Assembly: GCA_030539275.1 (NCBI GenBank)
Contig: JAUNSK010000006.1
Span: 1-64,000, forward strand
Direction: 5' to 3'
DNA: 64,000 bases
From: Oscillospiraceae bacterium
GTDB taxonomy: Bacteria; Bacillota; Clostridia; Oscillospirales; Ruminococcaceae
The translations under genes were made by a program, and so were the position numbers. The notes under the pieces were generated by a model. That model ran no database searches. It saw nothing but the letters and a program-made list of their open reading frames with translations, and was not told where the DNA came from. Positions 1-64,000 of this stretch are shown here, in pieces. The first letter of the stretch is position 1. The number at the start of each line of letters is the position of its first letter.

Positions 1-85
1 TAACCACATCGCCGATTTTCTCATAGGTGGTATTATCGGAATATGAAATATATACATTTAAGTAATCAAAGAGCCTGTTTAGCAT
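1..85 (-). CDS. Possible N-terminal fragment of a protein running off the left edge
   Basis: A reverse-strand frame is open from an ATG at 85 to the window edge, giving 28 codons that begin MLNRLFDYLN and continue with YISYSDNTTYEKIGD. The composition looks protein-like, but no Shine-Dalgarno sequence precedes the ATG, and the frame is closed by a TAG a few codons further upstream. I do not recognise the family. It may be the start of a real gene continuing to the left, or a remnant. Confidence 0.25.
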   Translation of the reverse strand, partial: MLNRLFDYLNVYISYSDNTTYEKIGDVV

Positions 86-363
86 AAATAAAATGGTATA
101 GAGGTATGCCTATGTTCTCTTTTCACTCCAATGTCATCTGTAATTATTCTGTCATTGAAGTTGCAAGAGGATAGAGAATTTTAGTTTATGGATGAGTATT
201 CGCTTTTAAAAGAAACAAGTCTTTTCGCATATTTTCAAAGAAAACGTAAGTTACAGCAGGGATAAATCCAAACTCAAAGAGATAGGAAATATTTTCCTTA
301 TCCGTCGCTTTATGCGGTTTGGAATATTTCAATTACCTGGTTGATCTTAAATATAAGACATAT

Positions 364-397
364 AAAATCCACTCTGTTTTGCAGGGTGGATTTTTTT
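364..397 (+). terminator. Rho-independent terminator
   Basis: AATCCACTCTG at 366-376 pairs with CAGGGTGGATT at 382-392 (one G-T pair) and is followed by a seven-T run. No intact plus-strand gene precedes it. Confidence 0.75.
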
Positions 398-472
398 ATG
401 CCGCCTGAGCTATATTGTATTAAAAAGTTTTAAGAATATTGTTTTAAATAAAAATACTTAGTAAAAAACTGG

Positions 473-501
473 TTGATTTAAAAACAAAATATTGATATAA
501 T
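473..501 (+). promoter_or_regulatory. Sigma-A-type promoter of the hydrolase at 540
   Basis: TTGATT at 473-478, a 17-base spacer, then TATAAT at 496-501 with an extended TGA directly before it. The gap to the ATG at 540 leaves room for a short leader and the GGAGG site. Confidence 0.6.
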
Positions 502-539
502 ATAAGCATATATAAATAATAATAGACGGAGGCACATAA

Positions 540-1490
540 ATGACACGAAAAAAGAAAAAAGTATCGATAATACTGGGAATCATTGCTGCAGTGATAATTC
601 TGCTGCTGGCTGGTTTTTCCTATTATGTGGGTAATCAGGTTTTTGAAGGATCAACACGGCTTATAACAAATGAAGAAACGAGGGAAGTTCCCGATGGATT
701 CTGGGATGATTACGGTATAGACTATGATGAATTCTGTGATAAATATAAGGTAGAAAAAACAGAGATTACATCTTCACTTGACGGTCATACAATACCTGCT
801 GACTATATATGGAGTTACAATAAAAACAATAATGTGGTAGTTATGGTTCATGGACTTGGCGGAAACAGATTTACAAATTATCCTATAGCAAAGTTCTTTC
901 TGGAGAACGGATACAATGTTGTTACATATGATCAGAGAAGTACAAATGAAAACATGGCAGAGAGATCGACATTCGGATATCTGGAGAAGTATGATCTTAT
1001 TGACTGTATAAATTTTGCACAGCAGTACGCGCTGGGATACAAAATAGGTGTATGGGGTGAGTCATTCGGAGGGGCTACAGCAGTCCAGGGTGCTGCATTT
1101 GAAAAAACTCAGGATTATTTATCATTTCTTATACTTGACTGTCCTGTCAGCAGCATGGAGTGGATGGTTACTGAAGAAATGAAGAGTATGAATACAGGCA
1201 TGCCAGTTGGATATATGGCGTGGTGCGGAAATTTTGTTAATAAGATGAAGCTTGGATTTACTTATAAGGATGCTGATTCAGCGCAGGCAGCAAAAAAAAT
1301 CACAATACCTTCGCTTGTTATCAACAGCGAAACAGACACTATTACTCCATACTTTATGGGAAAGGATATCTTTGATAATCTTGCAAGCACAGATAAGGAG
1401 CTATGGACAGTTGACGACTGTGGCCACACTGAAATGTGGTTAAAACACAATAAAGAGTATCAAAACAGAGTTCTTAAAATAATAGGATAA
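540..1490 (+). CDS. Membrane-anchored alpha/beta hydrolase
   Basis: A 316-residue alpha/beta-hydrolase-fold protein with a lysine-rich N-terminus and one membrane segment (about residues 8-28), so the catalytic domain should face outside. The oxyanion region HGLGG is at 104-108, the nucleophile elbow GESFGG puts Ser175 in the GxSxG motif, and the likely acid and base are Asp266 (in SETDTITP) and His296 (in CGHTEMW). This is the COG1073-like group, often annotated as BAAT/acyl-CoA thioester hydrolase or serine peptidase. The substrate cannot be read from sequence. A GGAGG site about 8 bases upstream supports the start. A second alpha/beta hydrolase with the same architecture lies at 60438. Confidence 0.85.
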   Translation: MTRKKKKVSIILGIIAAVIILLLAGFSYYVGNQVFEGSTRLITNEETREVPDGFWDDYGIDYDEFCDKYKVEKTEITSSLDGHTIPADYIWSYNKNNNVVVMVHGLGGNRFTNYPIAKFFLENGYNVVTYDQRSTNENMAERSTFGYLEKYDLIDCINFAQQYALGYKIGVWGESFGGATAVQGAAFEKTQDYLSFLILDCPVSSMEWMVTEEMKSMNTGMPVGYMAWCGNFVNKMKLGFTYKDADSAQAAKKITIPSLVINSETDTITPYFMGKDIFDNLASTDKELWTVDDCGHTEMWLKHNKEYQNRVLKIIG

Positions 1491-1530
1491 GAGGCAGGCA
1501 GAAAAAAATAACGTTCAACAGGAGGTAGAT

Positions 1531-2085
1531 ATGCAGCACTTTGGTACTAAAACTTTTGAAACATCAAGGCTTATTTGCAGGCAGTTCATTTCTGAAGATT
1601 ATGAGGATATGTTGCGAAACTGGGCTGCTGATCCTTGTATTCAGGTAGAATATGGTGAACCGGTTTATGATAGTGTATATAAAGTAAAGGAATTATTATC
1701 AGACTATATTGATAATTATCATAGCCCTGATTATTACCGGTGGGCGATCATTGAAAAATCAAGCAAAGCAAATATCGGACAGATAGCTTTCTGTAAAGTC
1801 TATTCAGAGTGTCAGACTGCAGAAATCGAGTACTGCATAGGTAAAGAATTTTGGGGAAAAGGATATGCGGGTGAGGCCTTAGAGGGGCTTATTGATTTCG
1901 CTTTCAGAAATACAGATTTCATAAAACTTGAAGCATATCATAGATGTGAAAATCAAAAGTCAGGCAGAGTATTAGAAAAATCCAAGATGCATATTACCAG
2001 TACGGTAGAGCGTTTCATAAGAGAAAATATCATACCACAAGGCGAAGTGTGTTATTGTATTACTAAGGATACATATGATCTCTGA
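1531..2085 (+). CDS. GNAT N-acetyltransferase, RimJ/RimL type
   Basis: A 184-residue protein of the Acetyltransf_3 group. The N-terminus ETSRLICRQF is the usual 'tSRLxLRxf' opening of RimJ/RimL-like enzymes, and the acetyl-CoA pyrophosphate loop WGKGYAGEAL lies at 108-117. It should transfer acetyl from acetyl-CoA to an amine such as a protein N-terminus or small molecule; the acceptor is unknown. AGGAGG sits 6 bases before the ATG. It lies 40 bases after the hydrolase with no terminator between, so the two may be cotranscribed. Confidence 0.85.
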   Translation: MQHFGTKTFETSRLICRQFISEDYEDMLRNWAADPCIQVEYGEPVYDSVYKVKELLSDYIDNYHSPDYYRWAIIEKSSKANIGQIAFCKVYSECQTAEIEYCIGKEFWGKGYAGEALEGLIDFAFRNTDFIKLEAYHRCENQKSGRVLEKSKMHITSTVERFIRENIIPQGEVCYCITKDTYDL

Positions 2086-2270
2086 TTTACTAATTTATTT
2101 TTTTGAGAAGGAAAATATTATCAGATAAAAAATTTGTCATAAACCGTATATGCATTAGAGAGGATCTGGTGTACAGAAACAGAACCATAAATGAGATGCA
2201 AAGAATAGATACCTGACAACATTTATTATTTTTATTATTAAATATTTATATTCTAATTTGTAAATAAATA

Positions 2271-2311
2271 AAACAGAGCTCATGACTTTTTTAGCCAGAG
2301 CTCTGTTTTTT
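2271..2311 (+). terminator. Rho-independent terminator
   Basis: AAACAGAGCTC at 2271-2281 pairs perfectly with GAGCTCTGTTT at 2298-2308 and runs into Ts. It could end the 540-2085 transcript. Confidence 0.8.
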
Positions 2312-2359
2312 AATATTAAAATGTAAAATCTAAGACAAAACGCATTTAAAAATAATATC

Positions 2360-2388
2360 TTGTGAATAAATAAAAAATATGGTACAAT
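2360..2388 (+). promoter_or_regulatory. Sigma-A-type promoter of the DUF3788 gene
   Basis: TTGTGA at 2360-2365, 17-base spacer, TACAAT at 2383-2388, about 58 bases before the start codon. Confidence 0.55.
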
Positions 2389-2445
2389 ATTCAAATAAGA
2401 GTATCTGAGATTAAAATATTATTAAAAACCGAAAGGTGGGTATAT

Positions 2446-2892
2446 ATGTTTGATATTGAAGATAAGAACTATTGTCCTGTGATAAAAGAATTAACCGAAT
2501 ATGTTGACTTTTCGTTGTTTAATGAACTTATAAGCTACATGGAAAGCGAGTATAAAGCGCAGGTAAAAATTGAATACAGCGGAGATAAGGTCCTGCTCGG
2601 CTGGAATGTTAAGTTTAAAAAAGCAGGCAGGACGCTATGTACAGTATATCCGAGAAAAGGCTATTATCATATGCTGCTGATCGTTGGCAGTAAGGAAAAG
2701 CAAAGAACAGAGCAGTTGCTGCCGACACTAAGCAGCGAATTTCAGAAAATATATAATGATACCAAAGAAGGCATGGGACAAAGATGGATGCTGTTTGACT
2801 TTGCAGCCCGCACGGATCTTTATGATGATGTACTGAAGATTATCCGCATAAGACGTGAAAGCAATTTAAAGAGTGTAACAGAGAAAAAATAA
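2446..2892 (+). CDS. DUF3788 family protein
   Basis: A soluble 148-residue protein without signal peptide or membrane segment. Its pattern (LLGWNVKFKKAGRTLCTVYP, then an internal VGSKEK segment and a C-terminal KIIRIRRES helix) matches my memory of the DUF3788 family, which is common in Clostridia and has no established function. AGGTGG precedes the ATG by about 9 bases. It stands alone with its own promoter and is convergent with the next gene, only 27 bases away. Confidence 0.7.
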   Translation: MFDIEDKNYCPVIKELTEYVDFSLFNELISYMESEYKAQVKIEYSGDKVLLGWNVKFKKAGRTLCTVYPRKGYYHMLLIVGSKEKQRTEQLLPTLSSEFQKIYNDTKEGMGQRWMLFDFAARTDLYDDVLKIIRIRRESNLKSVTEKK

Positions 2893-2919
2893 AAGCATCA
2901 GCTAATCACAGTATTAAAT

Positions 2920-3891
2920 TTATCCTCTGCACTGCCTATCCAGAACTTTCAGCTGTTCAATGCAGGTTCTGTTTACACGTGCGTCAGGAAAGTGTCCGCA
3001 GTTTTCTATAACAATAAGCCTGACGTTCTTGTTTTTGTTTGTCTTAATAAATTGTTTTACAAACGCTGTTGGAGTAACTATATCTGTACTGCCCTGAACG
3101 ATGGTGTATGGTATTTTTATATTGCTCAGAAGTGGACGTACATCCTGCCTTACAAATTCCTCAATGAGTGTGTTGTTTTTTGCATATCCGTTTATCACTA
3201 CTGCCTTTAGATCCCTGAACCTGTAGTCAGGACTGGAAAGCATTCCTTTTATTATTTTAAATACCGGCAGTTTTTCCGTTTTGTCATGCTTTGATCTGCA
3301 GAAATACCCGTCAGTATACCTGTTTACAAATCCCATGATTTTTTTAGCGTTTTGTGCATTTATATCATTTTTATAAGTTTCCAGCTGCTTTTTCTTGCAT
3401 TCCGGCATTCGGGATTTTTCAAGTGTGGTAAACACCTCGTCATTAAAGGTTTCGTTGTGCAGAACCTGACCATTGCACACTGCTCCGTCAACGTATTCAG
3501 ATCCTGATGCTGCCTTCAGCGTAAGAAGGCTGCCCCATGACATACCGAAGAGATATATTCTGTTATGCTCAAATCTGCTGTGGATATAGGATATGAGTTC
3601 GAGAGTCATTTTTTCAAAATCGTCTATATGAAATGAATCATCGATTACCCGGTTGTTGATTCCACATCCGAGCTGATCCCAGCAGACGAGAGTGAAATAT
3701 TCTTTTATTTCAGGGAATAGTCCGCGTGATCCGACATTAAAGGGGATGGGTGAGCCTGGTCCTCCGTGCAGACATATTACTACTGGGTTGCTTTTCTTTG
3801 TTCCTTCTATCAGTATTTTCTGTAAGTATCCTCCCAGCTTTATTTCACATATTTCTGATATCTCATACTGCTGCTTTTCTGTATGTCTCAT
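2920..3891 (-). CDS. Proline-iminopeptidase-like alpha/beta hydrolase (S33)
   Basis: An alpha/beta hydrolase with the S33 hallmarks HGGPG and CWDQLGCG, then the nucleophile elbow GMSWGS. Counted from an upstream ATG at 3912, these are HGGPG 49-53, Ser125, Asp277 and His307. The ATG at 3912 has no ribosome binding site. The in-frame ATG seven codons later (3891) has a weak AGAAAGAG before it, so I choose that start, giving 323 residues. Members cleave N-terminal proline or related small amides and esters in the cytoplasm. There is no signal peptide. The exact substrate is unknown, and the start is only moderately certain. Confidence 0.8.
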   Translation of the reverse strand: MRHTEKQQYEISEICEIKLGGYLQKILIEGTKKSNPVVICLHGGPGSPIPFNVGSRGLFPEIKEYFTLVCWDQLGCGINNRVIDDSFHIDDFEKMTLELISYIHSRFEHNRIYLFGMSWGSLLTLKAASGSEYVDGAVCNGQVLHNETFNDEVFTTLEKSRMPECKKKQLETYKNDINAQNAKKIMGFVNRYTDGYFCRSKHDKTEKLPVFKIIKGMLSSPDYRFRDLKAVVINGYAKNNTLIEEFVRQDVRPLLSNIKIPYTIVQGSTDIVTPTAFVKQFIKTNKNKNVRLIVIENCGHFPDARVNRTCIEQLKVLDRQCRG

Positions 3892-4072
3892 AAATTTCAC
3901 TCTTTCTGTCATTTAGTCTATTTTTTCTGACATTATTCTATTTTCTGGATAACTGTTTTTATTTCAAATTGTAGCACACTGGTTAGCATCGGTCAAGAGA
4001 CTTAGCCTAATTAGTAAAACATTTTCTTCGGGCAGATCTGTTTAAATGCATTTAAATGCTCTATATTTTGTG

Positions 4073-4101
4073 TTGCTGCCTGAAAGCAAATATGGTACAT
4101 T
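4073..4101 (+). promoter_or_regulatory. Sigma-A-type promoter of the lipoprotein gene at 4153
   Basis: TTGCTG at 4073-4078, 17-base spacer, TACATT at 4096-4101. Confidence 0.5.
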
Positions 4102-4152
4102 ATTTAAATAAATAGCCTGTCTCATAAATACATTTAAATTTCAGGAGGATAT

Positions 4153-4806
4153 ATGAAAAAAATTTTTTTGTGTATAGTATTAACGGCTTTGATTCTCAGC
4201 GGGTGTTCTCTGACCAGGGGAGGCAGCAGTGAAGGATCCGGAAACAGTCAGACTGAAACGGAGAAGACTATAGAAACACCTTCATCAAAAAAATTAAATA
4301 AATACAGGGAAAAGCATTCATCAGATAACAGGAGTCTCGTTGTCAGCTACAGGCATGGCAACTGTGGTTTCGGATGTGAATTTGAATTTTTTGATATGGT
4401 AATAGATCTGTATAATGATTCAACTCTTGATGTATACGGCAGTACTCAGAAAGTTCCTGATGAGCTCAGTTGCTGCGAAACGTTCACTCTTTCAGATTCA
4501 CAGTATAATGATATCATTAAGTACATACAGAAATCACGCATAGACAAAAAGTCGAAGGTCCTGCTGTCACCGGGCAACTGTGATGATGTGGATTATTATA
4601 TGCAGTTTTACTATGATAATCAGATGTATAACCGTCTCGGAGGATACGGAGTAAACGATAATAAGTTCTGTAAGCTTGCAGATATGCTCAATGACTGCGT
4701 TGCAGACGAGGACTATGTACATATAAGAGATGGCTTTGAAGATAACTATAAAAAGATCCTTGGGTACGATAAAGATGGCAATCGGATACCACCTGATATT
4801 CAGTAA
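4153..4806 (+). CDS. Lipoprotein of unknown function
   Basis: A 217-residue protein with a type II signal peptide: MKK, a hydrophobic core, then lipobox LSGC with the lipidated Cys at residue 18. A Ser/Thr/Glu-rich linker to about residue 55 follows, typical of surface lipoproteins that need to reach out from the membrane. The mature domain has four cysteines in its first half (GNCGFGCEFEF, then a CC pair) and could hold disulfides. I do not recognise the family. AGGAGG precedes the ATG, and a terminator follows directly, so it is monocistronic. Confidence 0.75.
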   Translation: MKKIFLCIVLTALILSGCSLTRGGSSEGSGNSQTETEKTIETPSSKKLNKYREKHSSDNRSLVVSYRHGNCGFGCEFEFFDMVIDLYNDSTLDVYGSTQKVPDELSCCETFTLSDSQYNDIIKYIQKSRIDKKSKVLLSPGNCDDVDYYMQFYYDNQMYNRLGGYGVNDNKFCKLADMLNDCVADEDYVHIRDGFEDNYKKILGYDKDGNRIPPDIQ

Positions 4807-4839
4807 TCTACCGGATATAAAGTAATACAATCATGGCGC

Positions 4840-4879
4840 AGAGCTTAGTACTTAAAAGGTGCTGGGCTCTTTTTATTTT
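4840..4879 (+). terminator. Rho-independent terminator
   Basis: AGAGC at 4840-4844 opens an imperfect stem closed by GGGCTCT at 4864-4870, followed by a T-rich tract. Confidence 0.65.
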
Positions 4880-5222
4880 AATTTATTTTCCATTTATATT
4901 GAAATATTATTTATTATATGGTAAAATAATATTAACTTAAATTATATGAATATTAGGGTGTAAATATAATTGATAATATATAGACAAAGTTATGTATTTC
5001 TGATTATATTTCTCCTGATAATATACAGAATATTCGGGGAAGGAGGGTCGGTTAAACAGTTGTAATGAAGGGATGATGTCGTGCAGCCAGTACTTAACTC
5101 TTAAGACATTTATCAATTCATTACTTACATCAAAAGATCATAAAAGACAACAGGTAAATGGTTCAGCAGTGTTGAAATTATAACACATATACGGACCATT
5201 ACGACAGAAATGGAGAAAAAGA
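4880..5222. other. Long upstream region of the M4 protease gene
   Basis: After the terminator there are about 340 bases with no gene. The first 100 are very AT-rich with several possible -10 elements, among them TATAAT near 4963. The following 180 bases (about 5035-5215) have more balanced composition and several purine-rich AGGAGGG and AAGGG tracts without a usable small ORF. It could be a long structured leader; I could not assign it to a known riboswitch. Confidence 0.4.
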
Positions 5223-8200
5223 ATGGAACAAAAGTACAAAAGAAAGACTAAACGAATTTTATCAGGAGTCATTGCAGCGTCAATGACAGCAGCAATGTTT
5301 CCTGCATTCCCGGCAATGGCAGCAGAAAATACTCATGTCTATTCGTTTGCAGGATATGATGTTGAGTATTCAGTTACAAAAGAATGGGACAACGCAAGAA
5401 CCGTTGAAGTAAAGGTAACCAATACAGGCGATAAGCCAATAAAGGACTGGGCTTTCTCTTATAATGCAGGTGGTGAAATAAGCAGTCTGTGGAATGCAGC
5501 TGTAAGCGATAAGGCTGATACAACTTACATAATAAAAAACAACAGCTGGAATTATGAAATAGAGCCTCAGGAAAGTGTAAACTTCGGCTATACACTTACA
5601 GGTGCTGATGCAGATATGCCGGAAGATTTCAAACTGCTTTCAGACTCTGTTGAAGCTGCAGCAGGATTTGATATCCAGTTTAATATTACTGAGTCCTGGG
5701 ATACAGGTGTTAAGGGCGAAATAGTTATAATCAATACCCAGGAATCACCTATTGATGACTGGAGACTTGAATTTGACTCAGATCTTGTTATAGATAAACT
5801 CTGGGACGGTAAAATGATCGGCTCAGCTGACGGTCACTACAGTGTTGCATGTGAGAAATGGACCAGCAGTATACCGGCAGGAGGTTCGCAGACAATCGGA
5901 TTTACAGCTTCAAAATCTCAGCCTGAGGCAAATGCTTCAAACTTTGCTCTGAGCTGCTCATCCGGAAAAATATTTGCGCAGTCTGAAGTATCCGATGCCG
6001 GTACCGGTATAATCGATGATGAATATCTTGCAAAATTAGTATCAGACGGCACAGTAAATGTAATAAGAAATGAAAACGGTGAGATAAGTACAATAGACGG
6101 AAAATTTACTGACGAGACAGTAAACAATGAACAGGATGCAGCGAATGTTCTCAATCATGCATCAGGCATTTTCTCCTCTGATTTTACAGCTGATGCAGAA
6201 GACATATCAGTTAGCGTTAGTGATGATGAGACATTTTACAGGTATGCGCCTTCAGTAAACGGTATAAAGGTTTATGGAGGACAGATCATTCTCGCTGTCA
6301 GAAATTCAGAAGTAACAGGACTGACAAGCTCATATGACAGAAAAATTGAAGAAGTAAACTTAACAAATGATATTTCAGATGAACATGCTTCCCAGCTTGC
6401 TCTTGACAGTCTGATGGAGTCTGTTGACGATATAGCGCAAGCAGTTTCAGAAAAATCCGGACTTGATAAGTCTGAGGCAGCTCAGCTGCTTCGCGATTCT
6501 CTCACGACAGATGCTATGCTGGTTGTTTATTCGGGTGCGAACAGTGATCCGGAGCTTGCGTGGGTCGTTTCAGTTAAAAACAAGCTTCAGTTTATTGATG
6601 ACGGTGATACAAAGGTAAATATTGATTACGATGATGTTTATGATTATATCCGATATGTTCTTCATGATGTTGACAATAAGTACTTTATATGTGCTAATGG
6701 AGACAAGGCAGGACAAATATTATATGAAGATACTAACAAGACCAAATGGACGCAGGCTTCGGCTGAGGCTGTGGACCTGCTTGGTGTAAACCGCAGTTTC
6801 AGCGTTGAATATAAAGAACCGGGATTTCTTTCTTCAGCCAAGTACAGAATGAAAGATACCGGCAGAAATATTGAGACATATACCACATCATTTATTCCGA
6901 TATTAGGTACACCGCTTCTTCCGGGATCAATGCTGCAGTCTAAAAATAATACATGGACAAATGCAGCGGGAGTATCTGCACATGCAAACATGGAAAAAGT
7001 ATATGATTTTTATAATAACAACTTCGGATGGGATTCATTTGACGGAGAAGGTGCTCTTATAAAGGCAACAGTTGATTACCGTGCGCCTTTGTTCATTATC
7101 TTCGGAAATACTGAGTACTATAATGCTTTCTGGAACGGAGAACAGTTCGTATTCGGAGATTTAGGTGATCTTGCCGGTGCAGTTGATGTAGTCGGACATG
7201 AATATACACATGCAGTAATAGACTATAAGGTTTTCGAGGGTGATGGCGATTACATTTCAAGAGGACTTGAATATAAGGATGAACCTGGTGCACTTAATGA
7301 AGCGTATGCCGATATTCTCGGAACTTTTGCAGAGGGAAAGACAGGCGCTGACAAGTGGCTTCTGGGTGAGGATTCACTTATGCCTATCAGAAGTATGGAA
7401 GATCCGTCTCTTTATGATCAGCCTGAAAACTATAATGACAGATATACGGGTGACGAAGATAACGGCGGTGTACATTATAACAGCGGTATCATAAACTTTG
7501 CTGCATATAAAATGATGACTGATGAAAGAACGCAGCAGATAACTGACGAAGAATGGGCAAATGTATTTTACATGTCGCTCAACAGACTGACAACAACATC
7601 TGATTTTCTTGATGCCCGCGGTGCAATTCTGTGTACAGCTAAAACATCAGGCGGATTTAATTTTGAGCAGCTTCAGGCAGTAAAAGATGCATTTGACAGC
7701 GTTGGTGTAACTGAGCCTGATTGTATTCATATTGTTCTTTCCTGCCCGGAAGGATCAGGATATCTTGATTCACATCTGACAGGACCTGCTGTAAACTCAG
7801 ACGGCAGATTCCATGTAAGCTTCCTTGGACGCAACTATTATCAGGATGGAACATATATGTCTGATAATTCAGTATTTGCCGCAGAACTTGCATACGATGA
7901 CAGTTCTTCATATTGCCATGAAATAACTTCAATTTATAGTCTTACTCCCGGGGATTACTGTTTCTACCTTCATGATTACGCAAACCGTGAAGAAACAAGA
8001 TCAACAGCACTTTCTAAGTCCGGTGCAGTAGTTTCAGTATACAGAGGATCATCAGATACTCCGATGAAATTATCAGATGGAGTGACTGACGCAGTATTTA
8101 CACCGACTTCCACTAAGACCGGAAACCTCTGGAGTGTGTTCTGGATCCATATTGAACAAAATGGTGAAATTACTATTGTTCCGAAGGACAACTACAGCAA

Positions 8201-8231
8201 TCATATCTGGGCTGAAACAATAGGAGATTAA
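5223..8231 (+). CDS. Secreted M4 (thermolysin-type) metalloprotease with tandem CBM2-like domains
   Basis: A 1002-residue exported protease. Order: signal peptide (1-34, ending AMA); two tandem domains of about 105 residues each (about 38-145 and 146-255) with the CBM2 pattern YxVxxxW...VxVTNTG...IxDW...LWNA...W...GYT; a propeptide-like FTP/PepSY region (about 265-480); the M4 catalytic domain with HEYTH at 659-663, the third zinc ligand Glu693 in NEAYAD, and GGVHYNSG with catalytic-type His751; and a C-terminal domain from about 840 (LDSHLTGP, FHVSF, AELAYDD) resembling DUF2135/YfaP. M4 enzymes are zinc endopeptidases matured from zymogens. The binding domains suggest it is held on cellulose or other polysaccharide. 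GGAG precedes the ATG; a perfect terminator follows. Domain family assignments are from memory of the patterns. Confidence 0.9.
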   Translation: MEQKYKRKTKRILSGVIAASMTAAMFPAFPAMAAENTHVYSFAGYDVEYSVTKEWDNARTVEVKVTNTGDKPIKDWAFSYNAGGEISSLWNAAVSDKADTTYIIKNNSWNYEIEPQESVNFGYTLTGADADMPEDFKLLSDSVEAAAGFDIQFNITESWDTGVKGEIVIINTQESPIDDWRLEFDSDLVIDKLWDGKMIGSADGHYSVACEKWTSSIPAGGSQTIGFTASKSQPEANASNFALSCSSGKIFAQSEVSDAGTGIIDDEYLAKLVSDGTVNVIRNENGEISTIDGKFTDETVNNEQDAANVLNHASGIFSSDFTADAEDISVSVSDDETFYRYAPSVNGIKVYGGQIILAVRNSEVTGLTSSYDRKIEEVNLTNDISDEHASQLALDSLMESVDDIAQAVSEKSGLDKSEAAQLLRDSLTTDAMLVVYSGANSDPELAWVVSVKNKLQFIDDGDTKVNIDYDDVYDYIRYVLHDVDNKYFICANGDKAGQILYEDTNKTKWTQASAEAVDLLGVNRSFSVEYKEPGFLSSAKYRMKDTGRNIETYTTSFIPILGTPLLPGSMLQSKNNTWTNAAGVSAHANMEKVYDFYNNNFGWDSFDGEGALIKATVDYRAPLFIIFGNTEYYNAFWNGEQFVFGDLGDLAGAVDVVGHEYTHAVIDYKVFEGDGDYISRGLEYKDEPGALNEAYADILGTFAEGKTGADKWLLGEDSLMPIRSMEDPSLYDQPENYNDRYTGDEDNGGVHYNSGIINFAAYKMMTDERTQQITDEEWANVFYMSLNRLTTTSDFLDARGAILCTAKTSGGFNFEQLQAVKDAFDSVGVTEPDCIHIVLSCPEGSGYLDSHLTGPAVNSDGRFHVSFLGRNYYQDGTYMSDNSVFAAELAYDDSSSYCHEITSIYSLTPGDYCFYLHDYANREETRSTALSKSGAVVSVYRGSSDTPMKLSDGVTDAVFTPTSTKTGNLWSVFWIHIEQNGEITIVPKDNYSNHIWAETIGD

Positions 8232-8264
8232 TGTTATCCCTGAATTTACTTTAATATAATCAAT

Positions 8265-8295
8265 AAAGACTGCGAATCCCGCAGTCTTTATTATT
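8265..8295 (+). terminator. Rho-independent terminator of the protease gene
   Basis: AAAGACTGCG at 8265-8274 pairs perfectly with CGCAGTCTTT at 8280-8289, followed by ATTATTTTTTC. Confidence 0.85.
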
Positions 8296-8454
8296 TTTTC
8301 AGTAATTAAATAAAGTATGGTCATTGCGGGTTGATAATATCTAATATTTTCCCGGTAAGGTGTTTTTTATGTAAATTTATGTTACAATTTATTATATGTT
8401 TTTTAAATTGTTAGGTAATGATGATGATCATCAGACACCGGAAGGAATTTTATT

Positions 8455-9177
8455 ATGTATAAACAATTAAAAGCCCTGATACTTTGTATTTTATGTATGT
8501 GTTTTATATCAGGCTGCGGAAAAACCGTATATAAAAAAATTCATATAGACAAAGCAAGAGAAACTGCGCAAAAATATCTTGATGATAAATATGATGAAGA
8601 ATATGAGGTGGTTAAATGGGGTAAACGTAAAAATGGTGCTGTTCCATTTTCCGATGCAGGAGATGAATGGGCAGAACTTGTATTCAGAATTAAAGGAGAT
8701 GATAGTCAAACACAATACACAATATTAATGAAACCATCCGATGAGACCACTGATAAAGAATATCAGTATGAAATAGTTTCAGATAATTTTATGACCTCAA
8801 AGGTGAAGCCGGTATTAGAAAAAGAACTTGAACTTCAGTTAAGTAATGCAGGGGTCGGAAAATATAATGGCAGTATCAGTGTCATATGGCAGACAAATTC
8901 GAAAACCAACGACGGATTCCTGCCTGATTTTCCTGTTGATGTTAATGAAGACAATATATCAGAACTATTAAATACATATAAAGTCTGTTTCAGATATATT
9001 TATCGTATACCTGAAAGCAAATATTCAAAAGGGTTAGAATTACAGATCAAAGAAGTATATGAGAACTTATTTAAGGACAATTATGTAGACCTTGAAATTC
9101 TGATTTTTAAAGACGATGAAATTGAAAATCAAAATGCGGTAGAGATCAATAGTTTCAATTATAAAATAAATGAATAA
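8455..9177 (+). CDS. Lipoprotein of unknown function
   Basis: A 240-residue protein with a Cys-rich hydrophobic signal peptide and lipobox ISGC (lipidated Cys21). The mature part is soluble and mixed alpha/beta. It opens with an acidic helix (ARETAQKYLDDKYDEEYEV), has YTILMKP and YQYEIVSDNF strands, and ends rich in Glu and Asn. No catalytic motif is visible and I do not recognise the family. GGAAGG lies about 9 bases upstream. A strong ribosome binding site for the pseudogene at 9200 follows at once, hinting that another gene was once cotranscribed. Confidence 0.7.
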   Translation: MYKQLKALILCILCMCFISGCGKTVYKKIHIDKARETAQKYLDDKYDEEYEVVKWGKRKNGAVPFSDAGDEWAELVFRIKGDDSQTQYTILMKPSDETTDKEYQYEIVSDNFMTSKVKPVLEKELELQLSNAGVGKYNGSISVIWQTNSKTNDGFLPDFPVDVNEDNISELLNTYKVCFRYIYRIPESKYSKGLELQIKEVYENLFKDNYVDLEILIFKDDEIENQNAVEINSFNYKINE

Positions 9178-9199
9178 ATTAATATAAAGGAGATTAATT

Positions 9200-9449
9200 A
9201 TGAGTCTTTCAGACAGTCAGTTAGTATTGTTGGATGCTTTAGCTTATTATTTGATTTCCTATTAAAGTAATTCCGGTTGAATGCGTTTATGAATGCACCT
9301 CGCTTTCTGATCTTACACTTCCTCAGGGCGTTGAGTACATTGAAATGTATGCCGCAGCTCACTGGAGAGCCCAGCCTGATTATGACCTTGTTCTGGTTTC
9401 ATCCAGAAAAGAAGCGGAGGAGTATATAAACCAAACCAGTGTTAATTAG
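9200..9449 (+). pseudogene. Composite gene remnant: start of a lipase-like DUF2974-type protein joined to a leucine-rich-repeat-type tail
   Basis: A strong AAAGGAG site precedes the ATG at 9200, which opens a frame of only 21 codons (MSLSDSQLVLLDALAYY...) that stops at 9263. This opening resembles N-termini of DUF2974 hydrolase-like proteins. One base out of frame, from about 9255, 64 further codons stay open to the TAG at 9447-9449 and contain TSLSDLTLPQGVEYIE, which looks like a BspA-type (LRR_5) repeat, then an acidic helix. The two parts seem to come from different genes or distant parts of one gene, joined by deletion. Neither half is long enough to work. Confidence 0.55.
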
Positions 9450-9494
9450 GGATATAGTAAAAGAACCATAAAGGCAATACGATAGCCGGATTCG

Positions 9495-10334
9495 TTATTT
9501 TTTGTCCATTACTCTTGCAAACAGGTATGTATCAAGACAGATAGCAGCTGCCATGATAGCTGCGTAAACGGCAGTGACCCTTATATCAGCACCGAAAAAT
9601 GCGACTATGAACACAACAGGAGACCAGAGCATCAGTCCATATACTGCTGCAAACAAACGCCATTTGCGTGTGCTGTTGCTGTTAAATGCAGTATAACGAT
9701 AAAATACAGGGAACAGAAAACCGCTCAGTGCCTGAAAAAGATAAAATACGATATAAAATGATACTTTTTCATTTTGCTCTATACTGAAAGCCGCTGCACT
9801 GGTATAATTGCTGTTTATGGACCCTGCAGTAAATTCAAGCAGAAACAAAATACCTGGAAATGCAGCCATAGAAATTAAAGAGGTGGTTATCAGTTTTTTG
9901 GGTCTGCAGTTTCTTTTCACACACAGTCCATCTGAAGATAAAAAAATTCCAAGAATAACTGCACATATGAGATATCCGGCAGAATCTGAAAGTATAGTCG
10001 AAAAACTAAGCGCCTCTTTACTGAGTATAGAAGAGGATGCACCTGTTAATCCGATAATCTGAGAAATATAGTCTGATGACCAGAACAAGGAGATAAACAC
10101 AAGCCCTTTTAATATCTTATTATGTACAGGCATATATTTTTCAAGAATTATATATGACACTATGAGAAGCAGCTGAGATATAACTGCAAAGCTTTGAAAT
10201 GCAGGTGTTACAAAATCAGGTTTTGAGTGTTCACCGTTTGATATTCCGGCTATTACCCTGATCAATGAGCTGACAGAACATGTGATGACAAGAACAATAA
10301 AAATTTTAATTATCAATACAATTCTCTTCTTCAT
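9495..10334 (-). CDS. Polytopic membrane protein of unknown function, TetR-linked
   Basis: A 279-residue integral membrane protein with about seven or eight hydrophobic segments spread over its whole length and a short basic C-terminus (ARVMDKK). I chose ATG at 10334 rather than the in-frame GTG at 10343, because GAGGG lies 8 bases before this ATG and the GTG falls within that stretch. The start lies one base after the TetR stop (TGATATG), so translation is probably coupled. I do not recognise the family. Pairing with a TetR repressor suggests an inducible transport or membrane-stress role, which is inference. Confidence 0.75.
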   Translation of the reverse strand: MKKRIVLIIKIFIVLVITCSVSSLIRVIAGISNGEHSKPDFVTPAFQSFAVISQLLLIVSYIILEKYMPVHNKILKGLVFISLFWSSDYISQIIGLTGASSSILSKEALSFSTILSDSAGYLICAVILGIFLSSDGLCVKRNCRPKKLITTSLISMAAFPGILFLLEFTAGSINSNYTSAAAFSIEQNEKVSFYIVFYLFQALSGFLFPVFYRYTAFNSNSTRKWRLFAAVYGLMLWSPVVFIVAFFGADIRVTAVYAAIMAAAICLDTYLFARVMDKK

Positions 10335-10335
10335 A

Positions 10336-10938
10336 TCAGACACCCTCAGTAAAACATTTAATTATCTTTGATATATTGTCTTCAAGAGTTTTGCGCGTCT
10401 GGACACTGTCCGGAAAATTCCTTCTCTTTAAAGTAAGCAAAACCGAACCAGTTACCTGTGCAAGACATATATCATTGATTTTGTTTATTAAAGAAATATC
10501 CTTATCAGTCTCCAGTGATATTTTTTCTAATTTATCCTGAACAAACGCGTAAAGGGAAGATGCTGACGTCCATTGATCTTTTAGGTCAGCCTTCTGTGAA
10601 GCTGCATAATCATTCTCAATGATACAGTCAAATAAATATGGGTTTTCAAGATAATACTCATACATGACTGAATACATACGGGGCCATATGGAATAAAGGC
10701 TGCGTACATTTTCAATTTCTTTATTAAATATATCGACGAGTTCATTTTCAAATTTCATATGTGCACAGAAAATAAGTTCTGACAGATTACTGAAATATGA
10801 GTACAGAGTAGCAGAATTATATCCTGCCTTCTCAGAAATGCTGCGTATCGTTACTCCTTTTATACCTTGTTGTCTGATAATACAGCAGGTAATATCAATA
10901 TAGAGTTCTCTCGTTCTTTCTTTCCTTATATCGTTCAT
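10336..10938 (-). CDS. TetR-family transcriptional regulator
   Basis: A 200-residue regulator. The N-terminal helix-turn-helix (about residues 8-52) shows the family pattern GIKGVTIRSISEKAGYNSAT followed by LYSYFSN; the rest is the all-helical ligand domain. I chose ATG 10938: AGGTGG lies 5 bases before it, while the longer open frame starts with a GTG that is itself part of that ribosome binding site. It is transcribed with the downstream membrane protein. A palindrome at 10959-10973 just upstream is a good operator candidate for autoregulation. Confidence 0.88.
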   Translation of the reverse strand: MNDIRKERTRELYIDITCCIIRQQGIKGVTIRSISEKAGYNSATLYSYFSNLSELIFCAHMKFENELVDIFNKEIENVRSLYSIWPRMYSVMYEYYLENPYLFDCIIENDYAASQKADLKDQWTSASSLYAFVQDKLEKISLETDKDISLINKINDICLAQVTGSVLLTLKRRNFPDSVQTRKTLEDNISKIIKCFTEGV

Positions 10939-10958
10939 ACTAACCACCTTTTTGTTTT

Positions 10959-10973
10959 TTAATCAATGATTAA
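10959..10973. promoter_or_regulatory. Candidate TetR operator
   Basis: TTAATCA at 10959-10965, one central base, then TGATTAA at 10967-10973: a perfect 7-base inverted repeat 20 bases upstream of the TetR start codon, where a repressor would block its own promoter. Autoregulation is inferred from position. Confidence 0.55.
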
Positions 10974-11065
10974 TATATCACATCTGCCTGAATATGTCAA
11001 GGAATAAATTGATATTTAATGAGAAACCTTAAAAGTGGTTTGTTTATATGCATAAGAACGAAGTA

Positions 11066-11108
11066 AGCCGCAGGCTGATACTCATTAAAATGAGTACATC
11101 CTGCGGCT
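11066..11108 (-). terminator. Stem-loop terminator between two reverse-strand genes
   Basis: AGCCGCAGG at 11066-11074 pairs perfectly with CCTGCGGCT at 11100-11108, with an inner ACTCAT/ATGAGT stem. It lies just past the 3' end of the DUF4253 gene. The T-run is better on the plus strand (CTTTTATT) than on the minus strand, so it may act in both directions. Confidence 0.65.
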
Positions 11109-11130
11109 TTTATTATTATAAAGAAGCTTA

Positions 11131-11829
11131 TCAATCCCACCAGAAAGACCATACTTTGGAATTAAGAATTGATCCTGCCTGACAGTTTACACCACCCATG
11201 TCCAGGATATCTCTGCAGAATAAACAGTGTTCCTTTGCAAGCTCCTGTGCAGCTTCTTTGTTCGTAACAGGTGAAGGAATATAAAACTCCAGCATATCAC
11301 TTGTGATAAAAGCAGGCACAGCACCAAATGACTCATACCAGCAGCGGCACACAGACATCATTTCATGTGCATCAGGACACTCATTCCATCCTCCGAAAGG
11401 AAGCCATGCAAATACTTCCCACGGTTTCGCAGTCGGGACATACAGAATATAATTTTCACAATTTCCAATAATTGCAGAGACGCCCCATGCAGTAAATTGA
11501 TTACTGGATATATCACCAAGGTCAGACGGGTCATAATCCTCATCGTCACTGTATTCAAACACTTGCTGCATTTGTTTATATCGCTCATCTAAAATGCTCC
11601 TGCCGTCAGATGTATCTGCTGACAGCATCTGACTTGTAAATTTCTCAGGACTGTCGTACATACTGCAGTTGTCATCAATAGTTTGCTTAAGCGTTTCATT
11701 TAAGGTAATAATAACCGGAGTGCATCCTTCATTTTTACTCTTTTTATATGCTTCTATGTACATTTCAGTAACGGTTTGTGCATCATTGCTTTTTGCTATT
11801 TTCTCTGCTTTACATCCAAATAACTCCAT
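11131..11829 (-). CDS. DUF4253 domain protein
   Basis: A soluble 232-residue protein. The C-terminal two thirds fit my memory of DUF4253: AWLPFGGWNECPDAHEM, then CRCWYESFGAVPAFITSD and EFYIPSP. The last segment holds a Cys cluster (HCLFCRDIL, then VNCQAG). Function is unknown; such proteins are often found among polymorphic-toxin immunity loci, but no toxin gene is nearby. AGAGGAAAG precedes the ATG. It has no obvious operon partner and is followed by the stem-loop at 11066. Confidence 0.7.
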   Translation of the reverse strand: MELFGCKAEKIAKSNDAQTVTEMYIEAYKKSKNEGCTPVIITLNETLKQTIDDNCSMYDSPEKFTSQMLSADTSDGRSILDERYKQMQQVFEYSDDEDYDPSDLGDISSNQFTAWGVSAIIGNCENYILYVPTAKPWEVFAWLPFGGWNECPDAHEMMSVCRCWYESFGAVPAFITSDMLEFYIPSPVTNKEAAQELAKEHCLFCRDILDMGGVNCQAGSILNSKVWSFWWD

Positions 11830-12220
11830 GGTATCTTTCCTCTTTTCATTATTAATTTAAAAGTGATAACGATTTGCAATGGTTTTTATAGTTGTAAATT
11901 TATAATATTTTTACAATTATTTATTCTAATTATATCAGCAAGTCGTCTATATGTCAATAATAACTAGTTAATTTCCTTTTTAAGCATTTAATGAAAAAAA
12001 TTCTATTAAATATAATATTGTTATAAACAAATAATATATTTTTATAGATAAGACAAATACAACAAAATATAATTATAGTAAAGTAAATGAATGCGGATTT
12101 TATAGGTTTAAGGAATGAACACGTAAGCATTATCCCGGTGTTTTCAAAACTCTTTTCTTATAACTTTTACATTAATCTCAGCAATCAATGTAAGAATTAT
12201 TTTTATCAGGAGGTGTTACA
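11830..12220. other. AT-rich divergent promoter region
   Basis: A 390-base gap between the divergent DUF4253 and MATE genes. It is strongly AT-rich, especially 11880-12080, with many possible -10 elements in both directions and no single clear promoter. A plus-strand open frame at 12087 overlaps the MATE start, lacks a ribosome binding site and is not counted as a gene. Confidence 0.5.
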
Positions 12221-13603
12221 ATGGCTCAGACATACGATCTTACTAATGGAAAGGTTTCTAAGCTTATACTTAAGTTTTTCTTTCCGATGTTTTTTACCAA
12301 CATGCTTCAGCAGATCTACAGTATAGCAGATACAGCAATTGTAGGAAAAGGACTTGGTGATGATTCACTGGCAGCAGTAGGAAACATGTCATCACTCACG
12401 TTTCTTATAGTCGGGTTTTCTATCGGAATGACAAATGGTTTCTCTGTATCAGCAGCACAGTATTTTGGTGCTCAGAAATATGATAAGCTCAGAAATACCC
12501 TTGCTTCGTCGCTTATTCTTTCAGTTATAATTTCTGCCGTACTTACTGCGGTAAGTACAGTTTTTCTCAGGTCAACGCTTGTAATGCTTCAGACTCCAGA
12601 AATTATTATCCATGAAAGTCTCAGGTATGGATATATAATATTCGGAGGGCTTACTGCAACCATTGCATACAACCTCTGTGCCTGTACGCTTCGTGCCCTG
12701 GGTGACAGCAAAACACCGTTTATCGCAATTATTATATCAACGCTGATAAATATCTGTCTTGACTATGTTCTGATCTTTATTGTAAAAACAGGAGTTGAGG
12801 GTGCAGCTGCAGCAACGGTTTTCGCTCAGCTTATTTCCGCTCTTGTATGCATTTTAAAGATAAGGAAGATAGAGATAATAAAACTTGGACGAGCTGATTT
12901 CAAGACCCATCTGTCGATATATTCTGAACTACTTAAAAACGGAATACCTATGGCAGCCATGAACTCCATCACGGCAATAGGATGTATGGTAATACAGTAT
13001 TTTGTTAATGGCCTGGGTATAGCCTTTACATCAGCCTATTCTGCATGCAGCAGATTTATTAATTTGTTTATACAGCCTGCATGTACGGCCGGATATACTA
13101 TGTCATCATTTACAAGCCAGAATTTCGGTGCACGCAGGTATACAAGGATACAGGAAGGACTGCGTGTCTGCCTTTGTATCTCTCTTGTTTCATATATTTT
13201 ACTTGGCAGTGTAATGTTCTTCTTGCCGCGTCAGCTGGCCGGGATAATGTTAAATGGTGACGAGCAGATCTCACTGGCTGTAATATATCTTCAGAGAGCC
13301 GGTATAATGAAATTTGCAGTTGATTTTCTCTTCATTTACAGATGTGCATGTCAGGGCATGGGACATCCTGTTTTTCCTATGGTTTCCGGTGTATCAGAAA
13401 TGCTGATGAGAGTTATTGTTATAGTATTTTTTGTTTCAAGGCTAGGCTTCAGCTCAACAGCCTATGCAGAAATAGCTGCATGGATAGCAGCACTTATAAT
13501 TAATATGGCAGCCTTCAGATTTTACTATAGTAAGACTCTTAAGGAGTCTGAGTGCACAGCGTCTTCGGGTACTGTTGAAGCTGCAGGTGGTTTTGTTAAA
13601 TGA
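12221..13603 (+). CDS. MATE-family multidrug/solute exporter
   Basis: A 460-residue polytopic protein of usual MATE length with 12 hydrophobic segments in two halves. The N-terminal signature NGKVSKLILKFFFPMFFTNM, then IADTAIVGKGLG and GMTNGFSVSAAQYFGA, is typical of the DinF-like bacterial group; the second half repeats it in AGYTMSSFTSQNFGARRY. Members export cations, drugs or metabolites against Na+ or H+. The substrate is not deducible. AGGAGG precedes the ATG by 8 bases, and a long terminator follows. Confidence 0.92.
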   Translation: MAQTYDLTNGKVSKLILKFFFPMFFTNMLQQIYSIADTAIVGKGLGDDSLAAVGNMSSLTFLIVGFSIGMTNGFSVSAAQYFGAQKYDKLRNTLASSLILSVIISAVLTAVSTVFLRSTLVMLQTPEIIIHESLRYGYIIFGGLTATIAYNLCACTLRALGDSKTPFIAIIISTLINICLDYVLIFIVKTGVEGAAAATVFAQLISALVCILKIRKIEIIKLGRADFKTHLSIYSELLKNGIPMAAMNSITAIGCMVIQYFVNGLGIAFTSAYSACSRFINLFIQPACTAGYTMSSFTSQNFGARRYTRIQEGLRVCLCISLVSYILLGSVMFFLPRQLAGIMLNGDEQISLAVIYLQRAGIMKFAVDFLFIYRCACQGMGHPVFPMVSGVSEMLMRVIVIVFFVSRLGFSSTAYAEIAAWIAALIINMAAFRFYYSKTLKESECTASSGTVEAAGGFVK

Positions 13604-13622
13604 TTTATATATTTTAGTCGTA

Positions 13623-13685
13623 AAAATACTGATCTCCATACATCAGACCATAAGTCTTATGTCAGGGAGGTCAGTATTTTTTATT
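13623..13685 (+). terminator. Rho-independent terminator of the MATE gene
   Basis: AAAATACTGATCTCC at 13623-13637 pairs with GGAGGTCAGTATTTT at 13666-13680 (one wobble), followed by further Ts. Confidence 0.85.
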
Positions 13686-13715
13686 TAAATTTCAGATAAT
13701 TTATACAAGAAACTG

Positions 13716-13744
13716 TTGTAAAATCAAGTTATTTATGGTATAAT
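13716..13744 (+). promoter_or_regulatory. Sigma-A-type promoter of the ApbA-like gene
   Basis: TTGTAA at 13716-13721, 17-base spacer, TATAAT at 13739-13744. Confidence 0.6.
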
Positions 13745-13834
13745 AGAGCAATAATATATGTTGCGGTTTACAAATAATTATCCATATATGCAATAATGCT
13801 GAAATATATACGACAGGAGGTTGAAGCAGCTGTT

Positions 13835-14800
13835 ATGAAAATACTGATTTTAGGTGACGGTGTAATAGGCAGTGTATACGGCAATGAGTTATCCAGAGCA
13901 GGCTATGATGTAACACATCTTATAAGGGAGGAACGGGCCGGGCAGGTACATAAGGACGGAATAAAAATAAGATGTCTTGACTGCCGCGGGTCGAAGAATG
14001 AAAACAGAACATATGTCTACAGACCAAAGGTTATATCAAAGCTGTCATCTGATATGAATTATGATTATTTTATTATAAGTGCAGGAGCAGACAAACTGGA
14101 AAAAACACTAAAAAGTTTTCAGGGAAAAATCCCGTCAAATACTGTAGTTGTTATCTTTCAGAGTTTGTGGGAAAGCATGGATGATATTAATAACTGGCTC
14201 GGCAAAGATAATTATATTCTTGGATTTCCTCATATTGTCGGCGGCGGAAAAGATGAAAATGGTATATACTGTACTATTTTCGGTAATAAAGATGCTCCTA
14301 CTATGCTTGGTGAGAAGGATGGAAGCAGAACTGACAGACTTCTTGGACTCAGTGATATACTTGGAGAAATACATATGAATCCTGTAGTATCCGATAATAT
14401 AACAGGATGGATCTACACACACTATGCTGAGGCAGCGGGACTTCTTGCAGGAGTTATGCAGAGTAAAAATTATATTAATTTTGCAGAGGATAAAGATATT
14501 CTTAAACAGACATTGTCGGCAGTAAGGGAAGGTCTTCGAATCTGTAAGGCAAGAGGCATACGTGTAAATAAAATAAAACCGCAGTGCTATTATTTTCTCC
14601 CGTCGTTTATAATGCTGCCTTTTATGAAAAAAATGTACAGTACAGAAGCTGCTAAGCTTATGATCAGGGGGCATGTTACACATTCAACTGATGAGATGAA
14701 AAATATGGTGTTTGATATGATAAAAGGCGGCCTGAAATACAAAGTAGAGACACCCGCGCTGCTGGAAATGAAAAAGGGTGTAAGGGATTTTAATGTGTGA
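13835..14800 (+). CDS. Ketopantoate reductase (ApbA/PanE) family protein
   Basis: A 321-residue oxidoreductase-like protein beginning MKILILGDGVIGSVYG, a Rossmann nucleotide-binding loop at residues 6-12. The middle part (NNWLGKDNYILGFPHIVGGG) fits the ApbA catalytic core, and a helical C-terminal domain follows. PanE reduces 2-dehydropantoate with NADPH, but the family is broad and divergent members act on other substrates, so this may not be pantoate synthesis. The open frame extends 13 codons further up to an ATG at 13796 without a ribosome binding site. The chosen ATG has AGGAGG 14 bases upstream, which is rather far, so the start is uncertain. Confidence 0.75.
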   Translation: MKILILGDGVIGSVYGNELSRAGYDVTHLIREERAGQVHKDGIKIRCLDCRGSKNENRTYVYRPKVISKLSSDMNYDYFIISAGADKLEKTLKSFQGKIPSNTVVVIFQSLWESMDDINNWLGKDNYILGFPHIVGGGKDENGIYCTIFGNKDAPTMLGEKDGSRTDRLLGLSDILGEIHMNPVVSDNITGWIYTHYAEAAGLLAGVMQSKNYINFAEDKDILKQTLSAVREGLRICKARGIRVNKIKPQCYYFLPSFIMLPFMKKMYSTEAAKLMIRGHVTHSTDEMKNMVFDMIKGGLKYKVETPALLEMKKGVRDFNV

Positions 14801-14810
14801 TTATTAAAAA

Positions 14811-14841
14811 ACAGAGCTCAGAAGATGGGCTCTGTTTTTTG
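14811..14841 (+). terminator. Rho-independent terminator (first of two)
   Basis: ACAGAGCTC at 14811-14819 pairs with GGGCTCTGT at 14827-14835, followed by TTTTT. Confidence 0.8.
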
Positions 14842-14875
14842 TCTGCAAGCATGGCAGATGCATTTTGCGAATTTC

Positions 14876-14909
14876 ATGCAGGGCTTTCCGGTCGCCCTGC
14901 ATCTTTTTT
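14876..14909 (+). terminator. Rho-independent terminator (second of two)
   Basis: ATGCAGGGC at 14876-14884 pairs perfectly with GCCCTGCAT at 14894-14902, followed by CTTTTTT. Together with the preceding hairpin it isolates the ABC cassette from upstream transcription. Confidence 0.8.
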
Positions 14910-14949
14910 ATGAGCCAAAAAATATTTAAGGATTATTTAATAATTGCTC

Positions 14950-14958
14950 TGTTATAAT
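14950..14958 (+). promoter_or_regulatory. Extended -10 promoter of the ABC/two-component cassette
   Basis: TGTTATAAT at 14950-14958 is an extended -10 element 30 bases before the permease start. No good -35 hexamer is visible, which would suit activation by the cassette's own response regulator; that is inference. Confidence 0.45.
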
Positions 14959-14988
14959 GTAGATACACAAAAGGAAGGAGCGATTATT

Positions 14989-17364
14989 ATGTTTCTCAGA
15001 ATCCTGAAAAAGGATATGAAAAGAAAAAAAACAATGAATGCGATACTGCTCATATTTATTGTTCTGGCATCAATGTTTGTTTCAAGCAGTGTAAATAATA
15101 TATTAACTGTCAGCAATGCACTTGACAGTTATTTTGAAATGGCGGGTGTATCTGACTATTTTGTAGCCATAAGAAATATTGCAGGTTCGCAGCCTGTCGA
15201 TGAAATACTTGATAATACTGATGCAGTCGGAAGTTATAAGAGAGAGGATATTATCTATCTTAACCAGCAGAATCTTTCGTGTGATGGTAAAATTGCGAAA
15301 GGTGCCGAAAACACATCTCTTCTGCAGTCCAACGACAGTATAAAGCTTAATTACTATGACGAAAACAATGAATTGATCAAAAGAGTCCCGGAAGGCAAGG
15401 TCCTTGTTTCAGGCAGATTTATGAAGATAAACGATCTGCATGAAGGAGATCAGGTGACCATAAGCATATCAGGAGTTTCAAAGACCTTTGATATTGCAGG
15501 AAATTTTAAGGATGCAGCACTTGGATCCGATATGATGGGAATGACAAGATTTATTGTAAATGAAAAAGACTATGCTGAATATACGGATAATAATGATTCT
15601 GTTTTAATGTACAGCGGTAAACTATATTACATTTCAACAGGTGATACAGATGCAGTAGAAAAGGCAATGAGCGATTATGGAAACAGCATCGTATTTATGG
15701 GAAGTGTACAGATGCTGAAAATGTCTTATGTTATGAATATGATCGTTGCCGGAGTACTGCTTGTTGTAAGTGTATGCCTTATTCTGATAGCATTTGTAAT
15801 GCTTAAGTTTACTATTACATTTACTCTGGCTGAGGAATACCGTGAGATAGGTGTTATGAAAGCAATCGGGGTCAGAAATATCAGCATACGAAGTCTTTAC
15901 ATGATCAAATATCTGACACTTTCGGTAATCGGTGCTGTAATCGGATTTGCAGCAGGCATTCCTTTTGGAAATATGCTGCTTTCAAGTGTATCACAGTCTA
16001 TGGTCATGAAATCTGAAAACGGATTGCTTGTCAATATTATCTGCAGTGCTGCTGTTGTACTGATAATTCTTCTCTTCTGCTATGGATGCACAGGTAAAGT
16101 TAAAAAGTATACTCCGGTTGATGCTATAAGAAGCGGAACAACAGGTGAGCGATTCGGCAAAAAAGGAATCATGAGTCTTAGTAAAAGCAGACTAAAAAAT
16201 GAATTTTTTATGTCGCTCAATGACGTGCTGAGTGCGCCGAAGAGATATGCAATAATTATAGTAACATTTTCTCTTTGCCTTTTGCTGGTTCTTATCCTTG
16301 TAATAACAGTTGATACTCTTAAAAGCGATAAGCTGATCACCTTGTTTGGAGTTACTGAGTGTGATGTATGCTATTCAAATCAAAGCATGCAGATGGACTA
16401 TATGGTTGAAAACGGCGACCAGATGATTAAAGACAAGATAGAGGAAATAGAACAAACGCTTGCTGACGAAGGAATGCCTGCAAGATGCATCAATGAGGTG
16501 ATGTTCAAACTGACGGCAACTCATGGTGACAAAACATGCAAATCACAGACTACACAGGGAATAGGAACTACATGTGACGAGTATGACTATGCAGAAGGAA
16601 CTGCACCGCAAAATGAACATGAAGTCGCTGTTACAAAAGTAATCGCTGATAAGCTCAATGCTCATATAGGTGATACGATCCAGATAAAAATTGACAACAA
16701 GGATACGGACTTTATAATCACAGGATACTATCAGGACATGAACAACTATGGAGAGGGGATACGTCTTCATGAATCCTTAAAAATCAATTATCTTCAGTCA
16801 ATGGGATTTTTCCCGTTTCAGATTTCCTTTACAGATAACTGTGACAAAGCAGAACTTAATAACAGGATAGATAAAATCAGAGAACTGTACAGCGATGGAA
16901 ATGTAAGCAATGTCGGTGAATATATAGATTCAATTATTGGTGTTTCAGATGTGTTGGATAATGTGCGAATACTTGTTCTCTGCGTAACGATGATCATAAT
17001 AATACTTGTCACAATTTTGATGGAACGTTCATTTATTGCAAAGGAACGCAGTGAAATAGCGATTCTTAAAGCAGTAGGTTTTAAAAACAAATCAATTGTT
17101 CTGTGGCATACTCTGAGATTTGCAATAACAACGATCATATCAGTAGTTATTTCAATTGCACTTCTGATACCTGCTGCAAACCTCTCTATTGGACCTGTTT
17201 TCAAAATGATGGGTGCAGTTTATGGAGTAAAGTATGATATAGCACCGCTTGAAGTGTTTCTGATATATCCTGCTGCAGTCTTTGCTGTAACAATGATATC
17301 TGCATTTATTATGGCACTGAGTACACATTCGGTAACTGCATCAGAAAGTTCAAATATAGAATAA
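14989..17364 (+). CDS. FtsX-family ABC transporter permease
   Basis: A 791-residue permease with two FtsX/MacB-type repeats. A first membrane segment (about 15-40) is followed by a large extracellular domain, then three membrane segments (about 258-400). A second copy follows: a segment near 430, another extracellular domain, and three C-terminal segments. The conserved FtsX cytoplasmic motif EYREIGVMKAIG appears in the first half and ERSEIAILKAVG in the second. I chose ATG 14989 (AGGAAGGAG upstream) over a longer frame starting with TTG inside the promoter. It is first in a cassette with an ATPase, response regulator, kinase and small membrane protein. Such permeases work in mechanotransmission, lipoprotein or antimicrobial-peptide handling. 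Confidence 0.88.
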   Translation: MFLRILKKDMKRKKTMNAILLIFIVLASMFVSSSVNNILTVSNALDSYFEMAGVSDYFVAIRNIAGSQPVDEILDNTDAVGSYKREDIIYLNQQNLSCDGKIAKGAENTSLLQSNDSIKLNYYDENNELIKRVPEGKVLVSGRFMKINDLHEGDQVTISISGVSKTFDIAGNFKDAALGSDMMGMTRFIVNEKDYAEYTDNNDSVLMYSGKLYYISTGDTDAVEKAMSDYGNSIVFMGSVQMLKMSYVMNMIVAGVLLVVSVCLILIAFVMLKFTITFTLAEEYREIGVMKAIGVRNISIRSLYMIKYLTLSVIGAVIGFAAGIPFGNMLLSSVSQSMVMKSENGLLVNIICSAAVVLIILLFCYGCTGKVKKYTPVDAIRSGTTGERFGKKGIMSLSKSRLKNEFFMSLNDVLSAPKRYAIIIVTFSLCLLLVLILVITVDTLKSDKLITLFGVTECDVCYSNQSMQMDYMVENGDQMIKDKIEEIEQTLADEGMPARCINEVMFKLTATHGDKTCKSQTTQGIGTTCDEYDYAEGTAPQNEHEVAVTKVIADKLNAHIGDTIQIKIDNKDTDFIITGYYQDMNNYGEGIRLHESLKINYLQSMGFFPFQISFTDNCDKAELNNRIDKIRELYSDGNVSNVGEYIDSIIGVSDVLDNVRILVLCVTMIIIILVTILMERSFIAKERSEIAILKAVGFKNKSIVLWHTLRFAITTIISVVISIALLIPAANLSIGPVFKMMGAVYGVKYDIAPLEVFLIYPAAVFAVTMISAFIMALSTHSVTASESSNIE

Positions 17365-17383
17365 AAGAAAGGCTGGAATACAA

Positions 17384-18151
17384 ATGAAGAATATATTGAA
17401 GGTCAGTGACCTGTGCAAGACATATATAGTAAACAAGAGACAGAATAACGTGCTTCGAAACGTCAGTTTTACTGTGGAAGAAGGTGAAATGACTGCAGTA
17501 ATGGGACCGTCAGGAAGCGGGAAATCAACCCTTCTGTACTGTGTTTCCGGTATGGATTCCATGACTGCAGGAAGTGCCTTGTTCTGCGGCAGGAATATAG
17601 CAGAGATCTCTCAGACAGAGCTTGCTGACATCCGACTGGATCAGATGGGTTTTATTTTTCAGCAGATGTTCATGCTTAAAAATCTCACAGTGCTCGACAA
17701 CATTCTTCTTCCGGCGTTTCAGTCAAAGGCTAATACTGCAAGCAGAAATGATAAAAAGGAGTACGCAATTAGTCTGATGCACAGACTAGGTATTTCTGAT
17801 ATAGCAGATAATGATATAACAGAAGTATCCGGCGGTCAGCTTCAGCGTGCGTGTATTTGCCGCAGCATGATCAATCATCCCAAAATGATATTTGCAGATG
17901 AACCGACAGGTGCACTCAACCGCAATTCTTCAGATGAGGTCATGGATGAGCTTGCCAAACTTAATAATGACGGTACAACGATAATGCTTGTAACGCATGA
18001 TGTCAAAGTGGCGGCCAAATGTTCACGAGTCCTGTATATAGTTGACGGTAACATAAAAGGGGAGTATAATATACATAAATATACATCCCGCTCACAGTTA
18101 AGAGAAAGAGAAAGATCACTTAACAACTGGCTTATGGAGATGGGATGGTAA
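17384..18151 (+). CDS. ABC transporter ATP-binding protein, MacB/LolD type
   Basis: A 255-residue ATPase with every key motif: Walker A GPSGSGKST (41-49), Q-loop Gln93, signature VSGGQ (148-152), Walker B MIFADEP (168-174) and switch His205 in LVTHD. The fold and the EPTGALN segment place it in the MacB/LolD/BceA group that partners FtsX permeases. It starts 19 bases after the permease gene and ends with a basic/acidic extension (RSQLRERERS) beyond the usual end. It should energise the permease at 14989. Confidence 0.93.
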   Translation: MKNILKVSDLCKTYIVNKRQNNVLRNVSFTVEEGEMTAVMGPSGSGKSTLLYCVSGMDSMTAGSALFCGRNIAEISQTELADIRLDQMGFIFQQMFMLKNLTVLDNILLPAFQSKANTASRNDKKEYAISLMHRLGISDIADNDITEVSGGQLQRACICRSMINHPKMIFADEPTGALNRNSSDEVMDELAKLNNDGTTIMLVTHDVKVAAKCSRVLYIVDGNIKGEYNIHKYTSRSQLRERERSLNNWLMEMGW

Positions 18152-18169
18152 CAAAAAAAGAGGTTATTT

Positions 18170-18832
18170 ATGACGGATATTCTGATCGTTGAAGATAATA
18201 AGGAATTAAGTACGCTCCTTTGTGATTTCCTGCGTGCTGAAAATTATACGGTTTCGGTTGCCGAAAGCGGAGAAAAAGCCTTGTCGCTGTATGAAAAATA
18301 CGGCGCAAGGCTTATTGTGCTTGATATAATGCTTCCGGGCATCGACGGGTTTGCAGTAACAGAGAAGATACGCAGAAAAAGTGATACTCCGATATTTATA
18401 GTCAGTGCAAAAACTCAGAAGGAAGATAAACTGAACGGTCTGTTAACTGGTGCTGATGACTATATAGAAAAGCCGTATGACATAGACATTATGCTGGCAA
18501 AAATAAGCGGACTTTTTAAACGAAGATATGCAATCAATGAGATTACTGACGGAGATCTGAAAATAAATAAGTTAAGCAGGACAGTTTTCAGAAACGGTAT
18601 CAAGCTTGATATGACGGCAAAGGAGTATGACCTTCTCACTATGCTTATTGAGAATAAAGGAAAAGCACTGAGCAAGGAACAGCTGTTCTCTGCAATCTGG
18701 GGAAGTGACAGCTTTTCTGAACCTCAGACACTCACTGTACATATAAAATGGCTGCGCCAGAAAATTGAGAAAAATCCTAAGCAGCCCGAGCGTATACTGA
18801 CAGTCTGGGGCAAGGGGTACAAATACGAATGA
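18170..18832 (+). CDS. OmpR-family response regulator
   Basis: A 220-residue regulator. The receiver domain has the acidic pocket EDN (8-10), phospho-acceptor Asp52 in VLDIMLPG, Ser79 and Lys101 (KP). The C-terminal winged helix (about 125-220) ends in HIKWLRQKIE and GKGYKYE, typical of OmpR/PhoB. It lies 18 bases after the ATPase, and its stop overlaps the start of the kinase gene (ATGA). Likely target: the promoter of the same cassette, as in BceRS/VanRS-like systems. Confidence 0.93.
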   Translation: MTDILIVEDNKELSTLLCDFLRAENYTVSVAESGEKALSLYEKYGARLIVLDIMLPGIDGFAVTEKIRRKSDTPIFIVSAKTQKEDKLNGLLTGADDYIEKPYDIDIMLAKISGLFKRRYAINEITDGDLKINKLSRTVFRNGIKLDMTAKEYDLLTMLIENKGKALSKEQLFSAIWGSDSFSEPQTLTVHIKWLRQKIEKNPKQPERILTVWGKGYKYE

Positions 18833-20070
18833 AGATCTTTAACAGAATTTTTGCTTTGATAATCATATTTGCATGTGCAGTAATTGTTCTTACAAATGTT
18901 ATTCTTTTTAAGTCTGACAATTCCGGTCATAACAGGCCGTACAGGGTGGAGATAAGCAGAATTGCCAGACAAATAGATATAAGCGGGTATGAAAGTATAG
19001 ATCTTTCGGGATGTAAATATATAACTTATATTGAAAAATACTGTGATAATGACGATATATTTTATAATACAGATTCTGATTATTGTATAAAGGAGATTAA
19101 TTCTCAGCTCTACAGATTTGATTATTCATATTTGCAGAAATCTGTTAATATACGTATCTGTCTGGCAGTAAATCTGATCTTAGTGCTTATGACAGTGTTT
19201 ATTATTCTTGTACTCATGTACATAAGATCTCAGATCCTGATGCCATTTAACACGCTTACAGATGTTCCTTATGAACTCTCAAAAGGAAACCTGGTCCAGC
19301 CTCTGAGTGAGAACAGAACAAGATTTTTCGGAAAGTTTGTGTGGGGAGTAAATCTTCTTCGTGATAAGATGGAAATGCAGAAGCAAAATGAACTGCAGCT
19401 TCAGAAAGATAAAAAAACTCTGCTTCTTTCTATTTCTCACGACATAAAAACACCATTGTCAGCGATAAAACTATATTCAAAATCACTGTCAAAAGGACTG
19501 TACAAGGATAAGCAGAAACAAATTGAAGTAGCTGAGAGTATAAATGCCAAAGCTGATGAAATAGAGGATTTTATTTCACAGCTTATCAGAGCTGCCGGGG
19601 AAGATTTTCTCAATTTTGAGGTCAGCTGCACAGAATTTTACCTTTCAGATCTTGTAAACAAAATAAGTAATTATTATTCACAGAAGCTTGACCTGATCAA
19701 TACCGGATTTGATGTGGGCAGTTTTAGTGACGCACTGCTGAAAGCTGATTTTGACAGAAGTATCGAAGTACTTCAGAACATAATGGAAAACGCAATTAAA
19801 TACGGAGACGGACATATTATTAAAATAACATTTTCCGAGGAAGATAACTGCAGACTGGTAACGATTATAAACAGCGGGTGTACACTTAATGACAACGAAC
19901 TGCTGCATATATTTGACAGCTTCTGGCGCGGTTCAAATTCTCACAGCAAGAGCGGCAGCGGTCTCGGACTTTATATCTGCCGTGAGCTGATGAGTGCAAT
20001 GAACGGCGATATTTTTGCAGCTATCAGTGAAGATGAGATGGAGATTACTGTTGTTTTTCCAATGGCGTAG
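18829..20070 (+). CDS. Sensor histidine kinase
   Basis: A 413-residue membrane kinase. Two membrane segments (about 5-27 and 107-131) bracket an extracellular loop of about 80 residues with three cysteines (62, 72, 86). A HAMP-like linker follows, then the HisKA box SISHDIKTPLSAIK with phospho-acceptor His204, the N box NIMENAIKYG, and the G box GSGLGLYICREL. The four-base overlap with the response regulator shows translational coupling. The loop is larger than in intramembrane-sensing BceS kinases, so it may bind its stimulus directly. What it senses is unknown. Confidence 0.92.
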   Translation: MKIFNRIFALIIIFACAVIVLTNVILFKSDNSGHNRPYRVEISRIARQIDISGYESIDLSGCKYITYIEKYCDNDDIFYNTDSDYCIKEINSQLYRFDYSYLQKSVNIRICLAVNLILVLMTVFIILVLMYIRSQILMPFNTLTDVPYELSKGNLVQPLSENRTRFFGKFVWGVNLLRDKMEMQKQNELQLQKDKKTLLLSISHDIKTPLSAIKLYSKSLSKGLYKDKQKQIEVAESINAKADEIEDFISQLIRAAGEDFLNFEVSCTEFYLSDLVNKISNYYSQKLDLINTGFDVGSFSDALLKADFDRSIEVLQNIMENAIKYGDGHIIKITFSEEDNCRLVTIINSGCTLNDNELLHIFDSFWRGSNSHSKSGSGLGLYICRELMSAMNGDIFAAISEDEMEITVVFPMA

Positions 20071-20118
20071 CATCTTATACAGAGAATAATCATTGAAAGA
20101 CAAGAAGGAAGTATAACT

Positions 20119-20793
20119 ATGAGAGATAATAAGAAGGTAAAGCTGATCCTGAATCTGATCTATTTTATCGGTTCGGTATTGTTAATACTATTTGCCGTCT
20201 TTGCATTCGGTTCAGATGCATACATATATTTAAATATCAACCAGTCAAAAATCAGATTTTTTTGTATTTGCTGCCTGGCAGGCTTTTCTGGTGTGTTTTT
20301 TCTGATATTTACTTATCTGTATAGTGACAACCTGAAAAAATCTGTTGTGAAAGTTAATAAACTATTGTTTGCAGCCACAATTGTAATTTCAATGGTTGCG
20401 TGGTTTTCAGACATACATCCGGTCAGAATGGAGTGTCCGGCTGGCAGCAATAAATATGTAATTAAGCTGGGCAGTATATCGCAGTCGAGTTATGTAACTG
20501 TCAGCCGCATGCAAAACATTTTCAGGTCATACGATCTTGCTTCCTTTCATACTGACAACGATGATCTGCACAGATTATATGTTAAGTGGGAGAACGATGA
20601 ACATTTTTATCTGAAAATACAAAGCAGGGGTCCGACATATGACAGTGATAATAATTATCAGTATTATTTTGATTACTACTATATATCAGGTAATACCAGC
20701 AAACAGATATCCGAAAGCGAATATGCTGATTTCAGCCCTGAAACAGGTGAAACTGTATATGATTATTATGAGGATCTGAAGCAACCGGAATGA
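20119..20793 (+). CDS. Membrane protein of unknown function, last gene of the ABC/two-component cassette
   Basis: A 224-residue protein with three hydrophobic segments in its first 100 residues (about 9-35, 47-68 and 77-97). A soluble, Asp/Tyr-rich C-terminal half follows (YDSDNNYQYYFDYYY) and is probably extracellular. GAAGGA precedes the ATG, and the gene follows the kinase by 48 bases with no terminator, so it is probably cotranscribed. It could be an accessory of the FtsX transporter or a sensor partner. I do not recognise the family. Confidence 0.65.
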   Translation: MRDNKKVKLILNLIYFIGSVLLILFAVFAFGSDAYIYLNINQSKIRFFCICCLAGFSGVFFLIFTYLYSDNLKKSVVKVNKLLFAATIVISMVAWFSDIHPVRMECPAGSNKYVIKLGSISQSSYVTVSRMQNIFRSYDLASFHTDNDDLHRLYVKWENDEHFYLKIQSRGPTYDSDNNYQYYFDYYYISGNTSKQISESEYADFSPETGETVYDYYEDLKQPE

Positions 20794-20840
20794 GACTTAT
20801 GTTTTTTTATTAATCTGTTTAAGTACTATTGTTCTGTTGT

Positions 20841-21668
20841 CTACAGCCACTTCTTCTTTCTGAATACTATAAGCCAGACAACACTGACTGCTACACATAG
20901 GAGTACAACAAACAGATATCCGTATTTCCAGTTAAACTCGGGCATTCTGACATTCATTCCATACCAGCCGGCTATAAGAGTGAGCGGAAGAAATATTGAT
21001 GTTACCATTGTAAAAACCTTCATAAGATTATTCTGCTCTATTCCTATCTGTGACTGATAGGATTCTCTTACCTGAGTCAGATACTCTCTTAGGTTCATAG
21101 ACTGGGATACAAGTCTGACTGACCGGTTATGAAGGACCTCAAAGTATTTAAGTCCATCCTCGCTTATCAGGTCATTATCGTTGTCACAGATCTCTTCGAA
21201 TAAAAATTCCAGCTGTTCGTAGTATTTCTTTACCCTCAGAATTTCATTTCGCATTGAAATAAGGTTTTCTCTGAGACCCTCTTCTGTCCCGTCTGTTACG
21301 TTGTCATCAAGATCAGATACTCTGTCCTCTAGCTGCTCTACGTGCTTTGCACTGCCTTTAAACAGGTTTCTGAAAAACAGATACAGAGCATGTTCATTTG
21401 ACTGGTGGGATGCAAAAAGCTTCTGTGCGATCCTCAGTGAATCGTCATTTTCACAGCAATAGAACAGGTCATCCCTGTCAAGGTAAATAAGTATCTGAGC
21501 CGGATCAACATTAGTATTTTCAAGGTCAAACCAGTCAAATGCTATAAGATCATACTTGCCGAAGCTTTCATATGTTTCGATCTGACCGTCCCGGATATAA
21601 TCTATAACTGACTGGTCGATGTATTCTGAATAATTCTGTATCTCATTTATATAAATTACTTTCTGCAT
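20841..21668 (-). CDS. corA: CorA-type divalent cation transporter
   Basis: A 275-residue protein with the CorA layout: an N-terminal cytoplasmic alpha/beta funnel domain with long helices, then two C-terminal membrane segments. The GMN selectivity motif is at residues 237-239 (WYGMNVRMPEF), and a basic tail RKKKWL ends the protein. It should mediate Mg2+ (or Co2+/Ni2+) flux as a pentamer. I chose ATG 21668 because CGGGAG lies 6-7 bases before it; an ATG 11 codons upstream has no ribosome binding site. Its upstream region holds a structured sequence (21748-21865). Confidence 0.9.
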   Translation of the reverse strand: MQKVIYINEIQNYSEYIDQSVIDYIRDGQIETYESFGKYDLIAFDWFDLENTNVDPAQILIYLDRDDLFYCCENDDSLRIAQKLFASHQSNEHALYLFFRNLFKGSAKHVEQLEDRVSDLDDNVTDGTEEGLRENLISMRNEILRVKKYYEQLEFLFEEICDNDNDLISEDGLKYFEVLHNRSVRLVSQSMNLREYLTQVRESYQSQIGIEQNNLMKVFTMVTSIFLPLTLIAGWYGMNVRMPEFNWKYGYLFVVLLCVAVSVVWLIVFRKKKWL

Positions 21669-21747
21669 TTTTATCTCCCGTTTTCTTATTTTTTGTTTCA
21701 TATTAGCATATAATTGAATTATTATTTCCGCTTTTATATCATATAAT

Positions 21748-21865
21748 CCTGATTCAGTATATCATAATTTGCTGTTGCTTTCAATGTCTGATCAGGTTGT
21801 ACAGCAGTTCACACATGATAAATAATTATATTAAAACACCGGATTTAGTACAAAGTCCGGTGTTT
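21748..21865. ncRNA. Candidate structured RNA between corA and the next gene
   Basis: Four short complementary segments interleave: CCTGAT 21748-21753 with ATCAGG 21791-21796, and GCTGT 21771-21775 with ACAGC 21801-21805, an order that would make an H-type pseudoknot. A perfect terminator-like hairpin follows at 21834-21865. On the plus strand a promoter-like pair TTGAAT (21714) and TATCAT (21737) could start a small RNA of about 120 bases. On the minus strand TTGTAC and TATAAT with 17 spacing could start a long corA leader. Either reading is possible; no known riboswitch class matched. Confidence 0.3.
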
Positions 21866-21870
21866 TTGTC
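21834..21870 (+). terminator. Orphan rho-independent terminator
   Basis: AAACACCGGA at 21834-21843 pairs perfectly with TCCGGTGTTT at 21856-21865, then TTT. No plus-strand gene precedes it, since corA runs away from it. Confidence 0.7.
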
Positions 21871-21942
21871 TTTAATTATCCATTATTGTATGATATAATT
21901 AAGTAATAAAATCTGTACTTTTATCGAAAAGAGAGGATATAA

Positions 21943-22167
21943 ATGAAAGATCTATATAAGGTTTTGCATATTTACGAAGCAGAATTCGGATGTGAGGAAA
22001 TGCCGGCAGATGCCGAGCCGATGGTTGATGCTGAACTTGAGGCGGATGATGGAACACGAAAAATAATACACGTGAAAGACAGTACTCTTTATCAGAAAAA
22101 TATCAACGAAGGGGATTTTGTCAGTTTCTGCGGATCTGAAATAGAGAAATCACAAATATCTGGTTGA
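21943..22167 (+). CDS. Small conserved-looking hypothetical protein
   Basis: A 74-residue acidic cytoplasmic protein (KVLHIYEAEFGCEEMP, then ELEADDGTRKIIHVKDSTLY and NINEGDFVSF). The pattern suggests a small beta-barrel or OB-like fold, and I believe similar short proteins occur in other Ruminococcus genomes, without a known role. GAGAGG lies 6 bases before the ATG, and TATAAT at 21894-21899 with an extended TG may be its -10. The promoter of the next gene overlaps its stop codon. Confidence 0.65.
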   Translation: MKDLYKVLHIYEAEFGCEEMPADAEPMVDAELEADDGTRKIIHVKDSTLYQKNINEGDFVSFCGSEIEKSQISG

Positions 22168-22192
22168 TAATGGTCAGACAATATGTTATAAT
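22164..22192 (+). promoter_or_regulatory. Sigma-A-type promoter of the acetyltransferase at 22256
   Basis: TTGATA at 22164-22169, 17-base spacer, TATAAT at 22187-22192; the -35 overlaps the end of the preceding gene. Confidence 0.6.
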
Positions 22193-22255
22193 AATAAAAG
22201 CTGTTACATTTTACAATGTGAAATATTAGACATAATAATATCTGGAGATGTTAAA

Positions 22256-22786
22256 ATGGACAATGAAATAATTATCAGAGATGTAACTGTAAGTGATGCA
22301 CCTGAGCTTCTCGATATATATGCTCCTTACGTTTTAAACACTGCTGTCACGTTCGAATATGATGTACCAACAGCAGACGAGTTTATAAACAGAATTGAAA
22401 AAATCCGCAGGAAGTACCCGTATATAGCAGCTCAGCAAAACGGTGTTATTCTTGGATATGCGTATGCCGGTGCTTTCAAGGAACGTGCAGCATACAATAA
22501 GTCAGCTGAAACTACTATTTATGTAAAAGAGGATTCGAGACGCTGTCATATAGGCAGCAGACTCTACAGTGCACTTGAAGAGAAACTGAGAACCCAGGGG
22601 ATTCTGAATATGAATGCATGTATAGCTTATCCTGAAACCGAGGATGAATATCTGACATTTGACAGTTTCAGATTCCATGAAAAAATGGATTTTGATCTTG
22701 TTGGTGAATTCCATAAATGCGGTTATAAGTTTGGCCGATGGTACAACATGATCTGGATGGAAAAACTGATCGGAGAACATTTATAA
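22256..22786 (+). CDS. GNAT acetyltransferase, phosphinothricin/methionine-sulfone acetyltransferase type
   Basis: A 176-residue GNAT protein of the Pat/YncA group: IRDVTVSDAPELLDIYAPYV at the start, then TAVTFEYDVP, YAYAGAFKERAAYN, the acetyl-CoA loop RRCHIGSRLY, and the C-terminal VGEFHKCGYKFGRWYNMIWM typical of this subfamily. Known members acetylate phosphinothricin, methionine sulfoximine or methionine sulfone on the amine. The acetyl-CoA loop has CH where most have GK, which is unusual. GGAG lies upstream. The DUF4272 gene follows by 33 bases. Confidence 0.85.
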   Translation: MDNEIIIRDVTVSDAPELLDIYAPYVLNTAVTFEYDVPTADEFINRIEKIRRKYPYIAAQQNGVILGYAYAGAFKERAAYNKSAETTIYVKEDSRRCHIGSRLYSALEEKLRTQGILNMNACIAYPETEDEYLTFDSFRFHEKMDFDLVGEFHKCGYKFGRWYNMIWMEKLIGEHL

Positions 22787-22819
22787 AACTATATTATATT
22801 AAAATTGCAGGGGGACACG

Positions 22820-23512
22820 ATGAATAAGACGGAAAATCTTAGCGAACAAATCCTTAGCAGTGTACAAAGAAGAGAGAACTCAAACACAAAGATCAAAAAG
22901 CTTGGTATTGCATGTTTTGAACAGCTGCCGCTTCTTCCTGACAGTTCACAGGTAAAGATCAGGGATATCGACCAGATATGTTCAAGGGCAGTAGCATGTC
23001 TGCTGTCGACTCAGCTTGCCTGTGATCTTGCGAACAGTGAGAATTCGAAACAATCAACAGAGCTGTTTTCAAAGCTTCTCACAAACTTCGGAGTTGAAAA
23101 TGAGCTTATCGCAAAGGAAAAAAGGCTGTTTGACAACAAGTACAGCCAACAGGATATAGTTGATGTCATCTGGACATACGAAGCTTACTGGTCGCTCGTA
23201 TGGGCACTCGGACTTGTAGATGATATTGAGATTCCGGATGATATATGTGACTGTCATACAGCAGTGCATCTGGTAGCAGACTGCAAAAACTATGACACTT
23301 TCAAAGAAAGCTGTTCATTAAGAGATACTGATCAGATACTGGACATGCTTGACCTTTATTACCGTTATCACTGGGCTTGTGAAGATAAACGTCTGAAGCC
23401 TGATACCAATATCGGCAGTCTCAATCCTGAAGTTGTTGTCGAACGTAGACGCGGACTGGAATGGCTTATCAGTGAAGAAACTGACTGGAACGATATATCA
23501 CTTGATACATAA
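22820..23512 (+). CDS. DUF4272 domain protein
   Basis: A soluble 230-residue helical protein. It fits DUF4272 as I recall it: RRENSNTKIKKLGIACFEQLP near the start, ICSRAVACL, WTYEAYWSLVWALGLVD in the middle, and a C-terminal YRYHWACEDKRL with ERRRGLEWLI. Function is unknown. The start is ATG 22820 with AGGGGG 5 bases upstream; a longer frame begins with a TTG that lies before that site. It is probably cotranscribed with the acetyltransferase and followed by the terminator at 23521. Confidence 0.75.
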   Translation: MNKTENLSEQILSSVQRRENSNTKIKKLGIACFEQLPLLPDSSQVKIRDIDQICSRAVACLLSTQLACDLANSENSKQSTELFSKLLTNFGVENELIAKEKRLFDNKYSQQDIVDVIWTYEAYWSLVWALGLVDDIEIPDDICDCHTAVHLVADCKNYDTFKESCSLRDTDQILDMLDLYYRYHWACEDKRLKPDTNIGSLNPEVVVERRRGLEWLISEETDWNDISLDT

Positions 23513-23520
23513 AAACAAAA

Positions 23521-23558
23521 ATCCTCAGCAGAGTATAATTATAATACCTGCTGAGGAT
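23521..23558. terminator. Bidirectional terminator
   Basis: ATCCTCAGCA at 23521-23530 pairs perfectly with TGCTGAGGAT at 23549-23558. The U-run is best for the reverse-strand flavodoxin gene (TTTTTGTTTTT on the minus strand), but it sits between convergent genes and can serve both. Confidence 0.8.
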
Positions 23559-23585
23559 TAATATATTATATGTAAACTGGAAGGT

Positions 23586-24110
23586 TTATTTGTTCAGAGA
23601 CAAAACATATTCCGTAACTGCTTTTATGTTTTCTTTGTCTGTAAAATCCTGAGGTTTATTATAAGCCTCAAGAAGACCTTTTTCATCTTCACCCGGATCA
23701 CTCATATGCTCCAGACGTTTTTTCAGCAAGGACATCAGAACTTTATTTGTGCTGCTGAGCTTTGAGTAGTCAAAACCGCCTCGCAGATAAAAAGTTTTGA
23801 TTACTTTTCTCTGGTCAGGTGTAAGTGCAAAATCCCACAGTTTTTTTATATTTTCTTCTCTTCCGGGATTTGAACCGACTGCAAATATTATCAGGTTTTT
23901 GTCCCGAAGCTTGTTCATGTTACCGGTGATAAGTCTCATTCCATTAATATTACAGGCATAAAGACCTCCTCCGTAAATGACAGTATCATAATCTGATATA
24001 TCACTTAAAGCCGGGTTTTCCTTGAGATCACATCCCAGCTCCCGGGCTATCCACTGTGCATAAGTTTTTGTGAAGCCTGATTTTGATTTGTACGCTACTA
24101 TCGTTTTCAT
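23586..24110 (-). CDS. Flavodoxin-domain protein (Flavodoxin_5/HemG-like)
   Basis: A 174-residue protein starting MKTIVAYKSKSGFTKTYAQW, with the FMN-phosphate loop SKSGFTKTYA at about 9-18. YGGGLYACNINGM and FAVGSNPGREENI are typical of the Flavodoxin_5 family that includes protoporphyrinogen oxidase HemG. No haem genes are nearby, so a general FMN electron-transfer role is as likely. GGAGGAG precedes the ATG. It has no operon partner. Confidence 0.83.
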   Translation of the reverse strand: MKTIVAYKSKSGFTKTYAQWIARELGCDLKENPALSDISDYDTVIYGGGLYACNINGMRLITGNMNKLRDKNLIIFAVGSNPGREENIKKLWDFALTPDQRKVIKTFYLRGGFDYSKLSSTNKVLMSLLKKRLEHMSDPGEDEKGLLEAYNKPQDFTDKENIKAVTEYVLSLNK

Positions 24111-24177
24111 TTTTTCTCCTCCGTCTTTCTTAAAAGTTCAATTAATATATAATGAATTCAGACAACGCAGCACATGA

Positions 24178-24945
24178 TCAGAAGTTTATTATATCTGTTT
24201 GTCTTGAACACATATCCCTGTATTTTTTCGGTGTCATACCGACCTGTTTTCTGAAAACATCGATAAAATAGCTCTGGTTGTTAAAGGCAAGAATATTTGA
24301 TATTTCACCGGGAAGATAATCAGAATATCTGAGCATATTTTTTGCTGTTTCTATTTTTTTTTCCTGAATATAAGCAGTGACCGTAGATCCTGTTTCTTTT
24401 TTAAATAAACGGGAAAGATAACTGCTGTTGAGATGTGTATATTGAGCAAGATCGGTTATGCGTATACGTGTATGAAGATTATTATATATATACTCCACAC
24501 ATTCTACAACCGGTTTAGAATATATATTTTTACTGCGGATCTGTTTCATTCTGGCTGTATAATCTGCTGACATCATGGCATGTAGTTCTGATAACATTTT
24601 CGGATCTGTATATTTGTCAGCTTTGATTATATACAGATCACTGAGATTGTACGCTGTTTCATGATTCATGCCGCCCTCTATGCAAAATCTTGCGATAAGT
24701 GCTGCTGTAACAACAAAGTGATATTTTATGTTTCTTACAGGATCGTCAGACAGTTTGCCAAGACCTATTTTATTACAGAAATCTTCTGCACAGAATTTTT
24801 TTACTTTATCGGTTTCTCCGTTTTTAACAGCTATGTAAAATTCAAATTCTTTGCTGTACGGTGCATGGAATTCATTGTACTCCCTCATTATAAATTCTCT
24901 GTAGCTAAGTTCCTTGTCTATCCCCAACAAATCACCCCATTTCAT
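24178..24945 (-). CDS. AraC-family regulator divergent from the beta-glucan genes
   Basis: A 255-residue regulator with two C-terminal AraC helix-turn-helix motifs (about 155-250: LNSSYLSRLFKKETGSTV and QSYFIDVFRKQVGMTPKKYR) and an N-terminal domain (VRNIKYHFVVTAALIARF, then GGMNHETAYNLSDLYI) common in clostridial AraC proteins. The regulator at 37239 is a close paralogue along its whole length. No Shine-Dalgarno sequence precedes the ATG, and a -10 TATAAT ends only 8 bases upstream, so the mRNA may be leaderless. It is divergent from GH5-GH16 across a 100-base region with an inverted repeat and is the likely activator of that operon. Confidence 0.88.
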   Translation of the reverse strand: MKWGDLLGIDKELSYREFIMREYNEFHAPYSKEFEFYIAVKNGETDKVKKFCAEDFCNKIGLGKLSDDPVRNIKYHFVVTAALIARFCIEGGMNHETAYNLSDLYIIKADKYTDPKMLSELHAMMSADYTARMKQIRSKNIYSKPVVECVEYIYNNLHTRIRITDLAQYTHLNSSYLSRLFKKETGSTVTAYIQEKKIETAKNMLRYSDYLPGEISNILAFNNQSYFIDVFRKQVGMTPKKYRDMCSRQTDIINF

Positions 24946-24954
24946 ATAGTTGTA

Positions 24955-24997
24955 TTATATCATTATTTTAATAAAAATACAATTAAAATGATATAAT
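24955..24997. promoter_or_regulatory. Divergent promoters within an inverted repeat, AraC operator candidate
   Basis: An AT-rich sequence of 18 bases at 24955-24972 is repeated in inverted orientation at 24982-24996 (ATTAAAATGATATAA) apart from a two-base insertion. Each arm contains a -10: TATAAT on the plus strand at 24992-24997 for GH5, and TATAAT on the minus strand for the AraC gene with TTGTAT 17 bases before it. The plus-strand -35 is poor, which fits activator dependence. Confidence 0.5.
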
Positions 24998-25045
24998 CAA
25001 TATATCCAAAATGTTAAAATATAATCATAAGCAGGAGGCGTTTTT

Positions 25046-26068
25046 ATGAAAGAATTTACAGGATATAAAAGAGGAGTCAACCTGGGAGGATGGCTTTCCC
25101 AGACTGAACACACAACAGAGCATTACAACACATTTATAACAGAAAATGATATCAGAATAATATCCGGATGGGGCATGGATCATGTCAGACTTCCGATAGA
25201 TTACGAACTTGTTAAGGATAATGATGGCAATGACATCGAAGAAGGGTATACTTATATAGACAACTGTCTTGAATGGTGCAAAAAATATAACCTCAATATG
25301 ATTCTTGACCTTCACAAGACTGCCGGTTATTCTTTTGATGAGGATGCTAACAGTTTCTTTTACAGTCCTGATCTTCAGGTTAAATTTATTGAGCTGTGGG
25401 ATGCTCTTGCGCAGCGTTACGGAAAATATCATGAAAGACTGGTTTTTGAACTTCTCAACGAAGTCGTTGATGATAAAGTTGAGGATACATGGAACGGTAT
25501 AATTAAAAAGACGATTCCGGTTATAAGAAAATATGCACCGACTATCAGGATCATCGTTGGCGGAGTAAGAAATAACAGCGTTCTTTGTGTAAGAGGTCTG
25601 GATAAACCATATGATGAAAATATCGTATATACTTTCCATTTCTATGAGCCGCTCATATTTACACATCAGAAAGCATACTGGGTAAAAAAGATGACAGAGG
25701 ATTTTGAAACAGATTATCCCTGCGATCTCGATACCTATATCGAGCAGACAGAAAAGTATTTGCCTGCAGAAAACGGTGAATTTTATGACACTATCCGTAC
25801 AAAAAATGCTGATAAGGAATTTATAAGAACATCGTTTGCTGATGCACTTAAAACAGCTGAGGAAAGAAATGTTCCGATTTACTGCGGTGAGTATGGTGTC
25901 ATTGACAGGACATCTGTAGAGTCAGCACTTAACTGGTTTTCCGATATGCACAGTGTATTTGAGGAATATTCAATTTCAAGAGCTGTCTGGAACTATAAAG
26001 GCAAGGATTTCGGAATAATTGATGGTCATTATAGCGGAGTATTGGATAAGCTTATTAAGCTTCTGTAA
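25046..26068 (+). CDS. Cytoplasmic GH5-family glycoside hydrolase
   Basis: A 340-residue GH5 TIM-barrel enzyme. Visible family motifs: RGVNLGGWL at the start, GMDHVRLPIDY, the acid/base in FELLNEV (Glu139), HFYEP (His198, Tyr200) and the nucleophile in IYCGEYGV (Glu282). RGVNLGGW is typical of exo-beta-1,3-glucanase-like and some endoglucanase subfamilies. No signal peptide is present, so it probably cuts imported oligosaccharides in the cytoplasm. AGGAGG precedes the ATG. It is first in an operon with a GH16 lipoprotein 20 bases downstream, which points to beta-1,3 or mixed-linkage glucan as substrate. Confidence 0.9.
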   Translation: MKEFTGYKRGVNLGGWLSQTEHTTEHYNTFITENDIRIISGWGMDHVRLPIDYELVKDNDGNDIEEGYTYIDNCLEWCKKYNLNMILDLHKTAGYSFDEDANSFFYSPDLQVKFIELWDALAQRYGKYHERLVFELLNEVVDDKVEDTWNGIIKKTIPVIRKYAPTIRIIVGGVRNNSVLCVRGLDKPYDENIVYTFHFYEPLIFTHQKAYWVKKMTEDFETDYPCDLDTYIEQTEKYLPAENGEFYDTIRTKNADKEFIRTSFADALKTAEERNVPIYCGEYGVIDRTSVESALNWFSDMHSVFEEYSISRAVWNYKGKDFGIIDGHYSGVLDKLIKLL

Positions 26069-26088
26069 ATTGAAAGAGGGGAAATACT

Positions 26089-27495
26089 ATGAAGTACAAA
26101 AAAATATGTCTGATTTTAGCGGCAGCAATGATGATGAGTTCAGTTGCAGGATGCGCAGATGATAAAAAAGATAGTAAACCTGATTCGCAGGCTGAAGTGA
26201 CTACACAGCCGGCTGTTACTGAGGATATTCCACAGTATGATGATTACAAACTTCTGTTCAACGATGAGTTCAGCGGACAGGGCCTTGACACTGATATATG
26301 GGACTATGATCCTCATGAACCAGGCTGGACAAATAATGAACTTCAGGAATATACAACCTCTGAAGAAAATGTATTTCTGAGAGACGGAAAGCTTGTTCTG
26401 AAAGCAATCAGGACTGAAGACAGCAGCGGAAAAGATTATTATACTTCAGGCAAGATAAAATCTCAGAATAAAAAAGACTTTAAGTACGGAAAAGTTGTAG
26501 TTAGTGCTAAAGTACCTGAAGGACAGGGACTCTGGCCTGCAATCTGGATGATGCCGACAGATGAAGGGTTCTACGGTCAGTGGCCAAAGTGCGGCGAGAT
26601 CGATATAATGGAAGTGCTCGGAAGTGATGTAGCTACTGCATATGGAACTGTGCACTACGGTGAACCTCATGCTGAACAGCAGGGAACATATAAACTTGAA
26701 AACGGAACATTCGCTGGTGATTTCCATGAATATTCAGTTGAATGGGAACCGGGCGAAATGAGATGGTATATAGACGGAAACCTTTTTAAAACAGTAAACG
26801 ACTGGTTTTCAGCTGTTGAAGGTGAGGATGATAAGCCATATCCTGCACCATTCAATCAGAATTTCTTTGTACAGCTCAACCTTGCTGTAGGCGGAACATG
26901 GCCTGGCAATCCTGATGAAACTACAGATTTTAATAAGGCAGAGTTTGAAGTTGACTACGTCAGAGTGTATCAGAAAGACAGCTATGATGAAAATGTTACA
27001 AAGCCTGAAAAGGAATACCGTAAGGCTCTTGAAGACGGAAACTTCATTTATAACGGCGACTTCTCTGAAGATGAAAGTCTTGATGATGATACTAACTGGA
27101 AGTTCCTCCTTTTTGAAAACGGCGCAGGAACTGCTTCAATCAAGGACAACATGCTCACTATTGAATCTACAAACGCAGGAGATGTAGATTATTCAGTTCA
27201 GCTGGTACAGCCTGAGATCCCGATGATAAAGGGTAAAAAGTATAAGCTCACATTTGATGCATATGCCGATGAGGAAAGAGATATAATTGTATGTGTCTCA
27301 GCTCCGACAAATGGCTGGGTACGTTATCTGAAGGATACAACACAGAAGATAACAACAGATATGCAGACATACACATTTGAATTTGAAATGACAGGCAAAG
27401 ATGATCCTAACGGAAGACTTGAGTTCAATCTCGGTCACAGAGGAAGCACTGCTGCATTCCATCTTACAAATGTCCGTATCGAAGAGATATCTTAA
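26089..27495 (+). CDS. GH16 beta-glucanase lipoprotein with C-terminal CBM4/9-type domain
   Basis: A 468-residue lipoprotein: type II signal with lipobox SVAGC (Cys22), a Thr/Gln/Asp linker, a GH16 domain (about 52-296), then a carbohydrate-binding domain of the CBM4_9/CenC type (about 312-466, opening NFIYNGDFSED). The catalytic motif GEIDIMEVLG gives nucleophile Glu170, Asp172 and acid/base Glu175. GH16 enzymes with ExDxxE cut beta-1,3 or mixed beta-1,3-1,4 glucans. Anchored at the cell surface, it would produce oligosaccharides for uptake and for the cytoplasmic GH5 encoded just upstream. Confidence 0.92.
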   Translation: MKYKKICLILAAAMMMSSVAGCADDKKDSKPDSQAEVTTQPAVTEDIPQYDDYKLLFNDEFSGQGLDTDIWDYDPHEPGWTNNELQEYTTSEENVFLRDGKLVLKAIRTEDSSGKDYYTSGKIKSQNKKDFKYGKVVVSAKVPEGQGLWPAIWMMPTDEGFYGQWPKCGEIDIMEVLGSDVATAYGTVHYGEPHAEQQGTYKLENGTFAGDFHEYSVEWEPGEMRWYIDGNLFKTVNDWFSAVEGEDDKPYPAPFNQNFFVQLNLAVGGTWPGNPDETTDFNKAEFEVDYVRVYQKDSYDENVTKPEKEYRKALEDGNFIYNGDFSEDESLDDDTNWKFLLFENGAGTASIKDNMLTIESTNAGDVDYSVQLVQPEIPMIKGKKYKLTFDAYADEERDIIVCVSAPTNGWVRYLKDTTQKITTDMQTYTFEFEMTGKDDPNGRLEFNLGHRGSTAAFHLTNVRIEEIS

Positions 27496-27514
27496 TTTTC
27501 CTGAAATATAAAAG

Positions 27515-27563
27515 TAAGACGGTTTATTCTTCCTGAACGAAGTGATAAACCGTCTTATTTTTT
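27515..27563. terminator. Terminator between convergent genes
   Basis: TAAGACGGTTTA at 27515-27526 pairs perfectly with TAAACCGTCTTA at 27546-27557, followed on the plus strand by TTTTTT. Confidence 0.85.
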
Positions 27564-27578
27564 CTGAGAGTTTTTAAT

Positions 27579-28337
27579 CTATTTTCCTGCAGCCCTGAAA
27601 AGTCTTTTTATTCCAAGCAGATAATTCTTTACAGTTTCTATAAGACTTCTTCTTTCTGACAGAAGTACGACGTTATTATACATCATATTAAGCTTTCTGG
27701 CGCTCCTTAGTACTCCGTCATGATGATAATGTCCGCAGTACCATTTTTTAAACTTAAGTTTTTTGTATATCTGAGAAAAAAAGCTTGTAAGTGTATCAGA
27801 ATAATTTCCTTTCATCATTACATTATGTACTTCATTAGGTGCACAGTGTGTAATAACATAATCGACCTGCCAGTCAGCTGCTTTGAGATTAGCAACAGCT
27901 TCTATATAATCATTTTCGCAGGGCTGTTCCTCAGGCCACCAGTTCACTCCCTGCGTTCGCCACCATTTGTCATGAGATGATGCACCGCCCATGGTAAAAA
28001 ATCTTTTTCCTTCTATGTCAAATATCTGCCCGCGCATAAGATGATAAACACTGTCTGATATTTTGTGTACCTTACCGCCAAACAAATATTCAACCGGATA
28101 TTTTGCGAGCAGAACATGATTTTCATGATTTCCGTCAACGAACAGCGTAGTAAAATGTTTTTTTTCAAGCCATTTGATCCAGTGCCGGTCATGACTGGAA
28201 TTGTCCCATACAAGACCAAAGTCACCGCATATGATCACATAATCTTTCTTTGTAAGCTTTTTCTGCTGAGGAAACCGTTTGTTGCTTAGTTTATGTATGT
28301 CTATATCACCATGGATATCACCGGTTATATATATCAT
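27579..28337 (-). CDS. Metallophosphoesterase
   Basis: A 252-residue calcineurin-like phosphoesterase with the full set of metal ligands in order: GDIHG (6-10), CGDFG, GNHEN, THC and GHYHHD near the C-terminus. No membrane segment is present. Relatives act on nucleotides, phosphoproteins or small phosphodiesters; the target here is unknown. AGAGGTGATGAC precedes the ATG. It stands alone between two terminators or promoters of other genes. Confidence 0.87.
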   Translation of the reverse strand: MIYITGDIHGDIDIHKLSNKRFPQQKKLTKKDYVIICGDFGLVWDNSSHDRHWIKWLEKKHFTTLFVDGNHENHVLLAKYPVEYLFGGKVHKISDSVYHLMRGQIFDIEGKRFFTMGGASSHDKWWRTQGVNWWPEEQPCENDYIEAVANLKAADWQVDYVITHCAPNEVHNVMMKGNYSDTLTSFFSQIYKKLKFKKWYCGHYHHDGVLRSARKLNMMYNNVVLLSERRSLIETVKNYLLGIKRLFRAAGK

Positions 28338-28505
28338 GTCATCACCTCTGAAATCGATAAGTTTTACATATTAATTATTATAGAGTTTATTTTGTATATA
28401 GTCAATGCTGTAAACTTTAATCATAATAATTTTTTACAAGCAGTATTATAGTCAGTTAAGTTACCTGATTTATCAAATGTTAAGGAAGTTTTATAGTGCT
28501 TTATA

Positions 28506-28534
28506 TTGAACCTTTAACTATTTTGTGATATAAT
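28506..28534 (+). promoter_or_regulatory. Sigma-A-type promoter of the DUF3592 gene
   Basis: TTGAAC at 28506-28511, 17-base spacer, TATAAT at 28529-28534 with an extended TGA before it. Confidence 0.6.
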
Positions 28535-28565
28535 AAAAAAAATTACATTTTATTGGAGGGATATC

Positions 28566-28988
28566 ATGGGTAAATCAAGAGGTTTCAGTATTATAATAGC
28601 AATTCTTTTGCTTGTAGCAGGAGGATTTATATTCATTAGTACATCGGTTACTTATGCTACATATGAAACAACTCAGGGAGAGATAGACAGTGTAAGTACT
28701 CGGCGTTATAAAAAATCTAAAAGCGGAAGTAAAACATATCGTCGTATTACGTATAGTTATAAAGTAAACGGCATATCTCACAGCGGATCTGCGACAACAA
28801 ATCAGTATGTGAGTGATGGCGAATCAATAACTGTATATTACAGCCAGTCTGATCCTTCCAAATCAAAAACAGATGATGAGCTGTTTGATAATATCAAGTT
28901 TTCCCTGGGATTAGGAGTAGGTGCAGTCTTGTTTTTTATAGGACCAGTTAAAACAGGGAGAAAATTTAAAAATGCATCACCGTATTGA
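28566..28988 (+). CDS. DUF3592-type small membrane protein
   Basis: A 140-residue protein with membrane segments at about 7-28 and 110-127 and a soluble loop between (TTQGEIDSVSTRRYKKSKSG, then ITYSYKVNGISHSGSATTN, VYYSQSDPSKSK). This is the DUF3592 pattern: a two-pass protein with an extracytoplasmic beta-rich domain of unknown function. TTGGAGGG precedes the ATG. It is monocistronic, with its own promoter and terminator. Confidence 0.78.
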   Translation: MGKSRGFSIIIAILLLVAGGFIFISTSVTYATYETTQGEIDSVSTRRYKKSKSGSKTYRRITYSYKVNGISHSGSATTNQYVSDGESITVYYSQSDPSKSKTDDELFDNIKFSLGLGVGAVLFFIGPVKTGRKFKNASPY

Positions 28989-29037
28989 CGTTTTATTATT
29001 TTAGATTCTTAGCGAAATCCGGTCGGCATATGTTTTC

Positions 29038-29079
29038 AAAACCCGATATTGATGTATAAAAACATTGATATTGGGTTTT
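29038..29079 (+). terminator. Long stem-loop terminator
   Basis: AAAACCCGATATTGATG at 29038-29054 pairs along its length, with a few wobbles, with CATTGATATTGGGTTTT at 29063-29079. Confidence 0.7.
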
Positions 29080-29141
29080 ATATACTGTTGCAAACAGTCA
29101 GATAAATAAATAATTATTTTAAAAAAGAAGGAGCAACAAAT

Positions 29142-30230
29142 ATGAACATCAAAAAGATCAAACCAAGACAGCTGAAAAAAGGAGACAGGGCAGCAATAGT
29201 AAGTCTGTCCAGCGGAATGCTCGGAGAAGACTTCTGCTCACATAATATTGAGATCGGAACAAAAAGACTCAGGGAGTATGGTATAGAACCAGTCTTTATG
29301 GAGAATTCCCTTAAAGGGATCGGGTATCTCGCTTCAAATCCTCAGGCACGTGCACAGGATCTGAAGGATGCGTTTTCCGATGACAGTATAAGCGCTGTTA
29401 TCTGTGCTATCGGAGGTGATGATACATACAGACTTATGCCTTATCTTATGGAAGACAAGGAGTTTTTAAGAAATGTCAGAAACAATCCTAAAATATTTAC
29501 GGGATTTTCTGATACGACGATAAATCATCTTATGTTCTCAAAGCTTGGAATGGTAAGCTATTACGGACCGGCATTTATTACTGATCTCGGTGAAATCTCA
29601 GATGAAATGCTTCCTTACACAAAAACTGCTTTTGAAGGATTTTTTAAAGGCAAAGAAATTACAAAGATCACATCAAGTGATGTATGGTATGAGACACGTA
29701 CGGATTTCAGCCCTGCAGCAATTGGTACTGAGCGTACTGCACACAAAGAAGAACACGGTTTTGAGGCAGTGCAGGGTAGAGGAAGCTTTACAGGAGAACT
29801 TTTCGGAGGATGTCTGGAAAGCCTGTATGATATAATAAATCCTTCACGATATGAAGATGAACCCCGCGTATGTGAAAAATATTCGCTGCTTGGTTCGCCG
29901 GATGACTTGCGGGGAAAGATCTTGTTTCTTGAAACATGTGAGGAAAGGCCTGAACCTGAAAAATTCGCAATGGAGCTAACAGCTCTGAAACAAAAAGGAA
30001 TGTTTGAGCACATAAACGGAATAATTGCAGGAAAGCCTGAGGATGAAGTTTACTATGAGGAATATAAGCAGATATTTACTCAGGTAATTGATGATCCTGA
30101 TCTGCCTGTATTATATAATCTGAACTTCGGCCATTCATCGCCGAGATGTGTTATTCCATATGGAATACAGACTAAGGTTGACATGGATAATAAGAGTGTG
30201 GAATTTCTCGAACCTTTGTTTGTAAAATGA
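29142..30230 (+). CDS. S66-family peptidase (LD-carboxypeptidase/MccF-like)
   Basis: A 362-residue protein with the S66 layout: N-terminal GDRAAIVSLSSG; the nucleophile-loop region CAIGGDDTYRLMPYL (about 88-102); then FTGFSDTTINHLMFSKLG and YYGPAF, typical of the family. Family members cleave L,D-peptide bonds of cell-wall peptides or processed microcin C7. The usual catalytic Ser after the GG loop appears as Thr95 here; I believe this occurs in a clostridial subgroup, but activity should not be assumed. No signal peptide. GAAGGAG precedes the ATG. Confidence 0.85.
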   Translation: MNIKKIKPRQLKKGDRAAIVSLSSGMLGEDFCSHNIEIGTKRLREYGIEPVFMENSLKGIGYLASNPQARAQDLKDAFSDDSISAVICAIGGDDTYRLMPYLMEDKEFLRNVRNNPKIFTGFSDTTINHLMFSKLGMVSYYGPAFITDLGEISDEMLPYTKTAFEGFFKGKEITKITSSDVWYETRTDFSPAAIGTERTAHKEEHGFEAVQGRGSFTGELFGGCLESLYDIINPSRYEDEPRVCEKYSLLGSPDDLRGKILFLETCEERPEPEKFAMELTALKQKGMFEHINGIIAGKPEDEVYYEEYKQIFTQVIDDPDLPVLYNLNFGHSSPRCVIPYGIQTKVDMDNKSVEFLEPLFVK

Positions 30231-30243
30231 TCCTGATAGTAAA

Positions 30244-30278
30244 AAAGCAGCATTATGATGCGTCCATAATGCTGCTTT
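30244..30278. terminator. Bidirectional terminator
   Basis: AAAGCAGCATTATG at 30244-30257 pairs perfectly with CATAATGCTGCTTT at 30265-30278, between convergent genes; the minus strand has a six-T run. Confidence 0.85.
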
Positions 30279-30287
30279 AAATATATA

Positions 30288-31058
30288 CTATAGCTTTCTT
30301 TTGTTAAAAAATATTATAGAAATTATTACATTTATCACTGACAGTACAAGGACTACGGCTGAAGCCCTGACAAATGGGTCAGTTTCTGCCTGAGAGTTGA
30401 TCATATTGCCTGCACCCAGAAGATAAGTAGGCAGGAACTCAGATATTTTCGGAATAAAAGCAAAAACATAAGAAGCTGCAAATGTACCTGCACAGGAAAG
30501 CATAACCGCGGTACCTGTTCTGAGCAGTGCTGAATAAAGGTCGATGAGTGAAATAAGCCATAATCCCGAGATCCAGATACATATTCCGCCGAATATAGTA
30601 TGAGATGCTATACTATTGTCCCAGAAATATACTGTATATGCATATGTGACCCCGAAAGTGATCCAGTAGCAGATACTCCAGGTGATCAGCATGGCTGCAG
30701 TTTTTGAAGCCAGCACTTTCCATCTTGACATACCCTTGGTGAGCATCTGGATAAGCGTACCTTTCTGATATTCGTTTGTAAAGATCCCTGAAAATACAAC
30801 TCCTATAATAACAAGTGTCAGAAAGCAGTTTTTATAGAACTGTGCCCATGAGTCAAGAGCTGTAATTTCCATCTGTTTAATTATTATGCCTTGCTGCTCC
30901 ATTTCATCCCCGAGCATTTCAAACATCCATGGAGTAAGCTTTGCTATTGCAGGACTCATAATTCCGATGATAACATAGAGAATAATAAGCAGTGTAAGCA
31001 TTTTGGTTCTCTTTAGCTGCATAAATTCCTTCCTGGTAAATGCTGCTGTCTGTTTCAT
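30288..31058 (-). CDS. ABC-2 type transporter permease
   Basis: A 256-residue polytopic permease with six hydrophobic segments. It opens with a cytoplasmic amphipathic stretch (AAFTRKEFMQLKRTKML), and the ABC-2 EYQKGTLIQMLTKGMSRWK coupling segment follows the second membrane segment. Its ATG overlaps the stop of the ATPase gene by one base (TAATG), so the two are translationally coupled. Probably it exports a peptide or lipid, or protects the envelope; the substrate is unknown. Last gene of the XRE-PLDc_N-ABC operon. Confidence 0.85.
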   Translation of the reverse strand: MKQTAAFTRKEFMQLKRTKMLTLLIILYVIIGIMSPAIAKLTPWMFEMLGDEMEQQGIIIKQMEITALDSWAQFYKNCFLTLVIIGVVFSGIFTNEYQKGTLIQMLTKGMSRWKVLASKTAAMLITWSICYWITFGVTYAYTVYFWDNSIASHTIFGGICIWISGLWLISLIDLYSALLRTGTAVMLSCAGTFAASYVFAFIPKISEFLPTYLLGAGNMINSQAETDPFVRASAVVLVLSVINVIISIIFFNKRKL

Positions 31059-31969
31059 TACCCGATCACCTCCATAAACATTTCTTCAAGATCAGGTTCT
31101 ATCTGCTGGATGCTTACAGGACACAGATGATTGTCAGACATTATCTTCATAGCCCTGAGCATGCCGTCATGATTCTGCTTTTTGTAAATAAGCTTCGTTT
31201 TGCCTGATATTTCAGTATCAGCATTCTGGGCCCCGAAAAGCTTTGAGAATCGGTCACACTCAGTCTGATTCGGAAATTCAATACTGAAGCCATGAGATGC
31301 GTGACTGTTTTTTATGTCCTGAATTGCCGACTGATAAACAACAGAACCGTTTTTCAAGAAGCCTACTTCATCACATATCCTTTCTACATCAGTGAGAATA
31401 TGAGTTGAAAACAAAACTGTAGTTCTGTCCGTGGCCTGAGTCAGGATATCAAGGATTTCTTTTCGTCCGAGAGGATCAAGTGCAGATGTAGGTTCATCAC
31501 ATATCAGAAGCTTTGGTTCGTTAAGAAGTGCCTGTGCTATTCCGAGTCGCTGTTTCATCCCTCTTGAAAAACCATGGATCCTTTTTTTATGAATATCTAG
31601 TCCTGTCATACCAAGAAGACTGTTTATTTTCTCTTTTCTGCCTTTCACTGACATTTCGGTTATATCTGCACACAGATCAAGGTATTCATATGGCGTCATA
31701 AAATCATAAAACTCAGGTACATCAGGAAGATATCCTATATTTCTGTTAGTCTGGGTCTGTCCGTATGTAACCTTCTGACCGCACACCTCAATAGAACCAC
31801 TGTCTATTGTATACAGTCCAAGGATCATCTTCATTGTTGTAGTTTTTCCGGCACCGTTGCATCCGATAAATCCGTAAACCTTATGCTCAGGAACACTGAG
31901 TGAGAGATTTTTGAGTACCTGATGGCTGCCGAAGCTCTTCGAAACATCTCTGATTGTTAAAATGTCCAT
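31058..31969 (-). CDS. ABC transporter ATP-binding protein
   Basis: A 303-residue ATPase of the CcmA/DrrA-like group: Walker A GCNGAGKTT (about 36-44), signature FSRGMKQRLGIAQAL, Walker B LLICDEPTSALDP and H-loop STHIL, then a C-terminal extension of about 90 residues usual in ABC-2 exporters. GAGGATG precedes the ATG, which follows the PLDc_N gene without a gap. It pairs with the permease at 30288. Confidence 0.92.
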   Translation of the reverse strand: MDILTIRDVSKSFGSHQVLKNLSLSVPEHKVYGFIGCNGAGKTTTMKMILGLYTIDSGSIEVCGQKVTYGQTQTNRNIGYLPDVPEFYDFMTPYEYLDLCADITEMSVKGRKEKINSLLGMTGLDIHKKRIHGFSRGMKQRLGIAQALLNEPKLLICDEPTSALDPLGRKEILDILTQATDRTTVLFSTHILTDVERICDEVGFLKNGSVVYQSAIQDIKNSHASHGFSIEFPNQTECDRFSKLFGAQNADTEISGKTKLIYKKQNHDGMLRAMKIMSDNHLCPVSIQQIEPDLEEMFMEVIG

Positions 31970-32170
31970 TTAATCATCCTCTTTTCCAAGAATGAAATAC
32001 AAAACCGGTCCTATAAACTGCATGCCTGCAATTGTAACGATTATCCAAAGTGCACGGGATCCGTGCTTGTATGTTTTATGTGTAAGAATGTGTCTGAGTG
32101 TAAATGCAAGCAGAATCAATTCTGCAGCAGCGAGCGGAACAGCGAATGGAAGTATGTCTTGTAATGTCAT
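31970..32170 (-). CDS. PLDc_N-domain small membrane protein (YxlE-like)
   Basis: A 66-residue protein with two membrane segments (about 6-28 and 40-60) and the PLDc_N motif ending GPVLYFILGKEDD. I start it at ATG 32170, which has AGGAGG 7 bases upstream; the longer open frame overlaps the preceding XRE gene. In B. subtilis a similar protein, YxlE, sits next to the ABC pair YxlF-YxlG and takes part in negative control of the SigY system. The same order here suggests a comparable accessory or regulatory role, by analogy only. Confidence 0.75.
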   Translation of the reverse strand: MTLQDILPFAVPLAAAELILLAFTLRHILTHKTYKHGSRALWIIVTIAGMQFIGPVLYFILGKEDD

Positions 32171-32207
32171 AATGATTCCTCCTGTCAGCCAATAAAGGCT
32201 TTTGTTA

Positions 32208-33344
32208 TTATTTCTTGTTCTCAAATATCTTTGAAAAGTCCTGAAGCTGTCTTATAAGAAATTTATATTCATTTTCATCTGAAAGCTTTGAAAAAAACGG
32301 ACCGGTGAGAACCGGGATGGTGCTTTCATAAATAATTTTTCTGCTGCTTGGCATCTGACCGCCAAGAGGAAGGTTATCGAGCCATTCGTCTATACTGTCA
32401 AAGTAATTATCGCCGTTCATGAATTTATCATTTGAAAGAAATTTAATGAAATCTTTTGTGAAGATCTTCAGATATCCGATCGCTTTCTCTTTTTCATCAT
32501 GCTGTGTATAAAATGCTGCTGCCTGGATCTGAAACTGAAGATATGAGTTAAGGTTTATCAGTTCAATATTATACAGCCCGTTCAGGGTATTGATTTTCGA
32601 TATTGTCTGTTCACATTTTTCTATATTATCTGATTCGAGTGAGAGGATCAGTATGCTGTTGCCGATAACTTCCATAAGATTTATATAAAGAGAGATCTGT
32701 GAATTTGAAATGGCTTTTTGTTTATCACCATTCATTACATAAGCCTGCGTAAGCATAGCTTTGGCATTTGACGACAAGTGATCATGTGAATACATCTGGC
32801 TGAGCATATCAATGACCTCTTCTGCCTTGCCAAGCTGCAAAAGAACAATATTTTTTAGTATCATAGCATCATTTCTGATGTACAGGTCACTGCAGTGATT
32901 TTCAATATGATCAATAAGTTCACCTATATAGTTAAGCAGTTCATTGCGCTTTTCAGGTGTATCAGGCAGAGCCAGATGATTGATAAGCAGACTAGCCGCA
33001 CTAAGTAAAAACGGATAGCATGCGTAATACTGCTTTACAAGCTTTCTGATATTGCTATAAGCTTCATCATAGTCAAGGGATGCAAACATGTCTGACATAT
33101 CAACATATTGTTTATTTATCTGAGCAGGCGTAAGCTGAGCCTGAAAACCAATAAGCTCATCAACCGATATATCAAAATAATTAGCTATCACAGGCAAAAG
33201 CAGTATATCAGGATAACTTTGAGAAGTTTCCCATTTTGAAACTGATGCTTTTGTAACACCAAGAAAATCCGCTAGCTGCTCCTGCGTAACTTTGCGAAGT
33301 TTTCTAAGACGAATCAGGTTTTCTGATATTTTCAGTGTAACCAT
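32208..33344 (-). CDS. XRE-family regulator with helical repeat domain
   Basis: A 378-residue protein: an N-terminal helix-turn-helix (about 8-62: LRKVTQEQLADFLGVTKAS followed by VSKWE), then about 300 residues of helical repeats resembling TPRs. Such XRE-TPR proteins are often peptide- or stress-responsive regulators. AGGAGG precedes the ATG. It is first in an operon with PLDc_N and ABC genes, starting 37 bases before the PLDc_N start. An inverted repeat at 33413-33437 upstream of its promoter is a candidate binding site. Confidence 0.85.
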   Translation of the reverse strand: MVTLKISENLIRLRKLRKVTQEQLADFLGVTKASVSKWETSQSYPDILLLPVIANYFDISVDELIGFQAQLTPAQINKQYVDMSDMFASLDYDEAYSNIRKLVKQYYACYPFLLSAASLLINHLALPDTPEKRNELLNYIGELIDHIENHCSDLYIRNDAMILKNIVLLQLGKAEEVIDMLSQMYSHDHLSSNAKAMLTQAYVMNGDKQKAISNSQISLYINLMEVIGNSILILSLESDNIEKCEQTISKINTLNGLYNIELINLNSYLQFQIQAAAFYTQHDEKEKAIGYLKIFTKDFIKFLSNDKFMNGDNYFDSIDEWLDNLPLGGQMPSSRKIIYESTIPVLTGPFFSKLSDENEYKFLIRQLQDFSKIFENKK

Positions 33345-33374
33345 TTTTATTACCTCCTTTTTTTCTATGTCTTA

Positions 33375-33402
33375 AGTATATCACCTTTTATATTTTTTAC
33401 AA
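33375..33402 (-). promoter_or_regulatory. Sigma-A-type promoter of the XRE operon
   Basis: On the minus strand TTGTAA (33402-33397), a 16-base spacer, then TATACT (33380-33375), about 30 bases before the start codon. Confidence 0.55.
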
Positions 33403-33412
33403 TGGATTTGCA

Positions 33413-33437
33413 GTTGATTTGAGGAAACAAAATCAAC
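33413..33437. promoter_or_regulatory. Inverted repeat, candidate XRE operator
   Basis: GTTGATTT at 33413-33420 and AAATCAAC at 33430-33437 form a perfect 8-base inverted repeat just upstream of the XRE -35, in the gap shared with the divergent alkyltransferase gene. Confidence 0.45.
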
Positions 33438-33471
33438 CACAAGGAAACATCACAAAAAAGTCAGTATATTA

Positions 33472-33500
33472 TTGACTTAACAGAAAGTGAATGGTAAAAT
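33472..33500 (+). promoter_or_regulatory. Sigma-A-type promoter of the alkyltransferase gene
   Basis: TTGACT at 33472-33477, 17-base spacer, TAAAAT at 33495-33500. Confidence 0.6.
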
Positions 33501-33542
33501 ACAGTTAATGGATCAAATCAGAATAAATAAGAGGGTCAGATA

Positions 33543-34172
33543 ATGAATGAAAAAGAAAATTGTCCTTGTAAACATATAAACTGTGAAAGACATGGCAGAT
33601 GCTCAGAATGCATGAAGCATCATACTGAAGACAAGAAAACTCCTCCAGCCTGTGAGCGTATAAGAATAAAGCAGGAGAGAAAAGAGAGACATAAAGGCAA
33701 AGTAAGACCTGAAATAGTGTACACGATTCATTTTGATTCACCAGTTGGTGTACTGTGTGCCCGGGCTGATGATAATTCACTTGTTAAACTTTTTATAGAC
33801 AATGAGAAAAAGTGTCCGGATACTGAGGAGTCTGAGCTTCTTGCCCGTGTAAGGACACAGGTCTGTGAATATTTTGAAGGAAAGAGAAAAGTATTTGATA
33901 TTCCTCTTAACCTGTATGGTACAGATTTTCAGATGACAGTCTGGAACGCATTGCTGAAGATCGGGTACGCGGCTACATGCTGCTACAGTGATATCGCATC
34001 AATGTGCGGCGATCGTGCTGCAACACGTGCAGTTGGCGGTGCTGTAAATAAAAACCCTGTAATGATAATTGTGCCTTGCCACAGAGTAATAGGCAAAAAC
34101 GGAAAACTTACCGGTTTTGCTGCAGGACTTGATGTTAAGGAGACACTTCTCAGACTTGAAAATATTCTTTAA
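33543..34172 (+). CDS. ogt: Methylated-DNA-protein cysteine methyltransferase with Cys-rich N-terminal module
   Basis: A 209-residue fusion. Residues 60-209 are an Ogt/MGMT domain with the helix-turn-helix VWNALLKIGY, the arginine-finger segment ATRAVGGAVNKNP and the active-site IVPCHRV (acceptor Cys179); it repairs O6-alkylguanine by suicide transfer to Cys179. Residues 7-37 are a separate Cys-rich module (CPCKHINCERHGRCSECMKHH plus a last Cys37), a probable metal-binding knuckle that I recall as a stand-alone small protein in related bacteria. A basic linker joins them. GAGGGTC precedes the ATG. It has its own promoter and is divergent from the XRE gene. Confidence 0.92.
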   Translation: MNEKENCPCKHINCERHGRCSECMKHHTEDKKTPPACERIRIKQERKERHKGKVRPEIVYTIHFDSPVGVLCARADDNSLVKLFIDNEKKCPDTEESELLARVRTQVCEYFEGKRKVFDIPLNLYGTDFQMTVWNALLKIGYAATCCYSDIASMCGDRAATRAVGGAVNKNPVMIIVPCHRVIGKNGKLTGFAAGLDVKETLLRLENIL

Positions 34173-34241
34173 AAGTAATATAGATCAAAGTCTGCTGCAG
34201 AATAAGCTTCATAAAACAATATAATATTAAAGGAAAAAACA

Positions 34242-35129
34242 ATGAAAAGAAAAAATAATTTCATACCCGCTGCAGTTTTTATATCAGCTGTTGTCTGCAG
34301 TACAGTGTATTTGTCCGGTGCAGCCAATGCAGCATCCTCATTACCATCTATGAGTGAGGTCAAGAGTATTTTACTCAGAGAAATGCAGCCTGAACCGGAT
34401 ATCAGTTATGATATCGACAATAACTCAGAAGTGGATGTGTTTGACTATATGACACTAAAACAGAAGTTTCTTTATCCACAGCATAATACATCTCAGACCG
34501 TAACAACGGTCAGAAAAGTTGTAGTATGTGATTCAATGAACAGAGTACTTTCAAAGAGCGGATATAAACTTGCGGATATAGGACAGTCACGTCAGATAGT
34601 GAGCGTTGAATCAGACGGGATGAAGTGCTCAGTAAGATTATATGAAAAGAATGATTACTCATGGGATGAGGTGCGTACAGCCTCTGGAATAGTCGGAAAA
34701 AACGGAGTCTCAAAGGATAAGCATGAGGGTGATTACCGGACACCGGCAGGCCTGTTTACATTCGGGGTTGCTTTTGGTACACAGAATATGAATGATCTGA
34801 AAATGCAGTATCGCAGGATAACCGAAAACAGCTACTGGGTGGATGATGTATCAAGTCCGTATTACAATCAGTGGGTTGAGACAAGCAACGTTACTTTTTC
34901 AAGTGCTGAGCATCTTATCAAATATCCTGATGCTTACAAATATGCCGCTGCAATCAACTATAACACTGATCCGGTCATTAAAAATGCTGGTTCAGCTATC
35001 TTTCTGCACTGTGCAAAAGGCAGCTATACTGCCGGATGTGTTGCTGTACCTGAAAACGATATGCTCTATATTCTCAGATGGCTTGATTCATCAAAAAATC
35101 CGATGATACTTATCTGCTCATCTTCTTGA
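34242..35129 (+). CDS. Secreted YkuD L,D-transpeptidase-like protein with dockerin-type segment
   Basis: A 295-residue exported protein: signal peptide to about residue 31 (ANAAS), one dockerin-type calcium loop (DIDNNSEVDVFDYMTLKQKF, 57-76) with only a degenerate partner, a Thr/Val linker, and a YkuD domain (about 92-294). The YkuD catalytic motif HCAKGSYTAGC gives His256 and nucleophile Cys266. YkuD enzymes make L,D-crosslinks in peptidoglycan or attach proteins to it. Together with a dockerin-like half-repeat this could link the cell wall to the cellulosome, which is inference. An AAAGGA site precedes the ATG. First of the dockerin cluster. Confidence 0.85.
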   Translation: MKRKNNFIPAAVFISAVVCSTVYLSGAANAASSLPSMSEVKSILLREMQPEPDISYDIDNNSEVDVFDYMTLKQKFLYPQHNTSQTVTTVRKVVVCDSMNRVLSKSGYKLADIGQSRQIVSVESDGMKCSVRLYEKNDYSWDEVRTASGIVGKNGVSKDKHEGDYRTPAGLFTFGVAFGTQNMNDLKMQYRRITENSYWVDDVSSPYYNQWVETSNVTFSSAEHLIKYPDAYKYAAAINYNTDPVIKNAGSAIFLHCAKGSYTAGCVAVPENDMLYILRWLDSSKNPMILICSSS

Positions 35130-35364
35130 AAATGTGTTATATATTATTCTCAAAGACATGACAACTGAAATGTCTGATGGAAACATTAAATAATATTGTA
35201 AATATTTTTAATTTGCTGTAGCTTTTTTGTCATAGCGGAAGTATTATTATTATGAAAGAATGTAATATGATGAATAATTAAATCATTGAATCTGGCTTTT
35301 TGTCAAATCGGTATTTGGATATCAATTAATATTTTAATAAATAATATTGAAGGATGGTGTTATT

Positions 35365-36987
35365 ATGAAAAAGTTTTTAGCATTTGTATGCAGCGTCGCT
35401 CTGATAGGAGCGTCATTGGGTATTACACCGACACATTCATCAGCTGCTGATGTGGATGATTCGATGAAATATGATATCAACGGAGACTCAAGCATCACTG
35501 TAAAGGACCTGGCAGCAATGAAAAATCTGCTCCTCGGTATAGGCGCATCAGATCAGCAGTTAAACGGAGATGTGAATAAGGATGGAAAAATCAACATTAT
35601 TGATTTTATTTATCTGAAATCATTTTTTATGGGGACAGATTATTCAAAGCAAGATATCGGATATGTAAATGTCGATGAAATAACTTATGGAAATACCAGA
35701 GCTGCTTTTTCTGAAAAAGAAAAAAGCTATTACTATACTGCGGCTTTGTTTAAATCATATCAGCAGATGCTGGATTACATAGAGGAAGCTGATAAAGATC
35801 ATGTTGATTTAAGTAACCTCACAGCTACTTACACTGAAGAGTTTTTTGAAAAACAATGTGTTGTGCTTTCATTTACCAATTCAATAATTGAACCTGAATA
35901 TTTTGAGTCAGCTCAGGTCAGCGGCAGCACACTCTCACTGAATTTCTTTGATTCACATCATTCTGAACCTATGCCGTGGCTTAATTATGTTACAGTTACT
36001 CTGGATAAAAGTGAATTAGAAGGACTGGATGTACAAACGGCAAAATATTGTACAAATGAAGTGGAGATACCGCAGGATGAAATCAGTATAGAGTGTATAT
36101 CAGCTGAGTCAGTCTATAGTGTTGACGAGTGGTTTGATTCTCAGGAGAAGCTTGCGGGGATATTTACTGATCAGACAGACCGTGATTATTACATGCAAAA
36201 GTATGACAGTGATTTTTTTGAAGACAATGTAATTCTTGCTGCTACTGAAGCAATTAAAACATCAAGTACGGAAGCCTATTATGATAATGAGTTCTTTTCG
36301 ATGCGAATATATGGTGATTCAGTTGAAGATATTTATCTTACACTGATTGCTGTTCCGAGAAAATATTACGACGCAAGAAAAGTACTGGTATCATCAAGAT
36401 ATACAAATGTAGCTTACAAACCTGCTGTTTATCTTTATCCAGAAGAAGAGACAGAGGTAACAGTAAGTGTTGATCTCAACGGTGATTTTACATGTGTATA
36501 TCCGGAATTTACAGACCCTGATACAAGTACATGGAAAGTTACTGCAAATCCTGACGGTACTTTGTATACTGAAGATGGTTCACAATACAGTTATCTGTTC
36601 TGGGAAGGTACACAGAAAGCTGACTGGGATATGTCTGAAGGATTCATCGTAAGGGGATGTGATACTCTTGCATTCCTTAAAAAACAACTGCCTCTGATGG
36701 GACTAACACCTAAGGAATACAATGACTTTATTGTTTACTGGCTGCCTCAGATGCAAAATAACGGGTATAACTACATTACCTTCCAGACAGACAGTTATAC
36801 TGACAATGCAGTACTGAATGTAACTCCTCAGGCTGACAGTGTTCTGAGAGTGTTTATGGCATACATGCCTGTAAATGAAAAGGAAGCACAGACTCTTAAG
36901 GAAACAACACAGGAACCGGTTTTTGATTCATTTTCAAGAGACGGATTTACTGTTGTTGAGTGGGGCGGTACTAAAATATCCAGGTAA
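35365..36987 (+). CDS. Secreted dockerin protein with a conserved domain of unknown function
   Basis: A 540-residue protein: signal peptide (to about 29, HSSAA), then a complete N-terminal dockerin with two loops (DINGDSSITVKDLAAMKNLL and DVNKDGKINIIDFIYLKSFF, about 38-98). A Glu/Tyr-rich middle region follows, and then a C-terminal domain (about 360-540) that opens KPAVYLYPEEETEVTVSVDL and ends FTVVEWGG. I recognise this last pattern from uncharacterised clostridial surface proteins but know no function. ATG 35365 is preferred over an in-frame TTG at 35347. The dockerin should attach it to a cohesin of a scaffoldin. No catalytic motif is visible. Confidence 0.82.
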   Translation: MKKFLAFVCSVALIGASLGITPTHSSAADVDDSMKYDINGDSSITVKDLAAMKNLLLGIGASDQQLNGDVNKDGKINIIDFIYLKSFFMGTDYSKQDIGYVNVDEITYGNTRAAFSEKEKSYYYTAALFKSYQQMLDYIEEADKDHVDLSNLTATYTEEFFEKQCVVLSFTNSIIEPEYFESAQVSGSTLSLNFFDSHHSEPMPWLNYVTVTLDKSELEGLDVQTAKYCTNEVEIPQDEISIECISAESVYSVDEWFDSQEKLAGIFTDQTDRDYYMQKYDSDFFEDNVILAATEAIKTSSTEAYYDNEFFSMRIYGDSVEDIYLTLIAVPRKYYDARKVLVSSRYTNVAYKPAVYLYPEEETEVTVSVDLNGDFTCVYPEFTDPDTSTWKVTANPDGTLYTEDGSQYSYLFWEGTQKADWDMSEGFIVRGCDTLAFLKKQLPLMGLTPKEYNDFIVYWLPQMQNNGYNYITFQTDSYTDNAVLNVTPQADSVLRVFMAYMPVNEKEAQTLKETTQEPVFDSFSRDGFTVVEWGGTKISR

Positions 36988-37022
36988 TACTGATATATTC
37001 AGCATATGAGTGTTATTTTTCC

Positions 37023-37054
37023 GGCAGGATCATACTGATCCTGCCTCTTTTTTA
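37023..37054 (+). terminator. Rho-independent terminator
   Basis: GGCAGGATCA at 37023-37032 pairs perfectly with TGATCCTGCC at 37036-37045 over a 3-base loop, then TCTTTTTT. Confidence 0.85.
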
Positions 37055-37153
37055 TTGTGTAATATATGTATATAAATGTTAAATTATAGATTGATTTTTT
37101 TGAAACAGTAAATATGTTGAAAAAGACACAAAATTTTTATTAAAGTAACTAAA

Positions 37154-37182
37154 TTGTAATCATGGCAGATATATGATATAAT
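37154..37182 (+). promoter_or_regulatory. Sigma-A-type promoter of the AraC gene at 37239
   Basis: TTGTAA at 37154-37159, 17-base spacer, TATAAT at 37177-37182, with an extended TGA. Confidence 0.6.
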
Positions 37183-37238
37183 AATTATAAAATAAAGAAC
37201 GGATAATACAATATTCTACATAATAAAGGAGTGGTTTC

Positions 37239-38003
37239 ATGCATCTTGTTTCAGATAAGTCAATGTGCGAACAACTTTGTTCACAGCGCGAAAATGAATT
37301 TCAGCATACTCCGATAGACCATGAAGTAGCATTCTATGAAAGCATCTGTTCGGGTGATATCGATGCTGTAAAATCTCTCGCAACACCGTTATGTTCAAAA
37401 GGGTATGGAGTCTTAAGCAAGAACCCTCTTCAGAATCTGAAATATCATTTTACCATTTCAGTTGCAATGATCACGCGTTTTTGTGTAAACGGAGGTATGA
37501 CATCAGAGGAAGCGTACAGCCTTAGTGATGCATTTATTATCAAGGCTGATGAATGCAAAGAGGAAAAACAGGTCCATGAGCTTCACAAGGAAATGATAGT
37601 GTCTTTTACAGACTGTATGAAAAAGGTGAAAAACAGTAAGGTCTATTCAAAACCTATTGTACAGACTATTGATTATGTAAACGGTCATCTGCATCAGAGG
37701 ATCATGATAGCTGAGATCGCTGATCATCTGTCACTGAGTGTCTCATATCTTTCAAGACTTTTCAAGACCGAAACTGACATGACACTCAGCGAATACATAA
37801 ATATAAAAAAGGTCGAGGCGGCAACTGATATGCTTCAGTTCACAAATTACTCAAACCTTGAGATAAGTACACTTCTTTGTTTCAGTTCACAGAGCTATTT
37901 TATTAAAATTTTCAGAAAATACGTAGGAATGACTCCTAAGAACTATAAGAAAAAAAGTCGTTTTCCGGAATGGAAGAACCTTGATCAGAAGACTCCGGTC
38001 TGA
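37239..38003 (+). CDS. AraC-family regulator upstream of the xylanase gene
   Basis: A 254-residue regulator built like its paralogue at 24178: N-terminal domain with LQNLKYHFTISVAMITRF and GGMTSEEAYSLSDAFI, then two AraC helix-turn-helix motifs (LSVSYLSRLFKTETDMTL and QSYFIKIFRKYVGMTPKNYK). AGGAG lies 7 bases before the ATG. It is followed after 184 bases, on the same strand, by the GH10/GH43 xylanase gene, whose promoter has a good -10 but no clear -35. That arrangement suggests it activates the xylanase gene. Confidence 0.88.
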   Translation: MHLVSDKSMCEQLCSQRENEFQHTPIDHEVAFYESICSGDIDAVKSLATPLCSKGYGVLSKNPLQNLKYHFTISVAMITRFCVNGGMTSEEAYSLSDAFIIKADECKEEKQVHELHKEMIVSFTDCMKKVKNSKVYSKPIVQTIDYVNGHLHQRIMIAEIADHLSLSVSYLSRLFKTETDMTLSEYINIKKVEAATDMLQFTNYSNLEISTLLCFSSQSYFIKIFRKYVGMTPKNYKKKSRFPEWKNLDQKTPV

Positions 38004-38144
38004 TGTGCAATTGTGCTAAAATACATAACTATTTGTGCTGGCGTTATCACGAATTTATGAAAGTTTGTAAAAATATGAATATTTGATATCAATAAGTTAC
38101 TACAAAAGACAAAATATATGTATATTTAAACTGTCTTTTTATAG

Positions 38145-38150
38145 TATAAT
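38145..38150 (+). promoter_or_regulatory. -10 element of the xylanase promoter
   Basis: TATAAT at 38145-38150, 37 bases before the start codon. The -35 position holds only AT-rich sequence (around 38121-38128), as expected for a promoter needing an activator such as the AraC protein encoded just upstream. Confidence 0.4.
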
Positions 38151-38187
38151 AATCTATGCAAGTAAACGATTACAAGGAGGTATAATA

Positions 38188-41100
38188 ATGCATTTTAAAA
38201 AAATCGCAGCCGGAATAACAGCTTTAGCCTGTTGTGTCGGTATGGTATCTCTTCAGCCGTTCGCGGGCGAAAAAACATATGCGGCTGAACTGGTATGCAA
38301 TGACTTTGAAGTGACTTATGACGGATGGTATGGGAATTCGGATTATGTGAAGCTTGACGCACTCGATGAGGCAGGCTTTGATGCTTCAAGGGGTATGGTA
38401 GTTTCAGGACGTCAGGTTCCTGCAGATGGTGCAAGTTCATCAAAAGGATTTTATCTTGAGGGTGGAGTTGATTATTCTTACAGTGTAAAGGTTTTCAGCG
38501 AATCCGATGAAAAATTCAATGTAACTCTTCTCTGCAAGGATATGGATACTGATGAATGTACCGAGGCAGTTCTTTTCAATCAGGAAGTCCAGGGCGGAAA
38601 GTGGACAGAACTTAAAACTAACTACAAAGCACCAAAGGGAAGTTATTATTTTAATGTTTCCATAACAACAGACAGTACAAATGATTTCAGTTTTGATGAC
38701 TTTTATGTTACACAAAAGGTTAAAAGCAACTCTCAAACAATAAATGCTGCTTCAGCAAATCAAGGCCTTAAGGATGAATTTGCACATTATTTCAGAGTTG
38801 GTTCAGTTCTTAACGGCGGAACAGTTAAAGACTCTTCTATCACAGCTAATATGATAAAGAACTTTAACAGTATTACATGTGAAAATGAAATGAAGCCTGA
38901 TGCTACACTGGTTCAGTCCCAGAGCAGCGGTACTAATGTTGGTGTTTCACTTAACAGTGCAGCAAGTATCCTTGACTTCTGTTCCAAGAACGGAATAGGC
39001 GTCAGAGGACATACGCTTGTATGGCATTCACAGACTCCTGAATGGTTTTTCAAGGAGAATTTCCAGCAGTCAGGTGCGTGGGTATCTTCTTCTACGATGG
39101 ATGTGAGAATGGAGAGCTACATCAAGAATATGTTCCAGACAATACAGAAACAATATCCGTCTCTTAATCTCTATGCATATGACGTTGCAAATGAATGTGT
39201 AAGTGATGACAGCAACAGAACTGCAAATAACGGCGGTGCCAGAGTACCCGGATACGGCGATGGAAAATCACCATGGGTTCAGGTATACGGCAACAACAGC
39301 TTCCTTACAAAGGCATTTACATATGCAAGAAAATATGCACCGGCAACAACAAAGCTTTATTATAACGATTATAATGAATACTGGGATCACAAGCGTGACT
39401 GCATAGCAAGTACATGTGAGGATCTTTACAAAAAAGGCATTCTTGACGGTATCGGAATGCAGTCTCATATTAATGCTGACTCCAGCGGTTTTTCCGGAAC
39501 ATCAGCATATATTACAGCAATGAAAAAGTTTGCAGCTATCGGATGTGATGTACAGTGCACTGAACTTGATATCAGTATTGAAGGCGGAAAATTCTCATTG
39601 CAGCAGCAGGCTGAAAAGTACAAGGCAATATTCCAGGCAGCAATGGATCTGAATTCTACATCAACAAAGGGCAAGGTCAGAGCAATTTGTGTCTGGGGTC
39701 CGAATGATGCAAATACATGGATAAAAACTGAAAATGCTCCGCTTCTTTTCGATACAAACAATCAGGCAAAGCCGGCATACAATACACTCATAGGTATGCT
39801 TCCTGAATCCCAGTGGGGAGACGGAAAAAATCCAACAGATGGCGGTACAGTTGCACCGATCGAGCCAAATGAATATGGCTGGTACTTCCAGGATGGCTTT
39901 GAGGGTACAACAGGTGACTGGGCAGGACGTGGAGATGCTGCTGTCCAGACGAGCGGCAGAACTGCTTATGTTGGAAGCGAATCACTTCTTGTTTCCGGCA
40001 GAACTTCAGCATGGAACGGCGCAGCAAAATCACTCAGTCCTTCAGTATTCAAGCCAGGAACAGAGTACAGCTTCAGTTCCAACGTTATGTACCTTGACGG
40101 CGGCGCAACTGACACATTCTATATGAAGCTTCAGTATGTTGACTCGGCCGGAGAAACAAACTATTCAACAATTGCAGAAGCTACAGCAATAAACGGTTCA
40201 TGGGTACAGCTTGCAAATACAAAGTACATGATTCCGGAAGATGCATCAGATATGCAGCTTTATGTAGAAACTGCTGATTCTACAAATAATTTCTACGTTG
40301 ATGAGGTTATCGGAGCTGTTGCAGGAACATCAATAAAGGGTGCAGGAGAATCCAAAAAGATAACACTTGGAGATGTTGACTGCGACGGCAATATAAACTC
40401 TCTTGATTTTGTTCTTATAAAGAACGGATTCCTTTACGGAATAGATGATGCTGCTTCAAAGATCGCAGCTGACGTTGATCAGAGCGGTGTGTTTGATGTA
40501 AAGGACGCATTGCTTCTTCAGAGTTACCTTCTTGGAAAAATTGATGTATTCCCGGTTGCTGAAAAGGTAATTGATACAGCGGCTATGGAAGCTAAGTTCT
40601 CAGGAGTTACTCTTGCATCAAGCTATAAAAAAGACGGCGAAAACAACCCTCTTTATACTCAGCGTTTCGGTGCAGACCCAGGATTCATGGTTTACAAAGA
40701 CAGAATTTATGTTTATACAACAAACGATGCTTTTGAGTATGACAGCAACGGTAAGCTCAAGGAAAACAGCTACGATGTAGGAACAATCAACTGTTGTTCA
40801 TCTGCTGATCTCGTAAACTGGACAGATCACGGTGCTATACCGGTTGCAGGCAAAAACGGCAGAACACAGGGTGGTGCAGCATCATGGGCATTCGCCTCAT
40901 GGGCTCCTGATGCTTGCTGGAAAACAATCAACGGCAAGGATAAATTCTTCCTTTACTTCGCAAACAGCGGCGGCGGTATCGGTGTTCTTACAGCTGATTC
41001 ACCAACAGGCCCCTGGACAGATCCGCTCGGTCACGCACTTGTAACTGGTCAGTCTCCTAACTGCGGCGATGTAGTCTGGATGTTCGACCCAGGCGTTATG

Positions 41101-42012
41101 GTTGATGATGACGGTACAGGTTACCTCTATTTCGGCGGCGGTGTTGACGGAAAGGATAAGTCAAATCCTAAGACAGGCAGATGCGTAAAGCTTGGTGCTG
41201 ACATGATTTCTCTTGCAGGCACACCTGTTACAATGGAAACTCCTTACCTCTTTGAAGATTCAAGTATTATCAAAATAGGTGATACATATTATTATTCATA
41301 CTGTTCAAACTGGGATGTTCCTGGAGGAACACAGATCAACGGTCAGTCATTCAACAGTGGTGACATCTGCTACATGACTTCCAAGAACCCACTCGGACCT
41401 TGGACAAAATCACAGTTCGGCGGTATGGTATTCAGAAACACAGGTGCTCAGGGACTTGACAAGGGCGGTAACAACCACCATTCAATAGTTGAATTCAAGG
41501 GCAAGTACTACGTTCTCTATCATACAAGAGTGGTTGAAAACCGTATGGGTATCACACAGAACTACCGTTCACCAAGTATCAGTGAGGCAACTATTTCAAA
41601 CGGAAAAATCACTTGTAAAGGTTCACATACAGGTGTAAGTCAGCTCGAAACACTAAGTCCTTATTCAAAGATCCAGGCAGAAACAATGTCTAACCAGTCC
41701 AGTGGAATTACAGTAAGTGGTGTAGGCGACACAACTGTTTCCGCTAAGAAGGGCAACTGGATTAAGGTAAGCGGTGTTGACTTCAAGAACGGATGCACAA
41801 AACTCACAGTAAATGCATCTTCTAAAACAGGCAGTGCTATCAAAATCTGCACAGGCAGTCCTTCAGGCACTGTTGTAGGTTATGTAGACCTCTCAACTGC
41901 ATCAGGTGGTCTTAAAGAACTTACAGTACCAGTTAAAAACCTCTCATCAACACAGGATATCTACTTCGTATTCAGTGATGAAACAGTGTTAGACTGGTGG
42001 AGCTTTTCTTAA
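38188..42012 (+). CDS. Bifunctional cellulosomal xylanase/arabinofuranosidase-type enzyme (CBM22-GH10-CBM22-dockerin-GH43-CBM6)
   Basis: A 1274-residue exported multimodular enzyme. Order: signal peptide (to about 29); CBM22-like domain (about 33-175); GH10 endo-1,4-beta-xylanase (about 190-540) with acid/base Glu336 in DVANECV and nucleophile Glu459 in CTELDIS; second CBM22-like domain (about 565-715); internal dockerin with two loops (GDVDCDGNINSLDFVLIKN and ADVDQSGVFDVKDALLLQS, about 726-790); GH43 domain (about 800-1140; DPGFMVYKD, WAPDACW, ACVMDPG-type MFDPGVMVDDDG, EDSSIIK); and a C-terminal CBM6-like domain. GH10 cuts xylan; GH43 likely removes arabinose or xylose side groups. ATG 38188 follows AAGGAGG; a longer frame lacks a site. 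Confidence 0.95.
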   Translation: MHFKKIAAGITALACCVGMVSLQPFAGEKTYAAELVCNDFEVTYDGWYGNSDYVKLDALDEAGFDASRGMVVSGRQVPADGASSSKGFYLEGGVDYSYSVKVFSESDEKFNVTLLCKDMDTDECTEAVLFNQEVQGGKWTELKTNYKAPKGSYYFNVSITTDSTNDFSFDDFYVTQKVKSNSQTINAASANQGLKDEFAHYFRVGSVLNGGTVKDSSITANMIKNFNSITCENEMKPDATLVQSQSSGTNVGVSLNSAASILDFCSKNGIGVRGHTLVWHSQTPEWFFKENFQQSGAWVSSSTMDVRMESYIKNMFQTIQKQYPSLNLYAYDVANECVSDDSNRTANNGGARVPGYGDGKSPWVQVYGNNSFLTKAFTYARKYAPATTKLYYNDYNEYWDHKRDCIASTCEDLYKKGILDGIGMQSHINADSSGFSGTSAYITAMKKFAAIGCDVQCTELDISIEGGKFSLQQQAEKYKAIFQAAMDLNSTSTKGKVRAICVWGPNDANTWIKTENAPLLFDTNNQAKPAYNTLIGMLPESQWGDGKNPTDGGTVAPIEPNEYGWYFQDGFEGTTGDWAGRGDAAVQTSGRTAYVGSESLLVSGRTSAWNGAAKSLSPSVFKPGTEYSFSSNVMYLDGGATDTFYMKLQYVDSAGETNYSTIAEATAINGSWVQLANTKYMIPEDASDMQLYVETADSTNNFYVDEVIGAVAGTSIKGAGESKKITLGDVDCDGNINSLDFVLIKNGFLYGIDDAASKIAADVDQSGVFDVKDALLLQSYLLGKIDVFPVAEKVIDTAAMEAKFSGVTLASSYKKDGENNPLYTQRFGADPGFMVYKDRIYVYTTNDAFEYDSNGKLKENSYDVGTINCCSSADLVNWTDHGAIPVAGKNGRTQGGAASWAFASWAPDACWKTINGKDKFFLYFANSGGGIGVLTADSPTGPWTDPLGHALVTGQSPNCGDVVWMFDPGVMVDDDGTGYLYFGGGVDGKDKSNPKTGRCVKLGADMISLAGTPVTMETPYLFEDSSIIKIGDTYYYSYCSNWDVPGGTQINGQSFNSGDICYMTSKNPLGPWTKSQFGGMVFRNTGAQGLDKGGNNHHSIVEFKGKYYVLYHTRVVENRMGITQNYRSPSISEATISNGKITCKGSHTGVSQLETLSPYSKIQAETMSNQSSGITVSGVGDTTVSAKKGNWIKVSGVDFKNGCTKLTVNASSKTGSAIKICTGSPSGTVVGYVDLSTASGGLKELTVPVKNLSSTQDIYFVFSDETVLDWWSFS

Positions 42013-42045
42013 ACAAACCTAACCTTCATTTACATTATAAAACAG

Positions 42046-42079
42046 AAACCATCTGCAGTTGCTGCAGGTGGTTTTTGTT
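42046..42079 (+). terminator. Rho-independent terminator of the xylanase gene
   Basis: AAACCATCTGCAG at 42046-42058 pairs with CTGCAGGTGGTTT at 42062-42074 (one wobble), followed by TTGTTTT. Confidence 0.85.
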
Positions 42080-42301
42080 TTGCATTATAACACAAATCAT
42101 GGTCAGTATATGGTCCGAAAAATAAGATCATTATTCTGCCTGATATATTATAACAGACAGTAATCAAATAAGTCTGATAAGCATATATGCCTATAATTAA
42201 TGATTATTGGTAAACAATGATCATTACTGGCAACTTGTAGCTATTATACAATAAATATTATTTTTTATCTGTTAAAATGTCGAAAATGATACAAATTTGA
42301 A

Positions 42302-42330
42302 TTGACACATCTGTATTTTAGTGTTATCAT
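42302..42330 (+). promoter_or_regulatory. Strong sigma-A-type promoter
   Basis: Consensus TTGACA at 42302-42307, 17-base spacer, TATCAT at 42325-42330. Confidence 0.7.
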
Positions 42331-42360
42331 ATTAATAGACGGATTAAAGGGGGGCATTAT

Positions 42361-43701
42361 ATGGCTGCAGTAAATGAAGTAATAATTGTATCATCATTTG
42401 TATTATGTATTGTTGGATTTATGGTTGCAAATAATATTTATTTTCTCAAAGGATTAAAGCTTAAAGACAAAATAACTAAAAATATCCTTCTGTTACTTAT
42501 CTCACCGTTGACTTTGGCTTATTTACAGTATACTGTAAGCCACAACACAGCAAGTATAGCTTCTATGTTATTTGGTTTAGGAACAGATTCCCTGGCATAT
42601 AAGCTTATATTTTCATTCACAGAAATACTCGTTATAACGATTTTGTTGTGGGCATTTAACCGGTTATATTCAAAGATAATAGAATCAAATTTAAACGTAT
42701 GCCGTTTCATTTATTTTCTTTTCATTATAGTCATTTTCTGCGTGGATTCGATTTCATTCAGTCCGCTTACTGTGTTGACAGTGTCGCTGATACTGCTTGG
42801 ATATAACTATCATCTGTTCGGAAACAATATGAAAATCTTTACGGATAACATAGATGAACGTGCTATAAAGAGAATAAATATTCTTCCTGTAGCTGTGCTT
42901 GCTATGCAATATATCTTGCTTACTTTCTGGAACATAATTCCTGACAGCCTTGCGAGTAATGGTAAGATTTCAGCGTTGTCTGTAATTATGGCATGTTTCA
43001 GCGTAGGGCTCTATGTATTCCTTTGCTTATCATATAAAATAACATTTAATAACTATGAACAAACAATCATGATCAAACATGACTCTGAAGAAAAAATAAA
43101 AACTCAGGAAGAAATAATCCTGGCTTTTGCAGAAATGATAGAGGCAAAATCAAGTCAGACAGGACAACATGTTAAACGAGTTTCCGAATACAGTTATGTT
43201 CTTGCAAAAGGAATGGGTATCAGTGAGGAGGAGGCTCAGAAAATACGTATTGCCTCTATGATGCATGATATAGGCAAATTTTTTATTCCTTCAGAAATTC
43301 TTGAAAAGCCGTGTAAATTAACAAAAGAAGAATTTGAAATTATCAAAACTCATGTTACACTCGGAGAAAATATTCTTCATAATGCACCAGGTGACATAAT
43401 GGCATATGCAAAACAGATTGCTCTTGATCATCATGAAAAATGGAATGGAAAAGGGTATCTGTCAAAAAAAGGGCCTGATATCAGTCTTGCCGGAAGAATA
43501 GTAGCGATTGCCGACGTTTATGATGCACTTGTAAGCAAAAGGAGCTACAAGGATGCCTGGACTGAGGCAAATGCGAGAAAGCAGATAATATCTGACAGCG
43601 GAACACATTTTGATCCAAAGATAATTAATGCTTTTATTGAAAACTATAGTGATATACTTAGTGTTCTTAATTCTTTCCCTGATGGAAACGCAGCCGGATA
43701 G
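42361..43701 (+). CDS. Membrane HD-GYP-type phosphodiesterase-like protein
   Basis: A 446-residue protein with about seven N-terminal membrane segments (5-230), then a cytoplasmic HD-GYP-like domain (about 250-435). The HD pair is His302-Asp303 in MMHDIGK, and the second metal box is HHEKWNGKGYL (357-367) where HD-GYP proteins normally read GYP. ADVYDAL follows as usual. HD-GYP enzymes hydrolyse cyclic di-GMP or related dinucleotides. The Pro-to-Leu change may alter partner or substrate choice. The membrane part could sense an envelope signal. A GGGGGG ribosome site and strong promoter support expression; monocistronic. Confidence 0.87.
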   Translation: MAAVNEVIIVSSFVLCIVGFMVANNIYFLKGLKLKDKITKNILLLLISPLTLAYLQYTVSHNTASIASMLFGLGTDSLAYKLIFSFTEILVITILLWAFNRLYSKIIESNLNVCRFIYFLFIIVIFCVDSISFSPLTVLTVSLILLGYNYHLFGNNMKIFTDNIDERAIKRINILPVAVLAMQYILLTFWNIIPDSLASNGKISALSVIMACFSVGLYVFLCLSYKITFNNYEQTIMIKHDSEEKIKTQEEIILAFAEMIEAKSSQTGQHVKRVSEYSYVLAKGMGISEEEAQKIRIASMMHDIGKFFIPSEILEKPCKLTKEEFEIIKTHVTLGENILHNAPGDIMAYAKQIALDHHEKWNGKGYLSKKGPDISLAGRIVAIADVYDALVSKRSYKDAWTEANARKQIISDSGTHFDPKIINAFIENYSDILSVLNSFPDGNAAG

Positions 43702-43760
43702 GCAGTTCGTTTACAGAATTACTTTTTAAAGCTTTATAAAAATGATCATATTTCCAGTGT

Positions 43761-43817
43761 ACTGACCTCTGATAGCCAGATCGAATAATCTGACGACCGG
43801 ATGTCAGTTTTTTTATT
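43761..43817 (+). terminator. Stem-loop terminator
   Basis: ACTGAC at 43761-43766 pairs with GTCAGT at 43803-43808, enclosing an imperfect inner stem, and runs into TTTTTTT. Confidence 0.65.
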
Positions 43818-43952
43818 TCTAAGCGGCATTATGATCTGATAAATGGCAGTGAAAGAATAGCTAATTCAAAATTCCTGATTCCTGGTCAGAATATCAATAG
43901 AAGACATCAGACGATTTACAAGATGATATTTATAAAATATTCCATAATTACA

Positions 43953-43981
43953 TTGATTTAATTATAATGAAATGATATAAT
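43953..43981 (+). promoter_or_regulatory. Sigma-A-type promoter of the SNF2 helicase gene
   Basis: TTGATT at 43953-43958, 17-base spacer, TATAAT at 43976-43981, with an extended TGA. Confidence 0.6.
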
Positions 43982-44016
43982 TTTTAATATCATAAATTAA
44001 GAACGGGGCAATAACA

Positions 44017-47000
44017 TTGAATATTTCTGATTTCAGAAAAAAGATCGATCCTATCATTGTATCAAGAGGAGAGATCTATTACAAAGACGGACGTATTTTA
44101 TCAGTTGAAAACAACAGCGGTGAGTTTTCTGCAGTTATTCTGGGAAATACAAAATACAAAACTTCAGTGACACTCTCGGATAACGGAGAAGTTGAGGACT
44201 CCTCATGCAATTGTATTTATTCATATACAAGTCAGTACTGCAAACATGTTGCAGCCCTTCTGTTTGATATAGAGGAGCATTATTCCGAATACTGCAGAGG
44301 AATAAATTCACGCGAGATAAAAAATATTATAGACCAGTACTGTACTCTTGCGTCAGCACAGGCTGAAGAAAAAATATATGTATACCCGCAGATTGAGTCA
44401 TCACGAGATGCTCAGAAACCGCTGAAATACTCACTGAAGATAGGAACGCAGGACGGGAAAGTGTATGCGGTCAAGGATGTTTCTGCTCTTACAGAGCGCA
44501 TAAGCTTCAAGCGTTTGTTCAGGTACGGAAAAGAGCTTGAGTTCGTTCATGACTACAGGATCTTTGATGAGAAAAGTCTGAAGATCATTGATTTCAGCCA
44601 CAGTGTCAGCTGCAAAACCAGATACTACAGTGATCACAACAAGGTTTTTATGCTGTCAAATGAGGACATTGAACAGTTTATGAATATTTTTGAAGATGGC
44701 GAGGATATCTTATTTGACGGCAATGAGTGCAAAATAAAACGCAAAAATCCTATGTATACTGTAAAGATCAGTGAAAAATCTGATGACTGCTATGATATTA
44801 CTCTCAGCAACATGATCATAATATACAGCTGGAGCAGAAACTCATGCATTTTTGACAGGCAGGAGAACATTTTCTATATTACAGACAGCGGTTATGCCCA
44901 GACTGTATGCAATCTGCTTGCATACCTTCAGCGTTCAAAAACACTGAGAATAGCAAAGAAGGATATGCCGGCATTTTATAATGCAGTAATAAAGCCGATA
45001 GGAAGATACATGACTATAGATGCCGAAACTGCACTGGACGAATATATTCCTCCGGGCATGTCATCAAAAATATATATTGACAGTGTTAATGACGGAGTAT
45101 GTGCTCATTTTGAATTTATCTATAATGATGAAATTTATCCGAACTTTTATGATCAGAGCAAAAATCCGTTTTGTGAGTACTCAGGAGAAAAATCTGCTGA
45201 AAATGTTATTTTAAAGTATTTTGATATAAATGATAAAGACGACGAAGAGCCTCTGTATATAAACGGTGACAGAAAGCTCTATGAACTACTGGCGGTCGGG
45301 ATGAATTCAATCGAAAACAGCGGCATAGAGGTATACCTGAGTGACAAGTTTAAAAAGATCAGTGTAAGGCAGCCGGTGAGACCTTCAGTAGGAGTTATTC
45401 CATCAGGCAATCTGCTGGAGCTTCAGATCACAGCATCCGGCTATACTCCAGAAGAACTGTCTCAGATACTGCATGAGTACAGAAAAGGCGGCAGGTATTA
45501 TCGTTTCAGAGACGGGACCTTTACAGTATTTGACGAGGCTGTAAATGAATTTGCCGGGATGGCTGACAGCCTGAATATTTCAGATAAAGCACTTCTCAAA
45601 GACAGGATAAAAGTCCCGAAGTACAGAATGCTGTATCTTGACAGTCTGAAAAAAGAGTGCGAGAACATGTCAGTCAGGAGAACCTCTGAGTTTAAGACGG
45701 CTGTCAGAAAGTACAAGTCGGAAATCGAAGATACCGATGCTCCTCTGATATCAGACAAGCTTGACGCTACCATGCGTGAATATCAGAAGTACGGATTTCA
45801 GTGGCTCAGGACTATAGCTGCATATGGCTTCGGCGGAATACTTGCAGATGACATGGGACTCGGCAAAACGATCCAGGCAATAGCTCTTATGCTCTACGCT
45901 AAACAGACACGCAGTGAACACACTACAAATCTCGTTGTATGTCCGTCATCACTCGTACTCAACTGGCAGTGTGAAATAAAAAGATTTGCACCAGACCTTA
46001 CGACTGCTGCAGTCTCCGGAACGGCAGAAGAACGTGACAGCCTGCTGTCTCAAACGGATAAATATGATGTTATCATTACCTCATATGCGCTTATTACAAG
46101 GGATATTTTAAAGTACAGTGAACTGAGCTTTCATATCCATGTCGTAGATGAGGCACAGTACATTAAAAATCATAACACTCAGACTGCAAAAGCTGTAAAA
46201 GGCATTCATTCAGATATACGCTTTGCACTTACCGGAACACCTGTAGAAAACAGCCTTGCTGAGCTTTGGAGTATATTTGACTTTGTAATGCCCGACTTTC
46301 TGTTCGGTTACACATATTTTAAGAAGAATTTTGAAAACCCGATAGTAGGCAAGGATGATAAAAAGGTAACAGCGCAGCTTCAGAAGCTCATTTCACCATT
46401 TATACTAAGGCGTATGAAAAAAGATGTTCTTACGGAGCTTCCGGACAAAACTCAGACAGTTCTGTACTGCTCAATGGAAGACGAGCAGAGCAAGCTGTAT
46501 TCTGCAAATGTTGCTGATATCAAAAAGTCGATAAGCAAAGGCTTCACAGAGCAGACCGACCGTATAAAGATCCTTGCAATGCTTACAAGACTCCGCCAGA
46601 TATGCTGTGACCCCGCACTAGTCTACGGTACAAATTATAAGGCATCAAGTGCAAAGCTTGAACTGTGCCTTGAGCTTGTAACAAGCTGTATTAACTCCGG
46701 TCACAAGATACTGCTTTTCTCGCAGTTTACCTCGATGCTCGATATTATAAAGCGCAGATTTGATGAGAACAACATAAGCAGCTGTATGCTGACAGGTAAA
46801 ACAAAAACTGACGAGAGAGTAAGGCTTGTAAACAGATTCAACGCTGATGATACAAACGTATTTCTTATCTCTCTCAAGGCCGGCGGCACAGGACTTAATC
46901 TTACCGGTGCCGATATTGTCATCCATTACGACCCGTGGTGGAACATTTCAGCCGAAAACCAGGCATCAGACCGTGCTTACCGCATCGGCCAGAAGAAAAA

Positions 47001-47154
47001 TGTCCAGATCTACAAGCTGATAACAGGCAACACGATAGAGGAAAAGATCATGAGTCTGCAGGAGAGTAAAGCTGAGCTTTACGATATCGCAGTGAACGGT
47101 GAAGGGGATATTATGAGGATGTCGGCGGAGGAGATACTGGATATTGTAAATTAG
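44017..47154 (+). CDS. SWIM-domain SNF2-family helicase
   Basis: A 1045-residue protein. An N-terminal SWIM zinc finger has ligands Cys64, Cys66, Cys75 and His77 (CNCIYSYTSQYCKH). A long SNF2-associated region follows, and then the two-lobe motor: Walker A DDMGLGKT (611-618), DEAQ box at 711-714, helicase-C motifs SLKAGGTGLNLTGAD and QASDRAYRIGQ. It is expected to translocate on double-stranded DNA and remodel protein-DNA complexes, for example RNA polymerase or repair intermediates. The start is a TTG with GGGG 8 bases before it; no ATG fits better. Full length and intact. Confidence 0.9.
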   Translation: MNISDFRKKIDPIIVSRGEIYYKDGRILSVENNSGEFSAVILGNTKYKTSVTLSDNGEVEDSSCNCIYSYTSQYCKHVAALLFDIEEHYSEYCRGINSREIKNIIDQYCTLASAQAEEKIYVYPQIESSRDAQKPLKYSLKIGTQDGKVYAVKDVSALTERISFKRLFRYGKELEFVHDYRIFDEKSLKIIDFSHSVSCKTRYYSDHNKVFMLSNEDIEQFMNIFEDGEDILFDGNECKIKRKNPMYTVKISEKSDDCYDITLSNMIIIYSWSRNSCIFDRQENIFYITDSGYAQTVCNLLAYLQRSKTLRIAKKDMPAFYNAVIKPIGRYMTIDAETALDEYIPPGMSSKIYIDSVNDGVCAHFEFIYNDEIYPNFYDQSKNPFCEYSGEKSAENVILKYFDINDKDDEEPLYINGDRKLYELLAVGMNSIENSGIEVYLSDKFKKISVRQPVRPSVGVIPSGNLLELQITASGYTPEELSQILHEYRKGGRYYRFRDGTFTVFDEAVNEFAGMADSLNISDKALLKDRIKVPKYRMLYLDSLKKECENMSVRRTSEFKTAVRKYKSEIEDTDAPLISDKLDATMREYQKYGFQWLRTIAAYGFGGILADDMGLGKTIQAIALMLYAKQTRSEHTTNLVVCPSSLVLNWQCEIKRFAPDLTTAAVSGTAEERDSLLSQTDKYDVIITSYALITRDILKYSELSFHIHVVDEAQYIKNHNTQTAKAVKGIHSDIRFALTGTPVENSLAELWSIFDFVMPDFLFGYTYFKKNFENPIVGKDDKKVTAQLQKLISPFILRRMKKDVLTELPDKTQTVLYCSMEDEQSKLYSANVADIKKSISKGFTEQTDRIKILAMLTRLRQICCDPALVYGTNYKASSAKLELCLELVTSCINSGHKILLFSQFTSMLDIIKRRFDENNISSCMLTGKTKTDERVRLVNRFNADDTNVFLISLKAGGTGLNLTGADIVIHYDPWWNISAENQASDRAYRIGQKKNVQIYKLITGNTIEEKIMSLQESKAELYDIAVNGEGDIMRMSAEEILDIVN

Positions 47155-47167
47155 CTTTTCTTTGTTA

Positions 47168-47545
47168 TCTCCCCTGAAAGGGGAGGGGGACCGCGAAGCG
47201 GTGGAGGGGTCATGGAGACGGGACTACTTAGATGACAGAACGGGTTTTCAGGAGGCGAGACCCCTCAGACGGCTGCGCCGCCAGCTCCCCTTTCAGGGGA
47301 GCCGAGTTAAGAAGAACCCGGAAAGTTGCCGGATATGTTTATGAGAAAGAAATATTGAGAAGCGGTGGAGGGGTAAGGAAGACGGGACTACTCAGACGAC
47401 AGAACGTTTTTTTCAGGAGCTGAAACAGGACCCCTCAGACGGCTGCGCCGCCAGCTCCCCTTTCAGGGGAGCCGAGGTTAAGAAGAACCCGGAAAGTTGC
47501 CGGATATGTTATTGAGAAAGAAGTATTGCGAAGCGGTGGAGGGGT
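47168..47545. repeat. Tandem inverted-repeat elements in front of the DUF559 gene
   Basis: A GC-rich island. The left end CTCCCCTGAAAGGGGAG (47169-47185) is the exact reverse complement of CTCCCCTTTCAGGGGAG at 47285-47301. The inverted similarity extends to about 44 bases per side (ACCGCGAAGCGGTGGAGGGGT against ACCCCTCAGACGGCTGCGCCG...), so 47168-47304 is an element of about 137 bases with terminal inverted repeats. The right arm plus its 3' flank recurs: 47261-47374 and 47431-47545 are nearly identical, and the spacer (GACGGGACTACT...GACAGAACG) is also repeated, giving a period of about 170 bases. The last copy ends 3 bases before the DUF559 ATG. No ORF inside it looks real. Confidence 0.85.
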
Positions 47546-47548
47546 CAG

Positions 47549-47935
47549 ATGGATAACGATTTTAGGTTTACAGGTTATAATCATATTCTTCTTGAAAATG
47601 CACGTTTTTTAAGAAGAAACATGACACCGCAGGAAAAGAAACTATGGTTTTGTTTCCTGAAAAATTATCCGGTCAAATTTTACAGACAACGAGTTATAGA
47701 CAGGTACATAGCAGATTTTTATTGCAGCAAAGCTCACCTTGTTATCGAGCTTGACGGTCTTCAGCATTATTCTGATGATGGGAAAGAGTATGATAAGATA
47801 AGAACTGAAATACTTGAAATATACAAGTTGAAAGTTATCCGGTTTTGCAATAGTGAGGTCGATAATGACTTTAGTATGGTATGCAGGAAGATAGAGCTAA
47901 GTGTAAATGAAAACATGTGTTATATGAATAAATAA
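47549..47935 (+). CDS. DUF559-domain endonuclease-like protein
   Basis: A 128-residue protein of the DUF559 family, which has a Vsr-like restriction-endonuclease fold. NARFLRRNMTPQEKKLWFCF leads in; FYRQRVIDRYIADFYC holds Asp56; VIELDGLQH gives Glu68, Asp69 and His73; a short C-terminal RFCNSEV segment follows. The usual catalytic acidic residues are present. The real substrate is unknown. The only ribosome binding site, GGTGGAGGGG, lies in the end of the upstream repeat, so the gene and repeat seem to form one unit. There is no repeat copy or terminator downstream. Confidence 0.85.
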   Translation: MDNDFRFTGYNHILLENARFLRRNMTPQEKKLWFCFLKNYPVKFYRQRVIDRYIADFYCSKAHLVIELDGLQHYSDDGKEYDKIRTEILEIYKLKVIRFCNSEVDNDFSMVCRKIELSVNENMCYMNK

Positions 47936-47990
47936 TACAGGAGATTATTCAGATTAAATAACTAAACTATATTTTGAAGGAGAAGTACCA

Positions 47991-48455
47991 ATGAGAAGAA
48001 AAGACAGAGAAGTAACAGATCTAAATGACATCTACAGCATAATAAAGAAATGTGACAGTGTTTGCGTTGCATTTTTTGATGAGGAATATCCGTATGTGAT
48101 CCCGCTGAATTTCGGGGTGAGCTTTAAGGATAACAAGTTTACATTGTATTTTCACGGTGCATCCCAGGGGAAAAAGCTTGATCTTATAAAAAAGAACAAC
48201 CATGTTTCATTTACTATGAGCACGTCACATAAGCTGAAACTCGGTGAGAAGTCATGTGATGCGACGATGGATTTTGAAAGTGTATGCGGAAGCGGGATTG
48301 TGAGTCTGCTTGATGATGAGGAGAAGAAGCAGTCACTGACGTTTCTGATGGAGCAGTATGATAATGGGGCGGAGCATTCGTTTGATGACAAAGAGGTCGA
48401 AAGAATTGCGGTTCTTAAGCTTGAGGTTGAGAGAGTTACGGGGAAGAGGCATTAA
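47991..48455 (+). CDS. Pyridoxamine 5'-phosphate oxidase-family flavoprotein (NimA-like)
   Basis: A 154-residue split-barrel protein: MRRKDREVTDLNDIYSIIKK at the start, DEEYPYVIPLNFG and LYFHGASQGKKLDLIKKN in the core, then the Cys/Gly segment FESVCGSGIVSLL. This is the pattern of the NimA-like PPOX subfamily, which binds FMN and reduces nitro compounds or other small molecules. GAAGGAG precedes the ATG by 9 bases. It has no obvious partner and is followed by a strong terminator. Confidence 0.87.
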   Translation: MRRKDREVTDLNDIYSIIKKCDSVCVAFFDEEYPYVIPLNFGVSFKDNKFTLYFHGASQGKKLDLIKKNNHVSFTMSTSHKLKLGEKSCDATMDFESVCGSGIVSLLDDEEKKQSLTFLMEQYDNGAEHSFDDKEVERIAVLKLEVERVTGKRH

Positions 48456-48471
48456 TTATTAATATATGTAT

Positions 48472-48513
48472 GAAAACAGCTGACATTTTTTATTTTGTCA
48501 GCTGTTTTCTGTT
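48472..48513 (+). terminator. Rho-independent terminator
   Basis: GAAAACAGCTGACA at 48472-48485 pairs perfectly with TGTCAGCTGTTTTC at 48496-48509. Confidence 0.85.
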
Positions 48514-48556
48514 GTATGTTATTAATTTAAATTGTTACTCTTTTCTAATGAAAATA

Positions 48557-48585
48557 TTGTAAAGTAAGTATAGTTGTTATATAAT
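48557..48585 (+). promoter_or_regulatory. Sigma-A-type promoter of the gene at 48703
   Basis: TTGTAA at 48557-48562, 17-base spacer, TATAAT at 48580-48585, leaving a leader of about 110 bases. Confidence 0.55.
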
Positions 48586-48702
48586 AAAGATGATGAACGC
48601 AGATAACTTTAAATAATAAGATTTATCGTGAAATAATTTATATCCAGTGAAATGTGAACTGAAAGAACTGAGATTTAAAAATTATCTCAGGAGGTAACAA
48701 AT

Positions 48703-49854
48703 ATGAAATTAATTATAAAATCCAAAAAATACATAATAATTTCACTGATAATATTAACCGGATTATTAGTGTTATACGGCTTCAGATTAATCGATCATTT
48801 AAAAATAGAAAAAGAGCGCAAAGCACAATATGCACAGGCTTCGTCAAATGCAATACAATATGTCAGGGATAAGTACGGGTTCGAACCTGAAAAGATTGAG
48901 TCAGAGGAAGAATTCCTTGATTCCCCTTATATACACAATGCCCGTGATCTGACTTTAAAAATGTGGGCAGAAGGCAGGGAGTTTGATGTCAGCGCTGATA
49001 ATCAGAAAGATAATCCGGTCGGTATGGATAATTACCAGCTTGATGAAATAAAGAACGCTATAATCCGAAAGATAACCGAAAGTTACCCGGCAGGAGAAGT
49101 AATAGATTTGTGGGCAAGTGATTCAAATCTTGAGTATAATCTCTTTACTAAATTATTTAACGGAGATAATATTGAAGAAGTGCTCGAAGACGGTTATGGT
49201 TATTTTGAAATGGTATTTGTTGATACTGAATTTACAGACAATGAAATAACAAAAGCATTAAAGAAATGGAATTTAAATACAAGGTTCACATCATTTGATA
49301 CAAAAGAAAGACTCGATGAATTTGTAAAAATACAGTATAAGAATGAAGAAACCTATGAAAAATATCAACCATACATAACTGACAGATTTGAAATAAGCTT
49401 TGGAAAAGAAAGCAGAATAAAATACTTTGTTAAAAGCTGTGATGAATTCAGATACTGCTATTTCCCCACAGACTCGAATAAATACACTGACAACAGTTAT
49501 GATATAACGATCAGTGAAGAAGAACAAAGCAGTTTTATCAGCCATTTTGAAAACTATGATGAAGGAAATTATGTCAGTAAGCCTCTCTCAAAAGCTTATC
49601 AGTTCGACGATCTGTACGGAGATATATGTATATATTATCCTGTAAGTCTGCTGAAGGATCATGATATTGAACAAGTGGGTGCTGCGTGGTTCAGCCCGGG
49701 TGGCCAGATAAATAACCGTGATATTGCAAAAGCAGAGATATGCGGTGAGTATGCTGTTTTTGTACTGCCATTCGACAAACAGGAATTTATGCTTGTTGAT
49801 ATGAGCGGACAGGGTAAATACATTCCGGGGTGGGTAAAAGAACTGGAAAAGTAA
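48703..49854 (+). CDS. Membrane-anchored protein of unknown function
   Basis: A 383-residue protein with one N-terminal membrane segment (about 10-29) after a basic start, then a large soluble, probably extracytoplasmic domain rich in Asp, Glu, Tyr and Phe. No motif or repeat is recognisable; NPVGMDNYQLDEIKNAI and AWFSPGGQINNRDIAK look like structured core segments. AGGAGG lies 8 bases before the ATG. It stands alone. I do not recognise the family. Confidence 0.7.
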   Translation: MKLIIKSKKYIIISLIILTGLLVLYGFRLIDHLKIEKERKAQYAQASSNAIQYVRDKYGFEPEKIESEEEFLDSPYIHNARDLTLKMWAEGREFDVSADNQKDNPVGMDNYQLDEIKNAIIRKITESYPAGEVIDLWASDSNLEYNLFTKLFNGDNIEEVLEDGYGYFEMVFVDTEFTDNEITKALKKWNLNTRFTSFDTKERLDEFVKIQYKNEETYEKYQPYITDRFEISFGKESRIKYFVKSCDEFRYCYFPTDSNKYTDNSYDITISEEEQSSFISHFENYDEGNYVSKPLSKAYQFDDLYGDICIYYPVSLLKDHDIEQVGAAWFSPGGQINNRDIAKAEICGEYAVFVLPFDKQEFMLVDMSGQGKYIPGWVKELEK

Positions 49855-49871
49855 ATTTTCAATACAGACAG

Positions 49872-49901
49872 CCTGATTATCATCACTTACGGATGATCGG
49901 G
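49872..49901. terminator. Stem-loop between convergent genes
   Basis: CCTGATTATC at 49872-49881 pairs with GATGATCGGG at 49892-49901 (two wobbles). There is no strong T-run, so terminator function is likely from position only. Confidence 0.45.
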
Positions 49902-49917
49902 TACATTATTTAGTATT

Positions 49918-50625
49918 TCAATCACGACTGAGCATCCGTGTCATCTCTTCAAATGAACCGGCATCTCCATCAAACCGATGCTTCTCACACATCACAGCAT
50001 TATCAGTTACCAGATATGCATTCATTCCAGCCATAAGTGCTGCATACATATCTTCGTTTTCATCGTTTCCGATCATCAGACATTCATGAGGCTTAACACC
50101 TGTCTTTTCACACAGTGAAGTGTAGAATTTCGGATTCGGCTTGCAGAAACTTTCTGTTTCATATGAACAGATGTAATCAAAATCTTTTTTTCCAAGACCG
50201 ACCCAGCCAAGGCGCATGAGCTGACCGTCAAGAGGAAACAGGGGATTTGCAGCGCATATGACTTTTCGGGAACACTGGTGAGCCATATCCACAGCTTTTT
50301 TAGCAAGCGGATTTTCACCTGTAAACTGTTTTGCAGCTGAAAATTCATTTTTGTAAAATTCGTCTGCGGCATTTCTGAAAGGTAAATAGTCCAGGCCTGT
50401 TACTGATGCAAAAGTGTCCCAGAAAATATCTGCATTCAATCCGGAACCATCGTTGGTAACCATGCTCTTAGTACCTGCCCATACTGCATCAATAAGCGGC
50501 TTCGGTTCGATTCCTACAGGGGAGAGCTTTTTTGCAAGTTCCCTGAAATAGCCTTTTGTAAATGTGTCATTATCCATTGGCAGCAGAGTGCCGTCGAGAT
50601 CAAAAAATATTGCTTTGTAGTTCAT
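49918..50625 (-). CDS. HAD-superfamily phosphatase-like hydrolase
   Basis: A 235-residue HAD protein: motif I FFDLDGTLL with nucleophile Asp9 and Asp11, a helical C1 cap (about 20-95), motif II around ICAANP, the conserved Lys in FCKPNPKFY, and motif IV MIGNDENEDM. Typical substrates are small phosphomonoesters; which one is unknown. AAGGAAAC precedes the ATG. Single gene, convergent with the preceding one. Confidence 0.88.
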   Translation of the reverse strand: MNYKAIFFDLDGTLLPMDNDTFTKGYFRELAKKLSPVGIEPKPLIDAVWAGTKSMVTNDGSGLNADIFWDTFASVTGLDYLPFRNAADEFYKNEFSAAKQFTGENPLAKKAVDMAHQCSRKVICAANPLFPLDGQLMRLGWVGLGKKDFDYICSYETESFCKPNPKFYTSLCEKTGVKPHECLMIGNDENEDMYAALMAGMNAYLVTDNAVMCEKHRFDGDAGSFEEMTRMLSRD

Positions 50626-50875
50626 AATTTTGTTTCCTTTTTAAAGTGTTATTCTGTTCTTTTAAATTGGTCTTTAGTTATAGATTAATTCAGAATCAGA
50701 TATAAAAATTATACCTGTACAAATATTTTTTGTCAAATACTTATGCTCTTTAAGTCATTAATTAACAGAGTGTTTTATTCTTTAATTATCAAATTCTTAT
50801 TGTCTGTGTAGTAATGCATGTATATGAAAGACAGCGGCTTTAACTTTTACTACATATTATCTGAGGAGTGAGCAA

Positions 50876-51142
50876 ATGAAAAAAATAAAAAAGATCACAG
50901 TAATCATTTTAATCGTTATCTTACTCTGGCTTGTTATGTTTATCGTTGACTACCTGAGAGTTGTCAGTGAAAAAGCTCCTGTTTTCTGTGTTCAGACAAA
51001 AGATGGCTGTTATACAGGAGCAGGCTACAGCTATGAAATGTATCCGCATATCATAACAGGAAAGAAAGAGTATTCACTGAGCTTTTTCGGCCGCATTATA
51101 AAATCAAACTATACAAATCAGCCCTCAGGTGTGCACCGGTAA
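50876..51142 (+). CDS. Small membrane-anchored protein
   Basis: An 88-residue protein with a Lys-rich start, one membrane segment (about 7-27) and a short extracytoplasmic tail holding two cysteines (VFCVQTKDGCYTGAGYSYEM) and FFGRIIKSN. I have the impression of similar short proteins in other Clostridia, with no known role. GAGGAGTGAGC precedes the ATG. It is monocistronic and ends before the bidirectional terminator at 51165. Confidence 0.65.
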   Translation: MKKIKKITVIILIVILLWLVMFIVDYLRVVSEKAPVFCVQTKDGCYTGAGYSYEMYPHIITGKKEYSLSFFGRIIKSNYTNQPSGVHR

Positions 51143-51164
51143 ACAAAACAATTACAATAAAAAA

Positions 51165-51198
51165 ACTCCGCTGTCTGCAATTTTACACACAGCGGAGT
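51165..51198. terminator. Bidirectional terminator
   Basis: ACTCCGCTGT at 51165-51174 pairs perfectly with ACAGCGGAGT at 51189-51198 between convergent genes; T-rich tracts lie on both outer sides. Confidence 0.85.
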
Positions 51199-51225
51199 AT
51201 ATTTTTATTATGTAATAAGAACTGC

Positions 51226-51642
51226 TTACAGCTGTATCGGGACCTTCGGATCGAAGTTCGTTTCCATTGTCCAGGTAGTAGCTGTGGCATTTTTCATGAT
51301 AAATACCTTCATTAACTTATCAATGCCGTTATCCTTCCATGCCTGAAGAAATTTTCTTGTCGGGTGTGAGAATATTTCTTCGCGAAGCTGCGGATCATCA
51401 TTTTGTTCAAGTACGCCCGTCGCTCTGATCTGTTTGCCTTTACATGAGAAGCAAAGTTCAGCTTTAGGATTTTTCATGATCTGAGCATACAGGTCCTTGG
51501 TTGAAGCTGTATGAAATATAATTCCGTTTTCATCTGCACGGAATAGAAGCATGCCTCTTACCCGCGGCTGGTCTCCGTCCTGCGTTGCAAGATAAAATAC
51601 CGGGTTTTCATTCATTGAATTAAAAATTTCCTGTTTTGTCAT
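51226..51642 (-). CDS. Pyridoxamine 5'-phosphate oxidase-family flavoprotein
   Basis: A 138-residue split-barrel FMN protein of the general stress protein 26-like kind: MTKQEIFNSMNENPVFYLAT, GDQPRVRGMLLFRADENGI, then CFSCKGKQIRATGVLE and the C-terminal METNFDPKVPIQL. GAGGAGG precedes the ATG. It lies 87 bases downstream of an AraC-type regulator on the same strand and is probably regulated by it. A decayed copy of its 3' end is found at 54527. Confidence 0.85.
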   Translation of the reverse strand: MTKQEIFNSMNENPVFYLATQDGDQPRVRGMLLFRADENGIIFHTASTKDLYAQIMKNPKAELCFSCKGKQIRATGVLEQNDDPQLREEIFSHPTRKFLQAWKDNGIDKLMKVFIMKNATATTWTMETNFDPKVPIQL

Positions 51643-51729
51643 TGTAATTCCTCCTCTTATTTATTGATTTCTATTATATTCTTTTATATATAAAGTGAAT
51701 ATAAAAATAAGTTCAGGTTTTTACATATT

Positions 51730-52569
51730 TCAGTCAAAATAGCTGCTCTGATATTCACTGGGTTTTATTCCGGTACGCAGTGAAAATGTTGAAGAAAAAT
51801 GGGCGCTGCTTGAAAATCCGCATTTCTGGGCTATCTCCGTCAGTGACATATTTCTTCTGGCAAGCAGTAATTTTGACTTCTGAATGCGCACATCTATAAT
51901 ATACTGGGCAGGAGTCTGGCCAGTCTGTTCTTTAAATCGTCTGTTAAGACTGGATACTGATACATAACCGAGTCTTGCAAGATCATCTGACGTTATCTTT
52001 TCCGGGTAGTGCAGTTCTATGTACTGCTGAGCCCTGGCAACGCAGTAGTCGGAGGATACAGGCCTCATATCAAGTGTCTCACCAAGAATGCTGCGTATTA
52101 TCCAGTGTGTGATGATAACAGACTGAGCAGCAAGGGTGATGTCTGAGTTCATCATGGATTTGCTGTACTCAAATGCAAATGTATTGAGCGCCTTTAAAAT
52201 ATCACTGCAGATTACAAAGCTTTCCGGTGCAAAAACCGGGATTTTTTTGCTGTAGAGAAGAAACTGGCTTTCGAAAAATTTCTTTTCTATCATAACACAG
52301 TAATATCGTTTGCTGCAGCTGTCACTGTGAGGTATACCGGGTGAATATATATATGCACCGTAATGACCGTATGATGAGCTTATCTCAGAAAAATCAATTA
52401 CTGCCATATACGACGGGTGAACATGATCGTCTTTACGTGCATAACCGCATTGTCCGGTGCTTGGAATAAAAAGACCAAGCTTTTTGTCAACATAGCAGTC
52501 AACGTATGCAAGCTGCTGTTGCGTTAGATCTTCGCCTACCAGCTTTCTGATAATATTAATGTCTTCCAT
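51730..52569 (-). CDS. AraC-family transcriptional regulator
   Basis: A 279-residue regulator with two C-terminal helix-turn-helix motifs (LGYVSVSSLNRRFKEQTGQT and CGFSSSAHFSSTFSLRTGIK, about 195-275). The N-terminal domain (about 1-160) is unlike the AraC paralogues at 24178 and 37239; it has cysteines at 25, 40 and in SDSCSKRYYC, and a CYVDKKLGLF segment. AAGGAAC precedes the ATG. The gene order suggests control of the PPOX gene downstream. The effector is unknown. Confidence 0.87.
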   Translation of the reverse strand: MEDINIIRKLVGEDLTQQQLAYVDCYVDKKLGLFIPSTGQCGYARKDDHVHPSYMAVIDFSEISSSYGHYGAYIYSPGIPHSDSCSKRYYCVMIEKKFFESQFLLYSKKIPVFAPESFVICSDILKALNTFAFEYSKSMMNSDITLAAQSVIITHWIIRSILGETLDMRPVSSDYCVARAQQYIELHYPEKITSDDLARLGYVSVSSLNRRFKEQTGQTPAQYIIDVRIQKSKLLLARRNMSLTEIAQKCGFSSSAHFSSTFSLRTGIKPSEYQSSYFD

Positions 52570-52768
52570 AGTGTTCCTTTTTAAAAATTTTATATCAGGT
52601 CCGTATTTATATGTATGTTTTCTGTATTAATAAAAAATTTTCTTTTTATATTTACACTATTATACCACAGCCTGATTTATGAGTCAATTTGGCATAAGAA
52701 TCTATATTTTGTGAGCACAAAAACACAAACAGTAAAATTTGTCCGATTTAAAAGATTAAGCAGGTAAT

Positions 52769-52797
52769 TTGACTTTTTATCTGCAATGAGTTATAAT
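52769..52797 (+). promoter_or_regulatory. Sigma-A-type promoter of the ExbB/ExbD-like operon
   Basis: TTGACT at 52769-52774, 17-base spacer, TATAAT at 52792-52797, 50 bases before the first start codon. Confidence 0.65.
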
Positions 52798-52846
52798 TTC
52801 AATATATTTCAAAAATAATTTTTCTCATTTATCGGAGGCTGCTGTT

Positions 52847-53290
52847 ATGCCAGGTCTTACTCAAATATTAATAAAATTCGGTCCGTTTATAAGTCCGGCT
52901 ATTTTCTGCTTAGTTCCGGTTTGCGCTGTTTTTCTGGGCATTGCATATGCGTGGAGTAAAAAAATATTAACAACAATGTCAGTTAAAAATGAGATGGATT
53001 ATAAGCAGACATCATTTAACTGGATAAATTTCTTTTACACCGTATTTCTTGCAATAGTATCATTGTTTCCGCTGTTAGGGATGCTTGGTACTGTTCTTTC
53101 ACTTCTTGCACTGGATATTTCCACTGAGAATACCGATGCACTAAAACAAAATTTCTTTATCGCACTTGATACCACTGCCTGGGGACTTGTCTTTTCAATA
53201 ATATTTAAGGCAGTTCACTCTTTCGTACAAACCAAGATCGAAACAGCTATTACCAAGATCGATGAGCTGATCAGATTATCATATAAGTAA
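52847..53290 (+). CDS. ExbB/TolQ/MotA-family proton-channel-like protein
   Basis: A 147-residue protein with three membrane segments (about 12-36, 60-88 and 104-126), shorter than typical ExbB (about 220-240). The two pore-lining signatures are clear: LLGMLGT (76-82) matches the LLGLLGTVxG motif of segment two, and ALDTTAWGL (106-114) matches the ALxTTAxGL motif of segment three with Thr109 and Thr110 at the proton-path positions. It should form a ring around ExbD-like subunits. It is first of three tightly spaced genes (12-base gaps). AGGCTG/GGAGG precedes the ATG. The role in a Gram-positive cell is unknown. Confidence 0.85.
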   Translation: MPGLTQILIKFGPFISPAIFCLVPVCAVFLGIAYAWSKKILTTMSVKNEMDYKQTSFNWINFFYTVFLAIVSLFPLLGMLGTVLSLLALDISTENTDALKQNFFIALDTTAWGLVFSIIFKAVHSFVQTKIETAITKIDELIRLSYK

Positions 53291-53302
53291 GAGGAGCCAT
53301 GA

Positions 53303-53911
53303 ATGAATAAACGACAGTTACATCTTGATTTTACATCTCTTCTGGATGTGTTTATGATCATTCTGTTTTTCTTTGTCATCTTCAGCAAACTTGAAACTGA
53401 TGATATAAAACAAGATCTTGACGAACAGCGCAGCCAGATAGCAGCTCAGAGTGAGCAGGCAGAACAAAAAGAAGATGAGGCACATGAGCTCCTTAATGAC
53501 GCACAGAAGAAAAATGACTCAGCTGATATTCGTCTTGAAGAAGCGAATCAGGCTGCAGACCGCAGCGGAGAAAATGCGGACGCGATCATGGAGTTTGGTG
53601 AGAGTAATAATATTAAATTCAGCCTGCAGATGTCAGCAGATACAAATGACTGGTGCATCAATGTTCTTAACGGACAAGGCCGGACGGACAGGATCGAAAA
53701 ATCCGATGTTTCGTCAATGACTGACTCAGTTATCTCTATACTCAGAAGCTGCGGATATAGTGAGGATGATACAGTACTTCTGGAATTTTTCTACGATGCA
53801 ACCGAGAACGGAACTACTTCTGCATATAAGCAGATAAACAAAATGATGACTCAGTTAAAGAAGAAATACACTCATTTATTCTACTCTGAAACTGACAGGT
53901 CATTATTGTAA
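53303..53911 (+). CDS. ExbD/TolR-like single-pass protein with coiled coil
   Basis: A 202-residue protein: a basic cytoplasmic start, then one membrane segment (about 11-29) reading LDFTSLLDVFMIILFFFVIF. This fits the ExbD/TolR pattern xxTPLIDVxxxLLIFF, with Asp15 at the proton-carrying position and Thr/Ser in place of Thr-Pro. A long Glu/Gln/Ala-rich coiled coil follows (about 33-90), then a C-terminal alpha/beta domain (VLLEFFYDATENGTTS, YKQINKMMTQLKKKY) comparable in outline to the ExbD periplasmic domain. GAGGAG precedes the ATG. The coiled coil is unusual for ExbD and could span the cell wall. Confidence 0.75.
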   Translation: MNKRQLHLDFTSLLDVFMIILFFFVIFSKLETDDIKQDLDEQRSQIAAQSEQAEQKEDEAHELLNDAQKKNDSADIRLEEANQAADRSGENADAIMEFGESNNIKFSLQMSADTNDWCINVLNGQGRTDRIEKSDVSSMTDSVISILRSCGYSEDDTVLLEFFYDATENGTTSAYKQINKMMTQLKKKYTHLFYSETDRSLL

Positions 53912-53923
53912 AGGAGAAATAGT

Positions 53924-54334
53924 ATGAAAACGAAAACTAAAAGTAAAGGCCTTTCAGTAATAGATCTAATAATAATTCTTATCGTAGCTGCAGCTGTTAT
54001 TGCCGTACTGTTATTAGGTAAAGGAGGATTCGGAAATGGCGGCGGAAAATCTGCAGGAATAAGTGAACAGCAGACTGCCCCCGAAACTACATCAGCACAG
54101 GATGATCTTGTTACTGAAGAAATACAGTACGTAAACATTACGGTATCGGGAAGCGAATACCTGTATCAGAACAGTAAAATATCTTTAGATGACATTATAG
54201 GTGAATTATCTCAAATGCCGTCTGACACACAGGTTAAAATATCAGACGATAATTCTTCACTGAAAGCATATAAAAATCTTAAAGAATCACTGACACAGAA
54301 TAATATTAAGTACATAGAGACTAACGTTGATTAA
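53924..54334 (+). CDS. Second ExbD-like single-pass protein
   Basis: A 136-residue protein: Lys-rich start, one membrane segment (about 11-32; GLSVIDLIIILIVAAAV) that also has an Asp (Asp14) at its cytoplasmic end, a Gly/Ser/Thr/Gln linker (33-65), and a C-terminal domain (about 67-136). The C-terminal part (VNITVSGSEYLYQNSKISL, then DIIGELSQ, TQVKISDD, LKESLTQNNIKYI) follows the strand-helix order of the ExbD periplasmic domain. It is last in the three-gene operon, with GGAG upstream. Two different ExbD-like partners suggest a heterodimeric central shaft. Confidence 0.7.
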   Translation: MKTKTKSKGLSVIDLIIILIVAAAVIAVLLLGKGGFGNGGGKSAGISEQQTAPETTSAQDDLVTEEIQYVNITVSGSEYLYQNSKISLDDIIGELSQMPSDTQVKISDDNSSLKAYKNLKESLTQNNIKYIETNVD

Positions 54335-54462
54335 GAATTTTATCATATACTGATCAGTACGATATAACGAAAATCGCACCTTACAGAATTGGTTAAGGTC
54401 ATTTGAACCGCACCTCTGACAAGCAGACAGACAAAAAACAAAAATATTTAGTATATTGAATT

Positions 54463-54496
54463 CCGCCCAGCTGTGCAGCAGGGCGGCATTTTTTTT
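54463..54496 (+). terminator. Rho-independent terminator
   Basis: CCGCCC at 54463-54468 pairs with GGGCGG at 54481-54486 around an inner GCTG/CAGC stem, then CATTTTTTTT. Confidence 0.85.
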
Positions 54497-54526
54497 ATTA
54501 TTCAGATATGTAACATGAGCGGCTTT

Positions 54527-54566
54527 CAGCTGTATCGGAACCCTCGGATCACAGCCTGATTTATGA
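54527..54566 (-). pseudogene. Remnant of a duplicated PPOX/AraC locus
   Basis: 54527-54550 matches 51229-51252, the 3' end of the PPOX gene, with 2 mismatches in 24, and on the minus strand would read DPRVPIQL against DPKVPIQL in the intact gene. Directly joined, 54550-54566 matches 52666-52682 exactly for 17 bases; that segment normally lies upstream of the AraC gene. The stretch looks like what is left of a copy of the AraC-PPOX pair after deletion. Confidence 0.55.
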
Positions 54567-54617
54567 AAAAATTTATAGCCAATAACGCAAAAAAATCGGT
54601 TAAGTTTATTAATTATA

Positions 54618-54647
54618 TTGTTTTCAGAGGGTTAGAAATGATATAAT
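54618..54647 (+). promoter_or_regulatory. Sigma-A-type promoter of the pectate lyase gene
   Basis: TTGTTT at 54618-54623, 18-base spacer, TATAAT at 54642-54647 with an extended TGA. Confidence 0.55.
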
Positions 54648-54738
54648 AGATATGTAATATGTCTCAGTAATTTTATCTCTTTATGCCTGAGACGGTACAG
54701 ATGTATGTTTAAATAATTCAGTATAACGGAGGGAAATA

Positions 54739-57249
54739 ATGAAAAGAGGATATAAAAGAATTGCAGCTGCTCTGACAGGTCTTGCTGTAATGCTTGCATG
54801 TACACAGGATTGTACTACACATTCCAGAAATGCTCTTGCAGCATCAGCAAACTCTATTCCTGCTTTTCCTGGTGCTGTGGGCGGCGGAAGCCTTGCAACA
54901 GGCGGCAGAGGCGGAAAGGTCGTTCATGTAACTAATCTCAATGACAGCGGAACAGGATCATTTCGTGAGGCTGTAGGCGGTTCCGGTAAGATAGTAGTGT
55001 TTGATGTGAGCGGAACGATTGAACTTAAAAGTGATGTTGTTGTAGGATCAGATATCACAATAGCCGGTCAGACGGCACCGGGCGGTGCGGGAATTACTCT
55101 TAAAAACTATAAGCTCGGGCTGGGCGGCACAAATGTAATATGCAGATATATAAGCTCAAGACCAGGTGAACGAGGAACAAGTGCGGACTATGATGCATGG
55201 GGCGGTGCAAACGGAACAGGATCAATTATAGATCACTGCTCGCTTGGCTGGGCAAATGATGAGCAGTGGGGACTATATTCACAGTGTGACAATATTACTG
55301 TCCAGTACTCTGTTATAGGACCTTCAAATTCATTTTCCTATCACAGCAAGGGCATCCATGGTTTCGGAATAATGCTCGGGCGTTCAAATGTTACATATGA
55401 TCATAACCTGATCGTACATAACGTATCAAGAAATTTCAGGGGAAAGGTAACAGGCACAAACACTGCAGACTTTACCAACAATGTTATTTATAACTGGGCA
55501 AGCCAGACTGCATACGGTACTCTCGGACATGTAAACTATGTAGGCAATACTCTGAAAAAAGGTGTATCTACAGTAGGCGGACATAATTATGTAAGTGTGG
55601 GAGACAGTGGTACGGCACCGGAAAACTATCTTATTTACTTGTCTGGTAATCGTTTTCTTAACAGGGATAATACTCAGTACAGCAATTTCTCCGATAATAA
55701 CTGGGCAGGTATAAAGTATGCAAGTGACAAGAATGAATACAATACAAGAAGCAATTCATACTTTCCTATGAAGGTTGACGGTGTGGATGTATCCAGCGTT
55801 CTTAGTGCTGAAAGTTCAGCAAATGCCTATGATCACGTAATCTCATATGCAGGAAACGGCATCTCATCAGACAGGCGAACTGAAATAGATAAACAGGTAG
55901 CGTATGAAACTGAGCATGGAACAGGAACTCTTACCGGCGCACGTCCGTACAGTGAGGCAACAGATGAGCAGAAAGCGACAATAGACAAGTACCAGATGCA
56001 GTGCGGAGTTACTTATAAATATCCGGCAGCGGTATCAAGAACCATAACTGATACCGATAATGACGGTATGCCGGATGAATGGGAGAAGGCCAGAGGCCTT
56101 GATCCTTATGATGCATCGGATGCATACGGGGATTACTGTCTTAAAGGCTATTCAAATATTGAGTATTATATAAATGATCTTACAGTAAACTCATTTCCTG
56201 AAGGTGTTGTTGAACTGTCACCGCTTGAAGGCATAAAAACAAAATCTGCATTTGAAAAGATCGAGGCAGAGGATTTTACTGACCAGAGCGGAGTAAAAAC
56301 TGAAACAAACTCAGAAGCCGGCCAGAATGTAGGGTATATTGAAAACGGAGATTATATCAGATTTTCTGACATTGACTTCTCAAACGGCGCATACAGCTTC
56401 ACTGCACGCCTTGCCGGATCAAAGGCAGGCATAGAATTATATCTGGACTCGCTTGACAACACGCCTGTAGCAGTATGTGATTTTGCCGGAAGTGACGGCT
56501 GGCAGACATGGAAGGATGAAAGCTTTAATATCAGTGGTATTACCGGTGTCCATGATCTGTATATCAGATTTACCGGAGCCGAGGGATATCTGGTCAATAT
56601 AGACAGCTTTTATTTTTCAAAAGAGAGAGTACCGTTAAGCGCAACATTTATTAAAAACTTGACAGTTTATGATACAGCAAATGCTGCTGACTGGAAAATC
56701 ACAAAAGATGCAAACGACAGCTCTATGGTATACGGAGACCGTGACGTAACCTTCAAAGGACTGCCGGAGTTCCTTACAGGAAGCGAAATGATAGCTACTG
56801 CATGTGATTCAAAGGCATACACTGATACCGTAGCAGAATTTACAGCAGGTGACAGCATAGATGTTTACGCAGGAGTTGATACAAGGGTTACAGCAACTCC
56901 ACTGTGGCTTGAAGGCTGGGAAAAAACTGATCTTACATTTTTAAATTCTTCAGACGTTGAATATGCTGTTTTTAAAAAGAAATACAGCAAAGGTGACAAA
57001 ATAACACTCGGCAGCAACGGACAGTCTGCATACTGCGTAAACTACTGTATCTTTGCTGTAAAGTCATCAGACACTGTTATAGGAGATGTTGATCAGGATG
57101 GTGTACTGAGTGTTTCTGATGCAGTATTGCTGCAGAAGATCCTGCTTGGTATGACTTCAGCGGACTCAGCTGATGCAGATGTAAACGATGACGGCATCAT
57201 AAGTCTTCCTGATTTTATTAAGCTAAAAAATCTGATCCTCACGCAGTAA
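54739..57249 (+). CDS. Cellulosomal pectate lyase with CBM6-like domain and C-terminal dockerin
   Basis: An 836-residue exported protein: signal peptide (to about 36); a right-handed beta-helix pectate-lyase domain (about 40-450, PL1-type; FPGAVGGGSLATGGRGGKVV opening, GTGSFREAV, IIDHCSLGWANDEQ, YDHNLIVHNVSRNFRGK); a DTDNDGMPDEWEKARGLDP calcium-binding segment; a CBM6/35-like domain (about 505-640, IEAEDFTDQSG); a further beta domain of unknown role (about 645-770); and a dockerin (about 775-836, GDVDQDGVLSVSDAVLLQKI and ADVNDDGIISLPDFIKLKNL). It should cleave polygalacturonate by beta-elimination with Ca2+. GGAGGG precedes the ATG. Confidence 0.92.
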   Translation: MKRGYKRIAAALTGLAVMLACTQDCTTHSRNALAASANSIPAFPGAVGGGSLATGGRGGKVVHVTNLNDSGTGSFREAVGGSGKIVVFDVSGTIELKSDVVVGSDITIAGQTAPGGAGITLKNYKLGLGGTNVICRYISSRPGERGTSADYDAWGGANGTGSIIDHCSLGWANDEQWGLYSQCDNITVQYSVIGPSNSFSYHSKGIHGFGIMLGRSNVTYDHNLIVHNVSRNFRGKVTGTNTADFTNNVIYNWASQTAYGTLGHVNYVGNTLKKGVSTVGGHNYVSVGDSGTAPENYLIYLSGNRFLNRDNTQYSNFSDNNWAGIKYASDKNEYNTRSNSYFPMKVDGVDVSSVLSAESSANAYDHVISYAGNGISSDRRTEIDKQVAYETEHGTGTLTGARPYSEATDEQKATIDKYQMQCGVTYKYPAAVSRTITDTDNDGMPDEWEKARGLDPYDASDAYGDYCLKGYSNIEYYINDLTVNSFPEGVVELSPLEGIKTKSAFEKIEAEDFTDQSGVKTETNSEAGQNVGYIENGDYIRFSDIDFSNGAYSFTARLAGSKAGIELYLDSLDNTPVAVCDFAGSDGWQTWKDESFNISGITGVHDLYIRFTGAEGYLVNIDSFYFSKERVPLSATFIKNLTVYDTANAADWKITKDANDSSMVYGDRDVTFKGLPEFLTGSEMIATACDSKAYTDTVAEFTAGDSIDVYAGVDTRVTATPLWLEGWEKTDLTFLNSSDVEYAVFKKKYSKGDKITLGSNGQSAYCVNYCIFAVKSSDTVIGDVDQDGVLSVSDAVLLQKILLGMTSADSADADVNDDGIISLPDFIKLKNLILTQ

Positions 57250-57265
57250 TCCGTAATATAAAAAA

Positions 57266-57311
57266 ATCTCCCTGTCACGCAGACGCTTGTACTTCTGCAT
57301 GACAGGGAGAT
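57266..57311 (-). terminator. Stem-loop terminator, mainly for the reverse strand
   Basis: ATCTCCCTGTCA at 57266-57277 pairs perfectly with TGACAGGGAGAT at 57300-57311. The T-run (seven Ts) is on the minus strand, so it ends the alcohol dehydrogenase transcript; it may also stop the pectate lyase transcript. Confidence 0.75.
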
Positions 57312-57345
57312 AATAACTGTTATATGAGAACTATTTTGCAAATGG

Positions 57346-57374
57346 TTGACTATATGACGGATATGTTGTATACT
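57346..57374 (+). promoter_or_regulatory. Orphan promoter facing the 3' end of the alcohol dehydrogenase gene
   Basis: TTGACT at 57346-57351, 17-base spacer, TATACT at 57369-57374 on the plus strand. No plus-strand gene with a ribosome binding site follows; transcription would run antisense into the reverse-strand gene ending at 57463. Confidence 0.45.
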
Positions 57375-57462
57375 TTATAGTAAGAATTTAAGAAAAAAGA
57401 AATAAATATGTGAACATCAAATGAAATGGTTTGTCAGATTATCCGTTAATATCCATGTCTGG

Positions 57463-58641
57463 TCAGTTTGCTGTAACTGCAATCTTAAGAATAGCTGCTA
57501 CATCACTGCTGCTAAGTGCAACAAATCCGCCTGTTTTGCCGTCACCAAGACCAAACTTTTCTACGAGCACAGGAATATCTTCTTCTTTTGCTCCCAGTTG
57601 CTCAAAGTTTACCGGCATACCGATCGATGAAAGAAAACGTCTGAAGCATCTGATCCCTTCGAGAGCTGTTTCTTCCGGAGCGTCAAAGTTCATCTGGCAT
57701 CCCCATACACGAACTGCAGCCTTTGCAAATCTCATAACATCATGCCTGTATACATATTCCATCCATGAAGGCATAACAACAGCCAGTCCAGCACCGTGAG
57801 CACAGTCGTACAGTCCTGACAGTTCATGTTCGATCCCGTGGCTGTTCCAGTCCTGTGAACGTCCGACTCCTACGATATCGTTATGTGCAACGGTTCCGGC
57901 CCACATGATGTTTGCACGGGCTTCATAGTTATCAGGATCAGCAATTACTCTCGGGGTTTCCTTTATCATTGTCAGAAGCAAGGCTTCACATAATCTGTCT
58001 GTAACCTCTACCTCTTTTGTGTTTGTAAAGTATCTTTCAAATACATGAGCCATTATATCTGTTGCACCACAGCCTGTCTGATATGCAGGAAGGGTTTGAG
58101 TCAGCTGAGGATTGAGAACTGAAAACTTCGGACGGATAAGATCAGAACCGGCATCTCTCTTGAGCATACCTTCTTCCTTTGTGATGACAGAGCTTCCGGA
58201 TCCTTCAGAACCTGCAGCAGCTATAGTCAGGACAGTTCCTATAGGAAGAGCATTTGTAATATGAGCTTTATCAGTGTAAAAATCCCAGAAATCACCGCTG
58301 TAAGGCACACCTATAGAAATAGCTTTTGAAGAATCGATACATGAACCTCCGCCTACGGACAGGATAAAGTCGACGTTTTCACTGCGGCATAACTCAATTC
58401 CTTCATAAACCTTTGTATCACGCGGATTTGGCTGTACTCCTCCGAGTGTGACATATGGTATGTTTTCCTTTTCAAGTGACTGTGTTACACGACCTAATAA
58501 TCCTGATTTAACAGCTGAACCGGAACCGTAATGAACGAGCACCTTTGTACCACCGTATTTTCTGACTAATCTGCCGCATTCATTTTCTGTTTCTTTTCCA
58601 AAAACGAATTCGGTAGGGCTATAAAAATTAAAGTTTTCCAT
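57463..58641 (-). CDS. Iron-containing alcohol dehydrogenase (butanol dehydrogenase type)
   Basis: A 392-residue group III alcohol dehydrogenase. The NAD(P)-binding loop SVGGGSCIDSSKAIS is at about 95-109, and metal ligands are Asp195 and His199 (CGATDIMAHVFERYF) with His268/His272 and His282 (SHGIEHELSGLYDCAHGAG). Length and motifs fit the YqhD/BdhA branch, which reduces aldehydes to alcohols with NAD(P)H, for example in fermentative redox balancing. AAGGAGG precedes the ATG. It is monocistronic and divergent from a GNAT gene. Confidence 0.92.
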   Translation of the reverse strand: MENFNFYSPTEFVFGKETENECGRLVRKYGGTKVLVHYGSGSAVKSGLLGRVTQSLEKENIPYVTLGGVQPNPRDTKVYEGIELCRSENVDFILSVGGGSCIDSSKAISIGVPYSGDFWDFYTDKAHITNALPIGTVLTIAAAGSEGSGSSVITKEEGMLKRDAGSDLIRPKFSVLNPQLTQTLPAYQTGCGATDIMAHVFERYFTNTKEVEVTDRLCEALLLTMIKETPRVIADPDNYEARANIMWAGTVAHNDIVGVGRSQDWNSHGIEHELSGLYDCAHGAGLAVVMPSWMEYVYRHDVMRFAKAAVRVWGCQMNFDAPEETALEGIRCFRRFLSSIGMPVNFEQLGAKEEDIPVLVEKFGLGDGKTGGFVALSSSDVAAILKIAVTAN

Positions 58642-58748
58642 GTAGATCCTCCTTAAAAAATAATTTAACCTATTATAACATTATATATTCGGGTGCGCTA
58701 TAAGAAAAAACGTATAAATATATAACAATTATATGATTGGAGATAAAA

Positions 58749-59195
58749 ATGAAAATTTCAGAAATAAAAAAAGACAAAAAACAGTATCTGGAGCTTCTCC
58801 TGCTTGCAGATGAACAGGAAAATATGATCGATAAATATCTGAACAGAGGAAGAATGTTTATTATTGATGACAATGGGGTAAAAGGAGAGTGCGTTGTAAC
58901 AGATGAAGGTTCAGGAATTCTTGAAATAAAAAATATTGCTGTTGACCCGGAGTATCAGGGTGAGGGTTATGGCAGAAAAATGATAGAATTTCTTATGAAT
59001 AAATATAAAAGAAGCTTCAGGATCCTTCAGGTCGGAACCGGTGAATCACCTCTTACAGTGCCGTTCTATGAAAAATGCGGCTTTATCAAATCATTCAAGG
59101 TTGAAAATTTTTTCACTGATAACTATGATCATCCTATGTACGAATGCGGTGTTCAGCTTAAGGATATGATCTATCTGCGCATGAAACTCAGATAG
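58749..59195 (+). CDS. GNAT N-acetyltransferase
   Basis: A 148-residue GNAT protein with the strand-loop-helix IAVDPEYQGEGYGRKMIEFL (acetyl-CoA loop QGEGYG) and a C-terminal VPFYEKCGF segment that is typical of the family. The acceptor is unknown. ATG 58749 is chosen because GGAG lies 6 bases upstream; the longer open frame begins with the TTG just before that site. A methyltransferase gene follows after 34 bases and may be cotranscribed. Confidence 0.85.
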   Translation: MKISEIKKDKKQYLELLLLADEQENMIDKYLNRGRMFIIDDNGVKGECVVTDEGSGILEIKNIAVDPEYQGEGYGRKMIEFLMNKYKRSFRILQVGTGESPLTVPFYEKCGFIKSFKVENFFTDNYDHPMYECGVQLKDMIYLRMKLR

Positions 59196-59229
59196 TTTAC
59201 ATAGAACAAATAAAGACAGGAGTATAAAA

Positions 59230-60030
59230 ATGATAACAGACAACAGGATCGACAACGGAAAGGCATTTGACTGGGGAAGGACATCACAGGATTATGCACG
59301 GTTCAGAGATATTTACCCGGATGAATTCTACAGAAAAATTCATTCACTCGGACTATGCACAAAGGGACAGAATGTTCTGGATCTGGGAACGGGCACAGGT
59401 GTTATTCCAAGAAATATGTACAAATACGGTGCTTGCTTTACAGCATCTGATATTTCTGAAAATCAGATAGAGTACGCAGGAAAGCTCTCTGAACAAGAGG
59501 GTATGAACATAAAATATATTACTGCCAGTGCGGAAGAGACTATTTTTGACGATAAAAAGTTTGATGTAATAACAGCATGTCAGTGCCATTTTTATTTCAA
59601 GCATAATATAATTGCACGCAATGCATATGAAATGCTTAATGAAAACGGCAGGCTGGCATTTTTATATATGGCATGGCTGCCGTTTGAAGATAACATAGCT
59701 CATGAAAGCGAGAAGCTTATTCTTAAATACAATCCTTCATGGACCGGCTGCAATGAAACAAGACATTCAATATTCGTTCCTGAGGACTATAACAAATATT
59801 TTACTGTAAGTGAAAGTATGATATTTGACGTTAAAGTACCGTTTACACGGTTTTCATGGAACGGAAGGATGAAAGCATGCAGGGGAGTCGGCGCTTCACT
59901 CCCTCAGGAAAAGATAGCCGAATTTGAAAAAGAACATATTGAGATGCTTGAAAAGACTCCTCAGGATACCTTTGACATCCTTCACTACTGTGCAATAACA
60001 GTTTTACAAAGACGTCCTGAAAGTTTGTAA
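59230..60030 (+). CDS. Class I SAM-dependent methyltransferase
   Basis: A 266-residue methyltransferase: motif I VLDLGTGTGVIPRNMYKYG (SAM-binding glycine loop), then SDISENQIEYA, CQCHFYF at motif IV, and a C-terminal lid with the segment MKACRGVGASLP. The pattern is of the UbiE/COQ5-like small-molecule methyltransferases. Substrate unknown. AGGAG precedes the ATG. It follows the GNAT gene closely, so both may modify one compound, which is speculative. Confidence 0.87.
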   Translation: MITDNRIDNGKAFDWGRTSQDYARFRDIYPDEFYRKIHSLGLCTKGQNVLDLGTGTGVIPRNMYKYGACFTASDISENQIEYAGKLSEQEGMNIKYITASAEETIFDDKKFDVITACQCHFYFKHNIIARNAYEMLNENGRLAFLYMAWLPFEDNIAHESEKLILKYNPSWTGCNETRHSIFVPEDYNKYFTVSESMIFDVKVPFTRFSWNGRMKACRGVGASLPQEKIAEFEKEHIEMLEKTPQDTFDILHYCAITVLQRRPESL

Positions 60031-60045
60031 TTATTATTTATTTTT

Positions 60046-60091
60046 TAATGCCCCCGGCCGACAGAAAAAAATCTGACGGCCGGGGGCATTA
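60046..60091. repeat. Very GC-rich perfect stem-loop without a T-run
   Basis: TAATGCCCCCGGCCG at 60046-60060 is the exact reverse complement of CGGCCGGGGGCATTA at 60077-60091, with a 16-base A-rich loop. Neither side has a proper T-run downstream. It lies between the methyltransferase gene and the strong promoter at 60097, so it may act as a transcription barrier or an mRNA-stabilising 3' end. Confidence 0.6.
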
Positions 60092-60096
60092 TGCTC

Positions 60097-60124
60097 TTGA
60101 CAAATAATATAACTGTGGTATAAT
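60097..60124 (+). promoter_or_regulatory. Strong sigma-A-type promoter of the AbrB-hydrolase operon
   Basis: Consensus TTGACA at 60097-60102, 16-base spacer, consensus TATAAT at 60119-60124: the strongest promoter in the window. Confidence 0.75.
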
Positions 60125-60183
60125 AAAGTTATATAAGTTATACTTTTCATACTTTTAATACATTAAGGAGGTGTATAACAAAT

Positions 60184-60405
60184 ATGATCAATAGAAAAGG
60201 AAAACTGGCCGGCAGTGTAAAGGTCGGTGAAAAGGGACAGATCGTTATCCCTAAGGAAATGAGAGATGCTTTTGATATAAAACCCGGGGATACCCTGCTG
60301 CTGCTGGCGGATCCGAAAAGAGGAATTGCAATACCGCCGAAAAACGCATTTACAAAAATAACCGAAGACATCTTCGGACAAGAGAATCCTGAAAAAGACG
60401 ATTAA
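60184..60405 (+). CDS. AbrB/MazE-type DNA-binding protein
   Basis: A 73-residue swapped-hairpin protein: VKVGEKGQIVIPKEMRDAFD and IKPGDTLLLLAD are the usual AbrB-domain halves (about 10-45), followed by a short acidic tail. Such proteins are transition-state regulators or antitoxins. No toxin follows; instead a hydrolase gene starts 32 bases downstream, so it is more likely a local repressor of that operon. AAGGAGG precedes the ATG, at a rather long 12 bases. Confidence 0.87.
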   Translation: MINRKGKLAGSVKVGEKGQIVIPKEMRDAFDIKPGDTLLLLADPKRGIAIPPKNAFTKITEDIFGQENPEKDD

Positions 60406-60437
60406 CAACAAACAAAAATAAAAAAGAGGGGACAACT

Positions 60438-61502
60438 ATGGAAAAGACAAAAAGAAAACACAAGGTACTAAAGGTAATCGGTATTATTTTACTTGCACTT
60501 ATTCTTATTATTGCAGTATTTCTGTGCTGCTTTGCCTATACAAATCTGAACTTTGATAAGAATAACCTTAAAAAAACATATAAAGCAGGTTTTGAAGAAA
60601 AACAAACGGTCCTTAGTGACGGTATTACGATAAATTATGCTGAAGGTCCTGACAACGGCCCGGCACTTATGCTGATTCATGGTCAGACTATGTGCTGGGA
60701 GGATTACTCAACAGTATTGCCCGGTCTTTCAGAAACTTATCATGTGTATGCTGTTGACTGTCCGGGTCACGGCGGGTCGTCATTTGACAAAACCAAGTAT
60801 ACATGTACTGCAGCAGGTGATGAACTTATTGAGTTTGCAGGCAGTGTGATCGGTGAGCATTATTGTGTAAGCGGCCTGTCATCAGGCGGAATACTTGCAG
60901 CATATATTGCAGCCAATGATTCCGGCAATGTCAGTACGGCTGTCCTTGAGGATCCTCCGTTTTTCAGTGTTACACCTGAGGCAATGAGCAATACTTTCGT
61001 CTGGAAGGACGGCTTTGAGATAATAAACAGTTATAAAAATCAGTCTCAGGAAACTGAATATGTACCTTACTATTACGCACACAGCTATATGTGGACACAG
61101 TTCGGGAACCTTGCTGATGTTCTGTCTCAGAAAGCGTCAGAGAATCCTGACAAACCATTGTGTGTCTGGTATATTCCTCATGGCTGGACACACGGTACAT
61201 ATTATATGGATACTTTTGATCTTGATTTCGGTATGGCATTTTATGACGGAACTTGGATCGATAATGCCCTGCAGGAAGAGATCCTTCAGAATATCAAATG
61301 CCCTGTAGTATATCTCAAAGCAGAGACAGCATACGGTGCTGACGGAGTTCTGTATGCTGCAAATACTGATGAGGAATCAGACAAAGTGGTAGAACTTATT
61401 GATAACTGTACCCGTATAAAGTTAAAGTCAGGCCATGATATTCATTATGAAAAGCCTAAGGAATTTATTGATTCGTTTAATATGGTTAAAGACATAGATT
61501 AA
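60438..61502 (+). CDS. Membrane-anchored alpha/beta hydrolase, AbrB-linked
   Basis: A 354-residue alpha/beta hydrolase with one N-terminal membrane segment (about 12-34) after a basic start, so the catalytic domain should be outside the cell. MLIHGQTMCWED is the oxyanion region, VDCPGHGGS follows, and the elbow SGLSSGG gives nucleophile Ser148; the base is probably His333 in SGHDIHYE. Substrate unknown. It is cotranscribed with the AbrB-type regulator from a consensus promoter, and GAGGGGA precedes the ATG. Confidence 0.85.
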   Translation: MEKTKRKHKVLKVIGIILLALILIIAVFLCCFAYTNLNFDKNNLKKTYKAGFEEKQTVLSDGITINYAEGPDNGPALMLIHGQTMCWEDYSTVLPGLSETYHVYAVDCPGHGGSSFDKTKYTCTAAGDELIEFAGSVIGEHYCVSGLSSGGILAAYIAANDSGNVSTAVLEDPPFFSVTPEAMSNTFVWKDGFEIINSYKNQSQETEYVPYYYAHSYMWTQFGNLADVLSQKASENPDKPLCVWYIPHGWTHGTYYMDTFDLDFGMAFYDGTWIDNALQEEILQNIKCPVVYLKAETAYGADGVLYAANTDEESDKVVELIDNCTRIKLKSGHDIHYEKPKEFIDSFNMVKDID

Positions 61503-61511
61503 TTAAAACAA

Positions 61512-61565
61512 AGATCCTTACCGCTCAATCAGATTTCTGATACTAAACGGTAAGGATCTGTTTTT
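61512..61565 (+). terminator. Rho-independent terminator of the AbrB-hydrolase operon
   Basis: AGATCCTTACCG at 61512-61523 pairs perfectly with CGGTAAGGATCT at 61548-61559, followed by GTTTTTAG. Confidence 0.85.
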
Positions 61566-61640
61566 AGTATACTTTTATAAGATCGTAATTTTAATCATTA
61601 GAGAAAGGCGTTTTTTAATAAAATCTCCATCACATAATAA

Positions 61641-62366
61641 TTATATACTCTCCTTTTTCTTAAGTACAACAGCAATAAAATTAAGATACCTGGTACCGCC
61701 TGCTTCTATTGCTTTTTTATCTCCCTGTGCATACTCGTTGTCACAGTCTATCCAGTCATACCAGACCTCTTCATTGCTCTGCATTTCATAAATGCTGACT
61801 GTTTGAGTGAGTTCTGAACTGCTGATAATATCCTTCCAGTAGTTTATATCGTGAATATAGTCGAGCTGTTCCGGAGTCCATGACAGAAGAAGTTCAGGCG
61901 GAATGTTGTCATGAAGATCTTTTTTCATTCCGGGTACTGCAATATAGATATATCCTCCGGGTCTTACAAACGGTGCAAGTTTTTCATCAAGGTAATGTTT
62001 GTTTCGTCCGAAATAATTATAGGAATCTGTACATACTACAGCATCAAAAGTATCATGAGCAAACGGCAGATCCTCAGCATCTGCATGTACAGGAATGATT
62101 TCGTGTGGAGTAAGCCCCATTTCATCAAAAAAATGCTTGTTGTCGGTCGGGTTGCTCCAGAGATCGGCTGCAATTACTTTGAACCCATATTCTTTTACAA
62201 GAAATACGGATGTAAGGCCCTGCCCGCTCCCGAGGTCCATAACAAGTGAGTCAGCAGGAATAAGATGATCACTGAGAAGTTCTTCTTCAAGCTTTATCGG
62301 GTTTGGTCCCATTATTTTTGAACGTATAAGTTCTTTGTCGTATTTTTTACTTCTGGTATAGATCAT
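61641..62366 (-). CDS. SAM-dependent methyltransferase
   Basis: A 241-residue class I methyltransferase with motif I VMDLGSGQGLTSVFLVKEYG, acidic motif II VIAADLW, and TFDAVVCTDSYNYFG at motif IV, then WYDWIDCDNEYA near the end. It starts within the last codons of rsgA (four-base ATGA overlap), so it is translationally coupled to it. AAGAGGAGG lies upstream. The substrate is unknown; the link to rsgA could point to a translation-related target, but this is weak. Confidence 0.85.
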   Translation of the reverse strand: MIYTRSKKYDKELIRSKIMGPNPIKLEEELLSDHLIPADSLVMDLGSGQGLTSVFLVKEYGFKVIAADLWSNPTDNKHFFDEMGLTPHEIIPVHADAEDLPFAHDTFDAVVCTDSYNYFGRNKHYLDEKLAPFVRPGGYIYIAVPGMKKDLHDNIPPELLLSWTPEQLDYIHDINYWKDIISSSELTQTVSIYEMQSNEEVWYDWIDCDNEYAQGDKKAIEAGGTRYLNFIAVVLKKKESI

Positions 62367-63442
62367 TTTGTATTCCTCCTCTTGTCATTATCCCTGATGT
62401 ATTTTCTGACGTTTTTCATTCCGCCGATTTCTTTGAACATATTACTGAGCTTTGCGTTTTCTATAGCTTTTGAATCAAGACCATTATACTGCGCTTCTCT
62501 CTTTAATCTTCTGTAATTATCGATCCTGCGTGTATCGATCACACCGTCATTAAGAGCTTTGATAACTGCACAGCCGGGTTCATTTGTATGTGTACAGTCT
62601 GAAAATCTGCACTGAGTCACAAGCTCTTCGATATCAGAAAATGCCGCCTCAACATTAGCACTGGCAATGCCTAACTCTCTCATGCCCGGGGTATCTATAA
62701 CAGCAGCACCGCAGGGAAGCGAGAACATTTCACGGCTTGTTGTCGTATGATGTCCCTTGTCAAGCTTTCCGGTTTCGTTTGTTTTCAGCAGTTCTTCTCC
62801 TGCAAGGAGATTTATGAGAGTAGACTTTCCGACTCCTGATGAACCAACAAACGATGCTGTAATTCCGGGTTTTGCAAAAGTTAGGATTTTTTCTTTTGTC
62901 CCGCTGTCAAAAGCGGATGTGACTATAACATCGCACCACTTAGCAACTCGTCTGACTTCACTGAGTTTTTCACTTGCGTCTTCACACAGATCAGATTTAG
63001 TCAGGATCACTACAGGCTGAGCACCACTGTCAAGGCCTGTCGAGATATATCTCTCAAGTCGGCTGAGATTATAGTTGTTGTTTAGTGCCATACAGATAAA
63101 TATTACATCAATGTTTGCGGCTATTACCTGTGTCTGTACATCTGTACCTGCTGCTTTGCGCATAAATATGCTTTTTCTTGAAAGAACCTTATGGATAACT
63201 GCTCTCTGAGAACCATCCGGGACCGAGACCATTACAAAATCACCGACAGCCGGATACTGAGAAAGATCAGTTGATTCATATCTCAGCTTTCCTGAGATCT
63301 CAGCAAGTATCTCACCTGATTGTGCAGCTATTCTGTACAGGCCCTTGTGCTGGGATGTTACTCTTGCCGGAGTATATTCCGGGTACATAGATGCCTCATT
63401 TTTAAAGCGCTGGGTAAAACAATAGTCGTTTATAGTATTCAA
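62363..63442 (-). CDS. rsgA: Ribosome small-subunit-dependent GTPase A
   Basis: A 359-residue circularly permuted GTPase: N-terminal OB-fold (about 25-95), GTPase domain with G4 TKSD (148-151) before G1 GSSGVGKST (200-208) and G3 DTPGMRE, then a C-terminal zinc site Cys278, Cys283, His285, Cys291 (CRFSDCTHTNEPGC). RsgA helps late maturation of the 30S subunit. The start is a TTG with GGAGG 10 bases upstream; no ATG fits. It is cotranscribed with the methyltransferase. Longer than the usual 290-300 residues because of N-terminal and inserted segments. Confidence 0.92.
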   Translation of the reverse strand: MNTINDYCFTQRFKNEASMYPEYTPARVTSQHKGLYRIAAQSGEILAEISGKLRYESTDLSQYPAVGDFVMVSVPDGSQRAVIHKVLSRKSIFMRKAAGTDVQTQVIAANIDVIFICMALNNNYNLSRLERYISTGLDSGAQPVVILTKSDLCEDASEKLSEVRRVAKWCDVIVTSAFDSGTKEKILTFAKPGITASFVGSSGVGKSTLINLLAGEELLKTNETGKLDKGHHTTTSREMFSLPCGAAVIDTPGMRELGIASANVEAAFSDIEELVTQCRFSDCTHTNEPGCAVIKALNDGVIDTRRIDNYRRLKREAQYNGLDSKAIENAKLSNMFKEIGGMKNVRKYIRDNDKRRNTK

Positions 63443-63749
63443 TTTTTATTAACCTCCGAAAATAATAAATGTAAATCTGAATATATTGGAGGTATCATCT
63501 GATATTAAATGTTTAATACCTCCGGGACTGATACTATATCCGCTGAATTTAATATATTTAACATACACTGTTCCTCCTGATTTCTAAAAATTTCAGAATG
63601 CTCTGATAAAATAATTATATCTGACCTTATAAGCTTTGTCAATTAAGGGAAAACAAAAAGACAAAAAATATAAAAAAATTACTTAAAAGCCTTTAATTTA
63701 ATAATTAAATATGTTAAAATGGTTAAATAACAAAAAATGAGGTGACATT
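63443..63749. other. Divergent region between rsgA and an ABC transporter gene
   Basis: A 307-base gap. GGAGGTAT at 63488-63495 pairs with ATACCTCC at 63516-63523 around an inner ATTAAA/TTTAAT stem, forming a hairpin of unknown role. The rest is AT-rich and holds the divergent promoters; no gene was found. Confidence 0.5.
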
Positions 63750-64000
63750 ATGGAACAAATAATCGAAATTAAGAACATCACAAAGGAATTCAAGGTCCTT
63801 AACCGACGTGAAGGCCTCAGTGGAAGTATCAGAGATCTGTTTTCAAGAAACTACAGCGCAGTGAAGGCGGTTGACAACATTTCTATGAGCATTTCACAGG
63901 GTGAGATCGTTGGTTATCTCGGACCTAACGGCGCCGGAAAATCAACAACTATAAAAATGATGACCGGCGTTCTTGAACCAACATCAGGTACTATACTTGT
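63750..64000 (+). CDS. ABC transporter ATP-binding protein, COG4586-like (partial, runs off the right edge)
   Basis: The first 83 codons of an ATPase. [20 protein letters not shown] opens it, and the insertion [20 protein letters not shown] before the first core strand is typical of the COG4586 ABC-2 ATPases. Walker [10 protein letters not shown] is present, followed by [25 protein letters not shown] precedes the ATG by 4-5 bases. Partner permeases would be expected just beyond the window. Confidence 0.85.

Follow-up and report, generated by a model that had tools for sequence, protein, structure and literature searches.

A conserved ExbB/ExbD-type gene trio with a second ExbD-like protein in an Oscillospiraceae bacterium and related Clostridia

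The usual explanation of ExbB/ExbD-type motors is that they do work at an outer membrane. The setting of the three genes described here differs. They lie in the window, the whole stretch of 64,000 nucleotides of an Oscillospiraceae contig (JAUNSK010000006.1) that was analysed, and belong to a cell that is probably monoderm. What could such a motor do there, and how would its parts be arranged? A 2022 review names as still to be tested whether such orthologues have a function in Gram-positives, and by what mechanism (PMC9389320). A 2025 survey places the relatives that do not belong to flagella among "generic ion transporters", a group with diverse structures (PMC12505986), and another survey from 2025 considers Ton systems in monoderms, Clostridia among them, likely to be non-functional (PMC12204202). 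The question is directly testable, with a conserved and selected trio in many rumen and gut Clostridia, including the isolates Ruminococcus flavefaciens and R. albus 8. A sequence-only reading of the window had proposed that two different ExbD-like proteins form a heterodimeric shaft with two proton-carrying Asp residues. Its observations were partly confirmed: most elements stood, and the second Asp as a feature of the system did not.

The three genes are on the forward strand and are referred to as B, D and T. B, an ExbB/TolQ-like ring subunit of 147 aa, is encoded at 52847-53290, D, an ExbD-like axle subunit of 202 aa, at 53303-53911, and T, a single-pass protein of 136 aa, at 53924-54334. 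Gaps of 12 bases separate B from D and D from T, the same open reading frames and spacing as had been reported, and a Shine-Dalgarno-like stretch is visible before each gene. A single promoter had also been proposed. A promoter-like site on the forward strand (TTGACT-17-TATAAT, 52769-52797) fits it at 11/12 positions, as a consensus match only, and such sites are only slightly more frequent in the region than expected (15 versus 9.6). An equally good site on the opposite strand (52687-52659) points at an AraC-type regulator gene (51730-52569, assigned by Pfam). Downstream of T, a pattern scan identified an intrinsic terminator-like hairpin with a T-run on the forward strand (54463-54496; -17.1 kcal/mol, z -3.05), which ends the trio unit.

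B scored 41.6 bits against Pfam MotA_ExbB (PF01618), above the curated cut-off of 22.9. The two ExbB/TolQ motifs recognised earlier in the first gene, LLGMLGT and ALDTTAWGL, are both there. Ten residues were identical in 91/91 B sequences: Pro75, Gly78, Gly81, Thr82, Val83, Leu86, Ala106, Thr110, Gly113 and Lys121. We take Pro75, Gly78, Gly81, Thr82, Thr110 and Gly113 to be pore-helix residues. A simple hydropathy count placed hydrophobic segments at 14-32, 66-84 and 105-123, and across the family the same count gave three segments in 68/91 proteins, two in 22 and four in 1. PDB chains searched with a B profile gave matches to MotA, PomA and ExbB; a scan with B as the sole query gave no matches. 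NCBIfam and PADLOC returned only sub-threshold or weak matches for the trio, including ExbB, PomA, ExbD, ZorA and ZorB. B also weakly matches TIGR04554, a mycoplasma three-helix membrane protein family that is a possible further relative (E 0.016).

D scored 31.4 bits against Pfam ExbD, above the curated cut-off of 25.4, and the same family was matched at E ≤ 0.01 by 47/52 D relatives. Thr11 and Asp15 were identical in 88/88 D sequences, and all 88 have an acidic residue inside the membrane core. The modelled architecture of D is a membrane helix with Asp15, a long coiled coil that extends to around residue 99, and a C-terminal beta-alpha domain. In the structure model (mean pLDDT 91.6) the predicted helix is almost unbroken, covering residues 10-86 and 88-99. 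Together with a hydrophobic periodicity of 3.5 residues (heptad z 22.8), this agrees with the long coiled coil previously assigned to one subunit. Foldseek with D produced poor superpositions, mostly with reverse transcriptase/RNase H (TM 0.24-0.27), which were read as a common arrangement of elements; ExbD was not among the 50 matches listed. PDB chains searched with a D profile yielded nothing convincing (best E 0.024, MotB at 0.081). The OmpA family was not among the 8 Pfam families that the window's D matched at E ≤ 1, nor among the 25 listed of the 33 families matched by the 52 D relatives.

T is predicted to consist of a membrane helix, a Gly-rich hinge, a linker of low model confidence and an ExbD/TolR-type domain at residues 69-133. 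An ExbD-like C-terminal outline had been claimed for both single-pass proteins; in the models it is clear in T, whose domain has a predicted ExbD fold, and only suggestive in D. The window's T had no Pfam match above cut-off. Pfam ExbD was matched at E ≤ 1 by 11/49 T family members (best 6.2e-6), and four T proteins scored singly gave 14 to 21.1 bits, below the ExbD cut-off of 25.4. PDB chains searched with a T profile also yielded nothing convincing (best E 0.056). After the helix, columns 37, 39, 41 and 45 hold Gly in 70 to 77 of the 85 T proteins, and GxGxG occurs somewhere in 66/85 T versus 2/88 D sequences. Beyond the membrane segment, the T model lacks any helix that could pair with the coiled coil of D.

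An Asp had been noted in both membrane segments, and that of D is a feature of the whole family. In T, an acidic residue lies in the 19-residue membrane core of 1/85 proteins, solely the window's own (Asp14). The count rises to 3/85 if three upstream residues are added, where the charge in L056 and L057 belongs to a basic N-terminal patch. The loci with the most similar B proteins, L026 and L039, have no acidic residue in the T membrane core. With 88/88 acidic D sequences, 1/85 acidic T sequences and none in these two closest loci, Asp14 has no part in the family's mechanism.

The genome was examined for outer-membrane partners. TonB_C gave 0 matches at E ≤ 1, with a model that exceeded its own cut-off in only 3/14 control genomes and could therefore overlook a diverged TonB. 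Omp85 gave 0 matches at E ≤ 0.1 in a search that was positive in 7/14 control genomes. The single MotA_ExbB match in the genome is the B of the trio and the single ExbD match is its D; a flagellar stator was thus not found. With an assembly that is 96% complete and the TonB_C control result, these absences of TonB_C and Omp85 are good, not absolute, evidence. They support the earlier proposal of motor proteins in a cell that has neither TonB nor an outer membrane.

The trio recurs in other genomes. A search of the family (148 genomes) with B gave matches in 21. Judging the neighbouring open reading frames by eye, 12/148 have a close-type trio and two (G096 and G111) have a divergent type; the other B matches resemble flagellar MotA beside MotB, and two resemble ATPase subunits. 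A T profile matched 12/148 genomes, identical to the 12 with close-type B. At E 1e-7 this profile misses the divergent type (L038, G111), which a broader T profile detects. The earlier reading had named an outcome that would speak against it, namely homologues of the second and third genes that always occur apart from an ExbB-like gene; the result goes in its favour, as 12/12 T-profile genomes carry B. Within the genus, B matched 5/11 genomes, only 2 of them with close-type scores. A search of the class with D (up to 8 candidates per genome) gave 3/391 genomes, namely the window's own and two new ones with full trios, L134 and L135, from other families of the class. A phylum-wide search with T (up to 10 candidates per genome) matched 11/398 genomes at E ≤ 1e-4. 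In the 10 genomes other than the window's, neither B nor D was matched in the stretch around the T match, and these T matches were rejected as due to chance similarity of Gly-rich sequences or lipoproteins. A further genome scan gave 444 B relatives. The best 80 of the 444 were examined and include several strains of Ruminococcus flavefaciens, R. albus 8, [Clostridium] aminophilum, and MAGs labelled Butyrivibrio, Roseburia, Faecalibacterium, Lachnospiraceae and Oscillospiraceae; going by titles, many relatives are of rumen or gut origin. The module is therefore widespread, but patchy and optional.

Gene order was scored in 91 loci including the window's; L028, L029 and L030 were left out beforehand because their contigs equal those of L048, L093 and L115 in length. 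The order was B-D-T in 70 loci, B-D-T-T in 15, B only in 3 and B-D only in 3, so that D and T are adjacent with order kept in 85/91. Four of the six exceptions (L040, L086, L109 and L116) run up to the end of their contig or close to it; L031 comes from a genome in which the genes are split, and L101 fits neither case. In the split genome (G090), B (L031, 9773-10282) lies about 16 kb from D-T (L149, 8272-9334) on the same contig, with an unrelated 357-residue gene directly 3' of B. A genome can retain both B and D-T without linkage between them. In the B-D-T-T loci a second T-like gene follows T (for example L039, 9491-9925, and L043, 9390-9893); most of these second copies do not have GxGxG, which is present in 2/15.

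For all three genes, Nei-Gojobori dN/dS ratios of close pairs fell mostly between 0.02 and 0.2, several of them rough because dS exceeded 1. The highest values, 0.33 for B and 0.28 for T, both came from pairs with few changes. The T pair L039/L026 was discarded since seemingly unlike copies had been compared, and dS was saturated for the D pair L055/L063. B, D and T are under purifying selection.

The arrangement we consider more probable than any other, and on balance likely, is an ExbB/ExbD-type motor that works free of TonB and TolA, with a B5-D2 core and with T outside the ion path, bearing an external head. Five B subunits would form a ring around a D homodimer. Ions would pass at Asp15 of D and drive B and D against one another, probably by rotation, and the stalk would be a parallel coiled coil of D. 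The single helix of T would sit beside the B ring. A flexible Gly-rich linker would carry its ExbD-type head, which would act outside the membrane and may bind the cell wall there or catch a strand of some partner. With its helix beside the ring and its head outside, T would thus fill the place that TonB or TolA takes beside ExbBD or TolQR. The core and its flanking T are proposed by analogy with the Ton and Tol systems of E. coli, where cryo-EM shows TonB or TolA joining a 5:2 core and the TonB helix binding ExbB (PMC12215075), and with the capture of a TonB strand by ExbD dimers (PMC10907165).

The sequence-only reading was right that an ExbB/ExbD-type set is accompanied by a second ExbD-like protein, and the trio proved to be conserved; its two-Asp heterodimer did not hold. 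In that model, B5-D1-T1, the helices of D and T would both lie within the ring as a shaft. D and T are indeed neighbours in 85/91 loci, both have a predicted C-terminal beta-alpha domain whose elements follow one another in much the same order, and the helix of the window's T opens with an Asp. However, an acidic membrane-core residue is missing from 84/85 T proteins, which leaves the window's T as the only one with a second Asp, and the T model offers no post-membrane helix to match the coiled coil of D. In the precedent with two ExbD-like proteins, AglRQS, an Asp is predicted in both AglQ and AglS (PMC9389320). A D-T shaft is accordingly quite unlikely, and a D homodimer with T as an extra subunit fits better than a two-Asp heterodimeric shaft; a heterodimer of D and T with one Asp could still form the shaft. 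Alternatively, T could be a gate, plug or assembly factor whose Gly stretch caps the B ring and whose head pairs with that of D to switch the motor. The conserved Gly columns and the near-restriction of GxGxG to T would suit such a role, as would a T head with the predicted fold of ExbD, a dimerising protein (PMC10907165). We regard it as unlikely, as the T helix has no conserved residue for contact with the pore.

The remaining two explanations are both very improbable. The trio could be a decayed, non-functional Ton/Tol remnant, as suggested for monoderm Ton systems including those of Clostridia (PMC12204202), and both the patchy distribution and a genome with no TonB_C or Omp85 match would agree. 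Decay is at odds with purifying selection on all three genes, with the residues that never vary in the 91 B and 88 D proteins, and with a gene order kept in 85/91 loci. A Zorya-related anti-phage motor would account for weak ZorA and ZorB profile matches (PADLOC, E 0.001 to 0.05), which are expected anyway because of shared ancestry. Against it, only genes of local synteny recur beside the trio in the 91 loci, and the two genes flanking it in the window are the AraC-type regulator and the gene that the sequence-only reading had called a pectate lyase.

The trio can be set beside the closest known systems. As in the Ton system (ExbB-ExbD-TonB), B and D exceed Pfam cut-offs, the D helix has an Asp and the T domain has a predicted ExbD fold. 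The trio differs in that its genome gave no match to TonB_C or Omp85, a long coiled coil is present in D, and a distinct protein lacking the Asp bears the clearer ExbD-type domain. TolA has a long helical linker, whereas the linker of T is short and modelled with low confidence; the T domain is TolR/ExbD-like, and the Omp85 match is again absent. MotAB differs in its axle protein, since D has no match to an OmpA-type peptidoglycan domain. Zorya ZorA-ZorB shares a distant ring and axle similarity, and the trio differs in having no recurrent effector-like neighbour in the 91 loci. The AglR-AglQ-AglS motor of Myxococcus gliding also combines one ring protein with two ExbD/TolR-like proteins, but a membrane Asp is predicted in both AglQ and AglS and T has none (PMC9389320). 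Two exbD-like genes (exbD1/exbD2) per Ton system have been described in several Gram-negatives, for example Xanthomonas; these loci resemble the trio in gene number for ExbD and differ in working with TonB in Gram-negative cells. The trio stands apart from these systems by its setting, by a genome with no TonB_C match and by T, whose ExbD-type head comes without the Asp. We found no description of such a trio in Gram-positives in the literature covered, whose scope excluded most subscription papers and all preprints.

On what might the motor act? The trio had been placed directly upstream of a pectate lyase gene (54739-57249). The map order is correct, and Pfam matched this large gene's product to CBM6, a CBM35-like family and dockerin, with no lyase family at E ≤ 1. 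From T to this gene are 404 bases that include the terminator hairpin. As the hairpin closes the trio, the gene is most likely a separate unit. No pectate lyase cluster was among the recurrent neighbours listed for the 91 loci, and an operon with the trio was rejected on the grounds of the terminator and the lack of recurrence. The neighbourhood comparison suggested along with the trio search gave no generally conserved neighbour. The commonest neighbours recur in 10 to 13 of the 91 loci and the rest in 6 or fewer, and the recurrence of the commonest is by synteny among Ruminococcus and Oscillospiraceae contigs. A target protein can therefore not be named from them.

With its dockerin and CBM domains, in a genome with at least 40 dockerin matches, the product of 54739-57249 is probably a cellulosome-type fibre degrader. 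At least 1 dockerin match was found in 9/12 trio genomes versus 44/136 others (p 0.009), and at least 4 in 9/12 versus 19/136 (p 1.4e-5), with kinship and genome size uncontrolled in both comparisons. The threshold of 4 was picked after the data had been seen, no genome was counted beyond 40 matches, and the 136 comparison genomes include one with a divergent trio. Three of the 12 trio genomes had no dockerin match. The enrichment is a lead that points to fibre-degrading surface machinery. A wider proposal is more tentative than the B5-D2 arrangement with T outside the ion path: the trio could represent a class of wall-directed, TonB/TolA-free motors in gut and rumen Clostridia. ExbD would be split into D, with the ion helix and stalk, and T, with the head on a proton-inert anchor, and force or motion would be passed on to the thick wall or to machinery on the cell surface, for example complexes that degrade fibre.

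The divergent trio (L037, 9747-12867; L038, 9700-12785) is also ordered B-D-T, and its longer T seemingly has two membrane segments. T is followed by a second T-like protein and a tRNA_anti-like protein, making five genes in a row; the tRNA_anti-like match is above the Pfam cut-off in L037 and below it in L038. G096 holds both the close and the divergent trio types.
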